Source: Dehalococcoidia bacterium (GTDB lineage Bacteria; Chloroflexota; Dehalococcoidia; Lucifugimonadales; UBA826). From it: a DNA stretch of 64,000 nucleotides. The notes under the pieces are model-generated. The model was given only the letters and a program-made list of their open reading frames with translations. It ran no database searches and was not told the DNA's origin. Below are positions 1-64,000 of this stretch, in pieces. The position numbers were made by a program, and so were the translations under genes. The DNA is taken from assembly GCA_029936675.1 (NCBI GenBank), contig JAPYSB010000006.1:1-64000 (forward strand), written 5' to 3'. The first letter of the stretch is position 1, and each line of letters begins with the position of its first letter.

Positions 1-1203
1 ACATTTTCCGCGCAAAATTCCTCGACTAGTGAGCTATTACGCACTCTTTAAAGGATGGCTGCTTCTAAGCCAACCTCCTAGCTGTTTTAGCAATTTAACT
101 TCGTTTCACACTTAGCACACACTTGGGGACCTTAGCCTGCGGTCTGGGCTGTTTCCCTCTCGACAATGGAGCTTATCCCCCACTGTCTCACTGCCCGGGA
201 CCATCTTGCGGCATTCGTGGTTTGGTTAAGTTTGGTAGGCTCACGCCCCCTTACCTATCCAGTGCCCTACCTCCACAAGACTACCCGAACGCTGTACCTA
301 AATACATTTCGGGGAGAACCAGCTATCTCCGTGTTCGATTGGCATTTTACCCCTACCCTCAGCTCATCCCAGCCTTTTGTACCAGACACGGGTTCGGTCC
401 TTCACCCAGAGACTATCTGGGCTTCAACCTGGCCAAGGGTAGATCACACGGTTTCGGGTCTAATCCATACAACTTAACGCCCTATTCGGACTCGCTTTCG
501 CTATGGCTCCAGAATTCCAATTCCTTAACCGTGCTGCACAAATTAACTCGCCGGCTCATTCTTCAATAGGCACGCAGTTAGCCCGACGCATCGAGCCTTC
601 TACGGCTTGTAAGATTACGGTTTCAGGTCTATTTCACTCCCCTCTCGGGGTACTTTTCACCTTTCCTTCACAGTACTGGTTCACTATCGGTGTCCAAGAG
701 TATTTAGCCTTGGAGAGTGGTCTCCCCAGATTCCCACAAGATTTCTCGTGTCTCGCGGTACTTAACAAAATCTCAAGAGTTTCGTCACTTTCGCCTACAG
801 GACTATCACCTTCTATGGTCGTCCTTTCCAGGTGCGTTTGGCTAGTTCAGAAATTTCTTACTCTTCGCCCTCATTCGAGGTTCAGGCGGAGAAATGTTGC
901 AACACCACACGGACATAGGACCTCACTCCACTAAGCCCGTCTGGTTTAGGCTATTCCCCTTTCGTTCGCCACTACTAGGGGAATCTCGGTTGATTTATAC
1001 TCCTCGCGTTAATTAGATGTTTCAGTTCACGCGGTTCCCTTTCCTTACGGAATGTCCTGGTATGACCCAGGACGGGTTTCCCCATTCGGGTATCCCCGGT
1101 TAAGCTTGTTAGACAGCTGACCGAGGCTTTTCGCAGTCTTACCACGCCCTTCTTCGGCTCTTGGACCCAAGGCATCCACCGTAATCCCTTAATAACTTGA
1201 CCC
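1..1203 (-). rRNA. 23S ribosomal RNA, 5' portion (partial)
   Basis: The reverse complement begins near 1203 with a GTCAAGTTATTAAGGG-type start followed by the GGTGGATGCCTTGG motif typical of the 5' end of bacterial 23S rRNA. It then runs through recognisable domain I-II sequence to the window edge. Only about 1.2 kb of the usual 2.9 kb is present, so the 3' part and any 5S gene lie outside. No 16S gene or spacer tRNA lies upstream: the first protein gene, on the opposite strand, starts 350 bases away. The gene therefore appears unlinked from 16S, as is known for Dehalococcoides-type Chloroflexota. Open frames inside this region are not genes. Confidence 0.97.
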
Positions 1204-1242
1204 ACATTAAGGCAATTCTATTGTTATTGTTTGCCTGTTCCT

Positions 1243-1274
1243 GGCTTTTGGTGCATAAATAAAAACCAAAAGCC
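1243..1274 (-). other. leader hairpin upstream of 23S rRNA
   Basis: A perfect 10-bp inverted repeat (GGCTTTTGGT / ACCAAAAGCC) with a 12-nt AT-rich loop lies about 40 bases upstream of the 23S 5' end and downstream of the predicted promoter. No U-run follows on either strand, so it is not a standard terminator. It is more likely a leader structure for processing or antitermination, which is inference. Confidence 0.5.
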
Positions 1275-1301
1275 GTGACCTCATTTCTGAGATCGGGACT
1301 C

Positions 1302-1329
1302 GTTATATTCGACAGAATTCAGTTGTTAA
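1302..1329 (-). promoter_or_regulatory. predicted promoter of the 23S rRNA gene
   Basis: On the minus strand a -35 TTAACA (1329-1324) and a -10 TATAAC (1307-1302) are separated by 16 bases. Each differs from the sigma-70 consensus at one position. Transcription would begin near 1295, about 90 bases before the 23S sequence. The promoter starts just after an intrinsic terminator (1335-1361), which supports independent transcription of the 23S unit. Confidence 0.6.
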
Positions 1330-1334
1330 GGTGC

Positions 1335-1361
1335 AAAAAAAAAGCCGGGGAGAATCCCCCG
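1335..1361 (-). terminator. intrinsic terminator (minus strand)
   Basis: On the minus strand a CGGGG/CCCCG stem with a six-base loop is followed by GC and nine T residues (1343-1335). It ends whatever is transcribed leftward from about 1460 before the 23S promoter begins. Confidence 0.65.
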
Positions 1362-1462
1362 ACCGAAGTCAGGATTCTATAGGTCTTTATGTTTAAATCT
1401 CTGTAGTCATCCTATTCAAAACCTCTAAGCATAAAGTCTATACCTGACTAAGTGGCTAGTCA
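1335..1462 (-). ncRNA. candidate small structured RNA upstream of 23S
   Basis: Nested complementary segments fold this stretch: AGTCAGG/CCTGACT (1367-1373 with 1443-1449), TATA/TATA, and CTTTATG/CATAAAG (1385-1391 with 1430-1436), enclosing a 38-nt apical region. On the minus strand the fold is followed directly by a GC-rich hairpin and nine U residues. That is the layout of a stand-alone small RNA with its own terminator. A TATATT box at 1469-1474 (minus) could be its -10 element, but no good -35 is visible. I do not recognise it as tmRNA, RNase P or SRP RNA; a 6S-like RNA cannot be excluded. The 5' end is uncertain. Confidence 0.35.
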
Positions 1463-1536
1463 ACATGGAATATAGGCTAATTTTTAACTCAAATCTAAAA
1501 AGAATTTTTTAATCTATCAACACTCGTATCCTGCAG

Positions 1537-1542
1537 TATAAT
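1537..1542 (+). promoter_or_regulatory. consensus -10 box giving a near-leaderless mRNA
   Basis: A perfect TATAAT ends 10 bases before the ATG at 1553. Transcription starting 6-8 bases after it would leave at most about four untranslated bases, and no Shine-Dalgarno sequence is present. No strong -35 is visible. Confidence 0.5.
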
Positions 1543-1552
1543 CTGCTTCGTA

Positions 1553-2068
1553 ATGAAAATAGAAAAACAGCACATCACAATAAACCTTCTTGATTCTGAA
1601 AAGATAATTCATGAAGGGGACACGTTTATATTGACCAACCATCGATTGATGGTTTCTGGCAAGCCAGGGCGAGCTTCCAGTGTGTGGGAAGAAGCTCAGT
1701 TGGAAGAATGCTTGGACCCAAATTTGAAAAATGCAGGGAAAACCACTAGGAAATGGTTGGGCTACAGATTGCTAGGTGTAGGATTTGCCCTGATAGGCCT
1801 TCAAATGATTCCCTATCTCTTTTTTGGAGCCAATATATTAGGCAAATTACCCAACTTAATAGAATCACTTTATTTTTTAGCTTCTATGCTTACAGCAACA
1901 GCAGGGATATATTTAACTTTAGGGAGCTATTTGAATAGGCCCCCGCATACATCAATCTTGTTTGGAGTCCCAGGTTCCAAGGACCTTTTGGCAATTTTCC
2001 CTGGCTGGGATAGCGAAGATGCCGATGAGCTTGTATCTAAGTATAGAAGAGCTAAAAGGAATGTGTAA
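1553..2068 (+). CDS. membrane protein with N-terminal PH-like segment, unknown function
   Basis: The 171-residue protein is not recognised as a named family. The first ~60 residues contain a TFILTNHRLMV-like strand, similar in style to bacterial PH (bPH) domains that sit next to membrane helices. Two hydrophobic segments follow at about 71-91 and 103-125. The tail of about 45 residues is polar and ends in a basic cluster, so both ends are probably cytoplasmic. The start lies 10 bases after a consensus -10 box with no ribosome binding site, suggesting leaderless translation. It stands alone, divergent from the 23S gene and 53 bases upstream of a flavin monooxygenase gene. Confidence 0.7.
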   Translation: MKIEKQHITINLLDSEKIIHEGDTFILTNHRLMVSGKPGRASSVWEEAQLEECLDPNLKNAGKTTRKWLGYRLLGVGFALIGLQMIPYLFFGANILGKLPNLIESLYFLASMLTATAGIYLTLGSYLNRPPHTSILFGVPGSKDLLAIFPGWDSEDADELVSKYRRAKRNV

Positions 2069-2121
2069 GCTGACCTTTCACTTACAAGAGACGTTTAGGT
2101 ACAAAATTTAGGAGGCTAAGC

Positions 2122-3303
2122 ATGATAGAAAGCATTGGAACACTGTACGCAGGCCATATTGACCTTGAATCAGTAGGGTTTGATTCGATTCCTGCCAACG
2201 ACCGGATTTATACAGAACAGGAACTGAACACCGTTTATTCCAAAGCTGAATCAATAGCCCAGGTGATGGACTCCAATGGATATGATATTTTGTGGATGGC
2301 AGAACATCACTTTCAAAGAGAGGGCTATGAATGCATTCCTAATGTGTTAATGCTAGCTATCCATTTAGCTCATTTAACTAAGAACATAAGGATCGGATGT
2401 GGTTTCAATGTGTCACCAATGTGGCATCCATTAAGAATGGCGGAAGATTATGCAACGGCTGAAATACTAACCAATCAGCGGGTCGTTTTTGGGGTGGGCA
2501 GAGGTTATCACACGAGAGAAGTTGAATCTTTCGGGAATCCAATGGTGGACGGAGATGCGAACCGAGAGTTATTTGAGGAACAGGTAGATGTCATCTTTAA
2601 GGCATTTCATTCAGAATCCTTTTCCCATGTGGGCAAAAATTATGTGATCCCTCCTGAGGTTCCATACCGAGGATACGACCTAAAGGAAATAACACTGGTG
2701 CCTAGGCCACTGCAACGTCCCGTAGAGTGCTGGCAACCCATAGTCAGCGCCAGCGAAAGGGGGTTATCTTTTATGGCCAAACATGGCATCAAAGGAGTCA
2801 TTGGGGGAGGTGCTGCTCCTGGGGGAGCTAGCGAGAATGTTATCAAAGACTGGCAGAGAATACAGTCACAATATGGGATCGAAACAGATCTCGGCGGAAA
2901 TTTATGTATAGGCTTTTCGTTCCACATAGCAGATAGCGAAAAACAAGCAATTGAGGAAGCCAGGCCGTTTTATGAAGAAAACATGAAAATGTTTGCTCCT
3001 TTAGGAATGGTAAAAGGCCTTACTGATGATCAGATAGGCCAATTGTCCAGAGGATCGCATTTTGCTAAAAATGCAAATTTACCCACTCTTGAACAAGCAG
3101 TAGAATCAGGGAGCTGGTTGGTGGGGACCCCGGAATCGATCACGGAAAAATTATTAGAAATACAAGACAGATACCTAGGTCTCAAGGCTATTAATGTTGG
3201 GCAAGTAATAGGAACGCCAGAAAAAGTAATACTTGAGCAACTGGATCGATTCGGTAAGGAAATCATGCCTAAGATAAAAAAACAACAATTTTCAAAGGCC
3301 TGA
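2122..3303 (+). CDS. LLM-class (luciferase-like) flavin-dependent monooxygenase
   Basis: The 393-residue protein has the look of the bacterial luciferase-like TIM-barrel family. It has an early MAEHHF segment (EHHF is a family hallmark), an FGVGRGY loop near residue 130 and a C-terminal LVGTPESITEKL stretch. Such enzymes use FMNH2 or F420H2 to oxygenate or oxidise organic substrates; the substrate cannot be told. An AGGAGG ribosome binding site precedes the ATG by 6 bases. A PIG-L deacetylase gene follows 36 bases later and may be cotranscribed. Family assignment is firm, function general. Confidence 0.88.
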   Translation: MIESIGTLYAGHIDLESVGFDSIPANDRIYTEQELNTVYSKAESIAQVMDSNGYDILWMAEHHFQREGYECIPNVLMLAIHLAHLTKNIRIGCGFNVSPMWHPLRMAEDYATAEILTNQRVVFGVGRGYHTREVESFGNPMVDGDANRELFEEQVDVIFKAFHSESFSHVGKNYVIPPEVPYRGYDLKEITLVPRPLQRPVECWQPIVSASERGLSFMAKHGIKGVIGGGAAPGGASENVIKDWQRIQSQYGIETDLGGNLCIGFSFHIADSEKQAIEEARPFYEENMKMFAPLGMVKGLTDDQIGQLSRGSHFAKNANLPTLEQAVESGSWLVGTPESITEKLLEIQDRYLGLKAINVGQVIGTPEKVILEQLDRFGKEIMPKIKKQQFSKA

Positions 3304-3339
3304 TACCTCGTAGAGCTAAAAGGATTTAAAAATAAATTC

Positions 3340-4038
3340 ATGAAAAATATGAAAGACAAAAGAGTTTTAGTTATTACTCCTCATCCAGATGATGCTGAGA
3401 GTGGGGCGGGTGGAACCATAGCGAAATGGTCCCATCTCGGTGCAAATATTGTTTTGGTAGTTTGTACTAATGGAAATAAAGGCACCAGTGATCGATCGAT
3501 GTCCTCCGAAGAATTAGCTCAAACCCGAAGAAAAGAACAATTGGAATCTGCCGCACTGTTAGGCCTCACAAACGTTGTTTTTCTTAACCACTCTGATCAA
3601 GGTCTGCAGAATGGAGACCCATTCAGGAAAGAACTTGTGCGAGAAATACGGACACATCGCCCAGATATAGTTGTAACCATAGATCCGGAAAGAAAATGGA
3701 TAAGACATCAAGATCATTTTGTGACTGGTAGAGTAACCCTTGATGCTGTTTTCCCCTATGCACGTGACTATTTAGCGTACCCTGATTTGATAGCAGAAGG
3801 ACTGGAACCTCACAAAACCTTGGAAGTATATCTCTGGGGTACAGATGACCCCGACACTTTTATAGATATTGATGAGCATTTTGAAGATAAAATAAACGCC
3901 CTCTATTGCCATGCAAGTCAAATGTCTACTTCCAAAGATGATGGACGAGTGAGAGTAAGAAATAGATTCTCGGTATATGGACCAAAAGTTAATGCAGAAA
4001 TTGCTGAGGCTTTTAAACGGTTGGAATTAAGGTCTTAA
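3340..4038 (+). CDS. PIG-L family (LmbE-like) deacetylase
   Basis: The 232-residue protein starts with a Rossmann-like strand and the zinc-binding PHPDDAE motif (residues ~14-20). A RHQDHF segment further on supplies the usual third metal-binding histidine region. PIG-L/LmbE enzymes are zinc-dependent N-deacetylases of N-acetylglucosamine conjugates, such as mycothiol or bacillithiol precursors, or of other amide substrates. The substrate here is unknown. An internal Met three codons later is an alternative start. It is convergent with coaE, with only 7 bases between the stop codons. Confidence 0.87.
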   Translation: MKNMKDKRVLVITPHPDDAESGAGGTIAKWSHLGANIVLVVCTNGNKGTSDRSMSSEELAQTRRKEQLESAALLGLTNVVFLNHSDQGLQNGDPFRKELVREIRTHRPDIVVTIDPERKWIRHQDHFVTGRVTLDAVFPYARDYLAYPDLIAEGLEPHKTLEVYLWGTDDPDTFIDIDEHFEDKINALYCHASQMSTSKDDGRVRVRNRFSVYGPKVNAEIAEAFKRLELRS

Positions 4039-4045
4039 TTAATCT

Positions 4046-4708
4046 TCAAGGAGAGTGTTTTTCCCACCAATTTATGTATTTTGAAAGTGGGAGTGAACCT
4101 TTTGAATACTTGTCGATTAATTCATCATATTGCTTTGTTACGGACTCTTTTAATTCTTCTAAAGATCCGTTATTCATTGTTACAATATCTGAAGCCGGCG
4201 CTCGGTCTTGCCATCTTTTTTGACTAGAAAGCCTCTGTGTAGCTTCCTCTTCACTAAAATCGTTTCTAGCTTTAAGTCTTTTTATCGCCACGCTGTCATT
4301 TACAGCGAATAACCAGGTTAGGTCGCTATATATCCCATACCCGGCCTCTATGAAATTGACAGCCTCCATGAGGCCGACCTCAAGGAAACTAAGGGTCTTT
4401 TTCCACTCCTTCATCACCCCACTCACTTCAGCTTTAATATCACCAATTGCGATGGTGAGCTCAGACATTTTTTCAGGGTTTCCAAACACTTTGGAACCAA
4501 GTTGTTTTCTGTCGATAAATCCATCAGAACCTACCACTTCATTCCCGAAAGATTTCACGATGCGGTGAAAAGCCGGTTTACCGGGATCGTACATTCTGTG
4601 AACCAATTTATCGGCGTCGCAATGTGTTCCCCCGAGATTCTCCAAAATCTGGCAGGCTGTGCTCTTACCTGAAGCTATTGCTCCTGTAATTCCTATAACT
4701 AACGGCAT
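4046..4708 (-). CDS. coaE: dephospho-CoA kinase
   Basis: CoaE phosphorylates the ribose 3'-OH of dephospho-CoA, the last step of coenzyme A synthesis. The 220-residue protein begins with a Walker A motif GAIASGKST (residues ~9-17). The DADKLVH and DGFIDRKQLGSKVF segments typical of the family follow, and the late region has the RL..Q and NNGSLEEL signatures. The usual LE.I.HP stretch is degenerate (AIGDI), so the protein is somewhat divergent. Its ATG directly follows the stop codon of the upstream epimerase gene, indicating translational coupling in a minus-strand operon with the molybdenum hydroxylase subunit gene. Confidence 0.82.
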   Translation of the reverse strand: MPLVIGITGAIASGKSTACQILENLGGTHCDADKLVHRMYDPGKPAFHRIVKSFGNEVVGSDGFIDRKQLGSKVFGNPEKMSELTIAIGDIKAEVSGVMKEWKKTLSFLEVGLMEAVNFIEAGYGIYSDLTWLFAVNDSVAIKRLKARNDFSEEEATQRLSSQKRWQDRAPASDIVTMNNGSLEELKESVTKQYDELIDKYSKGSLPLSKYINWWEKHSP

Positions 4709-5461
4709 CTATAAATCCTCTGCTGAGCTCACAGGTTCGTACCCTAACACCTTTCTTGGGTGCTCTAGGTCTCGGTATGACCACCTATTGTTCGATGTGG
4801 CTAAAAAAACATCGTATTTAAGTTCACTAGGTGCATCTATAGATAATTGCAGTATTTGACATACATCTTCATGGCTTAGATATATGGATTTCTGACGGGC
4901 ATCGGAAGGAATATTGTCCTTTGTAACTGAACCTATCCGAACGCACAGCATAGACATATCGTAAGTATCTGAAAAGTGTCGTGCTAAAGCCTCTCCCCAG
5001 ACTTTTGTGGCCCCGTAAACTCCCCCTGGTCGTATGTCTTGATGGGTGATAAGCGGAATAGGTCCTTTAACATTTTGGTAGTTGCCCTGAGCGATATCTC
5101 CATACGGGTAAATGTTCTCAACCCCCCTTACAGTGCTGCCGCTGCTGGCGTAAACAACCCTTTTTACTCCTGCTGATCTAGCAGCCTCAAAAACATTATA
5201 TGTGCCGATTATGTTGGTTGGAAGTTGTTCTTCAAAACTGTCTGAGCCGAGATATGCGGCTAAATGTACCACCACATCAATGTTTTCGAACGCAGGTCTA
5301 ATTTGCTCTAATTTTGCGATGTCCGCTGAATGGGTGGATACTCCTTTCACAAGACTTCGATTTAGGGCCGACAGTTGATATTCGCCAATAGAAATCAAAT
5401 GGTCTTTCAGAAGACCTCCAATCAACCCACTCATCCCAGTGATTAAAATTTTTTTTACCAA
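4709..5461 (-). CDS. NAD-dependent epimerase/dehydratase (extended SDR)
   Basis: The 250-residue protein starts with a Rossmann nucleotide-binding motif, ITGMSGLIGG (near residues 7-16). It has the short-chain dehydrogenase YGATK pair (catalytic Tyr and Lys three residues apart) at about residue 170, and a YASSGSTV active-site strand near 105. Substrate is unknown: sugar nucleotide epimerase-like or uronate dehydrogenase-like are possible. It lies between the xanthine dehydrogenase-type gene (1-base gap) and coaE (adjacent), all on the minus strand and probably one transcript. Confidence 0.85.
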   Translation of the reverse strand: MVKKILITGMSGLIGGLLKDHLISIGEYQLSALNRSLVKGVSTHSADIAKLEQIRPAFENIDVVVHLAAYLGSDSFEEQLPTNIIGTYNVFEAARSAGVKRVVYASSGSTVRGVENIYPYGDIAQGNYQNVKGPIPLITHQDIRPGGVYGATKVWGEALARHFSDTYDMSMLCVRIGSVTKDNIPSDARQKSIYLSHEDVCQILQLSIDAPSELKYDVFLATSNNRWSYRDLEHPRKVLGYEPVSSAEDL

Positions 5462-5462
5462 A

Positions 5463-7697
5463 TTATTCTCCGTTTATAGCTTTCCTTATGGCGGCTGGAT
5501 TCATAGGTAATTCAGTCATTCTTATGCCGATGGCATCGTATATCGCGTTGGCTATTGCCGCCAGTGGAGGCACTATTGCAACCTCCCCAACCCCACGGAC
5601 ACCGTATGGATGCAACGGATTTGGAACCTCTACGATCAGTGCTTCAATCATAGGCAAATCCAAAGAAGTGGGCATTCTGTAGTCGAGCAGGCTAGCGTTG
5701 GCCATCTCACCCGAAGCATTTATGAAATACTCCTCGTTTAAGGCCCATCCAATTCCTTGCACAGCACCCCCTTGTATTTGACCTTCTACATAACTGGGGT
5801 GTACAGCTTTTCCGGCATCCTGCGCAGCCGTGTATCTGAGAATAGTCACCTTTCCTGTTTCTATATCAACCTCAAGATCAACCACGTGTGTGGCGAATGC
5901 GCTACCCGGACCTCTTGGGTCAAGGTTAGCTCTACCTACTACCGGCCCTCCAGTTTCTGGAAGATGGCTTGCCAATTCTCTGAAAGACATTTTTAACTCG
6001 GTGTCAGAAGAATGTGTGAAAACACCGTTTTCAAGTTTTATATCATCCAGGGAGGTTTCCCATACTTCCGCGGCTCTTTCTAGCATTTGTCTTTTGACAT
6101 CCTGGGCAGCCTCATAGCTGGCCCAGCCAGTTTTAAATGCTCCTCCACTACCTCCTGTCATAGAGGTATATCCAATAGTTTCGGTATCTCCCACCTGTGG
6201 ATTTACGTCATCAACATGTATTCCCAGCACTTCTGCGACATGCTGGGCCGCGACTGGTCTTAAGCCTCCGATGTCCATAGAACCTATCGTGAGGTTCACT
6301 GTGCCATCAAAATTTACATTAGCCACCGCACAGGCTGCGCCACTTCCATTGATCCAAAATCCGGAAGCTACCCCCCGTCCTGACTTTTTGCTGCTTTTTG
6401 GCGATTGATAATGGGCGTGTTCTTTGGTGGTTTGAAAAGTTTCTATACACCCAATTAAAGGGTTATTTATTCCAGAAACTCTAGGTGTACCTTGTTTGGC
6501 ACCGTTCATTATTCTTAGGTCTAATGGGTCTATACCAGTTTTTTCTGCCAGTTCATCGATTAAAGTCTCAGCGGCAAATGCGCCTATAGGTGCGCCAGGG
6601 GCTCGGTATGCAGTGGTCTTTGGCTTATTGTTAACAATGTCGTAGCCATCTATTCTGACATTTTCAATTGCGTATGGAGTGAATATACAATTTGAAGCTG
6701 CCCCCACAGGGGATCCTGGATAAGCACCGGCTTCAAATTTTAAATCTGCTTGAGCCGAGGTAATTTTCCCATCTTTAGTGGCTCCAATCTTTACCTTCAT
6801 GTACGAGCCGGAAGTTGGGCCTGTAGCTTCTAAAACTTCTGAACGTGACATCGTGATTTTCACTGGATATCCGGTGAGTTTAGATAATAAGGCCACCATC
6901 GGCTCTAAATATATCGTGGTTTTGCCTCCGAACCCTCCTCCAATTTCCATTGGGATCACTTTGATTGCAGAGACAGGCACCCCTAGGACCAAAGATGTTC
7001 TATCTCTAATTTGGAAATGTCCTTGAGAGCTACCCCAGATAGTTATTTTATTGTTTGCAGTCCACCACCCTGTTGCTGAATGAGGTTCTATATAGCCTTG
7101 GTGCACAGTTGACGTTCTGAATTCCCTCTCAACGACTAGGTCAGCTTGATTGAAACCCTTATCTACATCTCCAATTTCTAAAACATCATGACTGGCAATG
7201 TTGTTTTTGTATTGATCGTGTAATAAAGGAGCACCATTTGATAAGGCTTCTTCCACTGTAGAAACATGGGATAATTTTTCATATTCTACTTTGATGAGGG
7301 CAAGGGCTTCTTCTGCAGTGTGGGCGCTGTTTGCAGCCACAGCAGCCACAGCGTGACCCTTATATAAAACCTTGTCTGAGGCTAATATGTTGCTGGTTTG
7401 CTGTTTTAGGTTGATTGCAGGCCCGGGAATCTTTGAAACGGCCTTGTCTTCTTGCGTTGGGAAGTCATGATTTGTGATTACAGCATGGACACCTGCCAGC
7501 TTTTCTGCTTTTGAGGTGTCTATTGACAGAATCCTGGCGTGAGCATGAGGGCTTCGTAGTATTTTTCCATGGATAAGTCCAGGCAGATCGATGTCGGCCC
7601 CATAAAGAGCTTTTCCTGTTACTTTGTCAAAGCCGTCGTGCCTAACCGGGCGGCTGCCAACGGAGGTAAATTTTTGATTTGTGTGTGCGGTTGTCAT
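5463..7697 (-). CDS. xanthine dehydrogenase-family molybdopterin-binding subunit
   Basis: The 744-residue protein is the large Mo-cofactor subunit of the xanthine/aldehyde oxidase family, which hydroxylates aldehydes, purines or N-heterocycles using water. It shows an N-terminal aldehyde-oxidase a/b hammerhead region, GGGFGGK (253-259), AYRAPG (363-368) and the C-terminal GVGE with the catalytic glutamate at 705. The loop at 363-368 lacks the AYXCSFR signature of form I CO dehydrogenase, so CO oxidation is unlikely. The partner [2Fe-2S] and FAD subunits are absent from the neighbourhood, so they must be encoded elsewhere or the enzyme uses another electron carrier. Confidence 0.92.
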   Translation of the reverse strand: MTTAHTNQKFTSVGSRPVRHDGFDKVTGKALYGADIDLPGLIHGKILRSPHAHARILSIDTSKAEKLAGVHAVITNHDFPTQEDKAVSKIPGPAINLKQQTSNILASDKVLYKGHAVAAVAANSAHTAEEALALIKVEYEKLSHVSTVEEALSNGAPLLHDQYKNNIASHDVLEIGDVDKGFNQADLVVEREFRTSTVHQGYIEPHSATGWWTANNKITIWGSSQGHFQIRDRTSLVLGVPVSAIKVIPMEIGGGFGGKTTIYLEPMVALLSKLTGYPVKITMSRSEVLEATGPTSGSYMKVKIGATKDGKITSAQADLKFEAGAYPGSPVGAASNCIFTPYAIENVRIDGYDIVNNKPKTTAYRAPGAPIGAFAAETLIDELAEKTGIDPLDLRIMNGAKQGTPRVSGINNPLIGCIETFQTTKEHAHYQSPKSSKKSGRGVASGFWINGSGAACAVANVNFDGTVNLTIGSMDIGGLRPVAAQHVAEVLGIHVDDVNPQVGDTETIGYTSMTGGSGGAFKTGWASYEAAQDVKRQMLERAAEVWETSLDDIKLENGVFTHSSDTELKMSFRELASHLPETGGPVVGRANLDPRGPGSAFATHVVDLEVDIETGKVTILRYTAAQDAGKAVHPSYVEGQIQGGAVQGIGWALNEEYFINASGEMANASLLDYRMPTSLDLPMIEALIVEVPNPLHPYGVRGVGEVAIVPPLAAIANAIYDAIGIRMTELPMNPAAIRKAINGE

Positions 7698-7847
7698 TTG
7701 TTTACGTCCTCACTAATCTAAAAGTGTTTAAATGATGTTCAAATTGGTTATCGCATTAAATTCATGAACAGTCTTTTGAATGATGTGCCTTTCGACTGGA
7801 TTGTAGCATAAGGTATACTAAATTTTCGTACCTAGACTGTACCTATA

Positions 7848-7856
7848 TGCTATAAT
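7848..7856 (+). promoter_or_regulatory. extended -10 promoter of the arginine operon
   Basis: TG-C-TATAAT (TG at 7848-7849, TATAAT at 7851-7856) is a consensus extended -10 element. No good -35 is seen at 16-18 bases, which is acceptable for extended -10 promoters. Transcription would start near 7863, just before the hairpin at 7870-7892. Confidence 0.55.
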
Positions 7857-7869
7857 TTTGTGGCTTTTG

Positions 7870-7896
7870 AATGGCGGACATATTCCGCCATTTTTT
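7870..7896 (+). promoter_or_regulatory. terminator-like hairpin in the argJ leader
   Basis: AATGGCGGA and TCCGCCATT form a perfect 9-bp stem with a 5-base loop, followed by T residues (7891-7896). It lies a few bases after the predicted transcription start and upstream of the argJ start codon. It could be an attenuator, a 5'-protecting stem or, as DNA, a dyad operator. No gene upstream on this strand needs a terminator here. Confidence 0.55.
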
Positions 7897-7945
7897 GTCT
7901 GCTTTTCTAGCCGGTAGGTTGTTGATGGAAAAAGGAGATCTCAGC

Positions 7946-9151
7946 TTGATAGAAATAATAAACGGGGGTGGGGTCACCTCAGCTTCTGGCTTTACAGCTG
8001 GATCCACATACGCAGGTTTGAAAACCGAAGCGGGGGTTTCTGACCTAGGAATAATTTTATCGGACCGACCAGCCAACTCAGCAGCGACATTTACCACTAA
8101 CAGCATAGAATCACCTTCAGTCACTGTCAGTCGTAAAAGAAAAAAGGCTGGTATCTCAAGAGGAGTTGTTGCTAATAGCGGATGTGCCAATTGTAGTGTA
8201 GGTTCCCAGGGCCTGACCGACGCGGAAGAACTGGCCTCCTTGGCTGCTAGTCACGTTGGTGTATCTGGAGATGATCTTTATGTGGCAAGTACCGGAATGA
8301 TAGGAGTAGAACTTCCGATGGCATTGATCCGTCAAAACGTTGTCAATATAACGCTTTCAGATGATGGTGGTACTGCGTTTGCTAAATCTATAATGACCAC
8401 AGATTCCAAGCATAAAGAGCGAGCAGTTTCATTTATGCACGATGGAAAAACTGTCACAGTGGGAGGCGCAGCGAAAGGCGTTGGCATGATTCATCCGAAT
8501 ATGGCAACAATGCTATGTTTCATTACTACAGATGCTGGCATCGATCAAAAGTTTTTACAAAGCGCCTTATCTGAATCAGTAGCGGTCTCCTTTAATATGA
8601 CTGACGTTGATGGCGATCAGAGTACTAACGATTCCGTTATTGTTTTGGCGAACGGTGCTTCAGGAACTGAACAAATTGAAGAAAAATCGGCAGGTGCTGA
8701 TACTTTTGTTGAAGCTCTTAGGTATGTTTGTACTGAGCTTGCCAAAGAGTTGGCACGCGATGGAGAAGGGGCGCAAAGACTCATAGAGGTCATTGTTGAA
8801 GGGGCCCATACAACGGAAGAGGCGCGTAAAGCCGCTAGGGAAATCGCATCTTCCTCTTTGGTGAAGGCGATGGTACACGGGAAAGATCCTAACTGGGGAC
8901 GGTTGGTGATGGCTCTAGGGAAAAGTTCTATCCAACTTGAAGAACAAAAAATAGATATTTTCATAAGCGACATCCACATTGTCCATAAAGGCATCGCAAT
9001 ACCGTACTTGAAAGATGCAGTGGTAAGCGCAATGAATTCTGAGCAAGTGGATTTCAGGATAAATCTTAATGTTGGAAATTCGACAGCAACTGCGTGGGGG
9101 TGTGATCTCACCGAAGAGTATGTGATCTTTAATTCGGCATATAGCACCTGA
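7946..9151 (+). CDS. argJ: bifunctional ornithine acetyltransferase / N-acetylglutamate synthase
   Basis: ArgJ transfers the acetyl group from N-acetylornithine to glutamate, closing the cyclic arginine pathway; some members also use acetyl-CoA. I choose the TTG at 7946: it follows an AAAGGAG site by 8 bases and begins with the family's INGGGVTSASGF segment. The resulting length of 401 residues is normal. A longer frame from the ATG at 7871 would start inside a hairpin. The autocatalytic nucleophile is the Thr of MATML (about residue 188 with this start). First gene of the argJ-argB-UPF0182-argD-argG operon; argB follows 10 bases later. Confidence 0.92.
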   Translation: MIEIINGGGVTSASGFTAGSTYAGLKTEAGVSDLGIILSDRPANSAATFTTNSIESPSVTVSRKRKKAGISRGVVANSGCANCSVGSQGLTDAEELASLAASHVGVSGDDLYVASTGMIGVELPMALIRQNVVNITLSDDGGTAFAKSIMTTDSKHKERAVSFMHDGKTVTVGGAAKGVGMIHPNMATMLCFITTDAGIDQKFLQSALSESVAVSFNMTDVDGDQSTNDSVIVLANGASGTEQIEEKSAGADTFVEALRYVCTELAKELARDGEGAQRLIEVIVEGAHTTEEARKAAREIASSSLVKAMVHGKDPNWGRLVMALGKSSIQLEEQKIDIFISDIHIVHKGIAIPYLKDAVVSAMNSEQVDFRINLNVGNSTATAWGCDLTEEYVIFNSAYST

Positions 9152-9161
9152 TGGTTAACAA

Positions 9162-10052
9162 ATGTTCAGCGAAATAAATCACTCCCAACCCGACGACTGT
9201 CTGGAAATACCAACCAGCATGAATAGCAATGACGGGTGCGCGGATCAACAACCGAGTGCTGGTGACGTCCCAGCTAACCAACAAACCCTGACCGTTATCA
9301 AGATTGGTGGAAGTACTTTTGGCAATCATGACACTACTTTGAGGGATTTAGTGGAACTACAAAAAAAGGGAGAAAAGTTTGTTGTAGTACACGGGGGCGG
9401 TAAGACAATATCGGAGTGGATGGAAAAACAGGGAGTTCGACCTAAATTTGTTAATGGATTGAGAGTCACGGACTCACAGAGCCTTGATATTGTCGTAGCA
9501 GTTCTTACTGGAGTTATAAATAAATCTCTTGTCGCCTCCATAAACTCACTAGGCGGAAGAGCGATTGGTATTTCTGGTGCCGATGGTAATATGGTACGCG
9601 CAGAAATTGCTGACCCTGAATTGGGGTACGTTGGTAAGATCAAGTCGGTAGATACGGCACCAATAAAGGCAATATTGGAAGCTGGCTATATTCCGGTGAT
9701 AGCTCCAGTAGGGATTCACTCAGATTCACTTGACCACAACAAATTACTTAATATCAATGCTGATACTGTGGCGGGGTATGTGTCTTCTTCTATTAATGCA
9801 GATCGGATGGTTTTCCTTACCGACGTGGAAGGAGTTTTAGATTCTTCCAAGCGGTTGATTTCCCGTATGACAAAGCGTCAAGCTGACTCTTTGGTAGCAT
9901 CGCATGTGATTGATGGCGGAATGATTCCTAAAATGGAAGCCTGTATTGAGGCTCTTTTAGGTGGGGCAATATCGCAAATCATTGATGGTCGCGCCCCAGG
10001 AGCTTTAAAAAATGTAGTTTCCGGTCATAATTTAGGTACCCGAATAGGCTAA
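9162..10052 (+). CDS. argB: acetylglutamate kinase
   Basis: ArgB phosphorylates N-acetylglutamate, the second step of arginine synthesis. The 296-residue protein has the amino-acid-kinase fold with VIKIGGS (residues ~45-51), VVHGGGK (~75-81) and LTDVEGVL plus GGMIPKME in the C-terminal half. The first ~40 residues are polar, rich in Asn, Asp, Gln and Pro, and not part of the usual core. An internal ATG at 9219 could be the true start, but an N-terminal extension of this kind occurs in some arginine-feedback-inhibited ArgB proteins. Tightly placed between argJ and the UPF0182 gene. Confidence 0.93.
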   Translation: MFSEINHSQPDDCLEIPTSMNSNDGCADQQPSAGDVPANQQTLTVIKIGGSTFGNHDTTLRDLVELQKKGEKFVVVHGGGKTISEWMEKQGVRPKFVNGLRVTDSQSLDIVVAVLTGVINKSLVASINSLGGRAIGISGADGNMVRAEIADPELGYVGKIKSVDTAPIKAILEAGYIPVIAPVGIHSDSLDHNKLLNINADTVAGYVSSSINADRMVFLTDVEGVLDSSKRLISRMTKRQADSLVASHVIDGGMIPKMEACIEALLGGAISQIIDGRAPGALKNVVSGHNLGTRIG

Positions 10053-10065
10053 TAAAGGTTATAAC

Positions 10066-12855
10066 ATGGCAAGTGCCCCTTTTCCCTCATTTGATTTCGA
10101 TCCGTCTTCAATTAAAGACAAACTTAGCGGCCGGGTAAAATGGATAGTGTTGGCATTGACTCTTGTCCCTATCTTTTTGCTTTTGTGGCTTGCTCGAGGA
10201 ATTTTCACTGATTACCTTTGGTATTCAAAAATGGGCTTTGAAGATGTTTTCATCACAATTCTTCTCACTAAAATCTTTTTATTTCTTATAGGGTTTGCTT
10301 TTGTCTTAGCATTAGTTTTAACAAATCTTTTCTATGTGAATAGAAAAACAGCTGGGCCCTTAGACGCTCCTCTTCCAGAAAATTTGATAGGTATGATCAA
10401 GAAACTTCTGGTTATAGTATGCGTGCTGGTATCTCTTGTTTTGGCAGTAATACTCGGCTCGGTGATTGCCTCCAAATGGGAACTTTTTCTGAGATTTAGT
10501 AACGCCGCCGGATTCGGGATTAAAGATCCGTTACACGGTAACGACCTTTCTTTTTATGTTTTTGAATTACCCATTTATGCTTTTCTCCAAGGTTGGCTTC
10601 TTGTTTGCGTCGGAGCCACTATAGTGGCAACAACTGCGCTGGCTTTTTTGAATTTTACTCTTCGAGGCAGCGCCTTCACCTTAACCACACCACTTCGTAA
10701 CCATTTGCTTGTTTTAGGGTCACTAGCTATTCTGATCCTCTCTGCTGGATATTGGATTGATAGGTTGGAACTGGTTAGATCTGAGCACGGAATCGTGTAC
10801 GGGGCGGCATACGCAGATGTTTACGCACGGCAAAACGCCTATTTGGTATTAAGCATAGCGGGAGTACTCGTTTCGATAGTTATGCTAGTGGGATCTTTTT
10901 TGGGTAAAGTTAAATTATCTCTGGCTCCTATCGGGATTTGGGTGATCTTGATAATTGGACTTGGAACAGTATGGCCTTCTGTCGTTCAACAATTTTCAGT
11001 TGACCCTGACGAATTTGTTAAAGAAACAAAATATATTGAACGCAACATAGAATTCACTAAGCTTGGGTTTGGTCTGGAAGCGATAGAGGAGACATTCTAT
11101 GAGGCAGAAGGTGAAATTACGGCAGAGTTAATGGCAGAAAATATTCCTACTGTTGAAAACATACGACTTTGGGATTACAAGCCTTTAACCAATGTGTATA
11201 AGCAAATTCAATTAATCCGCCCCTACTATGACTTTAAAGACGCTGATGTTGATAGATACACCATAGATGGCGAATATAGGCAAGTCTTGTTGGCCGCAAG
11301 AGAGGTTGCACCAGAAAAACTAAAGGAAGAAGCACAAACCTGGATTAACCAAAAACTGTTTTATACCCATGGAATAGGCATAGCTATGAGCCCAGCCACA
11401 GAATTCACCACAGAAGGGAGGCCCAACTTTTTCGCAAAGGATATCCCAGTAAATGGTGAAATCCCTGTTGCATCTCCGAGGCAAGGTGCTCCCCCGGACA
11501 TAATTGTCAAGAATCCTAGAATTTATTACGGTGAAAACACAAAAGACTATGTGATAGTTGATACGAACACACAAGAATTGGATTACCAGACAGGAGAAGG
11601 AGATTTAATAGTAGGAAGTTACGAGGGGTCCGGAGGGGTATCGATCGGGTCCTATTTTAGAAAATTACTTTATGCCTGGCAAATGAGGGATATAAACATT
11701 CTAATTAGTAGCCAAATAAATGAGAATAGCAAGATCCAATACAGGCGTTCAATTGAAGAAAGAATAGCTACGCTGGCCCCTTTTCTAAAGCTGGATAAAG
11801 ATCCTTACATAGTGGCGGCAAATGACCACCTGTATTGGATGCAAGATGCCTATACGACATCTGATAAATTTCCTTACTCGCAGCCTACAGATGAAGATGA
11901 GACTAGCTTAGGTCACTACAACTACATAAGGAACAGCGTTAAGATAGTCATGAACGCCTATACGGGGGATGTGAGATTTTATCTTTGGGACACCACCGAT
12001 CCTGTTGCCCTTACGTACCAAAAAATGTTCCCAACGTTATTTTCAGATCGTGATTCAATGCCGTCCGATTTAATTTCACATGTAAGGTATCCACAAGGAC
12101 TCTTTGCCATCCAAGCCGAGAAATATATTAAATACCACATGGAAAACCCACAACATTTTTATGGAAACGAAGATTTATGGGCTTTCCCTCAAGAAAAATT
12201 TGGGCAACAAGAAGGATTACAACCACTTGAACCATACTACGTGATCATGCGGCTACCAGGGGAGACAAAAGAAGAATTCGTTCAATTGATTCCATACACC
12301 CCTGATGGAAGGCCTAATATGGTTGGTTGGTTGGCTGCAAGGAGTGATGCTTCTGAATATGGCAAATTAATAGCTTTCAATTTTCCTAAAGACCGCCAGG
12401 TGGATGGACCAGAACAGGTGGAAGCTAGAATAGATAATGATCAAGATATTTCTGCTTGGTTTACGCTTAGATGTACAGAGGGATCGACATGTATAAGGGG
12501 GAACCTCCTAGTTATTCCAATCGGGAACAGTATCCTTTATGCTGAGCCCATATATATACAAGCAGAAGGGGTTAGTTTTCCAGAACTTAAAAAAGTGATT
12601 TTGTCTACGGCACACCAGGTCGTTATGGGAGATTCGCTAAATGATGCCTTATATCAAATTACTGGTATGAAAGACACTATTACAGCGACCCAAGAAGATG
12701 TTAGAAAGAAAACTACACCTACCCCCGTGAATCTAGAGGATGCCGGGAATAGTAAATTAAGTGAAATCAGAAACTCTATTAAGAATCTGAAAGCTGAGTT
12801 AAATAAGATTGAATCTTTGTTTGAAAACTTGGAAGAGGCGATAAAAGGAGATTGA
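10066..12855 (+). CDS. UPF0182 family membrane protein
   Basis: The 929-residue protein has an N-terminal membrane domain with about seven hydrophobic segments within the first ~310 residues. A large soluble region with the family's YWMQDAYTTSDKFPYS and YDFKDADVDRY segments follows, and the tail is charged and probably coiled-coil. The UPF0182 family is common in actinobacteria, cyanobacteria and Chloroflexota; its function is not established. It sits 13 bases after argB and 1 base before argD, so it is cotranscribed with arginine biosynthesis genes. That position is unusual but gives no proof of a role in arginine metabolism. Confidence 0.9.
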   Translation: MASAPFPSFDFDPSSIKDKLSGRVKWIVLALTLVPIFLLLWLARGIFTDYLWYSKMGFEDVFITILLTKIFLFLIGFAFVLALVLTNLFYVNRKTAGPLDAPLPENLIGMIKKLLVIVCVLVSLVLAVILGSVIASKWELFLRFSNAAGFGIKDPLHGNDLSFYVFELPIYAFLQGWLLVCVGATIVATTALAFLNFTLRGSAFTLTTPLRNHLLVLGSLAILILSAGYWIDRLELVRSEHGIVYGAAYADVYARQNAYLVLSIAGVLVSIVMLVGSFLGKVKLSLAPIGIWVILIIGLGTVWPSVVQQFSVDPDEFVKETKYIERNIEFTKLGFGLEAIEETFYEAEGEITAELMAENIPTVENIRLWDYKPLTNVYKQIQLIRPYYDFKDADVDRYTIDGEYRQVLLAAREVAPEKLKEEAQTWINQKLFYTHGIGIAMSPATEFTTEGRPNFFAKDIPVNGEIPVASPRQGAPPDIIVKNPRIYYGENTKDYVIVDTNTQELDYQTGEGDLIVGSYEGSGGVSIGSYFRKLLYAWQMRDINILISSQINENSKIQYRRSIEERIATLAPFLKLDKDPYIVAANDHLYWMQDAYTTSDKFPYSQPTDEDETSLGHYNYIRNSVKIVMNAYTGDVRFYLWDTTDPVALTYQKMFPTLFSDRDSMPSDLISHVRYPQGLFAIQAEKYIKYHMENPQHFYGNEDLWAFPQEKFGQQEGLQPLEPYYVIMRLPGETKEEFVQLIPYTPDGRPNMVGWLAARSDASEYGKLIAFNFPKDRQVDGPEQVEARIDNDQDISAWFTLRCTEGSTCIRGNLLVIPIGNSILYAEPIYIQAEGVSFPELKKVILSTAHQVVMGDSLNDALYQITGMKDTITATQEDVRKKTTPTPVNLEDAGNSKLSEIRNSIKNLKAELNKIESLFENLEEAIKGD

Positions 12856-12856
12856 T

Positions 12857-14053
12857 ATGACTAGCACTGCGGAGTGGAAAGAACTCGAAAGTAAATATTA
12901 TATGTTTCTTGTTAGGCGACAGCCTATGGTACTTGAGAGAGGAGAAGGTGCGAGAGTATGGGATGTTGAGGGGAAAGAGTACCTGGATTTCACCTCTGGT
13001 TGGGCCGTCAATAACGCAGGCCACTCAAATCCAGTCATTGCCGAAGCAATAGCTGAACAGGCAAAAACCTTGGTTCAGACTTCAAATCAGTTTTATACTA
13101 TCCCTCAGCTAAAGTTGGCCGAAATTTTGGTTGAGAATAGTTGCCTGGACAAGATATTTATCTGTAATAGTGGTGCAGAAGCTAACGAAGGTGCAATCAA
13201 ATTAGCAAAAAAGTACGGTAAAAAACACAAGGATGGAGCGTACCACATAATAACGGCTCTTAATTCATTTCATGGTCGTACCATGATGAATGTATCAGCC
13301 ACCGGTCAGCCGCATTATCAAGAGCTTTTCCAGCCCATTCCCACTGGGTTTTCACATGTTCCATACGATGATCTAGATGCGGTCAAAGAGGCTACAACCG
13401 ACAATACTGTTGCCGTGATGATTGAACCTGTTCAAGGGGAGGGGGGAGTAAACATTCCTTCCGTGGAATATTTAAAAGGAGTAAGGGACTGGTGTGATCA
13501 AAATGGAATGCTGTTGATTTTTGATGAAGTGCAGACTGGTTTGGGAAGGTTGGGCACCTTGTTCGGGTATCAAAGTTTCGGAGTTGAACCTGACATCATC
13601 ACTCTCGCAAAAGGCCTGGGCGGTGGTGTTCCAATAGGAGCATTTTTGGCCAAGGATTCCGCCTGCGCTTTTGACCCAGGTGATCACGGCTCCACTTTTG
13701 GAGGAAACCCACTGACTTGTGCTGCAGCGCATGCTTCAACAAAATATATCATCGATAACGAGATACCTGAAAACGCGGCAAAAATGGGCGAATATCTCGG
13801 TGAAAGGCTCAGGAAGATACAATCGGATAATGAATTTATAACGGATGTTAGAGGGATGGGTCTGATTTGGGCTGTTGAATTTGATTCTGATATTACACCA
13901 GATGTCATTGCGGCAAGTAATGAGGCTGGCCTTTTAATGAATCCTATGAGACCAAATGCTATTCGACTTATGCCTGTTTTGACTATAACTAAAGAAGAAA
14001 TAGACGAAGCCTTGTCCAGATTGGAAACCGGGCTGGCGAACGCTTCAAAATAG
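12857..14053 (+). CDS. argD: acetylornithine aminotransferase
   Basis: ArgD is a PLP enzyme converting N-acetylglutamate semialdehyde to N-acetylornithine. The 398-residue protein shows class III aminotransferase features: NSGAEANEGAIKLA (~107-120), the IFDEVQTGLGR aspartate segment, and the PLP lysine in LAKGLGGGVPIGA (~250). Length is normal. The ATG starts one base after the UPF0182 stop, with AAAGGAG upstream. Members of this family can also act on succinyl-diaminopimelate, but the arginine operon context favours ArgD. Confidence 0.93.
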   Translation: MTSTAEWKELESKYYMFLVRRQPMVLERGEGARVWDVEGKEYLDFTSGWAVNNAGHSNPVIAEAIAEQAKTLVQTSNQFYTIPQLKLAEILVENSCLDKIFICNSGAEANEGAIKLAKKYGKKHKDGAYHIITALNSFHGRTMMNVSATGQPHYQELFQPIPTGFSHVPYDDLDAVKEATTDNTVAVMIEPVQGEGGVNIPSVEYLKGVRDWCDQNGMLLIFDEVQTGLGRLGTLFGYQSFGVEPDIITLAKGLGGGVPIGAFLAKDSACAFDPGDHGSTFGGNPLTCAAAHASTKYIIDNEIPENAAKMGEYLGERLRKIQSDNEFITDVRGMGLIWAVEFDSDITPDVIAASNEAGLLMNPMRPNAIRLMPVLTITKEEIDEALSRLETGLANASK

Positions 14054-14064
14054 CCGAGGCTGAG

Positions 14065-15324
14065 GTGAATTGGAAGGATATATATGATAGGGGGTCCTCA
14101 GTCTTTGGGGGAGCTGTATCTGGCGGCCTAGACAGCTGTACTGTCACGCACTGGCTGCATCAGAATGGTGTTAACGTTCACTGTTTTACAGTAGATTTAG
14201 GTCAACCTGATGAGGAAAATTTACAGGCTGTCGCAGACCGAATGATGGCCTGCGGGGCTTCTAAAGCGACCATTGTGCCTGGGAAAGAAATGCTTGCTGA
14301 AGCTGGCCTAAAAGTACTGCAGGCACAAGCAAGGTATGAAGGGGGCTATTGGAATACTACTGGAATTGCTCGCCCCGTCACTGTTAAGGCTATTCTGGAA
14401 AAGCTCCAAGACAATGATATAAACGTTCTTTTTCATGGAGCCACTGGCCGGGGGAACGACCAGGTTAGGTTCCAACTGACTAGCAACATGTTGCAGCCGG
14501 GAATGGATGTGTATGCTCCTTGGAGAGATCAAGAATTCTTGGATAAATTTCCAGGACGACAACAAATGATTGATTATTGTGAGCTGAATAATCTACCGAT
14601 AAGGCCGGCTCAAGAATCCCGCTACTCTACCGACGCAAATTTTTTAGGGTTGACCCATGAGGCTGGTGACCTTGAAGATGTTTCAATTAGCCCTGATTTT
14701 GTGGAACCCGGTATGGGGGTTTGGCCGTGGGATGCTCCCGATAAACCTGAATACGTGACCATTGAATGGAGTAAAGGAGTTCCAATTGCCTTAAATGAAT
14801 CAGAATTGGATCTCATAGAAGTGTTCCAAGAATCTAATTCCATCGCGGGTAGAAACGGAGTGGGCATAGGAACCCATGTGATAGAAAATAGATTTGTGGG
14901 GATTAAATCAAGAGGTATATATGAATCTCCCGGTATGGAATTACTTGGCAAAAGTTGGGAATATCTTTTGCAATTTGTTTTAGATAGAAGAGCTAGGGAA
15001 TTTTACACATATTTATCTAATTTAATTAGTACCCAAATATATCAAGGTTACTGGTTGGATTCTGCAACCTCGTCAGCTTTGGCCGCCCTTTCTCCTTTGG
15101 CCTCAATGGTTACAGGCAGCATTCAAATGAAACTGTACAAAGGCAATGTTTTCTTTGATTCTGTCGATGACTCAAAAGAAAAAATGCCATTTTCTTTGTA
15201 TACAGATGACGGCTCTATGGAGGCTACGGGGGGATATGATCACAAGGATGCAGAGGGTTTCTTGAATGTATTGGGCGTTTCAGCCAAAAACATAGGTAAT
15301 AGACAATTCAGAGACTTGATTTAA
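14065..15324 (+). CDS. argG: argininosuccinate synthase
   Basis: ArgG condenses citrulline and aspartate using ATP. The 419-residue protein starts with GTG at 14065 and carries the ATP pyrophosphatase loop AVSGGLDSC (near residues 17-25). It also contains the GATGRGNDQVRF segment and ends normally. It follows argD by 11 bases and closes the visible arginine operon. argC, argF and argH are not in this window and must be elsewhere. Confidence 0.94.
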   Translation: MNWKDIYDRGSSVFGGAVSGGLDSCTVTHWLHQNGVNVHCFTVDLGQPDEENLQAVADRMMACGASKATIVPGKEMLAEAGLKVLQAQARYEGGYWNTTGIARPVTVKAILEKLQDNDINVLFHGATGRGNDQVRFQLTSNMLQPGMDVYAPWRDQEFLDKFPGRQQMIDYCELNNLPIRPAQESRYSTDANFLGLTHEAGDLEDVSISPDFVEPGMGVWPWDAPDKPEYVTIEWSKGVPIALNESELDLIEVFQESNSIAGRNGVGIGTHVIENRFVGIKSRGIYESPGMELLGKSWEYLLQFVLDRRAREFYTYLSNLISTQIYQGYWLDSATSSALAALSPLASMVTGSIQMKLYKGNVFFDSVDDSKEKMPFSLYTDDGSMEATGGYDHKDAEGFLNVLGVSAKNIGNRQFRDLI

Positions 15325-15345
15325 CGAGAGTTAGGAGTTAACAAA

Positions 15346-16506
15346 TTGGTCACACAAACTTCTGAAGAGGCTCGTAAACAGATCGTTTCCTTAGTTAGAG
15401 ATTTTGTGAAGAGAGATGTGGAACCAATAGCCGGTACTTATGATAATGAAGACATATATCCTCACGAATTAATTCCCACAATGCGTGAATTGGGCCTGTT
15501 TGGCATTAATATCCCAACTGAATATGGTGGGATGGGTCTAGATTTTACGACGTTTGCAATGATATTCGAAGAACTAAGTAAAGGGTGGATGAGTGTGTCA
15601 GGAATAATTGGGACCCATCATATTCTTAGCTACATAATTTCTGTTTATGGTACTGAAGAGCAAAAACATCGTATTTTGCCTAAAATGGCAACAGGTGAGA
15701 TTCGGGGAGGATTGGCTTTAACTGAGCCTGAAGCCGGCAGTGATGCTCAAAACATATCCACTACAGCTGTGAAAGATGGTGAAGAATATGTGATAAACGG
15801 ACGGAAGATGTTTATTAGTAACGGGGAAAATGGAAATGCCTTCGCCTTAATGGCCAAAACGGATCCCGATTCAGACCCAAGGCACCGAGGAATAAGCTGT
15901 TTCATTTTTGAAAAACCGACTGAAGGATTTAAAGTCGGTCAGCACCTGGATAAATTGGGCTACAGAGGTTTGGATACCTGCGAGTTGATCTTTGATGATT
16001 GCAGAATACCTGCTGGCAATCTTATTGGAGGAGAAGAAGGTCGCGGGTTTGGTCAGGTAATGAATGGATTGGAGACTGGTAGGATAAATGTCGCTGCCAG
16101 GGCTGTTGGGGTGGCCCAAGCTGCTTTAGAGGCCTCGGTGGCATATTCTAAAAAGCGCCTGGCTTTTGGCAAACTAATATCAGAACATCAAGCGATACAG
16201 CTAAAATTAGCTGAAATGGCTGCAAAAGTACATGCAGCTAGATTAATGGTTTACGACGCAGCAAGAAAGAAAGATTCAGGCGAAAGGAATGATCTTGAGG
16301 CTGCAATGGCAAAATTGTTTGCAAGTGAGGTTTGTGGTGAGGTCGCTATGGAGGCTATGCGTGTTCATGGTGGTGTGGGTTATACAAAAGATTTGCCAGT
16401 AGAACGATATTATAGAGATGCCCCCCTCATGATTATTGGCGAAGGAACAAATGAGATTATGAAACTAGTAATTGCTAGACGGTTGCTTGAAAAATATTCA
16501 GATTGA
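15346..16506 (+). CDS. acyl-CoA dehydrogenase
   Basis: The 386-residue flavoprotein oxidises an acyl-CoA to the 2-enoyl-CoA and passes electrons to ETF. It has the LTEPEAGSDA FAD-binding strand (~125), the substrate and FAD region VINGRKMFISNG, and the catalytic glutamate in IIGEGTNEIM near the C-terminus. It starts at TTG, 6 bases after TTAGGAG. A MaoC-type hydratase gene follows 19 bases later, so the two probably run consecutive dehydrogenation and hydration steps on the same CoA ester. Chain specificity cannot be read from sequence alone. Confidence 0.92.
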   Translation: MVTQTSEEARKQIVSLVRDFVKRDVEPIAGTYDNEDIYPHELIPTMRELGLFGINIPTEYGGMGLDFTTFAMIFEELSKGWMSVSGIIGTHHILSYIISVYGTEEQKHRILPKMATGEIRGGLALTEPEAGSDAQNISTTAVKDGEEYVINGRKMFISNGENGNAFALMAKTDPDSDPRHRGISCFIFEKPTEGFKVGQHLDKLGYRGLDTCELIFDDCRIPAGNLIGGEEGRGFGQVMNGLETGRINVAARAVGVAQAALEASVAYSKKRLAFGKLISEHQAIQLKLAEMAAKVHAARLMVYDAARKKDSGERNDLEAAMAKLFASEVCGEVAMEAMRVHGGVGYTKDLPVERYYRDAPLMIIGEGTNEIMKLVIARRLLEKYSD

Positions 16507-16525
16507 TTAGTAAACAGGCATTAAA

Positions 16526-17008
16526 ATGACTTCAAAAAAAATCATCGTCGATTCTAGAGATAGTTTTGGAGGTTGGTTCGAGGAATTTTCCTCAGGGCAA
16601 ATTTTTAAACATTGGCCAGGTAAAACCATTACAGAAATGGACAATCACCTATTTTCTTTATTGACAATGAATGATAATCCTCTCCACACAGACGAGAATT
16701 ACATGTCAGAACACCAACACGGTAAAACGCTTGTAAATGGATTACTGGTGATGAGTTTGGTGGTAGGTATGAGCGTTCGGCAAACCTCAGGTAAAGCTAT
16801 TGCTAACTTACTTTACGAATCTGTTACACATGATGGACCTACATTTCATGGAGATACTATCTATGCTGAAAGTGAAGTCCTGGAGACAACAGCATCTCAA
16901 ACCAAGAATGACAGAGGTATGGTTTATATTGAGAGCCGGGGAATAAACCAAAAAGAGGAAAAAGTACTTACATTGAGACGGAAATTTTTGGTAAAAAAAA
17001 GACCTTAA
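16526..17008 (+). CDS. MaoC-family (R-specific) enoyl-CoA hydratase
   Basis: The 160-residue hot-dog-fold protein has the MaoC hydratase signature: a catalytic Asp in TMNDNPLHTDENY and a following His, then a FHGDTIYAESEVL strand. Its overall layout resembles mesaconyl-CoA or beta-methylmalyl-CoA hydratases more than long-chain hydratases, which is an impression from pattern rather than alignment. It follows the acyl-CoA dehydrogenase gene and precedes pyrF by 32 bases. Confidence 0.85.
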   Translation: MTSKKIIVDSRDSFGGWFEEFSSGQIFKHWPGKTITEMDNHLFSLLTMNDNPLHTDENYMSEHQHGKTLVNGLLVMSLVVGMSVRQTSGKAIANLLYESVTHDGPTFHGDTIYAESEVLETTASQTKNDRGMVYIESRGINQKEEKVLTLRRKFLVKKRP

Positions 17009-17040
17009 CCAACTTGGCAAGAGCTTATATATAAGACAAC

Positions 17041-17877
17041 ATGAGAAAATTTGCTGATTCACTCCAAAAGATTTCAGTTTCAAAAAAATCACTCGTGTCC
17101 ATAGGACTGGACCCAGATCCTGACAAGATGCCACTACCGGATGTCTTTGAATTTTGCAAGCTGATCATTGATCACACTGAGGTTTTTACTGCTGCATATA
17201 AACCTAATATGGGGTTTTTTGAGGCATTTGGCTTAGAAGGCTTAAAGTCCTTGGAAAAAGTGATCGACTATATCAAATCCAATTATCCCGACGTTCTAAT
17301 AATTGGAGACGCAAAAAGGGGTGATATAGGAGCTACAAGCTCTAAATATGCCTATGCGATGTTTGAGATATGGGACTTCGATGCAGTTACAGTCAATGCT
17401 TTTTCGGGATTTGATTCCATTGAACCATTTCTTAAATATACAGACCGTGGGATTTTTGTCTGGTGTAAATCCTCAAACCCGGACGGTTATCAGTTACAGG
17501 ATCTTATAGTAAAGGGAAGCGAAGATAAGAAAATATTTCAGGTTATTGCTGATTACTGCGTTTCTTGGAATAATGAAGGCAATGTGGGATTGGTAGTTGG
17601 CGCTACGTATCCTGAAGAATTGAAAATTGTAAGGGATATAGTCGGAGAATTGCCCATATTGCTTCCCGGAATCGGCTCGCAGTCAGGAGATCTAGAGGCA
17701 TCAGTTAGGGCAGGCCTTGGTAGGATAAATCATGGATTGCTTGTAAGTTCTTCAAGGGGAATTATCTATGCCTCGTCTGATCTGAATAATTTCGGACCGG
17801 CTGCTGCAAATGCCTCTTCTAATCTCAGGGAAAATATTAATAATATCTTGGAAGATGTAGGTCGGAGTTTTATTTAA
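17041..17877 (+). CDS. pyrF: orotidine 5'-phosphate decarboxylase
   Basis: PyrF makes UMP from OMP in pyrimidine synthesis. The 278-residue TIM-barrel protein is of the longer (type 2) form seen in actinobacteria and Chloroflexota. The catalytic motif GDAKRGDIGATSSKYA (near residue 88) contains the essential Asp-Lys-Asp array. An AAYKPNMGFFEAFG substrate segment precedes it and a LLPGIGSQSGD phosphate-binding loop follows. A DUF951 gene follows 23 bases later. Confidence 0.93.
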   Translation: MRKFADSLQKISVSKKSLVSIGLDPDPDKMPLPDVFEFCKLIIDHTEVFTAAYKPNMGFFEAFGLEGLKSLEKVIDYIKSNYPDVLIIGDAKRGDIGATSSKYAYAMFEIWDFDAVTVNAFSGFDSIEPFLKYTDRGIFVWCKSSNPDGYQLQDLIVKGSEDKKIFQVIADYCVSWNNEGNVGLVVGATYPEELKIVRDIVGELPILLPGIGSQSGDLEASVRAGLGRINHGLLVSSSRGIIYASSDLNNFGPAAANASSNLRENINNILEDVGRSFI

Positions 17878-17900
17878 TAAACAAGGCGTCAGGAGACGAT

Positions 17901-18089
17901 ATGGTGACGGATTACTCCCTTGGAGACATCATAACCTTGAAGAAAAAACACCCGTGTGGGGAGGTGGTATGGAAGGTAGACAGGATAGGGGCGGATATAG
18001 GAATTGTGTGCCAGGGGTGTAATCGAAGACTTATCATAGCAAGATCGGATTTAGAAAAGAGAACTCGATCTCATAAAAAACCGGAATGA
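17901..18089 (+). CDS. DUF951 family small protein
   Basis: This 62-residue basic protein matches the DUF951 pattern: a YSLGDIITLKKKHPCG opening and a CQGCNR turn. The two- to three-cysteine arrangement and basic tail suggest a small nucleic-acid-binding or zinc-binding protein. Function is not established in the family, which is found mainly in Firmicutes and Chloroflexota. An AGGAG site precedes the ATG. Confidence 0.85.
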   Translation: MVTDYSLGDIITLKKKHPCGEVVWKVDRIGADIGIVCQGCNRRLIIARSDLEKRTRSHKKPE

Positions 18090-18199
18090 GCTTGCGGGCC
18101 AGCAATTTGGAAATATGAAATACTCATTGACACGGTTGGTGTCCGTATTTAAGATTGGATTCTTCTCAATAAAACCGCGATATCAGGAGGCCAATCAAG

Positions 18200-18730
18200 T
18201 TGCTGGAACTCGAAATCGAAAGTATTCGTGTGAGACAAGAAACTCAGCAAAGGGCAGTTGTACTAAAAGTCAAAGACTCGGATTTGTACCTGCCTATATT
18301 CGTTGGTCAATTCGAAGTTGAAGCTATCAGGTTCAAGCTCATGGAGGTGGAAGTTCAAAGGCCAATGACACATGATTTACTTGGATCTGTAATTGGAGAT
18401 TTGGGTGGAACTATACACAGTATTGTTGTGTCAGAACTTAAGAATGATACTTTTTTCGCTAAGATTGTAATTGATACCAACGGTACACTAATCGAAATAG
18501 ATGCAAGACCCAGTGATGCTCTTGCATTGGCTGTTCGCTCTGAGGCTCCTATATATGCAGAAGAGGAAGTGGTTGAAAAAGCTGGCGTATCTCTTGATGT
18601 GGAACCTGAAGACACCAATATTGAAGGATCTGAAGAAAAGCAGGTAAATGAAGAAGAATTAGAGGGCCTTTCGGCCTTTACCGATTTTATCGATTCCCTA
18701 GATTTAGAAGACATAGGCAACAAGGGTTGA
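18200..18730 (+). CDS. DUF151 bifunctional nuclease-family protein
   Basis: The 176-residue protein begins at TTG 18200 behind CAGGAGG. It contains the DUF151 core: LPIFVGQFEVEAI, RPMTHDLL and IDARPSDALALAVRS segments over residues ~30-125. An acidic C-terminal tail of about 45 residues follows. Family members have been reported to have DNase/RNase activity; the physiological role is unclear. It is the last gene before the ATP synthase operon. Confidence 0.88.
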   Translation: MLELEIESIRVRQETQQRAVVLKVKDSDLYLPIFVGQFEVEAIRFKLMEVEVQRPMTHDLLGSVIGDLGGTIHSIVVSELKNDTFFAKIVIDTNGTLIEIDARPSDALALAVRSEAPIYAEEEVVEKAGVSLDVEPEDTNIEGSEEKQVNEEELEGLSAFTDFIDSLDLEDIGNKG

Positions 18731-18740
18731 GAAACTCTAT

Positions 18741-18778
18741 CAATGAATTTTTGACCCAAAGAAATTCATTGTGATAAA
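18741..18778 (+). promoter_or_regulatory. promoter within a perfect dyad, upstream of the atp operon
   Basis: CAATGAATTT (18741-18750) and AAATTCATTG (18762-18771) are perfect 10-bp inverted repeats around an 11-base spacer. The spacer begins with a -35-like TTGACC (18751-18756). An extended -10, TG-T-GATAAA (hexamer 18773-18778), lies 16 bases downstream. A protein bound to the dyad would block this promoter. No U-run follows, so it is not a terminator. Confidence 0.5.
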
Positions 18779-18804
18779 GTTAACAAGCGTTCATGTGAGG
18801 CCTT

Positions 18805-19029
18805 ATGAGTACCAAAAAATATGGGGCTATTGTTCGTTTGGTGGGGATTGGATGGTACGTTGGTATTTGTATAGGCTTTGGCGCCTGGGCGGGTCTGTGG
18901 GCTGATAACCGACTTGGACTCAGCCCAATACTCACCCTCGCTGGAATCGCCATCGGTCTTGTGGTGGCTCTGGCCGGTATGATAAGAATGCTGATGGCAG
19001 TCCTTAGATATGTCTCAGAATCCGATTGA
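18805..19029 (+). CDS. AtpZ/AtpI-like ATP synthase accessory membrane protein
   Basis: The 74-residue protein has two hydrophobic segments (about 11-32 and 41-66) separated by a short W-x-D-x-x-L turn, typical of AtpZ/AtpI-type proteins. These are encoded just ahead of atpB and help assemble the c-ring or carry Mg/Ca ions. It is the first gene of the atp operon, 18 bases before atpB. Confidence 0.78.
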   Translation: MSTKKYGAIVRLVGIGWYVGICIGFGAWAGLWADNRLGLSPILTLAGIAIGLVVALAGMIRMLMAVLRYVSESD

Positions 19030-19047
19030 TTAGGAGTTTCAAAAGTA

Positions 19048-20211
19048 GTGTCAAAGATACTGGGTAACCCCAGATCATTAGCTATATTGATAATATGCGT
19101 GGCGGTGCTCGCGATAAGCATATTTGGTGGAGCCTTAGGTAATACTTTGGGGTTTGGCTTTTTCGCATCTTCTTTGCCAGCAATTCAACTTCCTGCAGAA
19201 AAAATAGCTGACGGCTTTAATACGCCAGTCGGTAAATGGGACCTGATGAACACGATGGTTACTACTTGGTTAGCCATGTTAGTGCTCATAGTTGTATCTT
19301 TAATAATAAGAAGAAATCTGAAAGATGTACCAGGTAGGCTTCAAGCTCTATTTGAAGTAATAATGGAATTTTTTCTCTCTCTTTGTGAACAGATAGCCGG
19401 CAAAGAGAAAGCTAGAAGATTTTTCCCGCTAGTTTTCACAATTTTTATTTTTATAGTTGCGGCAAACTGGATGGGAATTTTACCCGGTTTTGGTACTGTA
19501 GGTCGTATTGCGGGACCTGAAGAAATTGCACATCACCATGATGCCCACGATTATCATGATCCAGCTCTGGTGACGACGACGCATGAGTCAAAGGAAAGCA
19601 AAGCAGAACCACATGGTTCTGATGAAGCCCAAGGGGATGGTCATGACTCGCATCTAGACACAGTTAAATTACATGTGTTTCGGGATTATAAAGCTATACC
19701 CGTAGCGGCTTTGTTACTAGGGTCTTTGGAAGAGGAGCTTACATTTTCCCAATATAAAGAAAAGGACGGCAATGTGGGCGAGGGAAAGAGGGCAGGCCAC
19801 CTAGTTCCTTTTTTGAGAAGCGCTAACACAGATCTAAATATGTCGTTAGCAATTGCCTTAATTGCAATGGTGATGGTCCATTTTTGGGGATTTAGTATCC
19901 TTGGATTTTTTGGCCATGCGGGAAAATTTATAAACTTCAAATCGGGGCCAATTGGATTCTTTGTCGGTATCCTTGAACTCATAAGTGAATTGGGGAGGAT
20001 AATCAGTTTCACCTTCAGATTATTTGGCAATATATTTGCTGGTGAAGTTCTTCTCATGGCTATGGCATTCTTGTTGCCACTGATAGGGATAATTCCATTC
20101 CTAGGTTTGGAGTTGTTTGTTGGATTAATACAGGCTTTTGTGTTTGCAATGCTTACCCTGGTGTTCGCATCCATGGCAAGTATAAGTCACGATGATGGAG
20201 ATAATCACTGA
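19048..20211 (+). CDS. atpB: F1Fo ATP synthase subunit a
   Basis: Subunit a forms the proton half-channels of the Fo motor. The 387-residue protein starts at GTG. It is much longer than the common 230-280 residues because of a hydrophilic insert of about 95 residues (155-250). The insert holds ten histidines between 162 and 209, starting with H162-H163-H164. The essential stator arginine is R324 in FTFRLFGN, and membrane segments lie before 150 and after 260. The order atpZ-B-E-F-H-A-G-D-C is standard. The insert is probably on one membrane face; metal binding is speculation. Confidence 0.93.
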   Translation: MSKILGNPRSLAILIICVAVLAISIFGGALGNTLGFGFFASSLPAIQLPAEKIADGFNTPVGKWDLMNTMVTTWLAMLVLIVVSLIIRRNLKDVPGRLQALFEVIMEFFLSLCEQIAGKEKARRFFPLVFTIFIFIVAANWMGILPGFGTVGRIAGPEEIAHHHDAHDYHDPALVTTTHESKESKAEPHGSDEAQGDGHDSHLDTVKLHVFRDYKAIPVAALLLGSLEEELTFSQYKEKDGNVGEGKRAGHLVPFLRSANTDLNMSLAIALIAMVMVHFWGFSILGFFGHAGKFINFKSGPIGFFVGILELISELGRIISFTFRLFGNIFAGEVLLMAMAFLLPLIGIIPFLGLELFVGLIQAFVFAMLTLVFASMASISHDDGDNH

Positions 20212-20252
20212 AACGCTAATTGAGACAGCTTCAGCGAAAACAAAAAACGTAA

Positions 20253-20498
<246 letters not shown>

Positions 20499-20575
20499 GG
20501 GTTAGGTCTCATTTAGCACCTTGATAGCCATTGGAATATGGGTGCCGGCGAGTACTTCATAAATAGGAGTTCGGT

Positions 20576-21073
20576 ATGGGAGATCTTGGAATAAATCTGC
20601 CAGGACTGATAACACAGATTATCAGTTTTGTAATATTGTTTGTAATATTGTCAAAGGTTTTGTATAAACCTTTGGTGGCTATGTTGGATCAAAGAGCAGA
20701 AAAAATCACAGCTGGATTGGAGGCTGCGGAAAAGGCAAAAGAAGAGGCAGCCAGGTCAGAAGAAGCCATTCAAGAGCAACTTCAAGAAGCTAGATCTGAA
20801 GGACAGAAATTGGTTACTCAAGCAAGAGAGACCGCTGACAGATTTAGGGAAGAGGAGATGGCCAAAATAAAAGAGGAACTAGATGCAGAAAGATCTAGGG
20901 CGGAATCCAACATCCAGAGAGAGAGAGATGCGGCAATAGAGGAGCTTCGTAAAGAGTTTGCAGGTCTGGCTATTACAGCTGCAGAAAAGGTTGTGAAAAC
21001 TTCACTTGATGAAGAAGGGCATCGTGCTCTTATCGAAGGTGTTTTGAACGAAGAAGGGTCAAGGAATAACTAG
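20576..21073 (+). CDS. atpF: F1Fo ATP synthase subunit b
   Basis: The 165-residue protein has one N-terminal membrane helix (about 10-30) followed by a long Glu/Lys/Arg/Ala-rich coiled coil. This is the architecture of the peripheral-stalk b subunit that ties subunit a to delta and F1. A single b gene is present, so the stalk is probably a homodimer. atpH starts two bases after its stop. Confidence 0.93.
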   Translation: MGDLGINLPGLITQIISFVILFVILSKVLYKPLVAMLDQRAEKITAGLEAAEKAKEEAARSEEAIQEQLQEARSEGQKLVTQARETADRFREEEMAKIKEELDAERSRAESNIQRERDAAIEELRKEFAGLAITAAEKVVKTSLDEEGHRALIEGVLNEEGSRNN

Positions 21074-21075
21074 GT

Positions 21076-21609
21076 ATGGCTTTGTCAGCAAGAAGATATG
21101 CGCAAGCGTTATTTTTGATAGCCGAGGAGAAAGGCGATCAAGATCAATGGCTTGCGGATCTAGAAGTGCTGGCAAGTTCCTCCAGGAATTCTGATTTCAT
21201 CGCGTTTATAGACTCTCCAAAAATTGAAAATGTAAAGAAAATAAAACTCATTAAGGAAGCCTTCTCCAAATCTATTTCAGATCTGGCATTGAATTTGGTT
21301 TCTTTGCTGGCTACCCGGAACTCTGTAGCTTCCCTTTCCAGTATTGCAGACGCATATCAAGAATTGGTTGATTCAGAAAAAGGCGTCGAACGAGCAGAGA
21401 TTGTTTCTGCAGTTAAGCTCACTGACGAGCAAGAAAAAGGCATAGTGGATAAATTGACTCAGATGCTAGAGAAAGAACTATCAGTTACAACCTATGTTGA
21501 TGAGTCCATTCTTGGGGGCTATTTAGCTAGAGTAGGCGATAGATTGCTAGACGGAAGTGTTAAAACTCAATTGGAAGATATGCGTAGAGAGCTCATTAGA
21601 GGAACTTGA
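21076..21609 (+). CDS. atpH: F1Fo ATP synthase subunit delta
   Basis: The 177-residue protein is the OSCP/delta subunit that caps the alpha3beta3 hexamer and joins it to subunit b. It opens with SARRYAQALF, the family's N-terminal signature, and closes with the GGYLARVGDRLLDGSVKTQLEDM segment, the conserved C-terminal motif. It follows atpF almost directly and precedes atpA by 62 bases. Confidence 0.93.
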   Translation: MALSARRYAQALFLIAEEKGDQDQWLADLEVLASSSRNSDFIAFIDSPKIENVKKIKLIKEAFSKSISDLALNLVSLLATRNSVASLSSIADAYQELVDSEKGVERAEIVSAVKLTDEQEKGIVDKLTQMLEKELSVTTYVDESILGGYLARVGDRLLDGSVKTQLEDMRRELIRGT

Positions 21610-21671
21610 ATTTAGGCTAATGTATTTGAAAAACAAAATAAGCGGGTTATTCCCATAAAACGGAGGGTGAT

Positions 21672-23186
21672 ATGGCCGTCAGAGGACAGGACATAGCATC
21701 GGTAATAAAAAAACAAATTGAAGGCTTCGGTACCGACCTCGGTATGGTTGATGTTGGGACTGTGATCGAAGTAGGGGATGGTATTGCCCGAGTACATGGT
21801 TTGTCCGGTGTTGCCTACAACGAGTTAGTGGAATTCGAGGGAGGAGTGGCTGGAATGGCTCTGAACCTCGAGGAAGATAGTGTTGGTATCGTGGTTCTAG
21901 GGGATCCATCAGGGATCAGCGAAGGTACCGAGGTTAGAGGAACTGGAAGGGTAATGCAGGTTCCTGTTGGGGAAGGACTATTAGGTAGGGTGGTTGATGG
22001 GATTGGTAACGCAATCGATGGAAAGGGTCCGGTTGATACCACAGAGAGGAGGGAAGTGGAAATTGTCGCCCCCAACGTAGCAATAAGGAAGTCTGTTGAC
22101 ACCCCTGTGCAGACTGGTATCAAAGCTGTGGATGCAATGATACCAATCGGACGTGGGCAAAGAGAGTTGATTATTGGAGACCGTACAACAGGTAAAACAG
22201 CCATATGTATCGACGCAATCGTTAACCAGAAGGGTGGAGATATGATTTGCGTCTATGTCGCCATTGGCCAGAAAGTGGGCAAGGTCGCTCAGATAGTTGG
22301 AATCCTAGAACAACAGGGCGCGATGGAACACACAATTGTTGTCGCTGCCAACGCGTCTGATCCGGCTCCGGCTCAATACTTGGCCCCATATACAGGGTGT
22401 GCCATGGCTGAATATTTCATGGCTCAAGGTAAAGATGTCTTAATAGCCTATGACGACTTGTCCAAACACGCCTGGGCCTACAGGCAGATGTCGTTGCTAC
22501 TGCGACGCCCACCCGGTCGAGAAGCCTATCCTGGAGATGTTTTTTATCTTCACAGTAGATTGTTAGAAAGAGCTGCAAAGATGGATGACGCTCATGGTGG
22601 CGGATCAATAACAGCTTTACCAGTCATTGAAACTCAGGCCGGAGACGTGTCGGCTTATGTGCCCACTAATGTCATATCCATTACAGACGGGCAAATATAC
22701 TTGGAACCGGAGTTATTCAACTCAGGTACACGGCCAGCTGTTAACGTTGGAGTTTCAGTGTCTCGTGTAGGAAGCGCAGCCCAAACTAGGGCAATGAGGG
22801 CAGTTGCAGGACAGCTAAGACTTGAGCTAGCACAATACAGGGAACTTGTAACTTTTGCTCAATTTGGGACCGATGATCTTGATGCTTCTACTCGTAGACA
22901 GCTGGAGAGAGGACAGAGAAGTGTTGAGGTATTGAAGCAAGGTCAAAACGTGCCCTTGCCAGTTGAACAACAAGTCGTTATTTTGTATGCCCTAAACGAA
23001 GGATATTTGGACGACGTGGAAATACCTGAGGTAATTGGTTGGGAAGAGGCCCTCCATGCATATATGAGTTCTAACCATGGAGATCTTTTGAAGGCTATAT
23101 CAGATGAGGCTGATCTGAGTGATGATTCTCGAGCGTCGCTGAATTCTGCGATAGAGGAATTCAAGAAAAGCGGGCTGGCTAACTAA
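21672..23186 (+). CDS. atpA: F1Fo ATP synthase subunit alpha
   Basis: The 504-residue noncatalytic nucleotide-binding subunit has the Walker A GDRTTGKT (169-176). The conserved [14 protein letters not shown] lead-in is followed by [11 protein letters not shown], the [19 protein letters not shown] loop and a C-terminal helical domain. A GGAGGGTGAT ribosome binding site precedes the ATG. atpG begins immediately after its stop. Confidence 0.96.
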
Positions 23187-24044
23187 ATGGCTAGTGTTAG
23201 ACAAATAGCTAGGCGTATCAGAAGCGTCGAAAATACGGCAAAAATTACTAAAGCTATGTCTATGATCGCTGCTTCGAAATTGAGAAGAAGCCAAGACGCT
23301 GCCACCCAAGGTAGATCGTACGCGGAAAATATGGCTGCGATAGTCTCCAATGTGGTTTTTCAGGTGGATGATGATGAATCCCACCAACCCTTGTTGGAAA
23401 GCCGCCTGATAAAAAATACCGGAATTGCCATAATTGCACCAGACAGAGGTCTTACGGGTGGGCTTAATGCCAACATATTGAGATCTGCTAGCGATTTTAT
23501 CAAATCACAAAACGCTCCTGTTAAAGTAGTAGCGGTAGGGAAAAAAAGCCTTGATTTTGCAAAACGAAATAACCTTGAAATAATTGCTGAATATACCGGA
23601 ATAAGTGATAGGCCTAGTCCCAATGACACCCTTCCGATTGCAGGGGATATAACGGAAGCGTTTTCAAATGAAATTGTGGATTCGTTCCATATAGTCTATG
23701 GCCAGTTTGTAAACACAACACTTCAGAGACCTGTTATAGAACCATTACTCCCGGTGATACCTAGTGGAACCGCAGCCAATGCTGTTGGCTATATATTTGA
23801 ACCAAACGCAGCTGAAATTCTTGGAAGATTGCTTCCAAGGTACGTTGAAACTTTGGTACATCATGCGGTACTGGAAGGGAATGCAAGCGAGCAGTCAGCA
23901 AGAATGGTAGCTATGAATCAGGCCACTGATAATGCCAACGAAATGGTTGAAGATCTGACCTTGCTAATGAATAAATTAAGACAAGAGAAAATCACGACGG
24001 AACTCCTCGATATTGTTGGGGGAGTAGCCGCACTTGAAAGCTAA
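23187..24044 (+). CDS. atpG: F1Fo ATP synthase subunit gamma
   Basis: The 285-residue rotor shaft subunit opens with RRIRSVENTAKITKAM, the conserved N-terminal helix, and has DRGLTGGLNANI near residue 90. It ends with ARMVAMNQATDNANEMVEDL and a helical tail, as in all gamma subunits. The ATG directly abuts the atpA stop codon. Residues 185-215 differ in length from the E. coli protein, but nothing essential is missing. Confidence 0.95.
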   Translation: MASVRQIARRIRSVENTAKITKAMSMIAASKLRRSQDAATQGRSYAENMAAIVSNVVFQVDDDESHQPLLESRLIKNTGIAIIAPDRGLTGGLNANILRSASDFIKSQNAPVKVVAVGKKSLDFAKRNNLEIIAEYTGISDRPSPNDTLPIAGDITEAFSNEIVDSFHIVYGQFVNTTLQRPVIEPLLPVIPSGTAANAVGYIFEPNAAEILGRLLPRYVETLVHHAVLEGNASEQSARMVAMNQATDNANEMVEDLTLLMNKLRQEKITTELLDIVGGVAALES

Positions 24045-24063
24045 GAAATTTAAGGCTGTTTAG

Positions 24064-25476
<1,413 letters not shown>

Positions 25477-25493
25477 TTTTTAAAGGAGGTACT

Positions 25494-25733
25494 GTGAAAT
25501 TAGAAATTGTAACAACTGAAGAAACTATTTTTTCGGACGACGTTGATATAGTTATAGCACCAGGAGCGGAAGGCCAATTAGGGATACTCCCTAGGCATGC
25601 TTCTTTGCTTACGGCTCTTAACTCAGGGGATATTGTGGTGCGAAAAGATGGTCAAGAATCAGTTATAAAAGTTGATGGTGGGTTCCTAGAGGTTGCCGGG
25701 GACCATGTCAGAGTACTAGCCAATAGCAATTAA
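25494..25733 (+). CDS. atpC: F1Fo ATP synthase subunit epsilon, short form
   Basis: The 79-residue protein contains only the N-terminal beta-sandwich (IAPGAEGQLGILPRHASLL motif) and stops with TAA right after the VRVLANSN strand. Typical epsilon subunits have about 130-140 residues and add a two-helix C-terminal hairpin that inhibits ATP hydrolysis. That inhibitory arm is absent here, as in some natural short epsilons (for example green sulfur bacteria). AAAGGAGG precedes the start, a GTG followed by AAA. It closes the atp operon and converges with rex. Confidence 0.92.
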   Translation: MKLEIVTTEETIFSDDVDIVIAPGAEGQLGILPRHASLLTALNSGDIVVRKDGQESVIKVDGGFLEVAGDHVRVLANSN

Positions 25734-25752
25734 TAATTCCCACTTTAATTAT

Positions 25753-26400
25753 TTAATGAGCATCCTTCATATAGAAAGTCATAGACTGCAAAGATAAAAC
25801 AGGGTCAATATTTCTCATAACTACATTGGCCGGCGCAAATGGGGCTATCGGCGCATAATTCAAAATTCCACTTATTCCGTTTTCAACCAAAGTGTCTATC
25901 ACGGATTGGGCTTGATTTGAAGGTACAGCTACTATTCCAATCGATATGCCCTTGGCTTTGACGGTTTTGGCGATTTCTTCCATGGCCTGGACCGTAATAA
26001 TCCCCAATCTAGAGTTGTATTGACCGATATCATTATCAAAGGCTGCAACTATCTCAAAACCTTCAGGAGAGAAGCCTGGGTAGTTTATTATGGCTCTGCC
26101 AAGCCTTCCCAAACCTACCAGACAGGCCTTCCAAGCTCGGTCAATTCCCAATATCTGTCTGAGCTCATCTAGAAGGAATTGGATATTGTATCCCCGTCCC
26201 TGTTTTCCAAATCTTCCAAAATAGCTCAAATCTTTTCGTATTTGAGCAGGTGTCATTTGTAGAAGTTCCCCGAGTTGATGGGAACTTATTACTTCAACTT
26301 TAGAATCAAGTAATTGGCTTAGGACCCTCACATATATGGGTAGCCTCTGAACTACAACTTCAGGTACTTCAATTGGAGCGAGGTTATTGTTGTTTTGCAT
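25753..26400 (-). CDS. rex: redox-sensing transcriptional repressor Rex
   Basis: Rex senses the NADH/NAD+ ratio and represses respiratory and fermentative genes when NADH is low. The 215-residue protein has a winged-helix N-terminal domain with the recognition segment TPAQIRKDLSYFGRFG (~49-64). The Rossmann domain carries LVGLGRLGRAI (~94-104) and a C-terminal swapped helix. It is convergent with the atp operon and divergent from citrate synthase; both are plausible targets, but no clear TTGTGA-N6-TCACAA-type operator is seen. Confidence 0.93.
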   Translation of the reverse strand: MQNNNNLAPIEVPEVVVQRLPIYVRVLSQLLDSKVEVISSHQLGELLQMTPAQIRKDLSYFGRFGKQGRGYNIQFLLDELRQILGIDRAWKACLVGLGRLGRAIINYPGFSPEGFEIVAAFDNDIGQYNSRLGIITVQAMEEIAKTVKAKGISIGIVAVPSNQAQSVIDTLVENGISGILNYAPIAPFAPANVVMRNIDPVLSLQSMTFYMKDAH

Positions 26401-26770
26401 TATTGGGCACTATATGGCTGTTAAGAAAAATGATGCAGAGTGATTGTAGAGCATTTTGGCAAATTAACAAATATTTAACTGGAAAGAGATAAATATTCAA
26501 TGAGAAAGGTTATAATCACGATTGATGAGCACCTCAATCAGAAACCGCACCCCGACTATTAATCGGTAATTATCATTCTAATCACTCCCAATTTGCTGAC
26601 TATTTTTTTCCTTCTTGACTAAAATTTAGCTCAATTGATAAAATTGCAAGGCTTTTTTCTATAAAAAAAGCTTTTTCTTATAAAAACCTGTTAAATTGTT
26701 TCGTCTAGGTGCGACCCCATTGCTCTAGGGTGATACTAAGTTTGTTTGACTAGCTATTGGGAGGTAATCG
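26401..26770 (+). promoter_or_regulatory. intergenic rex/citrate synthase control region
   Basis: This 370-base AT-rich gap holds no gene. A promoter-like TTGACT (26615-26620) - 16 bases - GATAAA (26637-26642) points toward citrate synthase. Just after its expected start lies a weak 8-bp hairpin (GCTTTTTT/AAAAAAGC, 26651-26671) followed by five T residues, which may attenuate or simply reflect AT richness. A TTAACAA half-site occurs near 26464. Confidence 0.35.
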
Positions 26771-27910
26771 ATGACCGAAGAAAATGCAACTCTGTACAGA
26801 GGTTTGCGGGAGGTTTATATAGATAGGACTACATCGAGTTACATAGATGGCAAGGCAGGGAAACTATACTACCGTGGGTTTTCAATTGATGATTTAGCAG
26901 AAAATTGTAGTTTCGAAGAAGTAATATATTTGGTGATGATAGGTGAGCTTCCCACCACAGGGGAGTTGTCTGAATTTGTATCCGACCTAAAAGCGAGCAT
27001 GGAACTTCCTGAGCCCATTATAGATATCATCCGGATCATAAAAGATGCTCATCCAATGGACGTATTGAGGACAGCTATTTCTGCTTTGGCCACCTTTGAT
27101 CCAGAAGTAAATGACAATTCTACAGAAGCCACGTTACGTAAAGGTACCAGGCTAACAGCGCAGGCTCCCACAATAGTTGCTACACACTCTAGAATAAGAG
27201 AGGGTAAAGATCCTATCAAGCCTGATCCGGATCTTAGTATTGCAGCCAATTTTTTGTACATGATCTTTGGAGAGATTCCTGACCCGCAAGATGCAAAGCT
27301 TATTGATAAAGATTTCGTCCTTCACGCTGAACATGGTTTGAACGCTTCTTCCTTTGGGGCAAGGGTTTCAGCTTCGACGCAGGCGGACCTTCATTGTGCA
27401 ATTACTACGGGTATATCGGTTCTTAAAGGACCATCACATGGAGGAGCTGCCGAATCGGTAATGACTATGTCTTTGGAGATTGGTAGCGAGGATAATGCCG
27501 CAGATTATGTTAGAAAGACTTTGGATGGTGGCGGTAGGATTATGGGATTTGGGCATCGAGTTTACAAAGCTATTGACCCGCGTTCCTTGCACCTGCAGGA
27601 TGACCTGAAGGCTTTAGGCGAACGGAAAGGTGAGCCAAAATGGTACTCAATACTACAGAAAGTTCTTGAAGTAATGCAGCCTTATTCCCGAAGGGGTATT
27701 TGTCAGAACGTAGACTTTTTTTCAGGTGCGATGTACTACTTATTAGGGATCCCTGAAGATTTATTTATATCAATATTCGCAGTTGGCCGTATACCCGGAT
27801 GGACCGCTCAGGTAGTTGAGCAGTTTGAAAACAACATCCTTCTGAGGCCCAGACTTCAGTACGTCGGGGAATTAGACAGGGAATTTATTCCGATAGAAGA
27901 CCGTTCTTAG
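26771..27910 (+). CDS. gltA: citrate synthase
   Basis: The 379-residue enzyme condenses acetyl-CoA with oxaloacetate at the entry of the TCA cycle. Catalytic histidines appear in GPSHGGAAE and GFGHRVYKA, and the catalytic aspartate lies in the NVDFFSGAMYYLLGIP segment. Length and the early YRGFSIDDLAENCSFEEV region are typical of short-form (type I, dimeric) bacterial citrate synthases. Close 2-methylcitrate synthases share these features and cannot be excluded. GGGAGG precedes the ATG. Confidence 0.92.
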   Translation: MTEENATLYRGLREVYIDRTTSSYIDGKAGKLYYRGFSIDDLAENCSFEEVIYLVMIGELPTTGELSEFVSDLKASMELPEPIIDIIRIIKDAHPMDVLRTAISALATFDPEVNDNSTEATLRKGTRLTAQAPTIVATHSRIREGKDPIKPDPDLSIAANFLYMIFGEIPDPQDAKLIDKDFVLHAEHGLNASSFGARVSASTQADLHCAITTGISVLKGPSHGGAAESVMTMSLEIGSEDNAADYVRKTLDGGGRIMGFGHRVYKAIDPRSLHLQDDLKALGERKGEPKWYSILQKVLEVMQPYSRRGICQNVDFFSGAMYYLLGIPEDLFISIFAVGRIPGWTAQVVEQFENNILLRPRLQYVGELDREFIPIEDRS

Positions 27911-27954
27911 TTCCTTTCTTAAACCGACTGTTATATCTCTATAAAGGAGTACCT

Positions 27955-28146
27955 TTGAGCAAGAAAATACTGGTGGAAGAATGTACCCATTATTGGGTTG
28001 TAGCTCAACCCAATGGACCGGTGAGCACTGGTCGGTGTAAGCTTTGTGGCCATAAGGAAGAGTTCCGAAATTCGATGCCGGGTTCAGGTTGGGACAGAAG
28101 TGGGCAGGCAAAAAAAAATACGACACCAGAATCAAAATCCAAATAA
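27955..28146 (+). CDS. small zinc-ribbon-like protein
   Basis: The 63-residue protein starts at TTG behind AAAGGAG. It has a C-T-H-Y-W segment and, about 18 residues on, a C-x2-C-G knuckle, giving a Cys/His + Cys-Cys pattern that could bind one zinc. An EEFRNSMPGSGW segment and a basic polar tail follow. I recall similar short uncharacterised proteins in Chloroflexota and actinobacteria, but no function is known to me. It lies between citrate synthase and a MidA-like methyltransferase gene. Confidence 0.72.
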   Translation: MSKKILVEECTHYWVVAQPNGPVSTGRCKLCGHKEEFRNSMPGSGWDRSGQAKKNTTPESKSK

Positions 28147-28199
28147 ACCATAAATTTTAAACAGTAAATCTTTGAGTTACATATTCTGGAGTTGATTAA

Positions 28200-29375
28200 T
28201 TGAATTCTCCAGCTCGAAGTTTAGTTGGGCAGACTATTGTGGATGATGGCCCAATTTCGTTTGAGACCTTTATGGAGATCGTTCTCTACTCCGAAGTTGG
28301 TTATTATCGAAATGAAGATGTTTTTGGGATTACTGGAGACTACTACACTAGCCCGCATATTCACCCGATATTCGCTTCTTTTTGCGCCCTTCAAGTTGAA
28401 AAAATGTGGGAAACAATGGACCAGCCTGTCCCATTTTTCATTATCGAACAGGGGGCAGGAGATGCCACCTTAGCAAAAGATCTTTTAGAAGCCATTGCAA
28501 TTCTAAATCAAGATTTATATTCTTCCCTTACTTACATATGTGTGGACAGGCGACAGATCGAAATTGGTGACAAGAGTCATATAGAAACTGTCTTGTCTGA
28601 TCAAGTTGAACCTTTTCATAGAACCGGAGTATTCATATCAAATGAGTTGATTGACTCCTTCCCTGTAAAAATGATCGAGATAAAAAATGGGGAAATTTTC
28701 GAGATGTATGTTGGCATAAACAGTCAAGGTGATTTCGAAGAAATTTTAAGGCCGATCACAATCGATGACTATGTGGATTTTCTACCTTCCAAAATCGAAC
28801 AGCTGAATGGGTATCGAGGCCCGCTTAATACCAAGATGAATGATTGGTATAAGAATATGTCTGATGCTTTAAATTGTGGATTTGTAATAACGATCGATTA
28901 TGGGTTTGATAGAGAAGTTTTTTTTTCGATGGAAAAATCACACAGGCTACTTCAAACCTACTACAAACATATAGATGGGTCCAACCCATTTCAGAGAATT
29001 GGATCTCAAGATATAACAGCTCATGTGGATTTTGACACCCTAAAACAAAGTGGCCATAAATATGGGTTTACCGAATGTGGATATTTTTCGCAGGCGGAAT
29101 GGTTGAATTCGATGGGGTTAGATCATTTGCTTCGTAAGATGAGAACAGACGGTCTAGAAAATAGAAAGACCATCAACTTGATATCAAGGCTGAACGACAT
29201 CTCTGGATTGGGAGGATTCAAAGTTTTAATACAAGGCAAAAATGTAAAACATGTTGATGTCAGAGAATTAAATTCAGATGTTTTTTGGCCCCAAGGGCTA
29301 AAATTTCCTCAAGTCAAAAATGTTCATATGGCAAATGATAGACCACCGGAAACTTGGGAGACTAACTTTTTTTAG
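28200..29375 (+). CDS. class I SAM-dependent methyltransferase, MidA/NDUFAF7 family
   Basis: The 391-residue protein has the DUF185 (MidA) pattern: ISFETFMEIVLYSEVGYY near the N-terminus, GDYYTSPHIHPIF, and the SAM-binding IIEQGAGDATLAKDLL (~82-97). The eukaryotic homologue NDUFAF7 methylates an arginine of a complex I subunit. Whether the bacterial protein does this is not known. It starts at TTG 28200, and its 3' end overlaps the convergent trmI by 14 bases. Confidence 0.85.
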   Translation: MNSPARSLVGQTIVDDGPISFETFMEIVLYSEVGYYRNEDVFGITGDYYTSPHIHPIFASFCALQVEKMWETMDQPVPFFIIEQGAGDATLAKDLLEAIAILNQDLYSSLTYICVDRRQIEIGDKSHIETVLSDQVEPFHRTGVFISNELIDSFPVKMIEIKNGEIFEMYVGINSQGDFEEILRPITIDDYVDFLPSKIEQLNGYRGPLNTKMNDWYKNMSDALNCGFVITIDYGFDREVFFSMEKSHRLLQTYYKHIDGSNPFQRIGSQDITAHVDFDTLKQSGHKYGFTECGYFSQAEWLNSMGLDHLLRKMRTDGLENRKTINLISRLNDISGLGGFKVLIQGKNVKHVDVRELNSDVFWPQGLKFPQVKNVHMANDRPPETWETNFF

Positions 29376-30168
29376 GTCTTGGAACACATTTTCGTGTAGT
29401 GGTTATGAAGCCGGTATGTCCAATCATTCGATGAGAGGGTCTCATTGTACGTCCAGAAATATCCCAGGACCTTTCCATTATTTCAATGGTGCTAATTAAG
29501 GAAAACTCTGGGTGTTTTTTTAATTTTTCCACCAGGTCCGAAACTTGAGATATATTTGGGAGAAATGATAGGAAAGTACCACCGAGTTTCAGGCACTGTG
29601 CCGCTGAATCAACGACATTCCAAGGCTCTGGTAGGTCCAAAATCAGACTATCAACGTTATGATGGGGTATTGCCTCAGAGACGTCTCCAATGTGAAAGGA
29701 CACATTGTTATAACCAGGGTTGTAGTTTTGTAGATTGGATTTGGCCGTTAAAGACATATCTTGCCTTATATCATAACTATCTACATGGCCATTTTTTCCC
29801 ACCATCTCAGATAAGGTGATTGTAAGAGAACCAGAACCTGAGCCGGCCTCGACTACTTTGGCGCCTGGGAGAATATTGGAATATGTAGTTATAGATCCTT
29901 GATCTTTAGGATATACAATCGTAGCCACTCGTGGCATATTCAGGGTGTATTGAAATCTTGTGGGTTTAAAAGCTAGGAGTAAATGGCCAGTAGTGGTAGG
30001 TAGCCAGCTTCCTTCAGGTTTACCTATTATTTCCAAATGGTTTAAATTTCCAATATGAGACTCAAATTGGTCCGATTCTTGTAAATGGACCATATATTCC
30101 CTAGAACGCCTGTCATATAAGACAGCGAAGTCCCCGGCTTGAAATATTTGCTTATTAAAACTTTCCAT
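29362..30168 (-). CDS. trmI: tRNA (adenine-N1)-methyltransferase, TrmI family
   Basis: TrmI makes m1A58 in the T-loop of tRNA. The 268-residue protein has an N-terminal beta domain, then the SAM site VVEAGSGSGSLT (105-116). An LILDLPEPW segment follows, the DLP/EPW motif characteristic of the family. It lies 16 bases after a selenocysteine peroxiredoxin gene and follows an F420-type oxidoreductase gene on the same strand, so it is probably the third gene of that operon. Confidence 0.9.
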   Translation of the reverse strand: MESFNKQIFQAGDFAVLYDRRSREYMVHLQESDQFESHIGNLNHLEIIGKPEGSWLPTTTGHLLLAFKPTRFQYTLNMPRVATIVYPKDQGSITTYSNILPGAKVVEAGSGSGSLTITLSEMVGKNGHVDSYDIRQDMSLTAKSNLQNYNPGYNNVSFHIGDVSEAIPHHNVDSLILDLPEPWNVVDSAAQCLKLGGTFLSFLPNISQVSDLVEKLKKHPEFSLISTIEIMERSWDISGRTMRPSHRMIGHTGFITTTRKCVPRPKKS

Positions 30169-30184
30169 AGGAGCTAATAGGATT

Positions 30185-30643
30185 TTAAAGGGCTTTAATG
30201 GTCTCCAGAACGTCTAGCGGATTTAAGTCAGTAGCTACACGATAGATGTTGCTAAATTGAATAACACCGTTCTTATCAACCACTACTATAGCCCTCTGTG
30301 GCGTACCCCTATTTTCATCAAACACCCCGTAAGAATCTGATACCTTCCCGTGAGGGTAGAAATCTGACAAGATTGGGTAGGGTATACCACCCAAGGACCC
30401 TGAAAATGCCGACTGAGCAGCCCTTGAATCGCAGCTAATACCCAGAACCTGGGTATCTACTTCTTCAAATGCATTATTGTGCATTCTGAAAGAAGAAACT
30501 TGGTGGGTTCAACCGCCTGTAAAGGAATATATATGAAAAGAAAGAACCACATTCTTTTCTCCTTGAAATGAACTTAATGTCACCGGCTCCCCAGAATGGG
30601 CAGTAAGGGTGAAATCTGGGGCTTTATCGCCAACAGATAACAT
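30185..30643 (-). CDS. selenocysteine-containing peroxiredoxin
   Basis: The full frame runs from the ATG at 30643 through an in-frame TGA at 30511-30509 to the stop at 30185, giving 152 residues. Upstream of the TGA the protein reads VGDKAPDFTLTAHSGEPV and LSFHIYSFTGG, the AhpC/TSA peroxiredoxin start. Downstream are THQVSSFR, then LGISCDS, PYPILSDFYPHGKVSDSYGV and RGTPQRAIVVVD. The TGA (Sec45) falls exactly at the peroxidatic cysteine of FTGGC-T. The only cysteine left is C71. A stem of 14 base pairs with two single-base bulges lies 13-49 nt after the TGA (loop at 30479-30474), a SECIS-like position. Without Sec the catalytic residue would be lost. Confidence 0.86.
30460..30495 (-). other. 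candidate bacterial SECIS hairpin (peroxiredoxin)
   Basis: CUUCUU pairs with AAGAAG (30495-30490 with 30465-30460), then CA with UG after a bulged U (30489), then AAUGCA with UGCAUU after a bulged G. The loop is CAAUAA. The loop starts 30 nt after the UGA, within the usual 16-37 window, and a bulged U is typical. The loop lacks the G usually found in its first two positions, so the match is imperfect. Confidence 0.45.
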
Positions 30644-30673
30644 AAATTTCTCCTTATTAGAGGTTTTGTTTAT

Positions 30674-31540
30674 TTAGGAATCCTTAGCTATTTTAATAAA
30701 ATTGGAAAGTGACTCAAGGTGTTCTTGAGGGAATTGCAAACCCAGGTTCATGGTATTTACAGAAATATGGGTAGCACCTAACCGGCTCCACGCGAAGAAA
30801 TTTTTTTTGATTTCAGTATTAGTCATGTTAAGGGAAATACGACCTTCTATTCCTATGTCTTCCATAGATCTGTTATTGGATTCTAAATATCGATTAAGCC
30901 GTTCAAAATTGATTCTATTTTCATCGACTGGCAAACCTTGAGGAAGCCATCCGTCTCCAATTTTAGCTACTCTACGCAAAACAGGGTCTGCCATTCCCCC
31001 AAACCAAATAGGGATTGATTTTCTTGGCGGTAAAGGGTTCAAACCGGCATCTGTGACGATATGGTGGTCTCCCTTAAATGTGACTAATTCGTCTGCCCAT
31101 AATTTTCTTAGCAAATGTATTTGTTCTTCTGATCGTTTACCACGGTTATGGAAATTTTCTCCAAGTGCTTCATATTCAACCTGATTCCACCCTGTTCCGA
31201 TTCCTAGTCGTAATCGACCTCCCGACAGGAGATCAAGTGTCGCTGATTGCTTGGCGAAAAGGACTGTCTGTCTTTGCGGCAGAATAATTACTCCGGTGGC
31301 CAATTCTAGGTGCTTTGAAATCCCGGCCACATAACTATAGAAGGTGATTGGTTCATAGAATGAATCAGTATGTTGATAAGCCCCGGACCAGCCAGCGCGG
31401 CTTGATGCGTTTGCACCCAACACATGGTCGAAAGCCAAAAGGTGATCGAATCCCAAGGCTTCCACACTTTGAACATATTCCTTTATCGCTGCTACATCCG
31501 CACCAGCCTCGGTTTGAGGGAAAACAGCTCCAATACGCAT
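30674..31540 (-). CDS. F420-type LLM-class oxidoreductase
   Basis: The 288-residue protein is a second luciferase-like TIM-barrel enzyme, of the compact F420-dependent type (TIGR03619-like). Segments include VQSVEALGFDHLLAFDHV, ATGVIILPQRQTVLFAKQ, the LRLGIGTGW loop and PIWFGG. It would reduce or oxidise an organic substrate with F420 or FMN; the substrate is unknown. It is the first gene of a minus-strand operon with the Sec-peroxiredoxin and trmI genes (gaps of 30 and 16 bases). Confidence 0.88.
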   Translation of the reverse strand: MRIGAVFPQTEAGADVAAIKEYVQSVEALGFDHLLAFDHVLGANASSRAGWSGAYQHTDSFYEPITFYSYVAGISKHLELATGVIILPQRQTVLFAKQSATLDLLSGGRLRLGIGTGWNQVEYEALGENFHNRGKRSEEQIHLLRKLWADELVTFKGDHHIVTDAGLNPLPPRKSIPIWFGGMADPVLRRVAKIGDGWLPQGLPVDENRINFERLNRYLESNNRSMEDIGIEGRISLNMTNTEIKKNFFAWSRLGATHISVNTMNLGLQFPQEHLESLSNFIKIAKDS

Positions 31541-31625
31541 CGTAATATTCCTAATTCTGTTTGGTTTCTAAGTGGTAGTTTACTATATGTGCAACATATA
31601 TTGCCTTTGCAGGATTTGTGAATTT

Positions 31626-33050
31626 ATGAAAGAAAATCATTTGGTGTTGAGAGGCGGGAGAATAATAGATCCTGCCAATAACTTTGATGAGATCGCTGAT
31701 ATTGTCATCAGGCATGGGAAAATACACCGCATTTCTGAAACTAGAACTGAGAGTTTAGGCGCAAAAACCGTAGATCTGAAAGGGAAATGGGTTATGCCCG
31801 GCCAAATTGACACTCATGCCCATGTCGCTGGTATTTCCAGAACGGTAGATCCTTCTTTGGGATATGGAATGTTGGCCAAAGCAGGCACCACGACTGTAGT
31901 GGATATGGGTGGTACAGGAAAGAATTTAATTGACGGTATTAAACGAAATGGAGCTGGGCTGAATGTTGCTGGACAGTTTGCTTTGATTCCTGGACTGACG
32001 ATTCCTTCTGATAATCCTTCAAAGGGAGAAATAGCCAGTACAATCTCCGATGCCTTGAGGCAAGGTTGTATAGGTGTAAAAATGCTCGGCGGCTACCATC
32101 CTTTCTCCCAGGAAACCACATCGGAAATTGTTAGAGAATCGAATTCTCAGGGGGCCTATGTGGCATTTCATGTAGGCTCCAAGGATTCAGGTAGCCACCT
32201 AGGAGGCTTGCGGGAGATACCAGATATTTTGGGTCAAGGAAGATTGCATATATGTCATGTGAATTCTTATTGCAGGGGTGTTGTGAAAGATTCGGTTGAT
32301 GAGTGCAAGGAAGCAATTAAGCTTCTTGGTTCCCTGAAAGGCCAGATAAATACTGAGGTTTATCATGCTGTGGCAAACGGTACGAATGGGGCCTGTGATA
32401 AAGACGGGAATGTAATTGCAAACGTACCTAGAAACTGTTTAGTGGCAAGAGGCTTTGAACCGACCATAGATGGGATGAGGGAAGCGATAAGTGACGGGTA
32501 TGCATCTGTCATCAGTACCAAAGGTGGGGCAATATCGTACATAAAGGGCCAAGAGGCTTTAGATATATACAATAAATCGAAGACCATGGTGGGCATGAGT
32601 TTCCCTGTTAATTTACCTGGTTCGGCTTTTCATTTGACTACGGAAAAGGATAGTGCTGGTGATTTTGTGGTGGATGCGGTAAGCACGGATGGAGGGTCCC
32701 ATCCTCGAAATGTGGCCATCCAAACTACTATGGCTCTGGTTCGATTTGGGGCCCTTACCCCTATGGAAATGGCTAAAAAACTATCTTGGACACCATCGAG
32801 AATGGTTGGATTGTTGAACAAGGGCCATTTTTCTCAGGGAGCTGATGCAGATATTACAGTGGTAGACCCGCATTCAGGAGAACCGGTAATGTCTTTTGTG
32901 GATGGGGACCCAATAATGATTAATGGCGAGGTGACCGGCAAAGGGGGGCGGATTTTGGTAACTGTGGCAGCAGAGCGTACGATGTCTGACAGCGGGATGA
33001 AATACCAAATTATCGATTTGGCTGAAAGTAAGCTGTATCAAAATTACTAG
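31626..33050 (+). CDS. amidohydrolase family protein (dihydroorotase/D-aminoacylase-like)
   Basis: I place the start at the ATG at 31626 (474 residues), preceded by AGGA. A longer frame from 31572 adds 18 hydrophobic, Cys-rich residues with no binding site. The metal-dependent hydrolase barrel shows DTHAHVAG (H-x-H), a possible carboxylated lysine in GVKMLGGYHP, FHVGSKDSG and HICHVNSY. A C-terminal KGHFSQGADADITVVD strand closes the small beta domain typical of the superfamily. It probably hydrolyses a cyclic or N-acyl amide; the substrate cannot be told. Confidence 0.85.
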   Translation: MKENHLVLRGGRIIDPANNFDEIADIVIRHGKIHRISETRTESLGAKTVDLKGKWVMPGQIDTHAHVAGISRTVDPSLGYGMLAKAGTTTVVDMGGTGKNLIDGIKRNGAGLNVAGQFALIPGLTIPSDNPSKGEIASTISDALRQGCIGVKMLGGYHPFSQETTSEIVRESNSQGAYVAFHVGSKDSGSHLGGLREIPDILGQGRLHICHVNSYCRGVVKDSVDECKEAIKLLGSLKGQINTEVYHAVANGTNGACDKDGNVIANVPRNCLVARGFEPTIDGMREAISDGYASVISTKGGAISYIKGQEALDIYNKSKTMVGMSFPVNLPGSAFHLTTEKDSAGDFVVDAVSTDGGSHPRNVAIQTTMALVRFGALTPMEMAKKLSWTPSRMVGLLNKGHFSQGADADITVVDPHSGEPVMSFVDGDPIMINGEVTGKGGRILVTVAAERTMSDSGMKYQIIDLAESKLYQNY

Positions 33051-33059
33051 TGGATGGTA

Positions 33060-33453
33060 TTAATTTCCGGTTATCGTGGTTGGGTTTATGACGACTATTA
33101 ACCTTGTCTCCTGACTGTTGTGACCTGGGTAAATTGGTTCCCCCATACATTTTTCGCCAGCGTATTTATGTGACCTACAGCACCTAATTCAGTGATGTTA
33201 GCTACGAGGTCCGAGATATTTAAAAACCGGGAATACGGGTTAATAGGACCAAATACTGCAATCGCTACACGTGAGTCTCTTTTTATATTGCGGGTTTTGA
33301 GTCTACCGGTGGCTGTATTGACTAGAATGTTTTCCCCGTCAGTGTCTAGCCACATGCGGGATATTTGTGGAAAACGTTTTCCATCAAAGTAACAAATTGA
33401 GCAATATGAGGTTCGAATAATAATTCCACCTGTATTTTAAATAGAGATGGCAT
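33060..33453 (-). pseudogene. PPOX (F420/flavin pyridoxamine oxidase-like) gene broken by two frameshifts
   Basis: Three reading frames must be joined to restore the family. Frame one from the ATG at 33453 reads FEPHIAQFVTLM. Near 33383 it shifts to DGKRFPQISRMWLDTDGENI and the core with GRLKTRNIKRDSRVAI. Near 33110-33120 it shifts again to ETRLIVVINPTTITGN, ending at TAA 33062-33060. Each piece matches consecutive parts of a PPOX-fold oxidoreductase (split-barrel FMN/F420 binding). The middle piece alone lacks both ends. It follows typA by 9 bases. Two sequencing indels are the alternative to true decay. Confidence 0.72.
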
Positions 33454-33462
33454 TTAATTGTT

Positions 33463-35301
33463 TTAGCCTTTATTGGGTTTTTGGGCCCGTTTTAACTGAC
33501 GAAGCCGGGCCTCGCCTGAAAGAATTCTTTTTCGGAGTCTAAGGCTTTCAGGGGTGATTTCTATTAATTCATCTTCAGAAATAATGTCCAAAGATTCCTC
33601 TAGGGAAAGTGTTTGCGGCTTTATTAGTTTGATAGCTATATCAGATGTTGAAGATCGCACATTGGTTAGTTTCTTCTCTTTGCACACATTAACAGCTAAA
33701 TCTGAAGATCTGGAGTTTAAACCAACTATCATACCCTCATAAACTTTAATACCACTGTCTATGAGGTTTTTTCCGCGTTCTTGAGAATTAATAAGCCCGT
33801 AGGCTACTGATTCTCCAGTCTCTGAAGCTACGAGAAATCCTTGGTTTGATCTTCTAACTTTCCCTTCTTTTCTTCTGTATTCGGCGAAACGGCTAGACAT
33901 AATCCCGTCGCCATGGGTTGCATTTTGGAAAAAAGACCTAAAGCCAATAAGGCCTCTCGTTGGAACCAAAAATGTTAACCTAAGGGTTCCGTTGCCGTCG
34001 TTCACAACGTCTTCTAACAATCCTAATCTGCGGTTTAGATTCTCAGTCAATACCCCGTAATAGTCTTCATTTGTTTCGACATATAAATACTCGAAAGGTT
34101 CGTGAAGGCGACCGTCAATTGTTTTAAGTATTGGCTGCGCTTGTGATACTTGAAATTCGTACCCTTCTCTTCGCATGGTTTCAGCGAGAACCGACAAATG
34201 CAATTCTCCTCTGCCACTGACATTAAACTCATCCGTATTTTCAGCCTGTTCTACCCGCAGCCCGACATTTGTACGTAGCTCTTCCCTGAGTCTTTTTAAG
34301 AGTTCCCTTGAGGTGTGGTGCATTCCTTCCTTGCCCATGAAAGGTGAGGTATTGACACCGAAAGTCATTTTTACTGTGGGCTCTTCAACTTTGATTGGAG
34401 GTAGGGGATGTGGGTTACTGGGATCAGAAATTGTATCTCCAATATTTACGTCAGATAATCCAGTAATAGCGACAATTTCACCAGGGCCTGCAGTGTCGAT
34501 TTTACTTCTTTTTATTCCGTCATATATAAAGGTGGTTTCAATTATGTGATTAGAAACTTCACCATCAGGTGAAATCAACGCGGCAGGTGATTTGTTGGAT
34601 ACACTTCCACGGGATATTTTTCCTATCGCTATTTGACCCGCGTAGTCATCATGGTCCAATGCGGTAACCAATATTTGCAAAGGGTCATTTGGATTTCCTG
34701 TTGGTGGTGGTACTTCATTAACTATCATGTCTATTAAAGGGCTGATATCGGTTGGGGTATCCTCCATATTTTCAATGGCATATCCCTCCCTGGCGGAAGC
34801 AAAAAGAACCGGGTATTCCAACTGTGAGTCCTTTGTTGCTAATTCTAAAAACAAATCGTCAACCTCTGCATGCACTTCCTGTGGCCTGCATTCAGGTCGA
34901 TCTATTTTGTTGATAACCACTATTGGGGTTAGTCCGTAGGTCAATGCTTGCTGAAGAACGTATTTGGTCTGTGGCATTGGCCCGTCGACAGAATCCACGA
35001 GTAGAATACATCCGTCGGCCATATTCATTACCCTTTCTACCTCCCCACTGAAATCGGCGTGGCCAGGGGTGTCTATGATATTTATTTTGGTCCCTTGATA
35101 CATGATTGAAGTATTCTTGGCTAATATGGTAATTCCCTTTTCTTTTTCAAGGGGATTGCTGTCCATTATTAATTCGCCAGGGTCTTCACGCTCAGTGAAA
35201 ATGTTGTTTTGCTTCAGGAAAGCATCTACAAGGGTAGTTTTACCATGATCAACATGAGCAATTATGGTGATATTTCTAATTTTTTCGGATGGGAGCATCA
35301 T
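33463..35301 (-). CDS. typA: ribosome-associated GTPase TypA/BipA
   Basis: The 612-residue translational GTPase resembles EF-G and acts on 50S assembly and stress adaptation. The G1 motif is AHVDHGKTTL (~15-24), G3 is DTPGHADF, and G4 is NKIDRPE. EF-G-like domains III and V and the TypA-specific C-terminal domain follow. An upstream in-frame Met one codon earlier (MM) leaves the start slightly open. It is followed by the broken PPOX gene. Confidence 0.95.
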   Translation of the reverse strand: MMLPSEKIRNITIIAHVDHGKTTLVDAFLKQNNIFTEREDPGELIMDSNPLEKEKGITILAKNTSIMYQGTKINIIDTPGHADFSGEVERVMNMADGCILLVDSVDGPMPQTKYVLQQALTYGLTPIVVINKIDRPECRPQEVHAEVDDLFLELATKDSQLEYPVLFASAREGYAIENMEDTPTDISPLIDMIVNEVPPPTGNPNDPLQILVTALDHDDYAGQIAIGKISRGSVSNKSPAALISPDGEVSNHIIETTFIYDGIKRSKIDTAGPGEIVAITGLSDVNIGDTISDPSNPHPLPPIKVEEPTVKMTFGVNTSPFMGKEGMHHTSRELLKRLREELRTNVGLRVEQAENTDEFNVSGRGELHLSVLAETMRREGYEFQVSQAQPILKTIDGRLHEPFEYLYVETNEDYYGVLTENLNRRLGLLEDVVNDGNGTLRLTFLVPTRGLIGFRSFFQNATHGDGIMSSRFAEYRRKEGKVRRSNQGFLVASETGESVAYGLINSQERGKNLIDSGIKVYEGMIVGLNSRSSDLAVNVCKEKKLTNVRSSTSDIAIKLIKPQTLSLEESLDIISEDELIEITPESLRLRKRILSGEARLRQLKRAQKPNKG

Positions 35302-35470
35302 CGATAAAGATCCTTTACAAAACTATTTACACATCAATGATCTCATATCTATAACTAAATGCAGAGGGAATATCAAACTGGTTAGAGGTTAATTTATCTG
35401 AGGCAGAGTAAAGCCGAACTTTTTAGTAGGTATTTGTGAGGCCAACCAAAAGAAGGAGAAGATAAATTTG

Positions 35471-35545
35471 TGGAGCCAACGGTCGGGATTGAACCGACGA
35501 CCTGCTCTTTACGAAAGAGCTGCTCTACCACTGAGCTACGTTGGC
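35471..35545 (-). tRNA. tRNA-Thr (anticodon CGU)
   Basis: The minus strand folds as a standard cloverleaf: acceptor GCCAACG/CGTTGGC, D-arm GCTC/GAGC, anticodon stem GCTCT/AGAGC with loop TTCGTAA, and T-arm with the GTTCAATCC loop region. Anticodon CGT decodes ACG threonine. The CCA end is encoded (35473-35471). It stands alone between typA and a GDPD gene. Confidence 0.96.
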
Positions 35546-35615
35546 ATTTCATTCAAGCATTTATAATTTTATTATATGGTTTAATTCTAATGAATAGAAA
35601 CAAATAGGAGATGCC

Positions 35616-36380
35616 TTGGTATACCCATTAATTATTGCTCATCGAGGATTTTCAGCCGAAAGACCTGAAAACACAATCAGTAGCTTTGATCATGCACTCG
35701 ATAAAGGGTTCAACCTTTTGGAACTTGATGTGCACCTTTCCGCTGATGGTGTACTGGTGATTATGCACGATGAAAAGGTGGATAGGACTACAAACGGGAC
35801 TGGGTTTTTGAAATCTATGTCTTTTGAACAAATAAGCCAGCTCGATGCGGGCTCTTGGTTTCAAAAGGACAACGAGGTTTGTTATCCTGGCGAGATAGTA
35901 CCAAGCTTGGAGAATTTTCTCTCACGATATGCCGACAAGACCCATGTCTTTATTGAGATAAAAGCCTTGGAAGAGCAGTTGATCAACAAACTTAAAGGTT
36001 TGCTGGAGCAGCATAATTTAATTCCAAAGGACTTCAAGGAGCAAATTGAGATTCCCGGCGTTTCAATCATTTCCTTCAGCCGTGACCAGATCAGCTTGTC
36101 TGCACAAGCTATGCCGACGGCGGGGCATGGGTTACTGGTGATTAATCCTACTCAAGAGGACATTGAATTTTGTGTTCAAAGCAAAATAAAAGGATTGTTT
36201 CCGAATATAAACTTTTTATCCCCTGAATTAATGGAATCAGCTAAAACCAATGGCTTAAGGGTAGGCGTTTGGGGAGCCGAGTCAGTGGAAGATTTAGTTC
36301 TTATTTCTGATTATGAAATCCTAGGAGTTACGGTTGACTGGCCTTCTGAGGCAAGGAGATATTTTCAGAGATCTGGTTAA
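35616..36380 (+). CDS. glycerophosphodiester phosphodiesterase
   Basis: The 254-residue TIM-barrel enzyme cleaves glycerophosphodiesters to glycerol-3-phosphate and an alcohol. IIAHRGFSAERPENT holds the catalytic His and ELDVHLSADGVLVIMHD the metal-binding Glu/Asp and second His. Both are GDPD hallmarks. The start is a TTG preceded by AGGAG. No signal peptide is seen, so it should act in the cytoplasm on deacylated phospholipids, possibly those of the inositol-lipid type encoded elsewhere in this window. Confidence 0.92.
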   Translation: MVYPLIIAHRGFSAERPENTISSFDHALDKGFNLLELDVHLSADGVLVIMHDEKVDRTTNGTGFLKSMSFEQISQLDAGSWFQKDNEVCYPGEIVPSLENFLSRYADKTHVFIEIKALEEQLINKLKGLLEQHNLIPKDFKEQIEIPGVSIISFSRDQISLSAQAMPTAGHGLLVINPTQEDIEFCVQSKIKGLFPNINFLSPELMESAKTNGLRVGVWGAESVEDLVLISDYEILGVTVDWPSEARRYFQRSG

Positions 36381-36382
36381 TT

Positions 36383-38092
36383 TCAAGAAGTGTTTCGCTG
36401 ATTTTTGTCTTCCTCTCGGGCTATTGTGACTCCTTGTTCCACGTTGACCCATTTCAGTATGGCTGTGCCTGCTATTATTATGGACAATATTGAAGCAACG
36501 GCCATTCTCGTATCAAACATTGCAGTTACTACGACATAGAGCATTGGCCCGAAAACTGAAGATGCCCGACTCATAAATCCAAAAAAGGAAAAAAATTCAC
36601 CACTTCGTGTTTCTGGAGTGATTTGGGCGAACAAACTTCTTGCCAAAGCCTGGCTACCCCCCATTACAAGTCCTACGGAGATGCCGAGTATTATCCATTG
36701 TAGTTCTGCTGTTAACCCCAAGGGGATCCAAAGGAAATTGCGAATTAGTTCAGGCCACCAATCCAATGAGCCATTCCCAAGGGTAGATCGGTGATAACTC
36801 CCAATTTTGGTAGTTCCACTTAACCCGCCACCTGATATTGAAATACTGTATTGGGAATTTTTGGAAGTTGCGATTTGGCTTGATAATTCTTTTATCGCTC
36901 TATAAGGGAATGATTGCCCCAGCTCCAATTCTCCAATTTCCAATTTCCAAGCAGTATCCATTTTGGAGTCAGTTAATTCAGGTCCCTTTGCAAAGACATA
37001 TTTAGATTTTGTTTCATCATAGCTAAATTGATAATCGAAATCGCTGTGTTGGTTGGGTTGAAGAGGGATAATTGCGACTCCAAATAAAACTATCACTATC
37101 CAACCTGCTAAGGCCAGATATAGGGATCTTTTGGTATTCCATGCTGTGGCAAGCTTACTAAAACCCATCGCAGATGGTGCGGCAACAAACTGAATTATTA
37201 GCAGCGACAATATGATGAACATTTGATCAATTTTTAGTGCATCTGTTGCGAAAGCTGTGGCAATTCCCATAACAGTTTGAATGCCGTCATTGAAAAGCAG
37301 GTATGCTGCGAGATAAATCAATATGACTTTAAATCGCACCAATTCTTTGAGGGTTTTGTTTAATTCTGAAAATGCTACCTTCGGCGAAGAACGAATGGTC
37401 AGCCCATAAATTCTATTGAATATCTCAGGCTCAGGTATTTTCCTTAAAGCCCATAAGGCCCAAACGAACCACCATACACCTACTGAGGCGATGCATAGTC
37501 TTAGGATCAGATCCGTGTGTTCGCTTTGCGATGTCAGCATGAGAACGATGACATGCATCAATAGAAGTAGACCACCGCCAACATAGCCGTAGGCATACCC
37601 CCGGCTGCTCACATCATCTAATAAATGTCGCGGTGCTATGTGTGGCAAGAATGAATTGTAAATTACTAATCCACCTGCAAACCCAATATTTCCCAGTATG
37701 AATGTTCCCAATAACCAAGCCCACGGATGAGACGTGTAAACTGAAAAAAAACCAAGTACGGCACATATACAACCGGATATGGTATATACCCACAGCAGTG
37801 TTTTCTTGATCGGTATCCTGTCAGCAATTACCCCGAGGATTGGGCTTGAAAGAGCCACTACCAATGTAGATATAGCCAACCCCACACTCCAAGAGGAGCT
37901 TCCTGTAAAATTAATTCCCCATAATGTGGCCTCTTCCCCTAGGGCGTTTTTGAAGAGAAGAACGTAATATACGGGGAAAAAAGCGGCTAACCCACTAGTG
38001 GCGTAACCTGAATTTGCCCAGTCATACATACACCAGGCTCTGATTATTTTTCTATCGGGTAATGGTAAATTGTTCAATGATGGATGGTTCAA
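36383..38092 (-). CDS. MFS transporter, UMF1/Atg22-like, with an extramembrane insert
   Basis: The 569-residue protein has about 12 membrane helices and opens with RAWCMYDWANSGYAT, the signature of the UMF1 (Vacuole effluxer Atg22-like) family. The eukaryotic relative exports amino acids from vacuoles. Between helices near residues 345 and 446 lies a hydrophilic, Ser/Gly/Tyr-rich segment of about 100 residues. This is longer than the usual loop and probably extracytoplasmic. Convergent with the GDPD gene (2 bases apart) and divergent from a glutaryl-CoA dehydrogenase gene. Confidence 0.87.
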   Translation of the reverse strand: MNHPSLNNLPLPDRKIIRAWCMYDWANSGYATSGLAAFFPVYYVLLFKNALGEEATLWGINFTGSSSWSVGLAISTLVVALSSPILGVIADRIPIKKTLLWVYTISGCICAVLGFFSVYTSHPWAWLLGTFILGNIGFAGGLVIYNSFLPHIAPRHLLDDVSSRGYAYGYVGGGLLLLMHVIVLMLTSQSEHTDLILRLCIASVGVWWFVWALWALRKIPEPEIFNRIYGLTIRSSPKVAFSELNKTLKELVRFKVILIYLAAYLLFNDGIQTVMGIATAFATDALKIDQMFIILSLLIIQFVAAPSAMGFSKLATAWNTKRSLYLALAGWIVIVLFGVAIIPLQPNQHSDFDYQFSYDETKSKYVFAKGPELTDSKMDTAWKLEIGELELGQSFPYRAIKELSSQIATSKNSQYSISISGGGLSGTTKIGSYHRSTLGNGSLDWWPELIRNFLWIPLGLTAELQWIILGISVGLVMGGSQALARSLFAQITPETRSGEFFSFFGFMSRASSVFGPMLYVVVTAMFDTRMAVASILSIIIAGTAILKWVNVEQGVTIAREEDKNQRNTS

Positions 38093-38203
38093 GCAATTTT
38101 CTAAATTAGGGTGGAAAAAAATTCAATACGGCGACATACTATATTTACTAAGGGTTTATATCTACCCTGTCCCGTAAGATTAGGAAGCAATTAAGGATTC
38201 CAA

Positions 38204-39361
38204 ATGCTAGATTACTACAATGTAGCTGAACTTCTTTCAACCGAAGATAGACAGATTCAGAATTCGGCTAGAGATTACCTTGATAGTGAAGTAATGCCTG
38301 GGATTAAAGGTTGGTGGGAATCTGGTGAATTTCCCAGCCATTTGGTGCCCGAATTCGGGAATATGGGGTTTTTGGGGTCTAATTTACCTTCTGAATATGG
38401 TTGCCCTGGAGTAAACAATAAATCTTACGGTTTAATAATGTACGAGCTTGAGCGTATAGATTCAGGATTGAGAAGTTTTGCCAGTGTGCAGAGTGCCTTG
38501 GTAATGTACCCGATTTACAAATACGGTTCGGAGGAGCAAAAGAAAAAATATTTGCCTGAAATGGCCAAAGGTAACCTCATTGGATGCTTCGGACTTACGG
38601 AACATGATGGTGGTTCTGACCCAGGAGCAATGAAGACGAATGCGAAAAAAGATGGTGAGTCCTACATATTAAACGGCACTAAAATGTGGATAACCAATGG
38701 TAATATTGCTGATGTAGCTCTAGTTTGGGCGAAGGATGAATCAGGTACAGTAAGGGGTTTTCTTGTTCCTACGGATACCCCAGGGTTTAAAGCGAATAAA
38801 ATTGAACATAAAATGAGTATGAGAGCATCGGTTACTAGTGAATTAGTACTAGAAGATGCCAGAATACCAGTTAGTGCCATGTTACCTGAATCGAATGGTT
38901 TGTCTGCTCCTTTGTCTTGTCTGACCCAGGCTCGCTACGGGATCGCCTGGGGCGCTCTTGGCGCACTCGAAAGCGTTTATGAAGATGCTCTTAAATTTTC
39001 GAAAGCAAGGAGTACCTTTGGGAAACCAATAGCATCTCGCCAACTTGTCCAAGATAAATTGGTTGATATGGTTACGGATCACACTCGAGGTTTATTGTTG
39101 GCTTGGAGGCTGGGGGAAATGAAGGATGCTGGTACCATGGAATATAACCATGTTTCTGTAGCGAAAAGAGAAAATGTTCGTGCAGCCCTAAAAGCGGCTA
39201 GGAGCGCCAGAGAGGTGCTAGGAGGCAGCGGTATCACGCTGGACTATGGCGTTATTAGGCATATGCTAAATTTAGAAACTGTCGACACTTACGAGGGTAC
39301 AAGAGATGTGCATACCTTGATAATTGGGCGCCACATAACCGGTGAAAATGCTTTGGTCTAA
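38204..39361 (+). CDS. gcdH: glutaryl-CoA dehydrogenase (acyl-CoA dehydrogenase family)
   Basis: GcdH oxidatively decarboxylates glutaryl-CoA to crotonyl-CoA in lysine, tryptophan and aromatic catabolism. The 385-residue protein has DSGLRSFASVQSALVMYPI, FGLTEHDGGSDP and the C-terminal DTYEGTRDVHTLIIGRHITG, where the glutamate is the catalytic base. These segments fit GcdH better than general acyl-CoA dehydrogenases. Specificity is inferred from motif recall only. Monocistronic between divergent and convergent neighbours. Confidence 0.86.
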   Translation: MLDYYNVAELLSTEDRQIQNSARDYLDSEVMPGIKGWWESGEFPSHLVPEFGNMGFLGSNLPSEYGCPGVNNKSYGLIMYELERIDSGLRSFASVQSALVMYPIYKYGSEEQKKKYLPEMAKGNLIGCFGLTEHDGGSDPGAMKTNAKKDGESYILNGTKMWITNGNIADVALVWAKDESGTVRGFLVPTDTPGFKANKIEHKMSMRASVTSELVLEDARIPVSAMLPESNGLSAPLSCLTQARYGIAWGALGALESVYEDALKFSKARSTFGKPIASRQLVQDKLVDMVTDHTRGLLLAWRLGEMKDAGTMEYNHVSVAKRENVRAALKAARSAREVLGGSGITLDYGVIRHMLNLETVDTYEGTRDVHTLIIGRHITGENALV

Positions 39362-39444
39362 GTAAGTGCCGTGTGTAGATAGGCCGGAAGGGGAAGTCTC
39401 TTTGTTTTTTGAATACCCATAATATGGAAACTGCAGGTCCATTT

Positions 39445-40353
39445 TTAAAGCAGAGAAACTCCCACAACTCCCAACACAGTTAGTGAGGTTCCTACTGCCC
39501 TTATAGCCAGAACTCTTCCTTTTAGTGGTTCATTAAGAAGTTTTATAAGGGGAAGGCTAAGGATCAAGCTTATTCCGAATACAAAGATAGGCCTACTAGC
39601 CATCACTGTAGAAACCATGTAAATTTTTCCTGAATAAATTGCAAGAAAGAAAAACAGTATCGCAAAGAAGACCAAGAATCCTTCAGTAAACCCGATCAGA
39701 AGTAGAGACTTGGGTTTTTGAACGATTGACTTAACACCTTGAAATACTCTTGGTAGCAGTATCAAGGAAAAACATGTAATTCCTCCTGAAACTCCCCGAA
39801 TCATGTATTGCGTCCACATACCTACATCTTCTGAAATTGTTTTTGCAAGGAATTGACTTAGGCCGAAGAGAATGCTTGCCAAGAAGAGAAGCATCATTGC
39901 TGTGATGTCTGATTTATTTAAGGTGCTTTTTCCTTCTGAAGAGGAAAGGGATACCAAAGCCGCCCCAAACACTGTAACAAGTATGCAAGCCAAGGAATAT
40001 CCTGTGACATCTTCACCAAGTATAAAGAAAGCTAGAATGGCAACAAAAACAGGGTAGGTGGATACCACGGGCACGACTCGTGATACATCTTGTGCCTCCA
40101 TTATTTGAAACATGATAACCAGATACATTCCAGAAGATATGCCGGAAAAAATGGCAATCGTCAGAGAATTCAATGTCATTCCTGAGAGTGTCGACATAGG
40201 AATAGCGATGAACCCTAGGATTATTTGGGCTGCTCCAACTGTGACTATAAATACCTTAGCGTTGTCCACATGCTTGGATATGAGTAGCTTGTCCAACACT
40301 GACACAACCGCAAAGGTGAAGGCACTCGCCATTGAAAACCACATCCATTCCAT
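39445..40353 (-). CDS. EamA/DMT-superfamily transporter
   Basis: The 302-residue protein has about ten hydrophobic segments arranged as two repeats, each with the EamA pattern, such as VVPVVSTYPVFVAILAFFILGEDV near residue 100. These proteins move small metabolites or amino acids across the inner membrane. The substrate is unknown. The gene converges with gcdH and follows the duplicated alpha/beta-barrel protein gene on the same strand, 47 bases away. Confidence 0.85.
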   Translation of the reverse strand: MEWMWFSMASAFTFAVVSVLDKLLISKHVDNAKVFIVTVGAAQIILGFIAIPMSTLSGMTLNSLTIAIFSGISSGMYLVIMFQIMEAQDVSRVVPVVSTYPVFVAILAFFILGEDVTGYSLACILVTVFGAALVSLSSSEGKSTLNKSDITAMMLLFLASILFGLSQFLAKTISEDVGMWTQYMIRGVSGGITCFSLILLPRVFQGVKSIVQKPKSLLLIGFTEGFLVFFAILFFFLAIYSGKIYMVSTVMASRPIFVFGISLILSLPLIKLLNEPLKGRVLAIRAVGTSLTVLGVVGVSLL

Positions 40354-40400
40354 TGGCTTATCTAGTACCTAAGAATTTGCATAAAGAGGCCAAGGGTCTA

Positions 40401-41075
40401 CTACTCAAGTTCAAATGTTTTAACCCAAATGCCAGGAGAATCAAATTCATGTTGCATTGCTTCACGCATTTTTTCGTTGGCTGGGTGGGCAGTCTGCTGC
40501 TTTTGCCACTCCTCAGTTTGAGACACCATAGCAGATTCTAATTCGTAGAAAGTCATGTATTTAGGTGAGCCTTCCACGGCCTGATAACGCCTGCCTCTAA
40601 TAACTCCTTTGACAGTTTCATAGTTAGGGACATAAACCTGGTTGTACCAGTCGTTCCAATCATTATCTAGGTTATTTGGAATGTTCATTCTTCCGACCTG
40701 TAGGGCAGGAGCCGTTGGGCTTGTTGCTACTTCATAAGTTAGAACCGTCGGGAATATCATTTCGTATACATTTCGGATGTATGTGGTTCCTATCACATCG
40801 GGTGACATTCGTTTTGACCATTTTGTCGGGTTATTTTTCAAAGTCACATATTCAGAAGATTGCATAACTGAAGGATGCTCTAATTCGTATACTGCCAAAT
40901 GTTTTGGACCACTTTTAACTGCCTCATACCTCGCCGCACTTAAGACCCCAGGGACTGATAGTCTTTCGGATATATGTTCCTGGTTATACCATTCATTGAA
41001 TTCTTCTTCGTGTTCTGGCGGCACTTCACTCCAAACAGCAAGCATACCAGTTCCTTTTAGCTTAACCATGTTCAC
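40401..41075 (-). CDS. duplicated dimeric alpha/beta-barrel (EthD/ABM-like) protein
   Basis: The 224-residue protein is an internal tandem repeat. The first half has FNEWYNQEHISERL, a GVLSAARYEAV strand and AVYELE. The second repeats WNDWYNQVYVPNYE, GVIRGRRYQAV and TFYELE. Each unit resembles a ferredoxin-like single domain (EthD, ABM or similar) that normally pairs as a dimer, so the fusion could form the barrel within one chain. Catalytic role is unknown. An alternative start is the Met at codon 3. Confidence 0.75.
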   Translation of the reverse strand: MNMVKLKGTGMLAVWSEVPPEHEEEFNEWYNQEHISERLSVPGVLSAARYEAVKSGPKHLAVYELEHPSVMQSSEYVTLKNNPTKWSKRMSPDVIGTTYIRNVYEMIFPTVLTYEVATSPTAPALQVGRMNIPNNLDNDWNDWYNQVYVPNYETVKGVIRGRRYQAVEGSPKYMTFYELESAMVSQTEEWQKQQTAHPANEKMREAMQHEFDSPGIWVKTFELE

Positions 41076-41134
41076 CTCAATATATAACTGTTTAATGTGG
41101 GCAATATAACATAGGATTTTGGGAAAATAATGTC

Positions 41135-42253
41135 TTATATCTTTTCAGATAAGAATGCCTTGATACCGCGTTCAACTGTCTCTTTATGAATGTTCCAGGC
41201 TGCGCCATGTTGAGCCCTGTCAAGTCGTAGATAAGTCACAATGTCTGGCCTAGAATTAGCTAGATCATCACTGAGAGATATAGGTACTGTTTTATCTGCG
41301 TCGCTATGAATTAATAAGATGGGGGTAGATAACTCATCACTTCTAGATAAATAATTCAAATCTTCCCATCGTAAGTTAACCATTCGGGAGACTAATTTTT
41401 TGATTGGATACCCAGCTCCACGCGGGAGTAATGGGATTTCCTCAGCCTTCATATCTATGATCTTGTTAAGGTTAAGTGCAGGGGATTCTAAGATTACCCC
41501 GTTTATCTGTGATTTTGTGGCCGATTCCAATAAGTATTTAATTACTATTGCCCCTCCCATACTGTGGCCCATTAGGAATATTTGTTTTGCCCCTTTGTCA
41601 CGGCAGAATTTGACGGCGCTCTCCAAATCTCGCCACTCTGTTAATCCAAACATATGGTAACCACCTTTATCTACAGGAGCATTTTGGTCATTCCTGTAAT
41701 CTGACAAAAGTACATTTAAACCAATTCGATGGAAAGTCGGGACAAATCGCATTGATTCTGTTCTATAGGATCTGTGCCCGTGTATTCCGATGATCCAAGC
41801 ATTGCTATCGCCTGGAATGTGCCAGCCGGTTAAAACCCCAAGTTCTGATTCAAACGATACATCAGAATATTTAAGGCCAAGGTTTATTTTTGGATTGTCT
41901 TCATAAACAAACAGGCTGGTTCTGACCTTAGTACCTTTTGCCAAGCATCCGGTACGAGAAATTATTTTTCTGGTTATGGTCCCGTTTACTATGGACGTTG
42001 GCCCTTCTACCACCAAGGAACCTCCTCGACTCGTGAGCCCGACATTGGGTAGTAGTCCATCATTAATATCCCTGCCATTGGGACGAAACGTTATGTGATT
42101 TTCATCGATGGATATTATTGAAGAAAAATATTCTAGTTTTTGCCGAAATATTTTGAAACCTTGGTGCCGTGTTTTAACAGCGTAGTAGATGACTACTAAT
42201 CCTGCGATTCCTGTTACCGCCGCAAAAATCGGTAAAATTATTAGTATTATCAT
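41135..42253 (-). CDS. membrane-anchored alpha/beta hydrolase
   Basis: The 372-residue protein starts with a hydrophobic helix (about 2-27) that probably anchors it, facing outward. It then has an alpha/beta-hydrolase domain with GIHGHRSYRTESM (oxyanion region), the nucleophile elbow GHSMGG, and a likely acid/base pair in LIHSDADKTVPI and AQHGAAWN. It could be an esterase, lipase or peptidase; the substrate is unknown. Confidence 0.85.
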   Translation of the reverse strand: MIILIILPIFAAVTGIAGLVVIYYAVKTRHQGFKIFRQKLEYFSSIISIDENHITFRPNGRDINDGLLPNVGLTSRGGSLVVEGPTSIVNGTITRKIISRTGCLAKGTKVRTSLFVYEDNPKINLGLKYSDVSFESELGVLTGWHIPGDSNAWIIGIHGHRSYRTESMRFVPTFHRIGLNVLLSDYRNDQNAPVDKGGYHMFGLTEWRDLESAVKFCRDKGAKQIFLMGHSMGGAIVIKYLLESATKSQINGVILESPALNLNKIIDMKAEEIPLLPRGAGYPIKKLVSRMVNLRWEDLNYLSRSDELSTPILLIHSDADKTVPISLSDDLANSRPDIVTYLRLDRAQHGAAWNIHKETVERGIKAFLSEKI

Positions 42254-42384
42254 CTTGGCAAATATTTTTTCAAATATCTGGGTTTAGTTTGCATAAGTGA
42301 GTACTATCTCATCAAAGTGTATTGTAGTCCATTTGATGGGCATGCTAATCTTCGCTACTCAAAGCTACAGGTTATGGATTAAAA

Positions 42385-43335
42385 ATGCGAACTCAAAGTC
42401 GAATAATCAGCACTAATACAGATTTCAAAGGATCTATTGATGTGGCTTGTATCGGGATGTTAACTCCAGCCGAAGTGTATGTGGTTGACCAAATGCCAGA
42501 TTGGAACACTGGAAGCTTGTGGAAAGCGAGAGCTGATTTTATATCTGATGACGCGGCCATAGTAGCGTGCTGTATTAAAAAATGGGGTTTGAGTAGCGGT
42601 TTGGTATGCAATAAATTGGGAAATGACATTTCTGGGCAAAATGTTATTGACGAATTAGAATCCCTTGGCGTTATCGGTCAATTCATTAAGGATGAAAACC
42701 TTACCACGCCTCATGAAATCGTTATTTCAGATTCTCATGGTGGCCGGACGTACATTTGGGATAGGAGGGAAGATCTGCTGTCTACTATGGAGGTTGCCGA
42801 CATTTCAGTCATTGAGGTAGCCAAATGTGCCTATGCCGACTGGTATGACTATCCCCACAACTTAACCGCGATTAAAGAAGCGGCACATCAAAAAATTCCG
42901 ATACTTATCAACATAGAAGACCAGTATCAAAACTTTGAATCCATTAAAGAATTGGTCAGGTTGGCGACCTGGGTTCAATGCACTCCAGATCAAACTAATA
43001 ATAGCCATCGACGGGAAGAGACTTGTCGCCGATTACTAAAAGAAGGGGTGGAAGGAATCATTTTTACCGGTTCAGAAGAAGGCTGTATGTGGGCGACCAA
43101 TTCAGAATCTTTTGCGGTGAAAGCTCCTTCCATTGATTTAGTCGATGCTAATGGGGCAGGGGCCGTGTTATCTTCTGGATTTCTGTATGGATACAGTAAG
43201 GGGTGGGACTTTGAGGCCTCTTGTAGGTTTGCTGTGTCAGCCGCCTCACTACAGTGCCAAGAAATATCTCCCTCTGCCTTGCCGGTGGAACGTATTATTG
43301 AGGTTTCACAAGGGCTTGAAACAGTTAGATTCTGA
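42385..43335 (+). CDS. PfkB-family sugar kinase-like protein lacking the catalytic Asp
   Basis: The 316-residue protein has the ribokinase-like fold: an early sugar-binding region, an anion-hole area and the GAG motif near the end. In active PfkB kinases the motif is D-T-x-G-A-G-D, where the last Asp is the catalytic base. Here residues 254-260 read D-A-N-G-A-G-A, so that Asp is Ala260. The N-terminal N-x-G-G site is also not evident. It may be a non-kinase paralogue or act on a different substrate. Convergent with an MFS gene. Confidence 0.78.
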   Translation: MRTQSRIISTNTDFKGSIDVACIGMLTPAEVYVVDQMPDWNTGSLWKARADFISDDAAIVACCIKKWGLSSGLVCNKLGNDISGQNVIDELESLGVIGQFIKDENLTTPHEIVISDSHGGRTYIWDRREDLLSTMEVADISVIEVAKCAYADWYDYPHNLTAIKEAAHQKIPILINIEDQYQNFESIKELVRLATWVQCTPDQTNNSHRREETCRRLLKEGVEGIIFTGSEEGCMWATNSESFAVKAPSIDLVDANGAGAVLSSGFLYGYSKGWDFEASCRFAVSAASLQCQEISPSALPVERIIEVSQGLETVRF

Positions 43336-43352
43336 CACTAGTTTTTCTAATG

Positions 43353-44657
43353 CTAAGGTTGGCTCAATGTAGTCTGGGGAATTCCTGTCCGGTAAATTTT
43401 TCTCAACGATATAATGAACCAACTTATGAAGACACAAACTATAAATAAAATTCCGCCTATGGTTAACATAGTGTCTGCCGGAAGAAGAACTCTTGATCCA
43501 GCGATTAAATCGAACCGCAGGAAAGATAGATCGGACATGGCACCGTTGGCTAAATTCATTGAAGCCATTATCCCACCTATATGAACCGAATAAACTGCTC
43601 CTACCCGTCCTCTAACTGAATCATCAGTTGTCAATTGAATCATGGTATGAGTGAGGGTCATATACCCCGCTTGTGATGCTCCCATTAGAGCAGCGCTTCC
43701 AATGGCAAAATATATGTTGGGGGAAAATGCTAAAAGGATTGGTGCAAGCCCACTTACTACTCCGAGGTTAAGAAATAATTTACCCTTCGTTGTTTCACTA
43801 GTCACTCCCGATAGCCATATTAAACTTATTAATGCTCCTCCTCCTATGGACATCATCATGAGACTAAAATCTCCTCCACTCGTTGCATTAAATCTCTCGA
43901 CCGATAATACGGGTAACACAGCCTCGAATGACATCGTAAAACCACAATGAAAAAATGCCATCATGATGATTAATTTCAATAAAGGATGTTTGTAGACATA
44001 AGGTATGCCCTGTGTGAAATTTGGAAAGAATCCTTTTTTACTATCCATTGAACCAGAGCTGGTAGTTTTTATCCTCAGGGCCTGAACAAAGCTGATAACG
44101 TAAAACAGTGAGCAGGTCAAGAAGGCCCATTCTATTCGTGTACTTGCCAGAAGCGGGAGTATTGTCAATGGCCCTAAAAGCCTTGAGCCATGCATAGTAG
44201 CTTGATTCAAGGCAATCGCATTAAGTAATTTTTCTTTCGGCACCAAGTTAGGGACTAATGCTTGCCCCACGGGCATTTGCGCTGATCTGGCTGCGCCATT
44301 CACGAAAGCCAGGGTCATCAGGTGCCACATTTCCATCTGGTTGAAGGCCATTAGTCCTGCAAGGAACAACGTATGAGTGAGGTTGAGGGCGTAGATGGAA
44401 GCCATTACTTTCCGTCTTTCATATTTGTCGGCTAGATACCCAGTGAATGGTGGAATTACAACCCTAGGTATCATCGCAAGAAAAGTTACAAGTCCCACAT
44501 AGAGGGATGATCCAGACATTTCCCATACAATCCAACCACGGGCGACTATGAGGGCCCAGGCAGCAGCGCTTGCACTCATGTTGCCGGTCCATAGCACACG
44601 ATAATCTCTGTATTGGAGGGCGGCTAAGAACCGGCTTCCTAAAATCTTGTTTATCAA
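43353..44657 (-). CDS. MFS transporter, EntS/exporter-like
   Basis: The 434-residue protein has about 12 membrane helices. It shows the opening LQYRDYRVLWTGNMSASAAAW and a GYLADKYERRKVM loop between helices 2 and 3 (the MFS motif A position). The region resembles the enterobactin-exporter-like (EntS) clade, which exports siderophores, drugs or macrolides. The substrate is unknown. It converges with the PfkB-like gene. Confidence 0.83.
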   Translation of the reverse strand: MINKILGSRFLAALQYRDYRVLWTGNMSASAAAWALIVARGWIVWEMSGSSLYVGLVTFLAMIPRVVIPPFTGYLADKYERRKVMASIYALNLTHTLFLAGLMAFNQMEMWHLMTLAFVNGAARSAQMPVGQALVPNLVPKEKLLNAIALNQATMHGSRLLGPLTILPLLASTRIEWAFLTCSLFYVISFVQALRIKTTSSGSMDSKKGFFPNFTQGIPYVYKHPLLKLIIMMAFFHCGFTMSFEAVLPVLSVERFNATSGGDFSLMMMSIGGGALISLIWLSGVTSETTKGKLFLNLGVVSGLAPILLAFSPNIYFAIGSAALMGASQAGYMTLTHTMIQLTTDDSVRGRVGAVYSVHIGGIMASMNLANGAMSDLSFLRFDLIAGSRVLLPADTMLTIGGILFIVCVFISWFIISLRKIYRTGIPQTTLSQP

Positions 44658-45075
44658 AATACCACGGGAGTGAAACGAATATATTTCATGAGGGATTATT
44701 ATAGGGCCTGTTTTTGTAAATAAACACTAGGGAGTCGGCAAACCGTTAAGTGAAATTAAACCTAACTGATGATTGGACCTAACAAGAGATAAATTACCTA
44801 TAAGATGAAGAATGGTGTCTACTGTTCTAACCGAAACATATGGAAGTTCTTATTAAATATCGGCTCATTGAAACTAGCTACTACTGCTGTTTCTCTGGTA
44901 AACCCATTGCGATATTTCAATAAAGATGAATAAATTCAACATGATCTAGATGATTGATTTCTGAAACCTTTATATAGATGTGACTGGACACCTCTTTAAA
45001 TATTTCATATCCTTTACCCCCTTCGTTGACAGGTATTGTTAACGGGTTATTAAAGATAGGGGGAGAGAAAGCAAT
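44658..45075. other. intergenic region between divergent genes
   Basis: This 418-base AT-rich gap has no coding signal that I can support. Its only clear feature is a promoter near the right end (45026-45053). No repeats or RNA fold stand out. Confidence 0.5.
45026..45053 (+). promoter_or_regulatory. promoter of the hydroxyacid dehydrogenase gene
   Basis: A perfect -35 TTGACA (45026-45031) and a -10 TATTAA (45048-45053) are 16 bases apart. Transcription near 45060 leaves a leader of about 15 bases holding the GGGGGAGAG ribosome binding site before the ATG at 45076. Confidence 0.7.
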
Positions 45076-46134
45076 ATGGCTAAGTATAAAGTGGTAACAC
45101 AGAAACCAGCTGGAGTTACTTTTGATTTAGCAGACAGTCAGTACCTGCTGGAAAGGGAAGCTCTTGATGCTATTGATGCGGAAATAGTAGAAATTGATGC
45201 TTCAACAGAAGATGAATTTATTGCTTCTGCAAAAAATGCAGATGCTTTGGTTGCCAGAGGCCGACCGATAACCAAGAAAATTATAGATTCATTGGAGAAT
45301 TGCAAGGTTATCGCCTTAGGAAGCGTTGGTGCCGATTCCGTGGATGTAGGTGCTGCCACTGAAAAAGGTATCCCGGTGACAAATGTACCCGATACCTTCA
45401 TTGAAGAAGTGGCTGACCATACCATGATGCTTCTTCTCGCCTCATTTAGGCGCCTTAACATTATGGATCAAATGGTGAGAGAAAATAGGTGGGCTGAAGG
45501 ACGACCTCTTCTATCTGAGTTCCCAAGGTTATGGGGCCAGACATTGGGGTTTATAGCTTTTGGTCATGTAGCTAAGGCAGTTGCTATAAGAGCAAAGGCT
45601 TTTGGGTTACGGCTGATTGCATTTGATCCATATATAGAAGAACTTTCAATGACAGAATATGGCGTCCAACCTATCAGCACTCTTGAAGAGATGTTGGGTA
45701 TGTCCGATATAGTTTCGATGCACGCACCTTCAACGGGAGACGCATTCCATTTAATGAGCGAACCGCAATTCAAATCCATGAAACCCACAGGCCTATTCAT
45801 AAACAATGGGCGGGGTCCAACGGTAGATGAAGAGGCCCTGATAAAGGCGCTAGAACAAAAATGGATAGCTGGAGCTGGACTTGACGTGTTTGAACAAGAA
45901 CCGCCAGATCCTGAAAATCCTCTATTGCATATGGAAAATGTGATATCAACCCCGCACGTTGCTTCTGCATCTTCAAGGATGGCTCCTGAGACGAGGAGAC
46001 GGGTAGGCAAGGAGCTTTCCCTAGTCCTTACAGGACGATGGCCTAGGAGTTGTGTGAATCCAGCAGTATTAGCTGATTCTGGGCTTAAGAGATGGCAGCC
46101 TTATTCTATGGGCAGAGGCCCGGGTTCCGGCTGA
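45076..46134 (+). CDS. D-isomer-specific 2-hydroxyacid dehydrogenase
   Basis: The 352-residue protein resembles phosphoglycerate dehydrogenase and C-terminal-binding-protein-like enzymes. The catalytic trio is visible: Arg in INNGRGPTVDE, Glu in DVFEQEPP and His in STPHVAS. The NAD motif is divergent: where G-x-G-x-x-G is expected the protein reads A-F-G-H-V-A, keeping only the middle Gly. It probably reduces a 2-keto acid, but the altered motif may change cofactor use. Monocistronic, ending at a strong bidirectional terminator. Confidence 0.85.
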   Translation: MAKYKVVTQKPAGVTFDLADSQYLLEREALDAIDAEIVEIDASTEDEFIASAKNADALVARGRPITKKIIDSLENCKVIALGSVGADSVDVGAATEKGIPVTNVPDTFIEEVADHTMMLLLASFRRLNIMDQMVRENRWAEGRPLLSEFPRLWGQTLGFIAFGHVAKAVAIRAKAFGLRLIAFDPYIEELSMTEYGVQPISTLEEMLGMSDIVSMHAPSTGDAFHLMSEPQFKSMKPTGLFINNGRGPTVDEEALIKALEQKWIAGAGLDVFEQEPPDPENPLLHMENVISTPHVASASSRMAPETRRRVGKELSLVLTGRWPRSCVNPAVLADSGLKRWQPYSMGRGPGSG

Positions 46135-46158
46135 GATATATTAGTAGATTGCAGATTT

Positions 46159-46187
46159 AAAAAAGGGTGATACAGTCACCCTTTTTT
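46159..46187. terminator. bidirectional intrinsic terminator
   Basis: A perfect 12-bp inverted repeat, AAAAAAGGGTGA / TCACCCTTTTTT, surrounds a TACAG loop. It gives a U-run on both strands and serves the two convergent genes. The stop codon of the minus-strand MFS gene (46178-46176) lies inside it. Confidence 0.9.
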
Positions 46188-47465
46188 ATTATCTTTGTGA
46201 ATAGGGACGGTGGCTGTGATTGTGAGGACTATGGAAACCAGAGCAACTACCGAAAGGGTGTAGAAAGCGTAGTTGTAACTTCCTGTAATATCAAAAATTA
46301 AACCGGAAAATAAAGCCCCAACCGCCTGACTGAAAGATACGAACGGTTCTGTGAAACCTCTAATGGCACCCAAGGAACCCCGGCCGAAATAATCTGCCAT
46401 AGCCACAGATGGTACAACTAACATGCCTCCAAGGGCAGTTCCAAATAATGAGGCATACACCCATGCCTCGATTACACTGTCGGCGGTACTGAACAAAATG
46501 GCGCATATACTCATTATTGCCGCTACCATTGCATAGCAGTATCTTGCTTTTATTTTTTCGATAGCCCATCCCCACCCCAATCCGCCAACGCCGGTGAATA
46601 TAGCATTTAAACTCACCGCAACTGCCGCCTGATTAGCGGTTAGTCCGGCATCTTGAAAAAAAGCAGCCATATGAGTGTTTGTTCCTGAGTGAATTACTAA
46701 AAGAAGACCTCCACCCATTGCTAGCTGCCATAAAGCTGGGGTTCTTAAAGCTTCCTTCAAAGTCCAGTTGATTTCCTCAATTACAGCTACGGGCACTGCG
46801 TCAGCACTTACAGCGGCACTGGCAGCTGAGGACTTTTTTTCACCATCAGGCAACAAGCCGACTGACTCAGGAGTTTCGGCGAGTAAGAGAAAAACAGGAA
46901 GCAGAGCGATAACCCAAACTCCCACACCTAATAGATGCCAAGCAACTTGCCACCCATAGATGCCTATCAATATGGATGCCATGAGTGGGAAGCCCGTCAT
47001 TCCTATGGAATGGCAAAAGGTGAGTATCCCGTTTGCTCTTCCTCGTTTTTGAATGAACCACCTAGAAACTACCACTGACGACCCAATCTGAACAGGACTG
47101 CTAAATATTATTCGACCAATACCATAGGTAATATAGAAGGCTACTGGTACAGTAGCCCATCCGGTTAGGAAGGTAGTTATACCTAGTATCAATATGCTGG
47201 AGGTGAGCACAGCTCGCGCGCCATACTTATCAATCAGCCAACCTATGATTGGTGATATGAAGGTAGATGCCAGCCCACCTACGCTGACTGCCCCAGCCAA
47301 TACGGTACGGCTCCATCCTAAATCTTCCGCCATTGGATACATAAAAACAGCTAGAGTTAGACTTGCTGCGGCATTCCTGACAATTTGAGTGGACCCAGAT
47401 GTACCTAAAATAAGCCAACCGTAGAAGAATGGGGTGCGGGTTGAAAGAAATTTTGCTAGGTTCAA
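46176..47465 (-). CDS. MFS transporter, monocarboxylate/oxalate-formate antiporter-like
   Basis: The 429-residue protein has about 12 membrane helices. It opens with FFYGWLILGTSGSTQIVRNA, the style of the OFA/monocarboxylate porter family, and has a GWLIDKYGARAVL loop after helix 2. A cytoplasmic Ser/Ala/Val-rich linker (near 205-225) divides the two halves. It probably moves small organic acids; the substrate is unknown. It converges with the 2-hydroxyacid dehydrogenase gene and shares its terminator, which fits but does not prove a common organic-acid role. Confidence 0.85.
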   Translation of the reverse strand: MNLAKFLSTRTPFFYGWLILGTSGSTQIVRNAAASLTLAVFMYPMAEDLGWSRTVLAGAVSVGGLASTFISPIIGWLIDKYGARAVLTSSILILGITTFLTGWATVPVAFYITYGIGRIIFSSPVQIGSSVVVSRWFIQKRGRANGILTFCHSIGMTGFPLMASILIGIYGWQVAWHLLGVGVWVIALLPVFLLLAETPESVGLLPDGEKKSSAASAAVSADAVPVAVIEEINWTLKEALRTPALWQLAMGGGLLLVIHSGTNTHMAAFFQDAGLTANQAAVAVSLNAIFTGVGGLGWGWAIEKIKARYCYAMVAAIMSICAILFSTADSVIEAWVYASLFGTALGGMLVVPSVAMADYFGRGSLGAIRGFTEPFVSFSQAVGALFSGLIFDITGSYNYAFYTLSVVALVSIVLTITATVPIHKDNKKG

Positions 47466-47533
47466 TGAAGATCCTCATGGATTCAAAATGTGATATTCCG
47501 GAGGGATGCTACCACGTAGGGGATAGTGCTTCA

Positions 47534-47548
47534 AACATTCCAAATGTT
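47534..47548. repeat. short dyad upstream of ino1
   Basis: AACATT-CCA-AATGTT is a perfect 6-bp dyad with a 3-base spacer in the gap between the divergent MFS and ino1 genes. It could be an operator; a chance occurrence in AT-rich DNA is equally possible. Confidence 0.25.
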
Positions 47549-47674
47549 GTATTGTTAATACTGCATCCACAATGCTAAGATTTTTCTTTATTCGATCAAC
47601 ATGAATGAAATTAAACCTTTAGTGAGTACAATGTGGTTTAACTCTAAAAAGTAGTATGAGGAGTCTTATTAATT

Positions 47675-48766
47675 TTGCCTGATATAAAAGTTGCGATAAT
47701 CGGAGTAGGTAACTGTGCTTCTTCCTTGATTCAAGGAGTGGTCAAGTATGCCGATGTGGGCCCTAACGACAATGTTCCAGGTCTGATGCATCCTGTTTTG
47801 GGAGAATACGGTATTGGAGATATAAAAGTTGTTGCTGCGTTTGATGTCGATGCAAGTAAAGTGGGTAAAGATCTGTCGGAAGCGATCTTTGCAGGGCCGA
47901 ATAACACCGTTAAATTTCAAGATGTCGAGGAAACTGGAGTAATAGTTCAAAGGGGAATGACCCACGATGGGATAGGCCGTTACACCTCAGAAGTCATAAC
48001 TAAAGCCGATGGCGGCACCGACGACGTCGCTGCGATTTTGAAAGAACGAGAGGTAGATGTGGTAATTAATTACCTACCAGTAGGTTCTGAGGAGGCTACG
48101 AAATGGTATGTTGAACAAGTACTACAGGCTGGCTGCGGTTTTATAAATTGCATACCTGTTTTCATCGCTAGTGGAGAGAATGATTATTGGCAAAATAGAT
48201 TCAGAGAGGCCGGTGCACCAATAATCGGGGATGATATCAAATCTCAGGTAGGGGCTACTATCACTCACAGAGTGTTAACTAGGTTATTTATGGACCGAGG
48301 TGTTGAGCTCCTTAGGACATACCAATTAAATTTTGGCGGCAATACAGACTTCATGAATATGCTTGATAGAGACAGACTGGTTTCAAAAAAAATATCCAAA
48401 ACCCAATCTGTCACATCGCAAGCGGACGAATTCATACCAGCTCGAGATGTCCATGTAGGCCCTAGTGACTATGTGCCGTGGCTCACAGACCGGAAGTGGT
48501 GCTATATCAGGATGGAAGGCAAAACTTTTGGAGATGTGCCTCTAAATATGGAGTTAAAGCTTGAGGTTTGGGATAGTCCTAACTCTGCAGGGGTTGTAAT
48601 AGATGCAGTGCGGTGTGCCAAAATTGCAAAAGATAGAGGTATAAGCGGTCCAGTAACTGCCCCTTCATCATATTTCATGAAATCCCCACTCATTCAGTAT
48701 ACGGACGATCAAGCTCGACAGCTTGTTGAGGATTTCATCGCTGGAGAAGAATCCGCCCAAGGCTAG
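47675..48766 (+). CDS. ino1: myo-inositol-1-phosphate synthase
   Basis: The 363-residue enzyme converts glucose-6-phosphate to inositol-1-phosphate with bound NAD. The Rossmann opening [14 protein letters not shown] and the core segments [32 protein letters not shown] and LNFGGNTDF are typical of the compact prokaryotic MIPS. The start is TTG 47675 behind TGAGGAG. A glycosyltransferase and a CDP-alcohol phosphatidyltransferase follow, which suggests the product feeds inositol phospholipids. Confidence 0.94.
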
Positions 48767-48803
48767 TTTCAAACACCCGTGATTTGTCGATAGACGAGGT
48801 TAT

Positions 48804-49958
48804 ATGAACCAACCTCTGAAGGTTGCGCTGGTTTCCCCATATGATTTTGCCTCACCTGGCGGTGTCACTACTCATATACAGAACCTGAGTGTTAATTTAG
48901 AACAAAAAGGTGTATTCACTAGGATTTTTGCTCCTGTTTCCGCAAGTCCTCATAACTCAATTCCCAATTTAACCCCTATGGGTACCCCAGTTCCCGTACC
49001 AATTGGGGGGTCGGTGGCAAGAATATCCCTATCGGTTTGGCTGGCAGACCGGCTTAGAAAATCAATTGAGACGGAAAATTTCGATATTGTCCATGTCCAT
49101 GAGCCATTCGCCGGAGCCTTGACTCTCGGGGTATTGTCAAAGAGGTTACGAAACAAACCAGTTATAGTGGCTACTTTTCATTCGTTTGAAGGATCAAGCC
49201 TTTATCAAATAGTGCCTAACAAGTTATTGCAAAAATATTTTCGAAAATTAGACGGGAGGATTGCTGTTTCATCATCAGCAAAATCTTATGTTAGCAAATA
49301 TTTACCAGCAGACTACGACATTATTCCAAATGGGATAGACATCGATGAAATTCTAGAGGCAACTCCATATCAAAATCTTCTCGACGATAAGATAAACATT
49401 TTGTTTGTGGGGCGCCTTGAGAAAAGAAAAGGGTTGAAATACCTCCTGACATCTTTTTGCGATCTTAAATGGAAGTTTCCTAACATTAGGCTCATCATTG
49501 TCGGTGCTGGAAAAATGGATATAGAATCACAGCGAATTCTAGGAGAGAGAAACCCAGGCGATGTCTTCATGGCGGGACCCGTGACTCACGAAGAGAAGTT
49601 GAAGTATTTCAAAACTGCAGATATTTTTTGCACCCCCGCGACGGGACAAGAAAGTTTCGGAATAGTGCTTCTAGAGGCGATGTCTGCCGGATTACCGATT
49701 GTGGCTTCTAGAATAGATGGTTATCAGTCGGTACTGGATGAAAAAGAGGGACTCTTTGCAAACGTAAAAGATCCAAATGACCTGTCGGAAAAACTATCAC
49801 GACTAATTAATGACAAAAATATGAGGATGCAAATGGGAAAAAACGGGAGAGAAAAATCTCAGTTATTTTCTTGGCCTATAGTGACTGAAAAAATCCTCGG
49901 CCATTACTTATCATTAACCAGTGTCCTAAATACCGGCCACTTGAGACCTACTGATTGA
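48804..49958 (+). CDS. GT4-family glycosyltransferase (PimA-like)
   Basis: The 384-residue GT-B protein has the N-terminal VSPYDFASPGGVTTHIQ glycine-rich loop and a central PNGID segment. The C-terminal LFVGRLEKRKGL and GQESFGIVLLEAMSAGLPIVAS regions hold the E-x7-E nucleotide-sugar motif. Position between ino1 and a phosphatidylinositol(phosphate) synthase-like gene suggests transfer of a sugar, such as mannose, to an inositol lipid as PimA does. This is a context inference. Confidence 0.87.
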   Translation: MNQPLKVALVSPYDFASPGGVTTHIQNLSVNLEQKGVFTRIFAPVSASPHNSIPNLTPMGTPVPVPIGGSVARISLSVWLADRLRKSIETENFDIVHVHEPFAGALTLGVLSKRLRNKPVIVATFHSFEGSSLYQIVPNKLLQKYFRKLDGRIAVSSSAKSYVSKYLPADYDIIPNGIDIDEILEATPYQNLLDDKINILFVGRLEKRKGLKYLLTSFCDLKWKFPNIRLIIVGAGKMDIESQRILGERNPGDVFMAGPVTHEEKLKYFKTADIFCTPATGQESFGIVLLEAMSAGLPIVASRIDGYQSVLDEKEGLFANVKDPNDLSEKLSRLINDKNMRMQMGKNGREKSQLFSWPIVTEKILGHYLSLTSVLNTGHLRPTD

Positions 49959-49985
49959 TATGCTACTTATACTCAGAGAGAGAAT

Positions 49986-50630
49986 ATGATTGCTAGGGAA
50001 AACTTACGGGAACTACTTTTTAAATATTATGAAGAGCCTTTTTCTGCTTTTTTTGACCGTATAGGCTTTACGCCAAACATGGTCACCTTGCTCGGGCTGC
50101 TGATAATTTTGATAGCAACGATATTTATTTCAGCAGGTAATTTTTGGATAGGTGGAATTATCGTTGCGCTTGGAGGAGCTCTAGATCTTATTGACGGTGC
50201 CTTAGCTAGAAGGAAAGGATTAGTTTCAAAATTTGGCGCTATGTTTGATTCCGTTGCAGATAGACTACAGGAGGCATTAGTACTTCTCGGGCTACTAATT
50301 TATTATTCTCTCAACAATTGTGTGTCTTCAAATCTTATTCCCTTTAATTTATTCGAAGGCTTTAATTCTTGCGCTTTTGCGCAAATAATGACCTACACTG
50401 CATTTGTTGGATCAGTCATGGTCAGTTATCTTAGATCGCGAGCAGAAGGTTTGGGTATAGAGTGTAAAGTTGGGATCATGACTCGCCCTGAACGAGTGGC
50501 TATTATATCTGTCGGGCTTGTTATGGCGCATTGGGTGCCAGTTGTTATGATCGTAGTTTTAATGATTCTTACGGGACTGGGTTTTTTCACAACTATTCAA
50601 AGATTAATGCATTCGTCTAAAGAACTATAA
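49986..50630 (+). CDS. CDP-alcohol phosphatidyltransferase (probable phosphatidylinositol phosphate synthase)
   Basis: The 214-residue membrane enzyme transfers a phosphatidyl group from CDP-diacylglycerol to an alcohol. The full D-x2-D-G-x2-A-R-x8-G-x3-D-x3-D motif is present (D67, D70, G71, A74, R75, G84, D88, D92), with about six helices around it. Next to ino1, the likely acceptor is inositol phosphate, giving PI-phosphate. Glycerol phosphate (PgsA) is the alternative. A Sec-protein disulfide oxidoreductase gene follows 18 bases later. Confidence 0.88.
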   Translation: MIARENLRELLFKYYEEPFSAFFDRIGFTPNMVTLLGLLIILIATIFISAGNFWIGGIIVALGGALDLIDGALARRKGLVSKFGAMFDSVADRLQEALVLLGLLIYYSLNNCVSSNLIPFNLFEGFNSCAFAQIMTYTAFVGSVMVSYLRSRAEGLGIECKVGIMTRPERVAIISVGLVMAHWVPVVMIVVLMILTGLGFFTTIQRLMHSSKEL

Positions 50631-50648
50631 ACCTGGAGATTATGGAAC

Positions 50649-51341
50649 ATGCAAATACTAAATGATTCGGATAAAGAGATCGTTAAAAGCCGATTTGAAA
50701 ACGAATTAGTGAATGAAGTAAACATAACTTTGTTTACCCAAATGGACCTTGGGGGTCTGATAGTTCCTGGTCGTGAATGCGAGACTTGCCCGCCAACTGA
50801 ACAATTGTTAAAAGAGGTTAGTGAAACATCTGACCTAATCAACTTTAGGAAACTAGATATCAGGAATGATTCAGAAGAAGCAGCACGATGTAATGTTTCC
50901 AGAATACCGTCCTTTTTAGTTTCCAAAGGAGATGAAACAAACGTAAGGTATCTTGGTATACCTGCTGGAACTGAGTTTCCAGTTTTATTGGAAGCCTTGG
51001 TCAATGTTTCATCTGATGAACCAAAAATATCAGAAGACACGAAAGGATTTTTAGACGGCCTCCAAGAAATTATATCAATCAAAACATTTGTTACACCCAA
51101 TTGACCGCATTGCCCAGGTGTGGCCAGTTTGGCTCATGCAATGGCAGCGTTTACCCAAAAGGTGGTGGCTGAAGTTATTGAGGTTCAAGAGTTTCCAGAT
51201 TTAGGTAATGCATACCAAGTTAAAGGAGTCCCTTTAACTGTGATCAATGAACAATATAGTTTCACCGGTGCAGCAAATGAACAAATGCTAGTCGAGCATG
51301 TGAAAAAAGCGCTGTTGAAAGATCTTGAAGGAGATAGTTAA
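50649..51341 (+). CDS. selenocysteine protein disulfide oxidoreductase (two-domain thioredoxin/glutaredoxin-like)
   Basis: The complete frame of 230 residues reads through an in-frame TGA at 51102-51104. The N-terminal thioredoxin-like unit has C44-E-T-C47. The C-terminal unit continues the strand IKTFVTPN, then Sec152-P-H-C155 and PGVASLAHAMA, EVQEFPDLGNAYQVKGVP and TVINE. This matches the PDO family, where the site is C-P-Y-C, so the TGA replaces the first, nucleophilic cysteine. A hairpin with its apical loop 22 nt after the UGA fits a bacterial SECIS. The protein probably reduces disulfides or peroxides. A CTGGAG site precedes the ATG; the metallopeptidase TTG follows two bases after the TAA. 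Confidence 0.92.
51105..51143 (+). other. candidate bacterial SECIS element (PDO)
   Basis: CAUUGC pairs with GCAAUG (51108-51113 with 51138-51143), and GGCCA with UGGCU (51122-51126 with 51130-51134, one G-U). They enclose a GUU apical loop (51127-51129). The loop begins 22 nt after the UGA and starts with G, as in the bacterial SECIS consensus. Confidence 0.7.
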
Positions 51342-51343
51342 TT

Positions 51344-52753
51344 TTGAATTTCAGATCCCGATTATATCTCCATTTGGTATTTCTGGGATTAGCGGTATTT
51401 TGTTTCAATTTTTCGACCAATATCACTCTAGCATCTGATTCTGACATCGAGATTAAGTCGGCTTCGGCAAAAAGTGAATTCCCTGAAGGTATTCGTTTTT
51501 CTGTAGAGGCAATATCTAGTAGCCGTATTGCGGAGATAGCCGTCAATTTCAGAATTGGCCAACAGATATCCGGAGTATACGAGTATTTGGATTTTGAGGG
51601 TGGGTTGGAGGTCAAAGGCAGTCTTTTCTGGAAGACAAACACTAGTGCTAAATATGTGCCTCCAGGCACCATTATTGAGTATGCTTTTACTATTTTAGAT
51701 GAATCAGGTAACACCTTTAATTCCGAGAATAATTATCTCTTATATTCTGATACTCGATTTGAATGGCAAGAAGTAGAATTAGGTACTATAGCGGTGGCTT
51801 ATCACGGACCGGTGAAAAGCAGAGCAGAAGATTTATTAAATGCTATGAATCAAACTCTATACGCAATGGAGCCGGTATTCGGAGATGTTCAAGGAGACCC
51901 AATAAGAGTAACCATGTACAACAATGTTGCAGAGATGATGGGAGCCTTGCCTCCAAGTAGTTCCACCATGAGAAGTGAATTGATAACAGAAGGGCAGGCT
52001 TATCCAGATATTGGTACAGTATTAGTACTTGGCGGCGGCAGGCTTTCAAGAGGCACTGCTTCACATGAAGTGACTCACATTTTAGTCCATCGAGCTGGGG
52101 ATAGTGTGTTTAGCAGTGTTCCCTCTTGGTTGAATGAAGGGTTGGCAGAATTTGGAAATGTTTCCCCTAGCTTTTCTTACGATGTGGCACTTGATTTCGC
52201 TGTTCATGCCGACAGGTTGATGCCCATTACTTCGATGAGAAGCCGGCCTGGGAATCCGGAAGATGTGATTATTTTTTATGGGTCAGCAAGCTCAATAGTA
52301 GAATTTATGATATATAAATTCGGTCCTGCCAAAATGCTTAACCTGTTAACTGAGCATAAATCGGGTAGAAATTTGGATGATTCAATAGAGTTTGTTTATG
52401 GTATTAGCAAACTTGAACTTGAGAACGAATGGAGGACCTACATAGGTGCTCCCGTATATGAACCAGATTTGTCAAAGGAGAAATTACCGACTCCTATACC
52501 TAGACCTGCAGTGGGACTGTTTTCTTTAACCCCTCAGTCTGGGTCTACTTCGGTAAAATCTACAGAAATAGACACCTCTCAAAATATCACTTCACATGAT
52601 CAACCCAATGACATGGCAAATTCTGAATATAAGAGTTCCGGGGCCTCGCAATCTGGAAGTTGCAATCGACTGAATAGCAAAAACTATGCAACGGATTATT
52701 CAATGTTTCTTTTAATCATTCCGCCATTTTTCATTTGGTCCCGCCGCAGGTAA
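51344..52753 (+). CDS. secreted/anchored gluzincin metallopeptidase (peptidase MA-like)
   Basis: The 469-residue protein starts at TTG, two bases after the PDO gene. It has an N-terminal signal peptide (about 1-30) and an extracytoplasmic domain with HEVTH (241-245). The third zinc ligand is a glutamate in WLNEGLAEF (~262-270). A Pro/Ser/Thr-rich stretch follows. The C-terminus has a hydrophobic helix and terminal R-R-R, which resembles an anchor or sorting tail. It would act outside the membrane. Its operon position after a disulfide oxidoreductase suggests, but does not show, an envelope role. Confidence 0.82.
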   Translation: MNFRSRLYLHLVFLGLAVFCFNFSTNITLASDSDIEIKSASAKSEFPEGIRFSVEAISSSRIAEIAVNFRIGQQISGVYEYLDFEGGLEVKGSLFWKTNTSAKYVPPGTIIEYAFTILDESGNTFNSENNYLLYSDTRFEWQEVELGTIAVAYHGPVKSRAEDLLNAMNQTLYAMEPVFGDVQGDPIRVTMYNNVAEMMGALPPSSSTMRSELITEGQAYPDIGTVLVLGGGRLSRGTASHEVTHILVHRAGDSVFSSVPSWLNEGLAEFGNVSPSFSYDVALDFAVHADRLMPITSMRSRPGNPEDVIIFYGSASSIVEFMIYKFGPAKMLNLLTEHKSGRNLDDSIEFVYGISKLELENEWRTYIGAPVYEPDLSKEKLPTPIPRPAVGLFSLTPQSGSTSVKSTEIDTSQNITSHDQPNDMANSEYKSSGASQSGSCNRLNSKNYATDYSMFLLIIPPFFIWSRRR

Positions 52754-52804
52754 GTTCACCATTGATACAATAGTAAAATTATTTATGTTTAGGGTGCGTG
52801 TTAA

Positions 52805-53506
52805 ATGAGCTCATCTTCGGATTGGCACAAGGCGATAGAACAGACATATGTTGTCAAATACCCAAAGCAGCATTTAGCTACTTTTGGTGTTACCAGCATA
52901 GAATATTTCGTGGTTACAGAACCTTTGTACACTGCGATGGATTCTCAAAAAAAAGAGTTGGAAGGGGTGGTTCGGAAAGGCAAAGTGAAGGCTGAACAGC
53001 CAACCTTAATCACTCCAACCTATGCGATGAATTTGAAAGGGTTCAGTGACGAGGCTTACAAATACTTCAGTCAGGTAGCACATCTATACGGGGCTAACAG
53101 CCCTGGGATTATGTATCAATACAATAATGAACCTGAAAATTTGGAGATTCTTAGCGGCAATCCAAACGAGATTGCCCACCGTATTTCCAAAGAGCTCAGA
53201 GACAAAAAGAATGATCTCTCCGTCGTTATATCTGGAGTGGATGAGTTTTGGGATGTAGCTTTGCTTAAGTTCATATATGAGTTTACAGCCTCATCTGCTT
53301 CTTTCAACAGCCGGGAAATGAGAGGCGCCGGACTAATGGAACCGCAAAATTTTGCTGGAGGAGTGCCGGCGGCAGCTGCGAACCAAATTGAGGAAATGTT
53401 CAAGTCAGTGAAAAAGGGTGGAAGCCCAGAAACTCTAAAAAATGAGTTGGATAAATGGGGAGTCTATCAATATTATGAAGATAGATTTCTAAACCTATTT
53501 CGATAA
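52805..53506 (+). CDS. conserved-looking hypothetical protein
   Basis: The 233-residue soluble protein has no family I recognise. It is mixed alpha/beta, has no signal peptide or membrane helix, and contains no cysteine. Notable parts are an N-terminal VKYPKQHLATFG segment, PTYAMNLKGFSDEAYKYF in the middle, a Gly/Ala-rich FAGGVPAAAANQIEEMF stretch and a KWGVYQYYEDRFLNLF tail. It starts 51 bases after the metallopeptidase gene without a strong ribosome binding site, so coupling is unclear. Confidence 0.65.
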   Translation: MSSSSDWHKAIEQTYVVKYPKQHLATFGVTSIEYFVVTEPLYTAMDSQKKELEGVVRKGKVKAEQPTLITPTYAMNLKGFSDEAYKYFSQVAHLYGANSPGIMYQYNNEPENLEILSGNPNEIAHRISKELRDKKNDLSVVISGVDEFWDVALLKFIYEFTASSASFNSREMRGAGLMEPQNFAGGVPAAAANQIEEMFKSVKKGGSPETLKNELDKWGVYQYYEDRFLNLFR

Positions 53507-53601
53507 AACCGTTTAATTAGTATTAATTTACTTTCTCCGACCTCCCATGATTTTGCCTGTGTTTTAAGATATATTTAATCTTTTATTTATGCTTCATATG
53601 C

Positions 53602-53607
53602 TAGAAT
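53602..53607 (+). promoter_or_regulatory. extended -10 promoter of the hflK-like gene
   Basis: TG-C-TAGAAT (TG at 53599-53600, hexamer 53602-53607) fits an extended -10 element. It places transcription near 53613, downstream of the first possible ATG (53589) and upstream of the ATG at 53637, so it decides the hflK start. Confidence 0.4.
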
Positions 53608-53636
53608 TAACTTCACAAAAATTTCCACGGGGTAAT

Positions 53637-54707
53637 ATGTACAGACAAGAAGACCCAGAAGTTAACATAGAGCAAATTATTGCAAAGATTAAAGGGTTGT
53701 TTGGTGGCTCTTCAGGGGAGAGCAATTCTTCAGGTGGGGGCAGTAAAGGGAAAAGCAAGGCCCCATACCTTATCTTAGGATTAATCGTTTTAGGTGTGAT
53801 CGGGTGGGTTGCAACAGGTTTTTTCTCTGTTCAACCTGGAGAAGAGGCGGCACTCAGAATGTTTGGTAAATATTCTGATACTAGAGGTACAGGGTTGCAG
53901 TGGTGGTGGCCAGGGCCGATTGGGGCGAAAGATATAGTCTCGGTGGATGAAATACGTAGATTGGAACTTGGGGTAAGAGCGGGAACCCCCGTACTGGATG
54001 AATCACTGATGATTACTGGAGATCCAGACGAGATGGGAGCGCCGGGAGAGGCACCTAACATAGTTGATGTACAACTATTGGTTCAATATGACATTAAGAA
54101 TCTGAAAGACTACCTTTATCAAGTTGTTTCTCCAGATTCCTTCACTTTGAAAGATGCGACCGAGACATCGTTAAGACAAATTGTCGGGAGTAGACCTATT
54201 GACGACGTCTTAACCGATAACAAAGAAATTGTACAGATTGAGACTAAAGCGAAGCTCCAGGGCATATTAGATCAATACCAAAGCGGAATAAGAATCAGAG
54301 AAGTAAAATTGCTCTATGTATTCGCTCCAGAACAAGTGAAAGATGCTTTTGATGACGTCGTTAGGGCAAAAGAAGACAAAGCTCGGATAATTAACTTGTC
54401 TGACGCATACAAAGAAAGTGTTTTGCCCCAAGCAAGAGGTACCGCCGCAAAGGCGTTACAAGACGCAGAAGGGACAAGACAGCAAAATATTGCGGTTGCG
54501 GAAGGAGAAGCACAGAGATTTTTGTCAATTCAAAAAGAATACTCAAAATCAAAAGATGTGACACGAAAGCGTCTCTATCTTGAAGCCATGGAGGAAATAC
54601 TCCCATCAGTTGGGAAGATACTGGGTAACCCGGATGAAGTAATATTAGTCAATCCAGGCAATGCCAGTAATGTGATACCTGTTCCGGTGTCCGGCGGCCA
54701 GGAGTAG
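53637..54707 (+). CDS. hflK: SPFH/Band 7 protein, HflK-like
   Basis: I choose the ATG at 53637, behind GGGG and downstream of a promoter-like element, giving 356 residues. An acidic N-terminal stretch and a Gly/Ser-rich linker lead to one membrane helix (about 42-62). The SPFH domain follows with the QPGEEAALRMFGKY start and a Glu/Ala/Arg-rich coiled coil. HflK and HflC form a membrane microdomain complex that restrains the FtsH protease. An hflC-like gene lies 7 bases downstream. Confidence 0.85.
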   Translation: MYRQEDPEVNIEQIIAKIKGLFGGSSGESNSSGGGSKGKSKAPYLILGLIVLGVIGWVATGFFSVQPGEEAALRMFGKYSDTRGTGLQWWWPGPIGAKDIVSVDEIRRLELGVRAGTPVLDESLMITGDPDEMGAPGEAPNIVDVQLLVQYDIKNLKDYLYQVVSPDSFTLKDATETSLRQIVGSRPIDDVLTDNKEIVQIETKAKLQGILDQYQSGIRIREVKLLYVFAPEQVKDAFDDVVRAKEDKARIINLSDAYKESVLPQARGTAAKALQDAEGTRQQNIAVAEGEAQRFLSIQKEYSKSKDVTRKRLYLEAMEEILPSVGKILGNPDEVILVNPGNASNVIPVPVSGGQE

Positions 54708-54714
54708 TACTATA

Positions 54715-55887
54715 ATGAAATTACTGTCTATCCTACTAGTTGCACTGATTATCCTATTTGCCATTATGTTGCCACAAATCTTCTTTTCTATTAGTGAAAC
54801 AGAAGTCGGAATTGTTACGCGATTTGGCCAGATTAAAAGTGAAATAACCACACCTGGGTTGAGGATTAAAACACCGTTTATGGATCAGGTGACAACATTT
54901 GAAAAAAGACTTTTGATTTTTGACGCTCCACCTGACTCACTACTGACTAGAGACAAAAAACGTCTCATTATCGACGTGTATGCTCGAGGACGTATAGTAG
55001 ACCCAAAGATTTTCAAGGAAAGGCTTGGTGATGAACAGCGTGCCTCCGACCGCGCGGTTGACATAATTTCTTCGGAGCTCCGACGAGAGATAGGTGTTCA
55101 TAACCAATCTGAAATCATTACTACTAAAAGGGATTCTATGATGGCCAATGTTAAATCGGCTGTTACTCCTAAATTGCTGGAATTTGGTATTGAAGTTGAA
55201 GATGTCCGTATAAAAAGGGCAGATTTTCCAGGAGAAATCGCTGATAGCGTATATGCCCGAATGAAGGCAGAAAGACAAAGGAAAGCTGACAAAGAAAGAG
55301 CGGAGGGTGCAGAAATCGATGCGCAAGTGAGAGCTGACGCTGATCGTAAGGCCACCATAATTATTGCCGCTGCGACGAGAGATAGTCAGATAATTAACGG
55401 TTGTGGTGAGGCGGAATCAACAAGGATCTTTGCACAGGCACTAGAGCAGGACCCGGAATTCTATTCCTTTCAGCGTTCCTTGGAATCTTTTAAATCCATA
55501 CTAAGTAGTGGCACTACCGTTGTTATGCCTGTTGAAAGCTTCGGCAAATTATTTGAAGAAATGAGGAGCGGGGTTGACCAAGCAACTCTAGTGGCACCCG
55601 ATTCCTCAGCTGCTAAACCTGGATCTGTCAATGACGATGATATTGGCTCCAAATGTGCCCAAGTTTCGGCTGCGTGGACACTAGCTTCTGAATTGAAGGT
55701 TGATCAACCAGATTTAACTTTTGTTGGCCTGCAAAAAGAGGAATGGATAGGACCTAATTTGGGTTGCACAGAATCTTCAGAGGGAAACCAGGAAAAAACC
55801 CCTGGATTTGAAGTGGAATTCTTGTACAGTGGCTCAAATTATTTAGTAAGATCAAACCAGTACGGGTCAGTGGTTAAAATCTGCTAG
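54715..55887 (+). CDS. hflC: SPFH/Band 7 protein, HflC-like, with C-terminal extension
   Basis: The 390-residue protein has one N-terminal membrane helix (3-23), the SETEVGIVTRFGQIK start of the SPFH domain, and an RKADKERAEGAE coiled coil. That part ends near residue 300, which is the usual HflC length. About 90 further residues follow as a small mixed domain containing cysteines (KCAQ, GCTES and the C-terminal KIC). This extension is unusual. It pairs with the upstream hflK-like gene. Confidence 0.82.
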   Translation: MKLLSILLVALIILFAIMLPQIFFSISETEVGIVTRFGQIKSEITTPGLRIKTPFMDQVTTFEKRLLIFDAPPDSLLTRDKKRLIIDVYARGRIVDPKIFKERLGDEQRASDRAVDIISSELRREIGVHNQSEIITTKRDSMMANVKSAVTPKLLEFGIEVEDVRIKRADFPGEIADSVYARMKAERQRKADKERAEGAEIDAQVRADADRKATIIIAAATRDSQIINGCGEAESTRIFAQALEQDPEFYSFQRSLESFKSILSSGTTVVMPVESFGKLFEEMRSGVDQATLVAPDSSAAKPGSVNDDDIGSKCAQVSAAWTLASELKVDQPDLTFVGLQKEEWIGPNLGCTESSEGNQEKTPGFEVEFLYSGSNYLVRSNQYGSVVKIC

Positions 55888-55959
55888 TTGGATTAATTCT
55901 GTGGTTGCATTTTGTACTTAATTTGCACTAACTGAGCCCGAACAGGTTCATTTTTAGGT

Positions 55960-56466
55960 GTGCGTCAATTGGAAGAATCAATCGTATTAAATTGTCATTA
56001 TGACGATGTTTTTGATGTCAAACCTTTCATAAAATATCTCATTAGAGCTGGAAAAGAAGCACTGCAAAAATGTGGAATTTCATCTTGTGAGGCCAGCATA
56101 TATATTACTGGCGACGAGTATTTGAAGAGCCTAAATGAAAGGTATCGAGGAATTGATGAGATAACCGATGTTCTGTCCTTCTCAAATGATCATGAAGGAG
56201 AGTATTATGGGGTCGAAGAGGACAACCGAGTAGGGCTGTCTCACTTAGAATTTGTAATTCCTGATGGCCTAACCAAACAAATTGGGGAAGTGGTGATATC
56301 TTTTCCCCAGGCCGAAAGACAAGCTTTGGAGCATAAAGTGAACTTGCAGGAAGAGTTGAAATTCCTGGTGGTTCACGGGTTTTTGCACCTGGTGGGCCAT
56401 GATCACATAGGGGTTGATGATAGAAAAGAAATGGAATCCTTGGAAAAGGAGATTATGACTGGGTGA
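55960..56466 (+). CDS. ybeY: endoribonuclease YbeY
   Basis: YbeY is a zinc-dependent RNase for 16S rRNA 3'-end maturation and ribosome quality control. The 168-residue protein carries the HGFLHLVGHDH zinc motif near residue 133 and the upstream ITDVLSFSNDH segment. It starts at GTG. A loop near residues 88-105 (EDNRVGLSHLEFV) is longer than in compact homologues. dnaX starts 10 bases downstream. Confidence 0.93.
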   Translation: MRQLEESIVLNCHYDDVFDVKPFIKYLIRAGKEALQKCGISSCEASIYITGDEYLKSLNERYRGIDEITDVLSFSNDHEGEYYGVEEDNRVGLSHLEFVIPDGLTKQIGEVVISFPQAERQALEHKVNLQEELKFLVVHGFLHLVGHDHIGVDDRKEMESLEKEIMTG

Positions 56467-56476
56467 GTACATAGAT

Positions 56477-58171
56477 ATGGCTGAGGCACTGTACAGAAAA
56501 TGGAGACCCGGTACATTATCCGAGTTAGTAGGGCAAAATCATGTGGCTCAAACCTTGCAACAGGCTGTCTTAACTGACAGAGTATCGCATGCCTATATGT
56601 TTTGTGGGCCCAGGGGAACCGGAAAGACAAGCACGGCCAGGATATTGGCAAAAGCTGTAAATTGCTTATCGCCAAGGGACGGTGAACCGGATGATACCTG
56701 CCACATGTGCCTTGCAGTAAATGAAGGCAGAGCCATTGATATGATCGAGATAGATGCAGCTAGTAATCGCCGGATAGCTGATATAAGGGATTTAACTGAA
56801 AAAATACATTACGGTCCTGCGGAAGGTAAGTTCAAGGTCTACATTATTGATGAAGTCCACATGCTCACACCGGAAGCCTTTAATGCCCTTTTAAAAACCT
56901 TAGAAGAACCCCCTCCCCACGCCATTTTGATACTTGCTACTACCGATGTTCATAAAGTTCCATTGACCATAATTTCTAGATGTCAACGCTTTGATTTTCG
57001 AAGGATTCCATCTAAAGATATTGTAGAAAAACTAAGAAAATTGAGTGTAGAAGAAGCAGTGGAAGTTGAAGACGAGGCCTTAATGTTGGTGGCCCGCAAG
57101 TCGACGGGAAGTTTAAGGGACGCCGAAAATATTCTTGAACAGGTGATAGTTTCCTCAGAGCCACCGGTAACAGAACTAGATGTCCGGCAACTTCTTAATT
57201 TGACAGATGAGTCATTACCAGCAGATTTATTGGATTTGATAGCGGATAACCAGGTGAAAAACAGTCTCGTTCGCTTAGGGCAAATGATTGAGGGCGGGAA
57301 AGAACCTACCCAGATTCATTCAAGCCTTATTGAAATAACACGGGTTTTGATTTTACTAAAAACGAATGCCAGTGACGGATCTGAACTTGGTGACGCCCTT
57401 AAGGAACGTCTCCAGAATATAGCGGACAAATTTAGTATGGAAAGATTGATATATATCGCAAAAACTATGTCTGACGTTAACTTCAGAGACGTGCTGACTC
57501 CTGCGTTGCCATTAGAGATTGCCATTTTGGAATCGATTATGAGCCAACAAAACACCGAGTCGACCCAAAAGAAATCCCGAGAGACAAACATGGGAAGTGC
57601 GGCCAATAAGAAAAGCGAAGAACAGATCTTTGAGGGATCTCCCGTTAATACTGAACAAAAACCAAAATTAGCCAAACCCATAAGTGAAAAACAAACAAAA
57701 GATACTATCTCGCCACCACCTGTTGTATCAGTTACGGAAACTAATTCCCAAAGTGAACCATCTGAATTGGGAACAAATGAAGTAAGCCTCCAAACAAACG
57801 CTGGCAGCGATAGTATTGATGAACACTGGAATGAGTTATTACGCTCGTTAAGACAAACCGGCAAAAGATTTAATTTGGGAGCTTTGCTTCGCGGATGCAA
57901 AGAACGGAAAATTAAGGATGACACTTTAGTGTTAACCTTTCTGCATAGTTCTCACCTTGAAAGAGTCAATAGCGAAATAGAAGACCCGTTAGTAAATGGA
58001 CAATTTGAAAGTGTCGTTGAAAATGTTCTAGGTAAAAAATATAAAATTAGCGTAGAACTGGCCAACAATGAAATGAAATCGGTCCGAGGTCCTATTAGTC
58101 AACAAAGTCATTTGGTCCGAGCTGCCCAATCACTTGGTGCCCGTATAGTTGAAGAAAGGAGTAAAACATAA
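56477..58171 (+). CDS. dnaX: DNA polymerase III subunit gamma/tau
   Basis: DnaX is the clamp-loader ATPase. The 564-residue protein has AEALYRKWRPGTLSELVGQ, the Walker A GPRGTGKTS (~45-53), a zinc module with cysteines near 63-80, the Walker B DEVHML and the TTDVHKVP sensor region. A polar Ser/Thr/Lys linker (~360-440) leads to a C-terminal tau-like domain. No obvious programmed frameshift slippery run is seen where E. coli makes gamma. ybaB begins 2 bases after the stop. Confidence 0.94.
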   Translation: MAEALYRKWRPGTLSELVGQNHVAQTLQQAVLTDRVSHAYMFCGPRGTGKTSTARILAKAVNCLSPRDGEPDDTCHMCLAVNEGRAIDMIEIDAASNRRIADIRDLTEKIHYGPAEGKFKVYIIDEVHMLTPEAFNALLKTLEEPPPHAILILATTDVHKVPLTIISRCQRFDFRRIPSKDIVEKLRKLSVEEAVEVEDEALMLVARKSTGSLRDAENILEQVIVSSEPPVTELDVRQLLNLTDESLPADLLDLIADNQVKNSLVRLGQMIEGGKEPTQIHSSLIEITRVLILLKTNASDGSELGDALKERLQNIADKFSMERLIYIAKTMSDVNFRDVLTPALPLEIAILESIMSQQNTESTQKKSRETNMGSAANKKSEEQIFEGSPVNTEQKPKLAKPISEKQTKDTISPPPVVSVTETNSQSEPSELGTNEVSLQTNAGSDSIDEHWNELLRSLRQTGKRFNLGALLRGCKERKIKDDTLVLTFLHSSHLERVNSEIEDPLVNGQFESVVENVLGKKYKISVELANNEMKSVRGPISQQSHLVRAAQSLGARIVEERSKT

Positions 58172-58173
58172 TA

Positions 58174-58479
58174 ATGAACCGTAACATGATGAAACAGGCT
58201 CAACAGTTGCAAAAGCAAATGTTAAAGGCCCAGCAAGAGATTGAAGAAACTAAAGTGGAATTTTCTTCGGGTGGAGGTGTGGTGAAAGTGGTGGTGTCTG
58301 GGAAAATGATAGTGGAATCGATAGAAATAGATCCGGATGCCGTGGATCCAGATGATGTTGAAATGCTTCAAGATCTTGTTTTATCGGCGGTTAACGGCGC
58401 AATGGAAAAGGCTCAGGAATTGGCATCTTCAAAAATGGGTGCTATAACCGGAGGGTTAAACATACCAGGCCTTACCTAG
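58174..58479 (+). CDS. ybaB: nucleoid-associated protein YbaB/EbfC
   Basis: The 101-residue protein opens with a Met/Gln/Lys-rich helix (MMKQAQQLQKQMLKAQQEI). It then has the VEFSSGGGVVKVVVSGKM beta region and the family's late helix. It binds DNA as a dimer. The dnaX-ybaB-recR order is classic, and here it is tightly coupled with no gap to recR. Confidence 0.94.
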   Translation: MNRNMMKQAQQLQKQMLKAQQEIEETKVEFSSGGGVVKVVVSGKMIVESIEIDPDAVDPDDVEMLQDLVLSAVNGAMEKAQELASSKMGAITGGLNIPGLT

Positions 58480-59091
58480 GTGAATATGGAATACTCGAGT
58501 GGGACCCCTCCTGTTCAGCGACTTATAGACGAGTTTAGTAGACTTCCAGGAGTTGGCCCTAAATCAGCCCAGCGCTTGACGTACCACCTAATTAGGATGC
58601 CAGCGGAACAAGCAGAAAATCTGGCTTCCGCGATTCTTTCCGTTAAGACTCGCATAACACTTTGCTCAAAATGTTTTCACATAACTGAAAATGACCCTTG
58701 TAACATCTGTTCGGATACAACACGAGATCAAAGTAAAATTTGTGTGGTAGAACAACCTTTGGATGTTATGGCGCTGGAAAAAACTTCTACATATGACGGG
58801 TTATATCACGTTCTCCATGGAGTTATCTCACCAATCAATGGGATCGGCCCGGATGATTTAAAAGTAAAACCCTTGTTGCAGAGACTGATGGATAATGACG
58901 TGACTGAAATTATCATGGCCACTAACCCTAATTTGGAGGGAGAGGCTACCTCAATGTTTATTCATAAACTTATTGAACCGTCGGGGATAAAAATAACTAA
59001 ACCTGCCAGAGGCCTTCCAGTTGGAGGCGATTTGGAATATGCAGATGAAGCGACACTAAGTAGAGCAATAGAAGGCCGACAAAATTTCTAA
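58480..59091 (+). CDS. recR: recombination mediator RecR
   Basis: RecR works with RecO to load RecA at gaps. The 203-residue protein has an N-terminal helix-hairpin-helix (SRLPGVGPKSAQRLTYHL), a four-cysteine zinc finger (CSKCFH then C-x2-C about 10 residues on) and a Toprim domain (ICVVEQPLDVMALE, ATNPNLEGEATS). The first start is GTG directly after ybaB; an ATG two codons later at 58486 is equally possible. Confidence 0.95.
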   Translation: MNMEYSSGTPPVQRLIDEFSRLPGVGPKSAQRLTYHLIRMPAEQAENLASAILSVKTRITLCSKCFHITENDPCNICSDTTRDQSKICVVEQPLDVMALEKTSTYDGLYHVLHGVISPINGIGPDDLKVKPLLQRLMDNDVTEIIMATNPNLEGEATSMFIHKLIEPSGIKITKPARGLPVGGDLEYADEATLSRAIEGRQNF

Positions 59092-59117
59092 CTTCTGCAG
59101 CGTTTCAAGGCACTCCT

Positions 59118-59897
59118 ATGACAAGTAACCGGGTTTATAAAACGAAGGCTATTGTTTTGAAGCAAATGCCAATAGGTGAAACCAATCGAATCATCACGTT
59201 TTACACCCGCTCCTTTGGTAAGGTCGCGGCTGTGGCCCGCGGGGTAAGACGTCCAGGCAGTAAATTTGGCGGCAGTTTAGAAATCCTGAACCATGTTCAA
59301 ACTTCGATTGCTCGTGGAAGAAGCCTGGATAATGTCAATGAATGTGTAGTGATTGAGTCCTATAAAAACCTCAGAAAAAACTTGACTGCCATCGCTGAAG
59401 GAATCTATATAGCCGAGTTGGTGGATACTTTTGGGGAAGATAGGTCACCCAATTTTTCCTTATTTGATATCTTATTAGAAACCCTATCCAATTTAGACCA
59501 ATCGGAGCATCGTGAATTTTGGATATTGTGGTTTGAATTTAGGCTGCTGCACGTCTCCGGATTCCTTCCAGAGTTTGTGAGTTGTGTGGAATGCCATAGC
59601 GGTCTTGATAGAACTGATCATACATTCGATCCGGGAGCGGGAGGCGTTTTATGTCCTGAATGCGTTAACAACTACGGCACAGATCAGTCGTGGAATGTGT
59701 CGGTTTCCGCACTCACAGTACTTAGGTTTTTCCAAAGGTCCCTTAATTCGAAGCTCCAGTCAGGTAGTGCCGGCCCATACGTAGATGACCTGGCAGACGT
59801 TAAGGCTTTCTTGAGAATATATATGAGATATATTGCTGAAAGAGATTTGAAATCTACAGGATTTTTGGACCTGGTCAGGTTTAAAGAAACCCATTAA
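59118..59897 (+). CDS. recO: DNA repair protein RecO
   Basis: The 259-residue protein has an OB-fold N-terminus (KTKAIVLKQMPIGETNRIITFYT, VARGVRRPGSKFGG), a helical core and a C-x2-C ... C-x2-C zinc site (CVECHSG about residue 154, CPEC about 178). It follows recR, so RecO and RecR are cotranscribed here with dnaX and ybaB. No terminator is evident immediately after. Confidence 0.92.
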   Translation: MTSNRVYKTKAIVLKQMPIGETNRIITFYTRSFGKVAAVARGVRRPGSKFGGSLEILNHVQTSIARGRSLDNVNECVVIESYKNLRKNLTAIAEGIYIAELVDTFGEDRSPNFSLFDILLETLSNLDQSEHREFWILWFEFRLLHVSGFLPEFVSCVECHSGLDRTDHTFDPGAGGVLCPECVNNYGTDQSWNVSVSALTVLRFFQRSLNSKLQSGSAGPYVDDLADVKAFLRIYMRYIAERDLKSTGFLDLVRFKETH

Positions 59898-60345
59898 CCT
59901 AATTGTGTAGGCCTCCTTTAATCAGCAACGATAACCGAAACAGAACCCCGTCGATTGTCTTTTCAGATAAATATCCAACAGGAATGAGAACCACTATATT
60001 TCTTCCGATAATTGTTTATCTTGGAGCCATGAAAGGTAAAATGAATATTACCTTCCCAATACTGAAACGTTGAAATTTGTGAAAACAGAGTTTTATTCCA
60101 ATTTTGTTTATTTAGACCTGATGTCATGCCTGATGGTTTTATCGGATGTATTGAAGACTTCCGTATATCTTTTTTGTCCCGGCCAGACAGCCAAAAATGT
60201 GCTTTGACCGAATTGCCTGATGCGGGTGTCTTGGATTTATTGAAACAGCCACCTTGGCGGTTTGTAGGTAGGAGCAGTATATAGAACCCAAGCTTGGTTG
60301 TTTTTTGAACGAATGGCTTCCCAATTCACTTGCAAGCCGTTCGTT
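59898..60345. other. gene-free interval with possible relic coding sequence
   Basis: This 448-base stretch has no intact gene. On the minus strand, after the PHP pseudogene, short frames look protein-like, for example NWEAIRSKNNQAWVLYTAP near 60320-60260 and NIVVLIPVGYLSEKTIDG near 60000-59950. All are closed by stops and I cannot name a family. They may be remnants of decayed genes or chance. Confidence 0.3.
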
Positions 60346-60953
60346 TCATGACAAAAAAATCGGCTGTGTCCAGGCGAAGGCACCATCGGAATCCATTACT
60401 TCTGCCCGCACATACCCTTCATTTCCTTCAAATTCGTATTTGATTTTATTGCCTGATATTTCCTTTAATACCCGCCCATTTTCACCAATTAATTTTGTGG
60501 AGTACAGAAAAGCACCGATTTGAGAAATGGAAAATTCAATGTGGTGATCTGAGCTTTCCAAATCGTCTAGCGAGACACCGCTTGAGGAATAGAAATTTCC
60601 ATTGCGCATGTTCTCTATCAATGAATCTTGGTTCCCCGATTCTGATCTGACCACAACCCAGCCTCTGCCTGGGTTGTGCTTATCTGGTGCGAAATCCCGG
60701 TAATCATGCGAGTCATCAGTAGCAGCCCCGTAAATTACCTTTTTCTGGGTAAGCATGTGATCCCACATGTCAGAGGTTGAGAATTTCCAGTTGATTCGTA
60801 ATCTATTAATGTTAAATGGTTGTGATCACTTAAGACCAAGAAATCGTACTCGTGTTTTTCAAACCACTCGCAGACCTTTTCAGGAGTTTCATCTCCATCT
60901 GACTTAGTAGTGTGCGTGTGAAGATTACCTTTGAACCACTCTTTACTGCCCAT
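60346..60953 (-). pseudogene. PHP-domain metallohydrolase (CehA/McbA-like) with internal deletion and frameshift
   Basis: The first part, from the ATG at 60953 with AGAAGGA upstream, reads WFKGNLHTHTTKSDG and YDFLVLSDHNHLTLIDY, the N-terminal half of a PHP hydrolase with its metal-binding histidines. After about residue 55 it loses the frame. A second frame (from about 60790) resumes at NWKFSTSDMWDHMLTQKK, then YGAATDDSHDY and the beta-sandwich tail to AWTQPIFLS. In intact relatives roughly 75-100 residues separate these parts, so a deletion that also shifted the frame has destroyed the gene. An assembly gap is an alternative. Confidence 0.75.
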
Positions 60954-61122
60954 TTAAAATCCTTCTTCGTTTGTATATGTTTCTAATTTTTAGAGGTCTC
61001 AATTATAAGTTTTACCAGTAATGGTTTAGAAGGTACCGCAAATTGCTTCTTCCACATTGTCTTTCAAATCATGTATATTTGCATAAATTTAACGAGAATG
61101 ATTAAAGCATGGAGTCGTAATT

Positions 61123-62154
61123 ATGCCGTTTGGTGGAAATGATTGGTTGGATTTAACTACTGAGGAGACCCTGGAACCCGATTTACCAATATGTGACCCC
61201 CATCACCATTTTTGGGATCACAGGTTAGAAAGAATCCCTTATCAAGAATACTTGTTACCTCAACTGGTTGAGGATATAACAAGCGGTCATAACGTAACTT
61301 CTACGGTATTTATTGAAGCTCGCTCTATGTATCGTCAAAACGCCCCTGACCATATGAAACCTATAGGTGAAGTGGAATTTGTTCAAGGTTTGGCGGCGGC
61401 AAGTGCTAGCGGTATATACGGTGATAGTAGAGCGGCCGCTGCTATCGTGGGGCATGCAAATCTTAATCTTGGTAGCGAGGTGAGGGAAGTGTTGGAGGCC
61501 TTAAAAGAGGCCAGTCCAAAGAGATTTAAAGGTATAAGACATTCCGTTACATGGGATCCTCATCCTGAAATAGAAAATACAGCTCTTCATAAAAACGAAG
61601 AGCAGATGGTCACTAAAAATTTTCAGGATGGTGCCAAAATTTTGGCTGAGATGGGCCTTACTTTTGAGGCTTGGATGTACTCTCACCAACTTGGAGAGTT
61701 AGTTAATTTGGCTAAAACAGTTCCTGACCTGAAAATAATACTTAACCATGTCGGCGGGTTAGTTCTAGATGGTCCATATGAATCTATTAGGGAAGAAGTT
61801 TTAGCAAACTGGAGAGATCGTATAAAGGAGTTGTCAGAATGTCCCAATGTGGTTGTTAAACTTGGGGGTATAGGTATGCCACGAACCGGATTTGACTGGC
61901 ATCTCAGACAAAAACCTATCGGGTCAGAGGAACTAGCTGGCCAGATGCGTCCTCTTTTGAGCTATTGCATCGATCAGTTTGGACCTGAGAGAGGTATGTT
62001 TGAGAGCAATTTCCCTGTAGACAAGGTATCTTATTCGTATAACATTTTGTACAACGCCTTTAAAATCTTTTCCAAGGATTATTCTTCTACTGAACGTGCT
62101 TTAATGTTCCGTGACAACGCGATAGATATATATAGCGTTGACGAGGGGTTATAG
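61123..62154 (+). CDS. amidohydrolase-2 family protein (LigI/PDC hydrolase-like)
   Basis: The 343-residue TIM-barrel protein has the D-P-H-H-H-F-W-D metal-binding start (residues ~23-30), ILNHVGGLVLDGP in the second half and FESNFPVDKVSY near the C-terminus, where the Asp is the catalytic base. These fit the 2-pyrone-4,6-dicarboxylate lactonase and uronolactonase-like amidohydrolase_2 family. The substrate is unknown. The 3' end overlaps the convergent MFS gene by 6 bases. Confidence 0.87.
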   Translation: MPFGGNDWLDLTTEETLEPDLPICDPHHHFWDHRLERIPYQEYLLPQLVEDITSGHNVTSTVFIEARSMYRQNAPDHMKPIGEVEFVQGLAAASASGIYGDSRAAAAIVGHANLNLGSEVREVLEALKEASPKRFKGIRHSVTWDPHPEIENTALHKNEEQMVTKNFQDGAKILAEMGLTFEAWMYSHQLGELVNLAKTVPDLKIILNHVGGLVLDGPYESIREEVLANWRDRIKELSECPNVVVKLGGIGMPRTGFDWHLRQKPIGSEELAGQMRPLLSYCIDQFGPERGMFESNFPVDKVSYSYNILYNAFKIFSKDYSSTERALMFRDNAIDIYSVDEGL

Positions 62155-63378
62155 AGAAGGAAATGGATTCCTTCTCTGAAGTGTCGACGTTACTATCAAA
62201 CTTATTAGACCAACGGCAGCAATAGACGATGTGGTAAGTAAGACTGTATCGTAGTTCCATCTATCAGCTATACTGCCGGCTATACCAGGGGCAAAAGCTG
62301 ATCCCCATACGGTCCCTATCCCGACCATTGAAGATAATAGTCCGAAATTCGCTCTGCCGAGTAGGTCGGCTGTAATAATTGGTCTGACAATGCTAAATAG
62401 ACCATAGGGCCCTCCTTGGAACATTACAAAAACCACAACAAATATTAAGGAAGCCCCACCTAAAACTAAAGCAAGGCTGGATAAACATAGAAAAATCAAA
62501 CTTGTGAAACAAACTGCCATCATAGGTATGTTTTTATTGGCAAATGATTCTATCGCAAAAAGAATAAGCCGGGCAATTACTTGCATTGGGCCTATACACG
62601 AAGCAAAAAATACAGTGGAAGTGGGTGAAATAGCTCGACTCTCCAGCAGAGGGAAAATTTGACTGACTATCATTCCTTGATTTGAAGACATTGTGGCAAA
62701 AGTCACTAGCAACCCCCAAAATACCGGACTAGACAATGTTGGTTTGATGATCCCTATCACTGAAGATGATGCTTTTTCCCCGGAATTGGGTGTGATATCC
62801 AATCTGATAGATGTTCCATACCAAAATAGAGGGGCTGAGATCAGACAAAGTATCCCAGACAGAAGATAAATCGTGGTTTCCCAACTGTAAAACTCGGAAA
62901 CTATACTACATAGAGGATACGAGATTGTGCTGGCAAATCCTGCAATAAGGGTAATCATGATAATGCTGTTTTTCGCATCTCCCTGAAATGTTCGAGTCAG
63001 ATACGAAAAACATGGTTCATAGAGACATCCAGCCAAAGTGCATCCAATCAAAAGCCAAATCAAATAAAATTGCCAGATTGCGGTAACAGTGGGCAGGAGT
63101 GAAAGCAAAACAGCTCCTATTACCACGCTAAACGTCATTAGTTTTCGAGAGTGTCCACCATCTATAATTCGCCCTGCAAACATTCCGGTTAAAGCAGATG
63201 CTATAAGAGCCAGTGTGAAACCAATGGATAATTGGGAGATACTCCATCCAAACGATTCTTTCCACTTTAACAACAAAGCTGGAAAGACATAGAAAAGACA
63301 GGCCCAAGAAAGAGTTACAGCCACCCCGAGTGACCATAATTTATTGTTACGCCATGGCCGGCTATTTTTATTTACCAT
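62149..63378 (-). CDS. MFS transporter
   Basis: The 409-residue protein has about 12 membrane helices, with a GMFAGRIIDGGHSRKLM loop between helices 2 and 3. It opens with NNKLWSLGVAVTLSWACLFYVFPALLL-like hydrophobic sequence, typical of monocarboxylate/OFA-type porters. It is a third MFS member of this broad type in the window. It converges with the amidohydrolase_2 gene and could import that enzyme's substrate, which is inference. Confidence 0.83.
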   Translation of the reverse strand: MVNKNSRPWRNNKLWSLGVAVTLSWACLFYVFPALLLKWKESFGWSISQLSIGFTLALIASALTGMFAGRIIDGGHSRKLMTFSVVIGAVLLSLLPTVTAIWQFYLIWLLIGCTLAGCLYEPCFSYLTRTFQGDAKNSIIMITLIAGFASTISYPLCSIVSEFYSWETTIYLLSGILCLISAPLFWYGTSIRLDITPNSGEKASSSVIGIIKPTLSSPVFWGLLVTFATMSSNQGMIVSQIFPLLESRAISPTSTVFFASCIGPMQVIARLILFAIESFANKNIPMMAVCFTSLIFLCLSSLALVLGGASLIFVVVFVMFQGGPYGLFSIVRPIITADLLGRANFGLLSSMVGIGTVWGSAFAPGIAGSIADRWNYDTVLLTTSSIAAVGLISLIVTSTLQRRNPFPSL

Positions 63379-63394
63379 TGGGTCCTGCCATGAG

Positions 63395-64000
63395 TTAGAT
63401 ATCGGCTATGGTAGCCTTGCTCTTGTGAGAACCGTATATGTGCCATAGGATAAGTGCCCCGACACCCCTAAAGGGTCTCCACGGTTCACCCATGGTTTCC
63501 ATGGTTTTCACATCTGGTCTCATATCAAGAGATTTAAGTATTTTCATTCCTTCCTGAAGTGCTATATCAGCTACTGGCCAAGCATCTAAGTCGGCAAGGG
63601 CAAAAAGCCTATAATTGTCTGCCGTCCAAGCACCGACACCCCTAATCTTCACGAGTCTTTTTTGCACAGACTCCCCACTCATTTCAGGAAATGATTTTAG
63701 ATCTAATTCCCCAGTGGTGATTTCCTTGGCGATCCCAATGATATATTCAGCTTTCCTGTGAGATAACCCCAATGGCATCATATCGTCTGGTTCCAGTTTG
63801 GATATAACTTGTTCTGTCGAGACCTCGGCCTCTTTCATACGCTTCCATACGCTCGTTGCGGCAGCTCTTGAAATTTGCTGACCCACGATTGACCTCACCA
63901 ATGTTTGGAAGGTAGCAGGTAAGGAGCGATCGGGCGGGGGACCATATGTTTCAAGGGCCAGTTCGACGTCCTTATCCAAATTGGATATGGCCTTTAAAGC
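63395..64000 (-). CDS. DNA-3-methyladenine glycosylase, AlkA-like HhH-GPD (5' end outside window)
   Basis: The frame stays open to the window edge; the first in-window candidate start is a TTG at 63979, but upstream residues (ALKAISN) look like normal family sequence, so the start is probably beyond 64000. The protein shows LVRSIVGQQISRAAA, the helix-hairpin-helix VKIRGVGAWTADNY and the catalytic Asp in WPVADIALQEG. Such enzymes excise alkylated bases. It lies 16 bases upstream of the MFS gene on the same strand. Confidence 0.88.
   Translation of the reverse strand, partial: ALKAISNLDKDVELALETYGPPPDRSLPATFQTLVRSIVGQQISRAAATSVWKRMKEAEVSTEQVISKLEPDDMMPLGLSHRKAEYIIGIAKEITTGELDLKSFPEMSGESVQKRLVKIRGVGAWTADNYRLFALADLDAWPVADIALQEGMKILKSLDMRPDVKTMETMGEPWRPFRGVGALILWHIYGSHKSKATIADI

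Follow-up and report, generated by a model that had tools for sequence, protein, structure and literature searches.

An in-frame UGA almost certainly encodes active-site selenocysteine in a protein disulfide oxidoreductase of a marine SAR202 (Chloroflexota) bacterium

We analyzed a 64,000-nucleotide stretch of DNA (the window) and found that its host, a marine bacterium of SAR202 (Chloroflexota), almost certainly reads the UGA at 51102-51104 as selenocysteine (Sec) at the active site of a protein disulfide oxidoreductase (PDO). The explanation in which we place very high confidence is a PDO carrying Sec152-Pro-His-Cys155, with Sec probably inserted via SelB, tRNA-Sec(UCA) and a hairpin downstream of the codon. 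The analysis established the reading frame, the conservation of the site, the Sec machinery of the genome, the predicted fold of the protein and the selection acting on its gene.

Reading frame, protein family and predicted fold

The plus strand of the window holds at 50649-51341 a single frame of 230 codons, which opens with ATG at 50649, closes with TAA at 51339-51341 and is interrupted only by the TGA at 51102-51104 (codon 152). An earlier note on this DNA had described two halves separated by one in-frame TGA, and indeed no second stop was found within the 230 codons. The following features were assigned:

50649..51341, plus strand: predicted Sec-containing two-domain PDO (TIGR02187), 230 aa with TGA readthrough; profile, 1a8l alignment and AlphaFold2 model
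50778..50789, plus strand: CETC of the N-terminal thioredoxin domain, residues 44-47; both Cys invariant in the 23-sequence alignment
51102..51104, plus strand: in-frame TGA, predicted Sec, residue 152; column invariant C/U in the 23-sequence alignment, 33 TGA and 30 Cys codons
51102..51113, plus strand: U-P-H-C redox motif of the C-terminal thioredoxin domain; frame, 1a8l alignment and 23-sequence alignment
51118..51137, plus strand: bacterial SECIS-like hairpin with a 4-5 bp upper stem; comparative pairing and bSECIS constraints (PMC13188914)

Against the NCBIfam profile TIGR02187, currently named PDO_seleno_TRX, the protein scored 221.9 bits (cutoff 185, 5.5e-66) over residues 6-221, and the P. 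furiosus PDO 1a8l aligned over residues 2-222 with its CPYC opposite U-P-H-C. The above-cutoff profile match and the alignment bear out the assignment to the two-domain PDO family, and both continue unbroken across the TGA. The same alignment places the TGA at the nucleophilic Cys of C-P-x-C with the second Cys intact, just as the earlier note had read it. An AlphaFold2 model of the 230-aa protein, built from 23 aligned locus sequences in which Cys stood in for Sec, reached a mean pLDDT of 91.3. Its top Foldseek matches in the PDB were the PDOs 1a8l, 2ayt, 2ywm, 1j08 and 2hls (TM 0.82-0.91; 0.87-0.91 for 1a8l, 2ayt and 2ywm). Model and best matches display a tandem pair of thioredoxin folds, and in the window protein each domain has a C/UxxC redox motif (CETC in the N-terminal, UPHC in the C-terminal one). 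Judged by its sequence, 50649-51341 encodes a cytosolic-type PDO with thioredoxin folds in tandem and a putative disulfide reductase/oxidase/isomerase activity.

Selenocysteine machinery and genetic code

A genome devoid of Sec machinery would, according to the earlier note, speak against Sec at this site, and a search for selA, selB, selC and selD had been proposed there. All four were found in the window's own genome: SelB at C3:262105-263955 (351 bits), SelA at C10:183783-185117 (530 bits), SelD at C10:144035-144958 on the minus strand (384 bits) and tRNA-Sec at C3:119561-119654 (65.5 bits), which ARAGORN calls tRNA-SeC with anticodon tca (UCA). SelD has an in-frame TGA of its own, giving U in the SCAGUASK catalytic site, which we take to be the well-known Sec position of this protein; the SelD TGA (L009:2390 region) is followed by a strong hairpin whose loop is of the GGU type. 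Among 60 relatives, SelB was above the cutoff in 20 of the 22 Sec-PDO genomes, the other two being 55% and 74% complete. Two genomes of this set, G046 and G056, have a Cys-PDO and no SelB above the cutoff, a pattern that agrees with loss of Sec decoding. TGA is also a normal stop here, because it ends 11 of the 37 larger open reading frames of the window; on this ground the code-4 reading, TGA as Trp, was rejected.

SECIS-like hairpin

With the U of UGA numbered 1, the upper stem pairs G22-C23-C24-A25 with U29-G30-G31-C32 around the apical loop G26-U27-U28 (51127-51129). A further G21-U33 pair and an outer stem of 51108-51113 with 51138-51143 are possible, as is a bulged U20 (51121) beneath the stem, at a cost of 2.3 kcal/mol relative to the free fold; a bulged U below the SECIS upper stem is known in E. 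coli fdhF. The bacterial SECIS model has a loop of 3-9 nt with G among its first two positions, an upper stem of 4-16 bp and 16-37 nt between UGA and loop (PMC13188914). A 3-nt GUU loop on a 4-5 bp stem, 22 nt from the UGA, lies within these limits, and the SECIS layout claimed in the earlier note therefore stands.

All four upper pairs form in 22 of the 33 Sec sequences (0.67, with 0.19 expected from synonymous codon resampling and 0 of 2000 resamples reaching the Sec-gene value) vs. 6 of 30 Cys sequences (0.20, expectation 0.17), where the five-pair mean is slightly raised too (53/2000 resamples); the p-values are underestimates, as the sequences share ancestry, and amino-acid differences explain part of the Sec/Cys contrast. 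Loop position 1 is G in 29/33 Sec genes vs. 11/30 Cys genes. The comparison suggests that in Sec genes the upper stem is favored over and above what the protein sequence demands, and only weakly so in Cys genes, and its direction is clear. The minimum free energy of the hairpin, compared with dinucleotide shuffles, revealed no unusual stability (z = -0.30), and the Rfam match at the site, SECIS_3, was sub-threshold and no better than expected by chance (14.2 bits, E 2.3); support for the hairpin comes from the comparison of sequences. Set against 500 shuffles, its pairing percentage and covariation score were higher than in every one; pairs changed on both sides numbered only two, no better than in shuffles. 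Little strict covariation is seen, as conserved residues are encoded in the same region. In the distant Sec genes L063-L065, L078, L085 and L092 the stem register differs.

Insertion of an ordinary amino acid by suppression of the UGA, without selenium, would be another account of readthrough, as all the evidence for Sec is comparative. We regard it as very unlikely, because the complete Sec machinery, the exchange of Sec and Cys at the redox-active site and a SECIS-like hairpin favored in Sec over Cys genes make up the classic Sec signature.

Conservation of the TGA site and selection

The alignment with Cys-form homologues that the earlier note had called for comprised 63 readable sequences of Chloroflexota, plus a few of unclassified bacteria among them; 33 have TGA at the Sec/Cys site and 30 a Cys codon (TGC or TGT). 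The TGA occupies the identical codon in members of the genus, the family and the order, in homologues as divergent as about 36-43% identity, and the remaining sequences have Cys there. Within the window's family, the active-site codon is TGA in each of the ten intact homologues, one of which is the window's own. In a set of 60 genomes that comprised the window's and relatives of its genus, family and order, 33 had a PDO match, and the interruptions listed for this set were TGA, except for a terminal TAA inside two matches and one degraded copy. Across 400 Chloroflexota genomes, 102 PDO matches exceeded the TIGR02187 cutoff; 52 had no TGA and 50 had one, its exact site being confirmed at sequence level only for the loci read individually.

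These data bear on the idea that the TGA is a genuine stop, so that the locus would be a decaying pseudogene or yield the N-terminal domain product alone. The genome does use TGA as a stop and a decayed PDO copy does exist in the congener G005, but dozens of species have TGA at the identical codon, nearly all others have Cys there, and none of the 102 above-cutoff matches of the phylum survey is interrupted by TAA or TAG. Moreover, the domain 1 Cys pair and the resolving Cys of UPHC are retained in nearly all. Purifying selection is strong 3′ of the TGA: pairs drawn from six same-genus species whose dS was not saturated gave dN/dS of 0.08-0.22 on the 5′ side of the TGA and 0.03-0.08 on the 3′ side. 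The lower downstream values indicate that the 3′ stretch is translated and more constrained than the 5′ stretch. Decay does not fit one stop type at one codon across relatives; the stops or indels at unrelated positions that the earlier note would have taken as its mark were not what close relatives displayed: there this codon is either TGA or one for Cys. We therefore judge a genuine stop extremely unlikely. The chance of an assembly or base-calling error from TGC or TGT is practically negligible since the same TGA is present in ten family assemblies, counting the window's, even if the latter is a draft of 53 contigs and probably metagenomic. Pseudogene, assembly error and non-Sec suppression were all rejected.

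Two further PDO loci were observed. L049 (G029:C1:1424513-1425166) has Ser at the Sec/Cys position (SPAC), and SelB is present in its genome. In the decayed PDO of G005 (L101 / L051, QGNN01000045.1) the first Cys of CETC is changed to TAG, and a stretch of ~148 codons that would contain the Sec site is absent between two TGAACAAT copies, with flanking genes intact. Either gene loss through short-repeat deletion or assembly collapse may lie behind this decay. As one congener lost the gene, the PDO is not essential in the whole genus.

Exchange of Sec and Cys in the PDO family

A quick maximum-likelihood tree of the 63 proteins, with the Sec site masked, needed 9 Sec/Cys changes, at least 5 of them forced by well-supported branches (changes counted irrespective of gain or loss). 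We tentatively put forward, as a possibility short of our favored view, that Sec-PDO is a main thiol-redox enzyme of ancient origin in SAR202 as in other Chloroflexota, that Sec and Cys have been exchanged repeatedly and that cytosolic disulfide chemistry depends on selenium. If so, uncultured ocean bacteria would rely on selenium for this chemistry. The family offers a natural Sec/Cys exchange series in one enzyme and a test bed for selenium retention or loss. Standard pipelines would annotate the gene as a truncated PDO or miss it, while the correct reading gives SAR202, a marine lineage poorly represented in culture, an extra selenoenzyme.

Genomic context and proposed mechanism

The PDO gene has a CDP-alcohol phosphatidyltransferase gene on one side and a peptidase MA-like gene on the other, and genes for a glycosyltransferase and a myo-inositol-phosphate synthase-like protein lie upstream; in the window the row runs over 47675-52753 in the order inositol-phosphate synthase-like, glycosyltransferase, CDP-alcohol phosphatidyltransferase, PDO, peptidase MA. 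The block around the PDO is widely conserved across the taxonomic order and, because it is kept around several Cys copies as well, says little on Sec. No thioredoxin reductase was found among the PDO neighbors scanned. The best candidate for one, just short of the family cutoff at 324 bits, maps 3 kb from selB. A thioredoxin-reductase-like flavoprotein with CATC was observed at L100:5869-6831 (C3:266877-267773 in the own genome); its nucleotide-binding stretch reads CRSSSLHA, and classic TrxR has HRRxxxR there. This flavoprotein, likewise encoded 3 kb from selB, is a possible partner of the PDO.

In the mechanism that we propose, the ribosome would decode the UGA at 51102-51104 as Sec using SelB, tRNA-Sec(UCA) and the hairpin just 3′ of it. 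The N-terminal domain would hold the CETC dithiol and the C-terminal domain the selenol-thiol pair Sec152-Pro-His-Cys155. The selenolate of Sec152 would attack disulfides of substrates, Cys155 would resolve the mixed selenenylsulfide, and the pair might then be re-reduced by the thioredoxin-reductase-like flavoprotein or by the N-terminal CETC. In this scheme we infer Sec insertion, catalytic direction, electron donor and substrates alike.

Comparison with known systems

The earlier note had considered a Sec form of the two-domain PDO possibly novel, which was wrong: it was published in 2006 (PMC1794560). Surveying all bacteria, Zhang et al. (2006) reported two selenoproteins (example ABB15282.1) in a family termed 'homolog of AhpF, amino-terminal domain', with Carboxydothermus hydrogenoformans and Symbiobacterium thermophilum named as carriers (PMC1794560). 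The TIGR02187 accession and the UxxC motif appear in reviews of 2022 and 2026 (PMC9312934, PMC13188914), and four Asgard Sec sequences of the PDO family are known (PMC11227280). The Sec form having been catalogued since 2006, ours is a real finding of an already known kind of protein. The window PDO shares the family model, the UxxC motif and the single Sec with the known Sec-PDO family (PMC1794560) but differs in lineage, being from SAR202, Dehalococcoidia. In the literature searched, which covered subscription papers in part, no Chloroflexota or SAR202 example of Sec-PDO was found, nor anything specific on selenoproteins of these lineages.

The closest relatives of known structure are PDOs of archaea and Aquifex. 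With the Cys-form PDOs of P. furiosus (1a8l), A. aeolicus (2ayt/2ywm) and A. pernix (2hls) the window PDO shares two tandem thioredoxin folds (Foldseek TM 0.82-0.91, 29-32% identity), whereas the first position of the second motif is Cys in those and Sec here; compared with 1a8l, its domain 1 has a longer stretch ahead of CETC (LGGLIVPGR). Sec-thioredoxin and Sec-glutaredoxin (UxxC) likewise place a selenol nucleophile in a CxxC-type motif, but are single-domain proteins of other families (PF00085 and PF00462 according to PMC9312934 and PMC13188914). The N-terminal domain of AhpF (1zyn, 6il7) has the same tandem thioredoxin fold (TM 0.74-0.83), yet belongs to a flavoprotein and is about 20% identical to the window PDO. 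In a phage collection only distant PDO matches were detected, some annotated as AhpF.

The window PDO thus adds to a known selenoprotein family, from a lineage without a report in the literature searched. Sec members numbered 2 in all bacteria in the 2006 survey (PMC1794560) vs. about 50 in our one-phylum sample; a Sec family counted twice then is now common in one phylum. What looks new is its wide occurrence in SAR202 and Chloroflexota, together with the repeated exchange of Sec and Cys.
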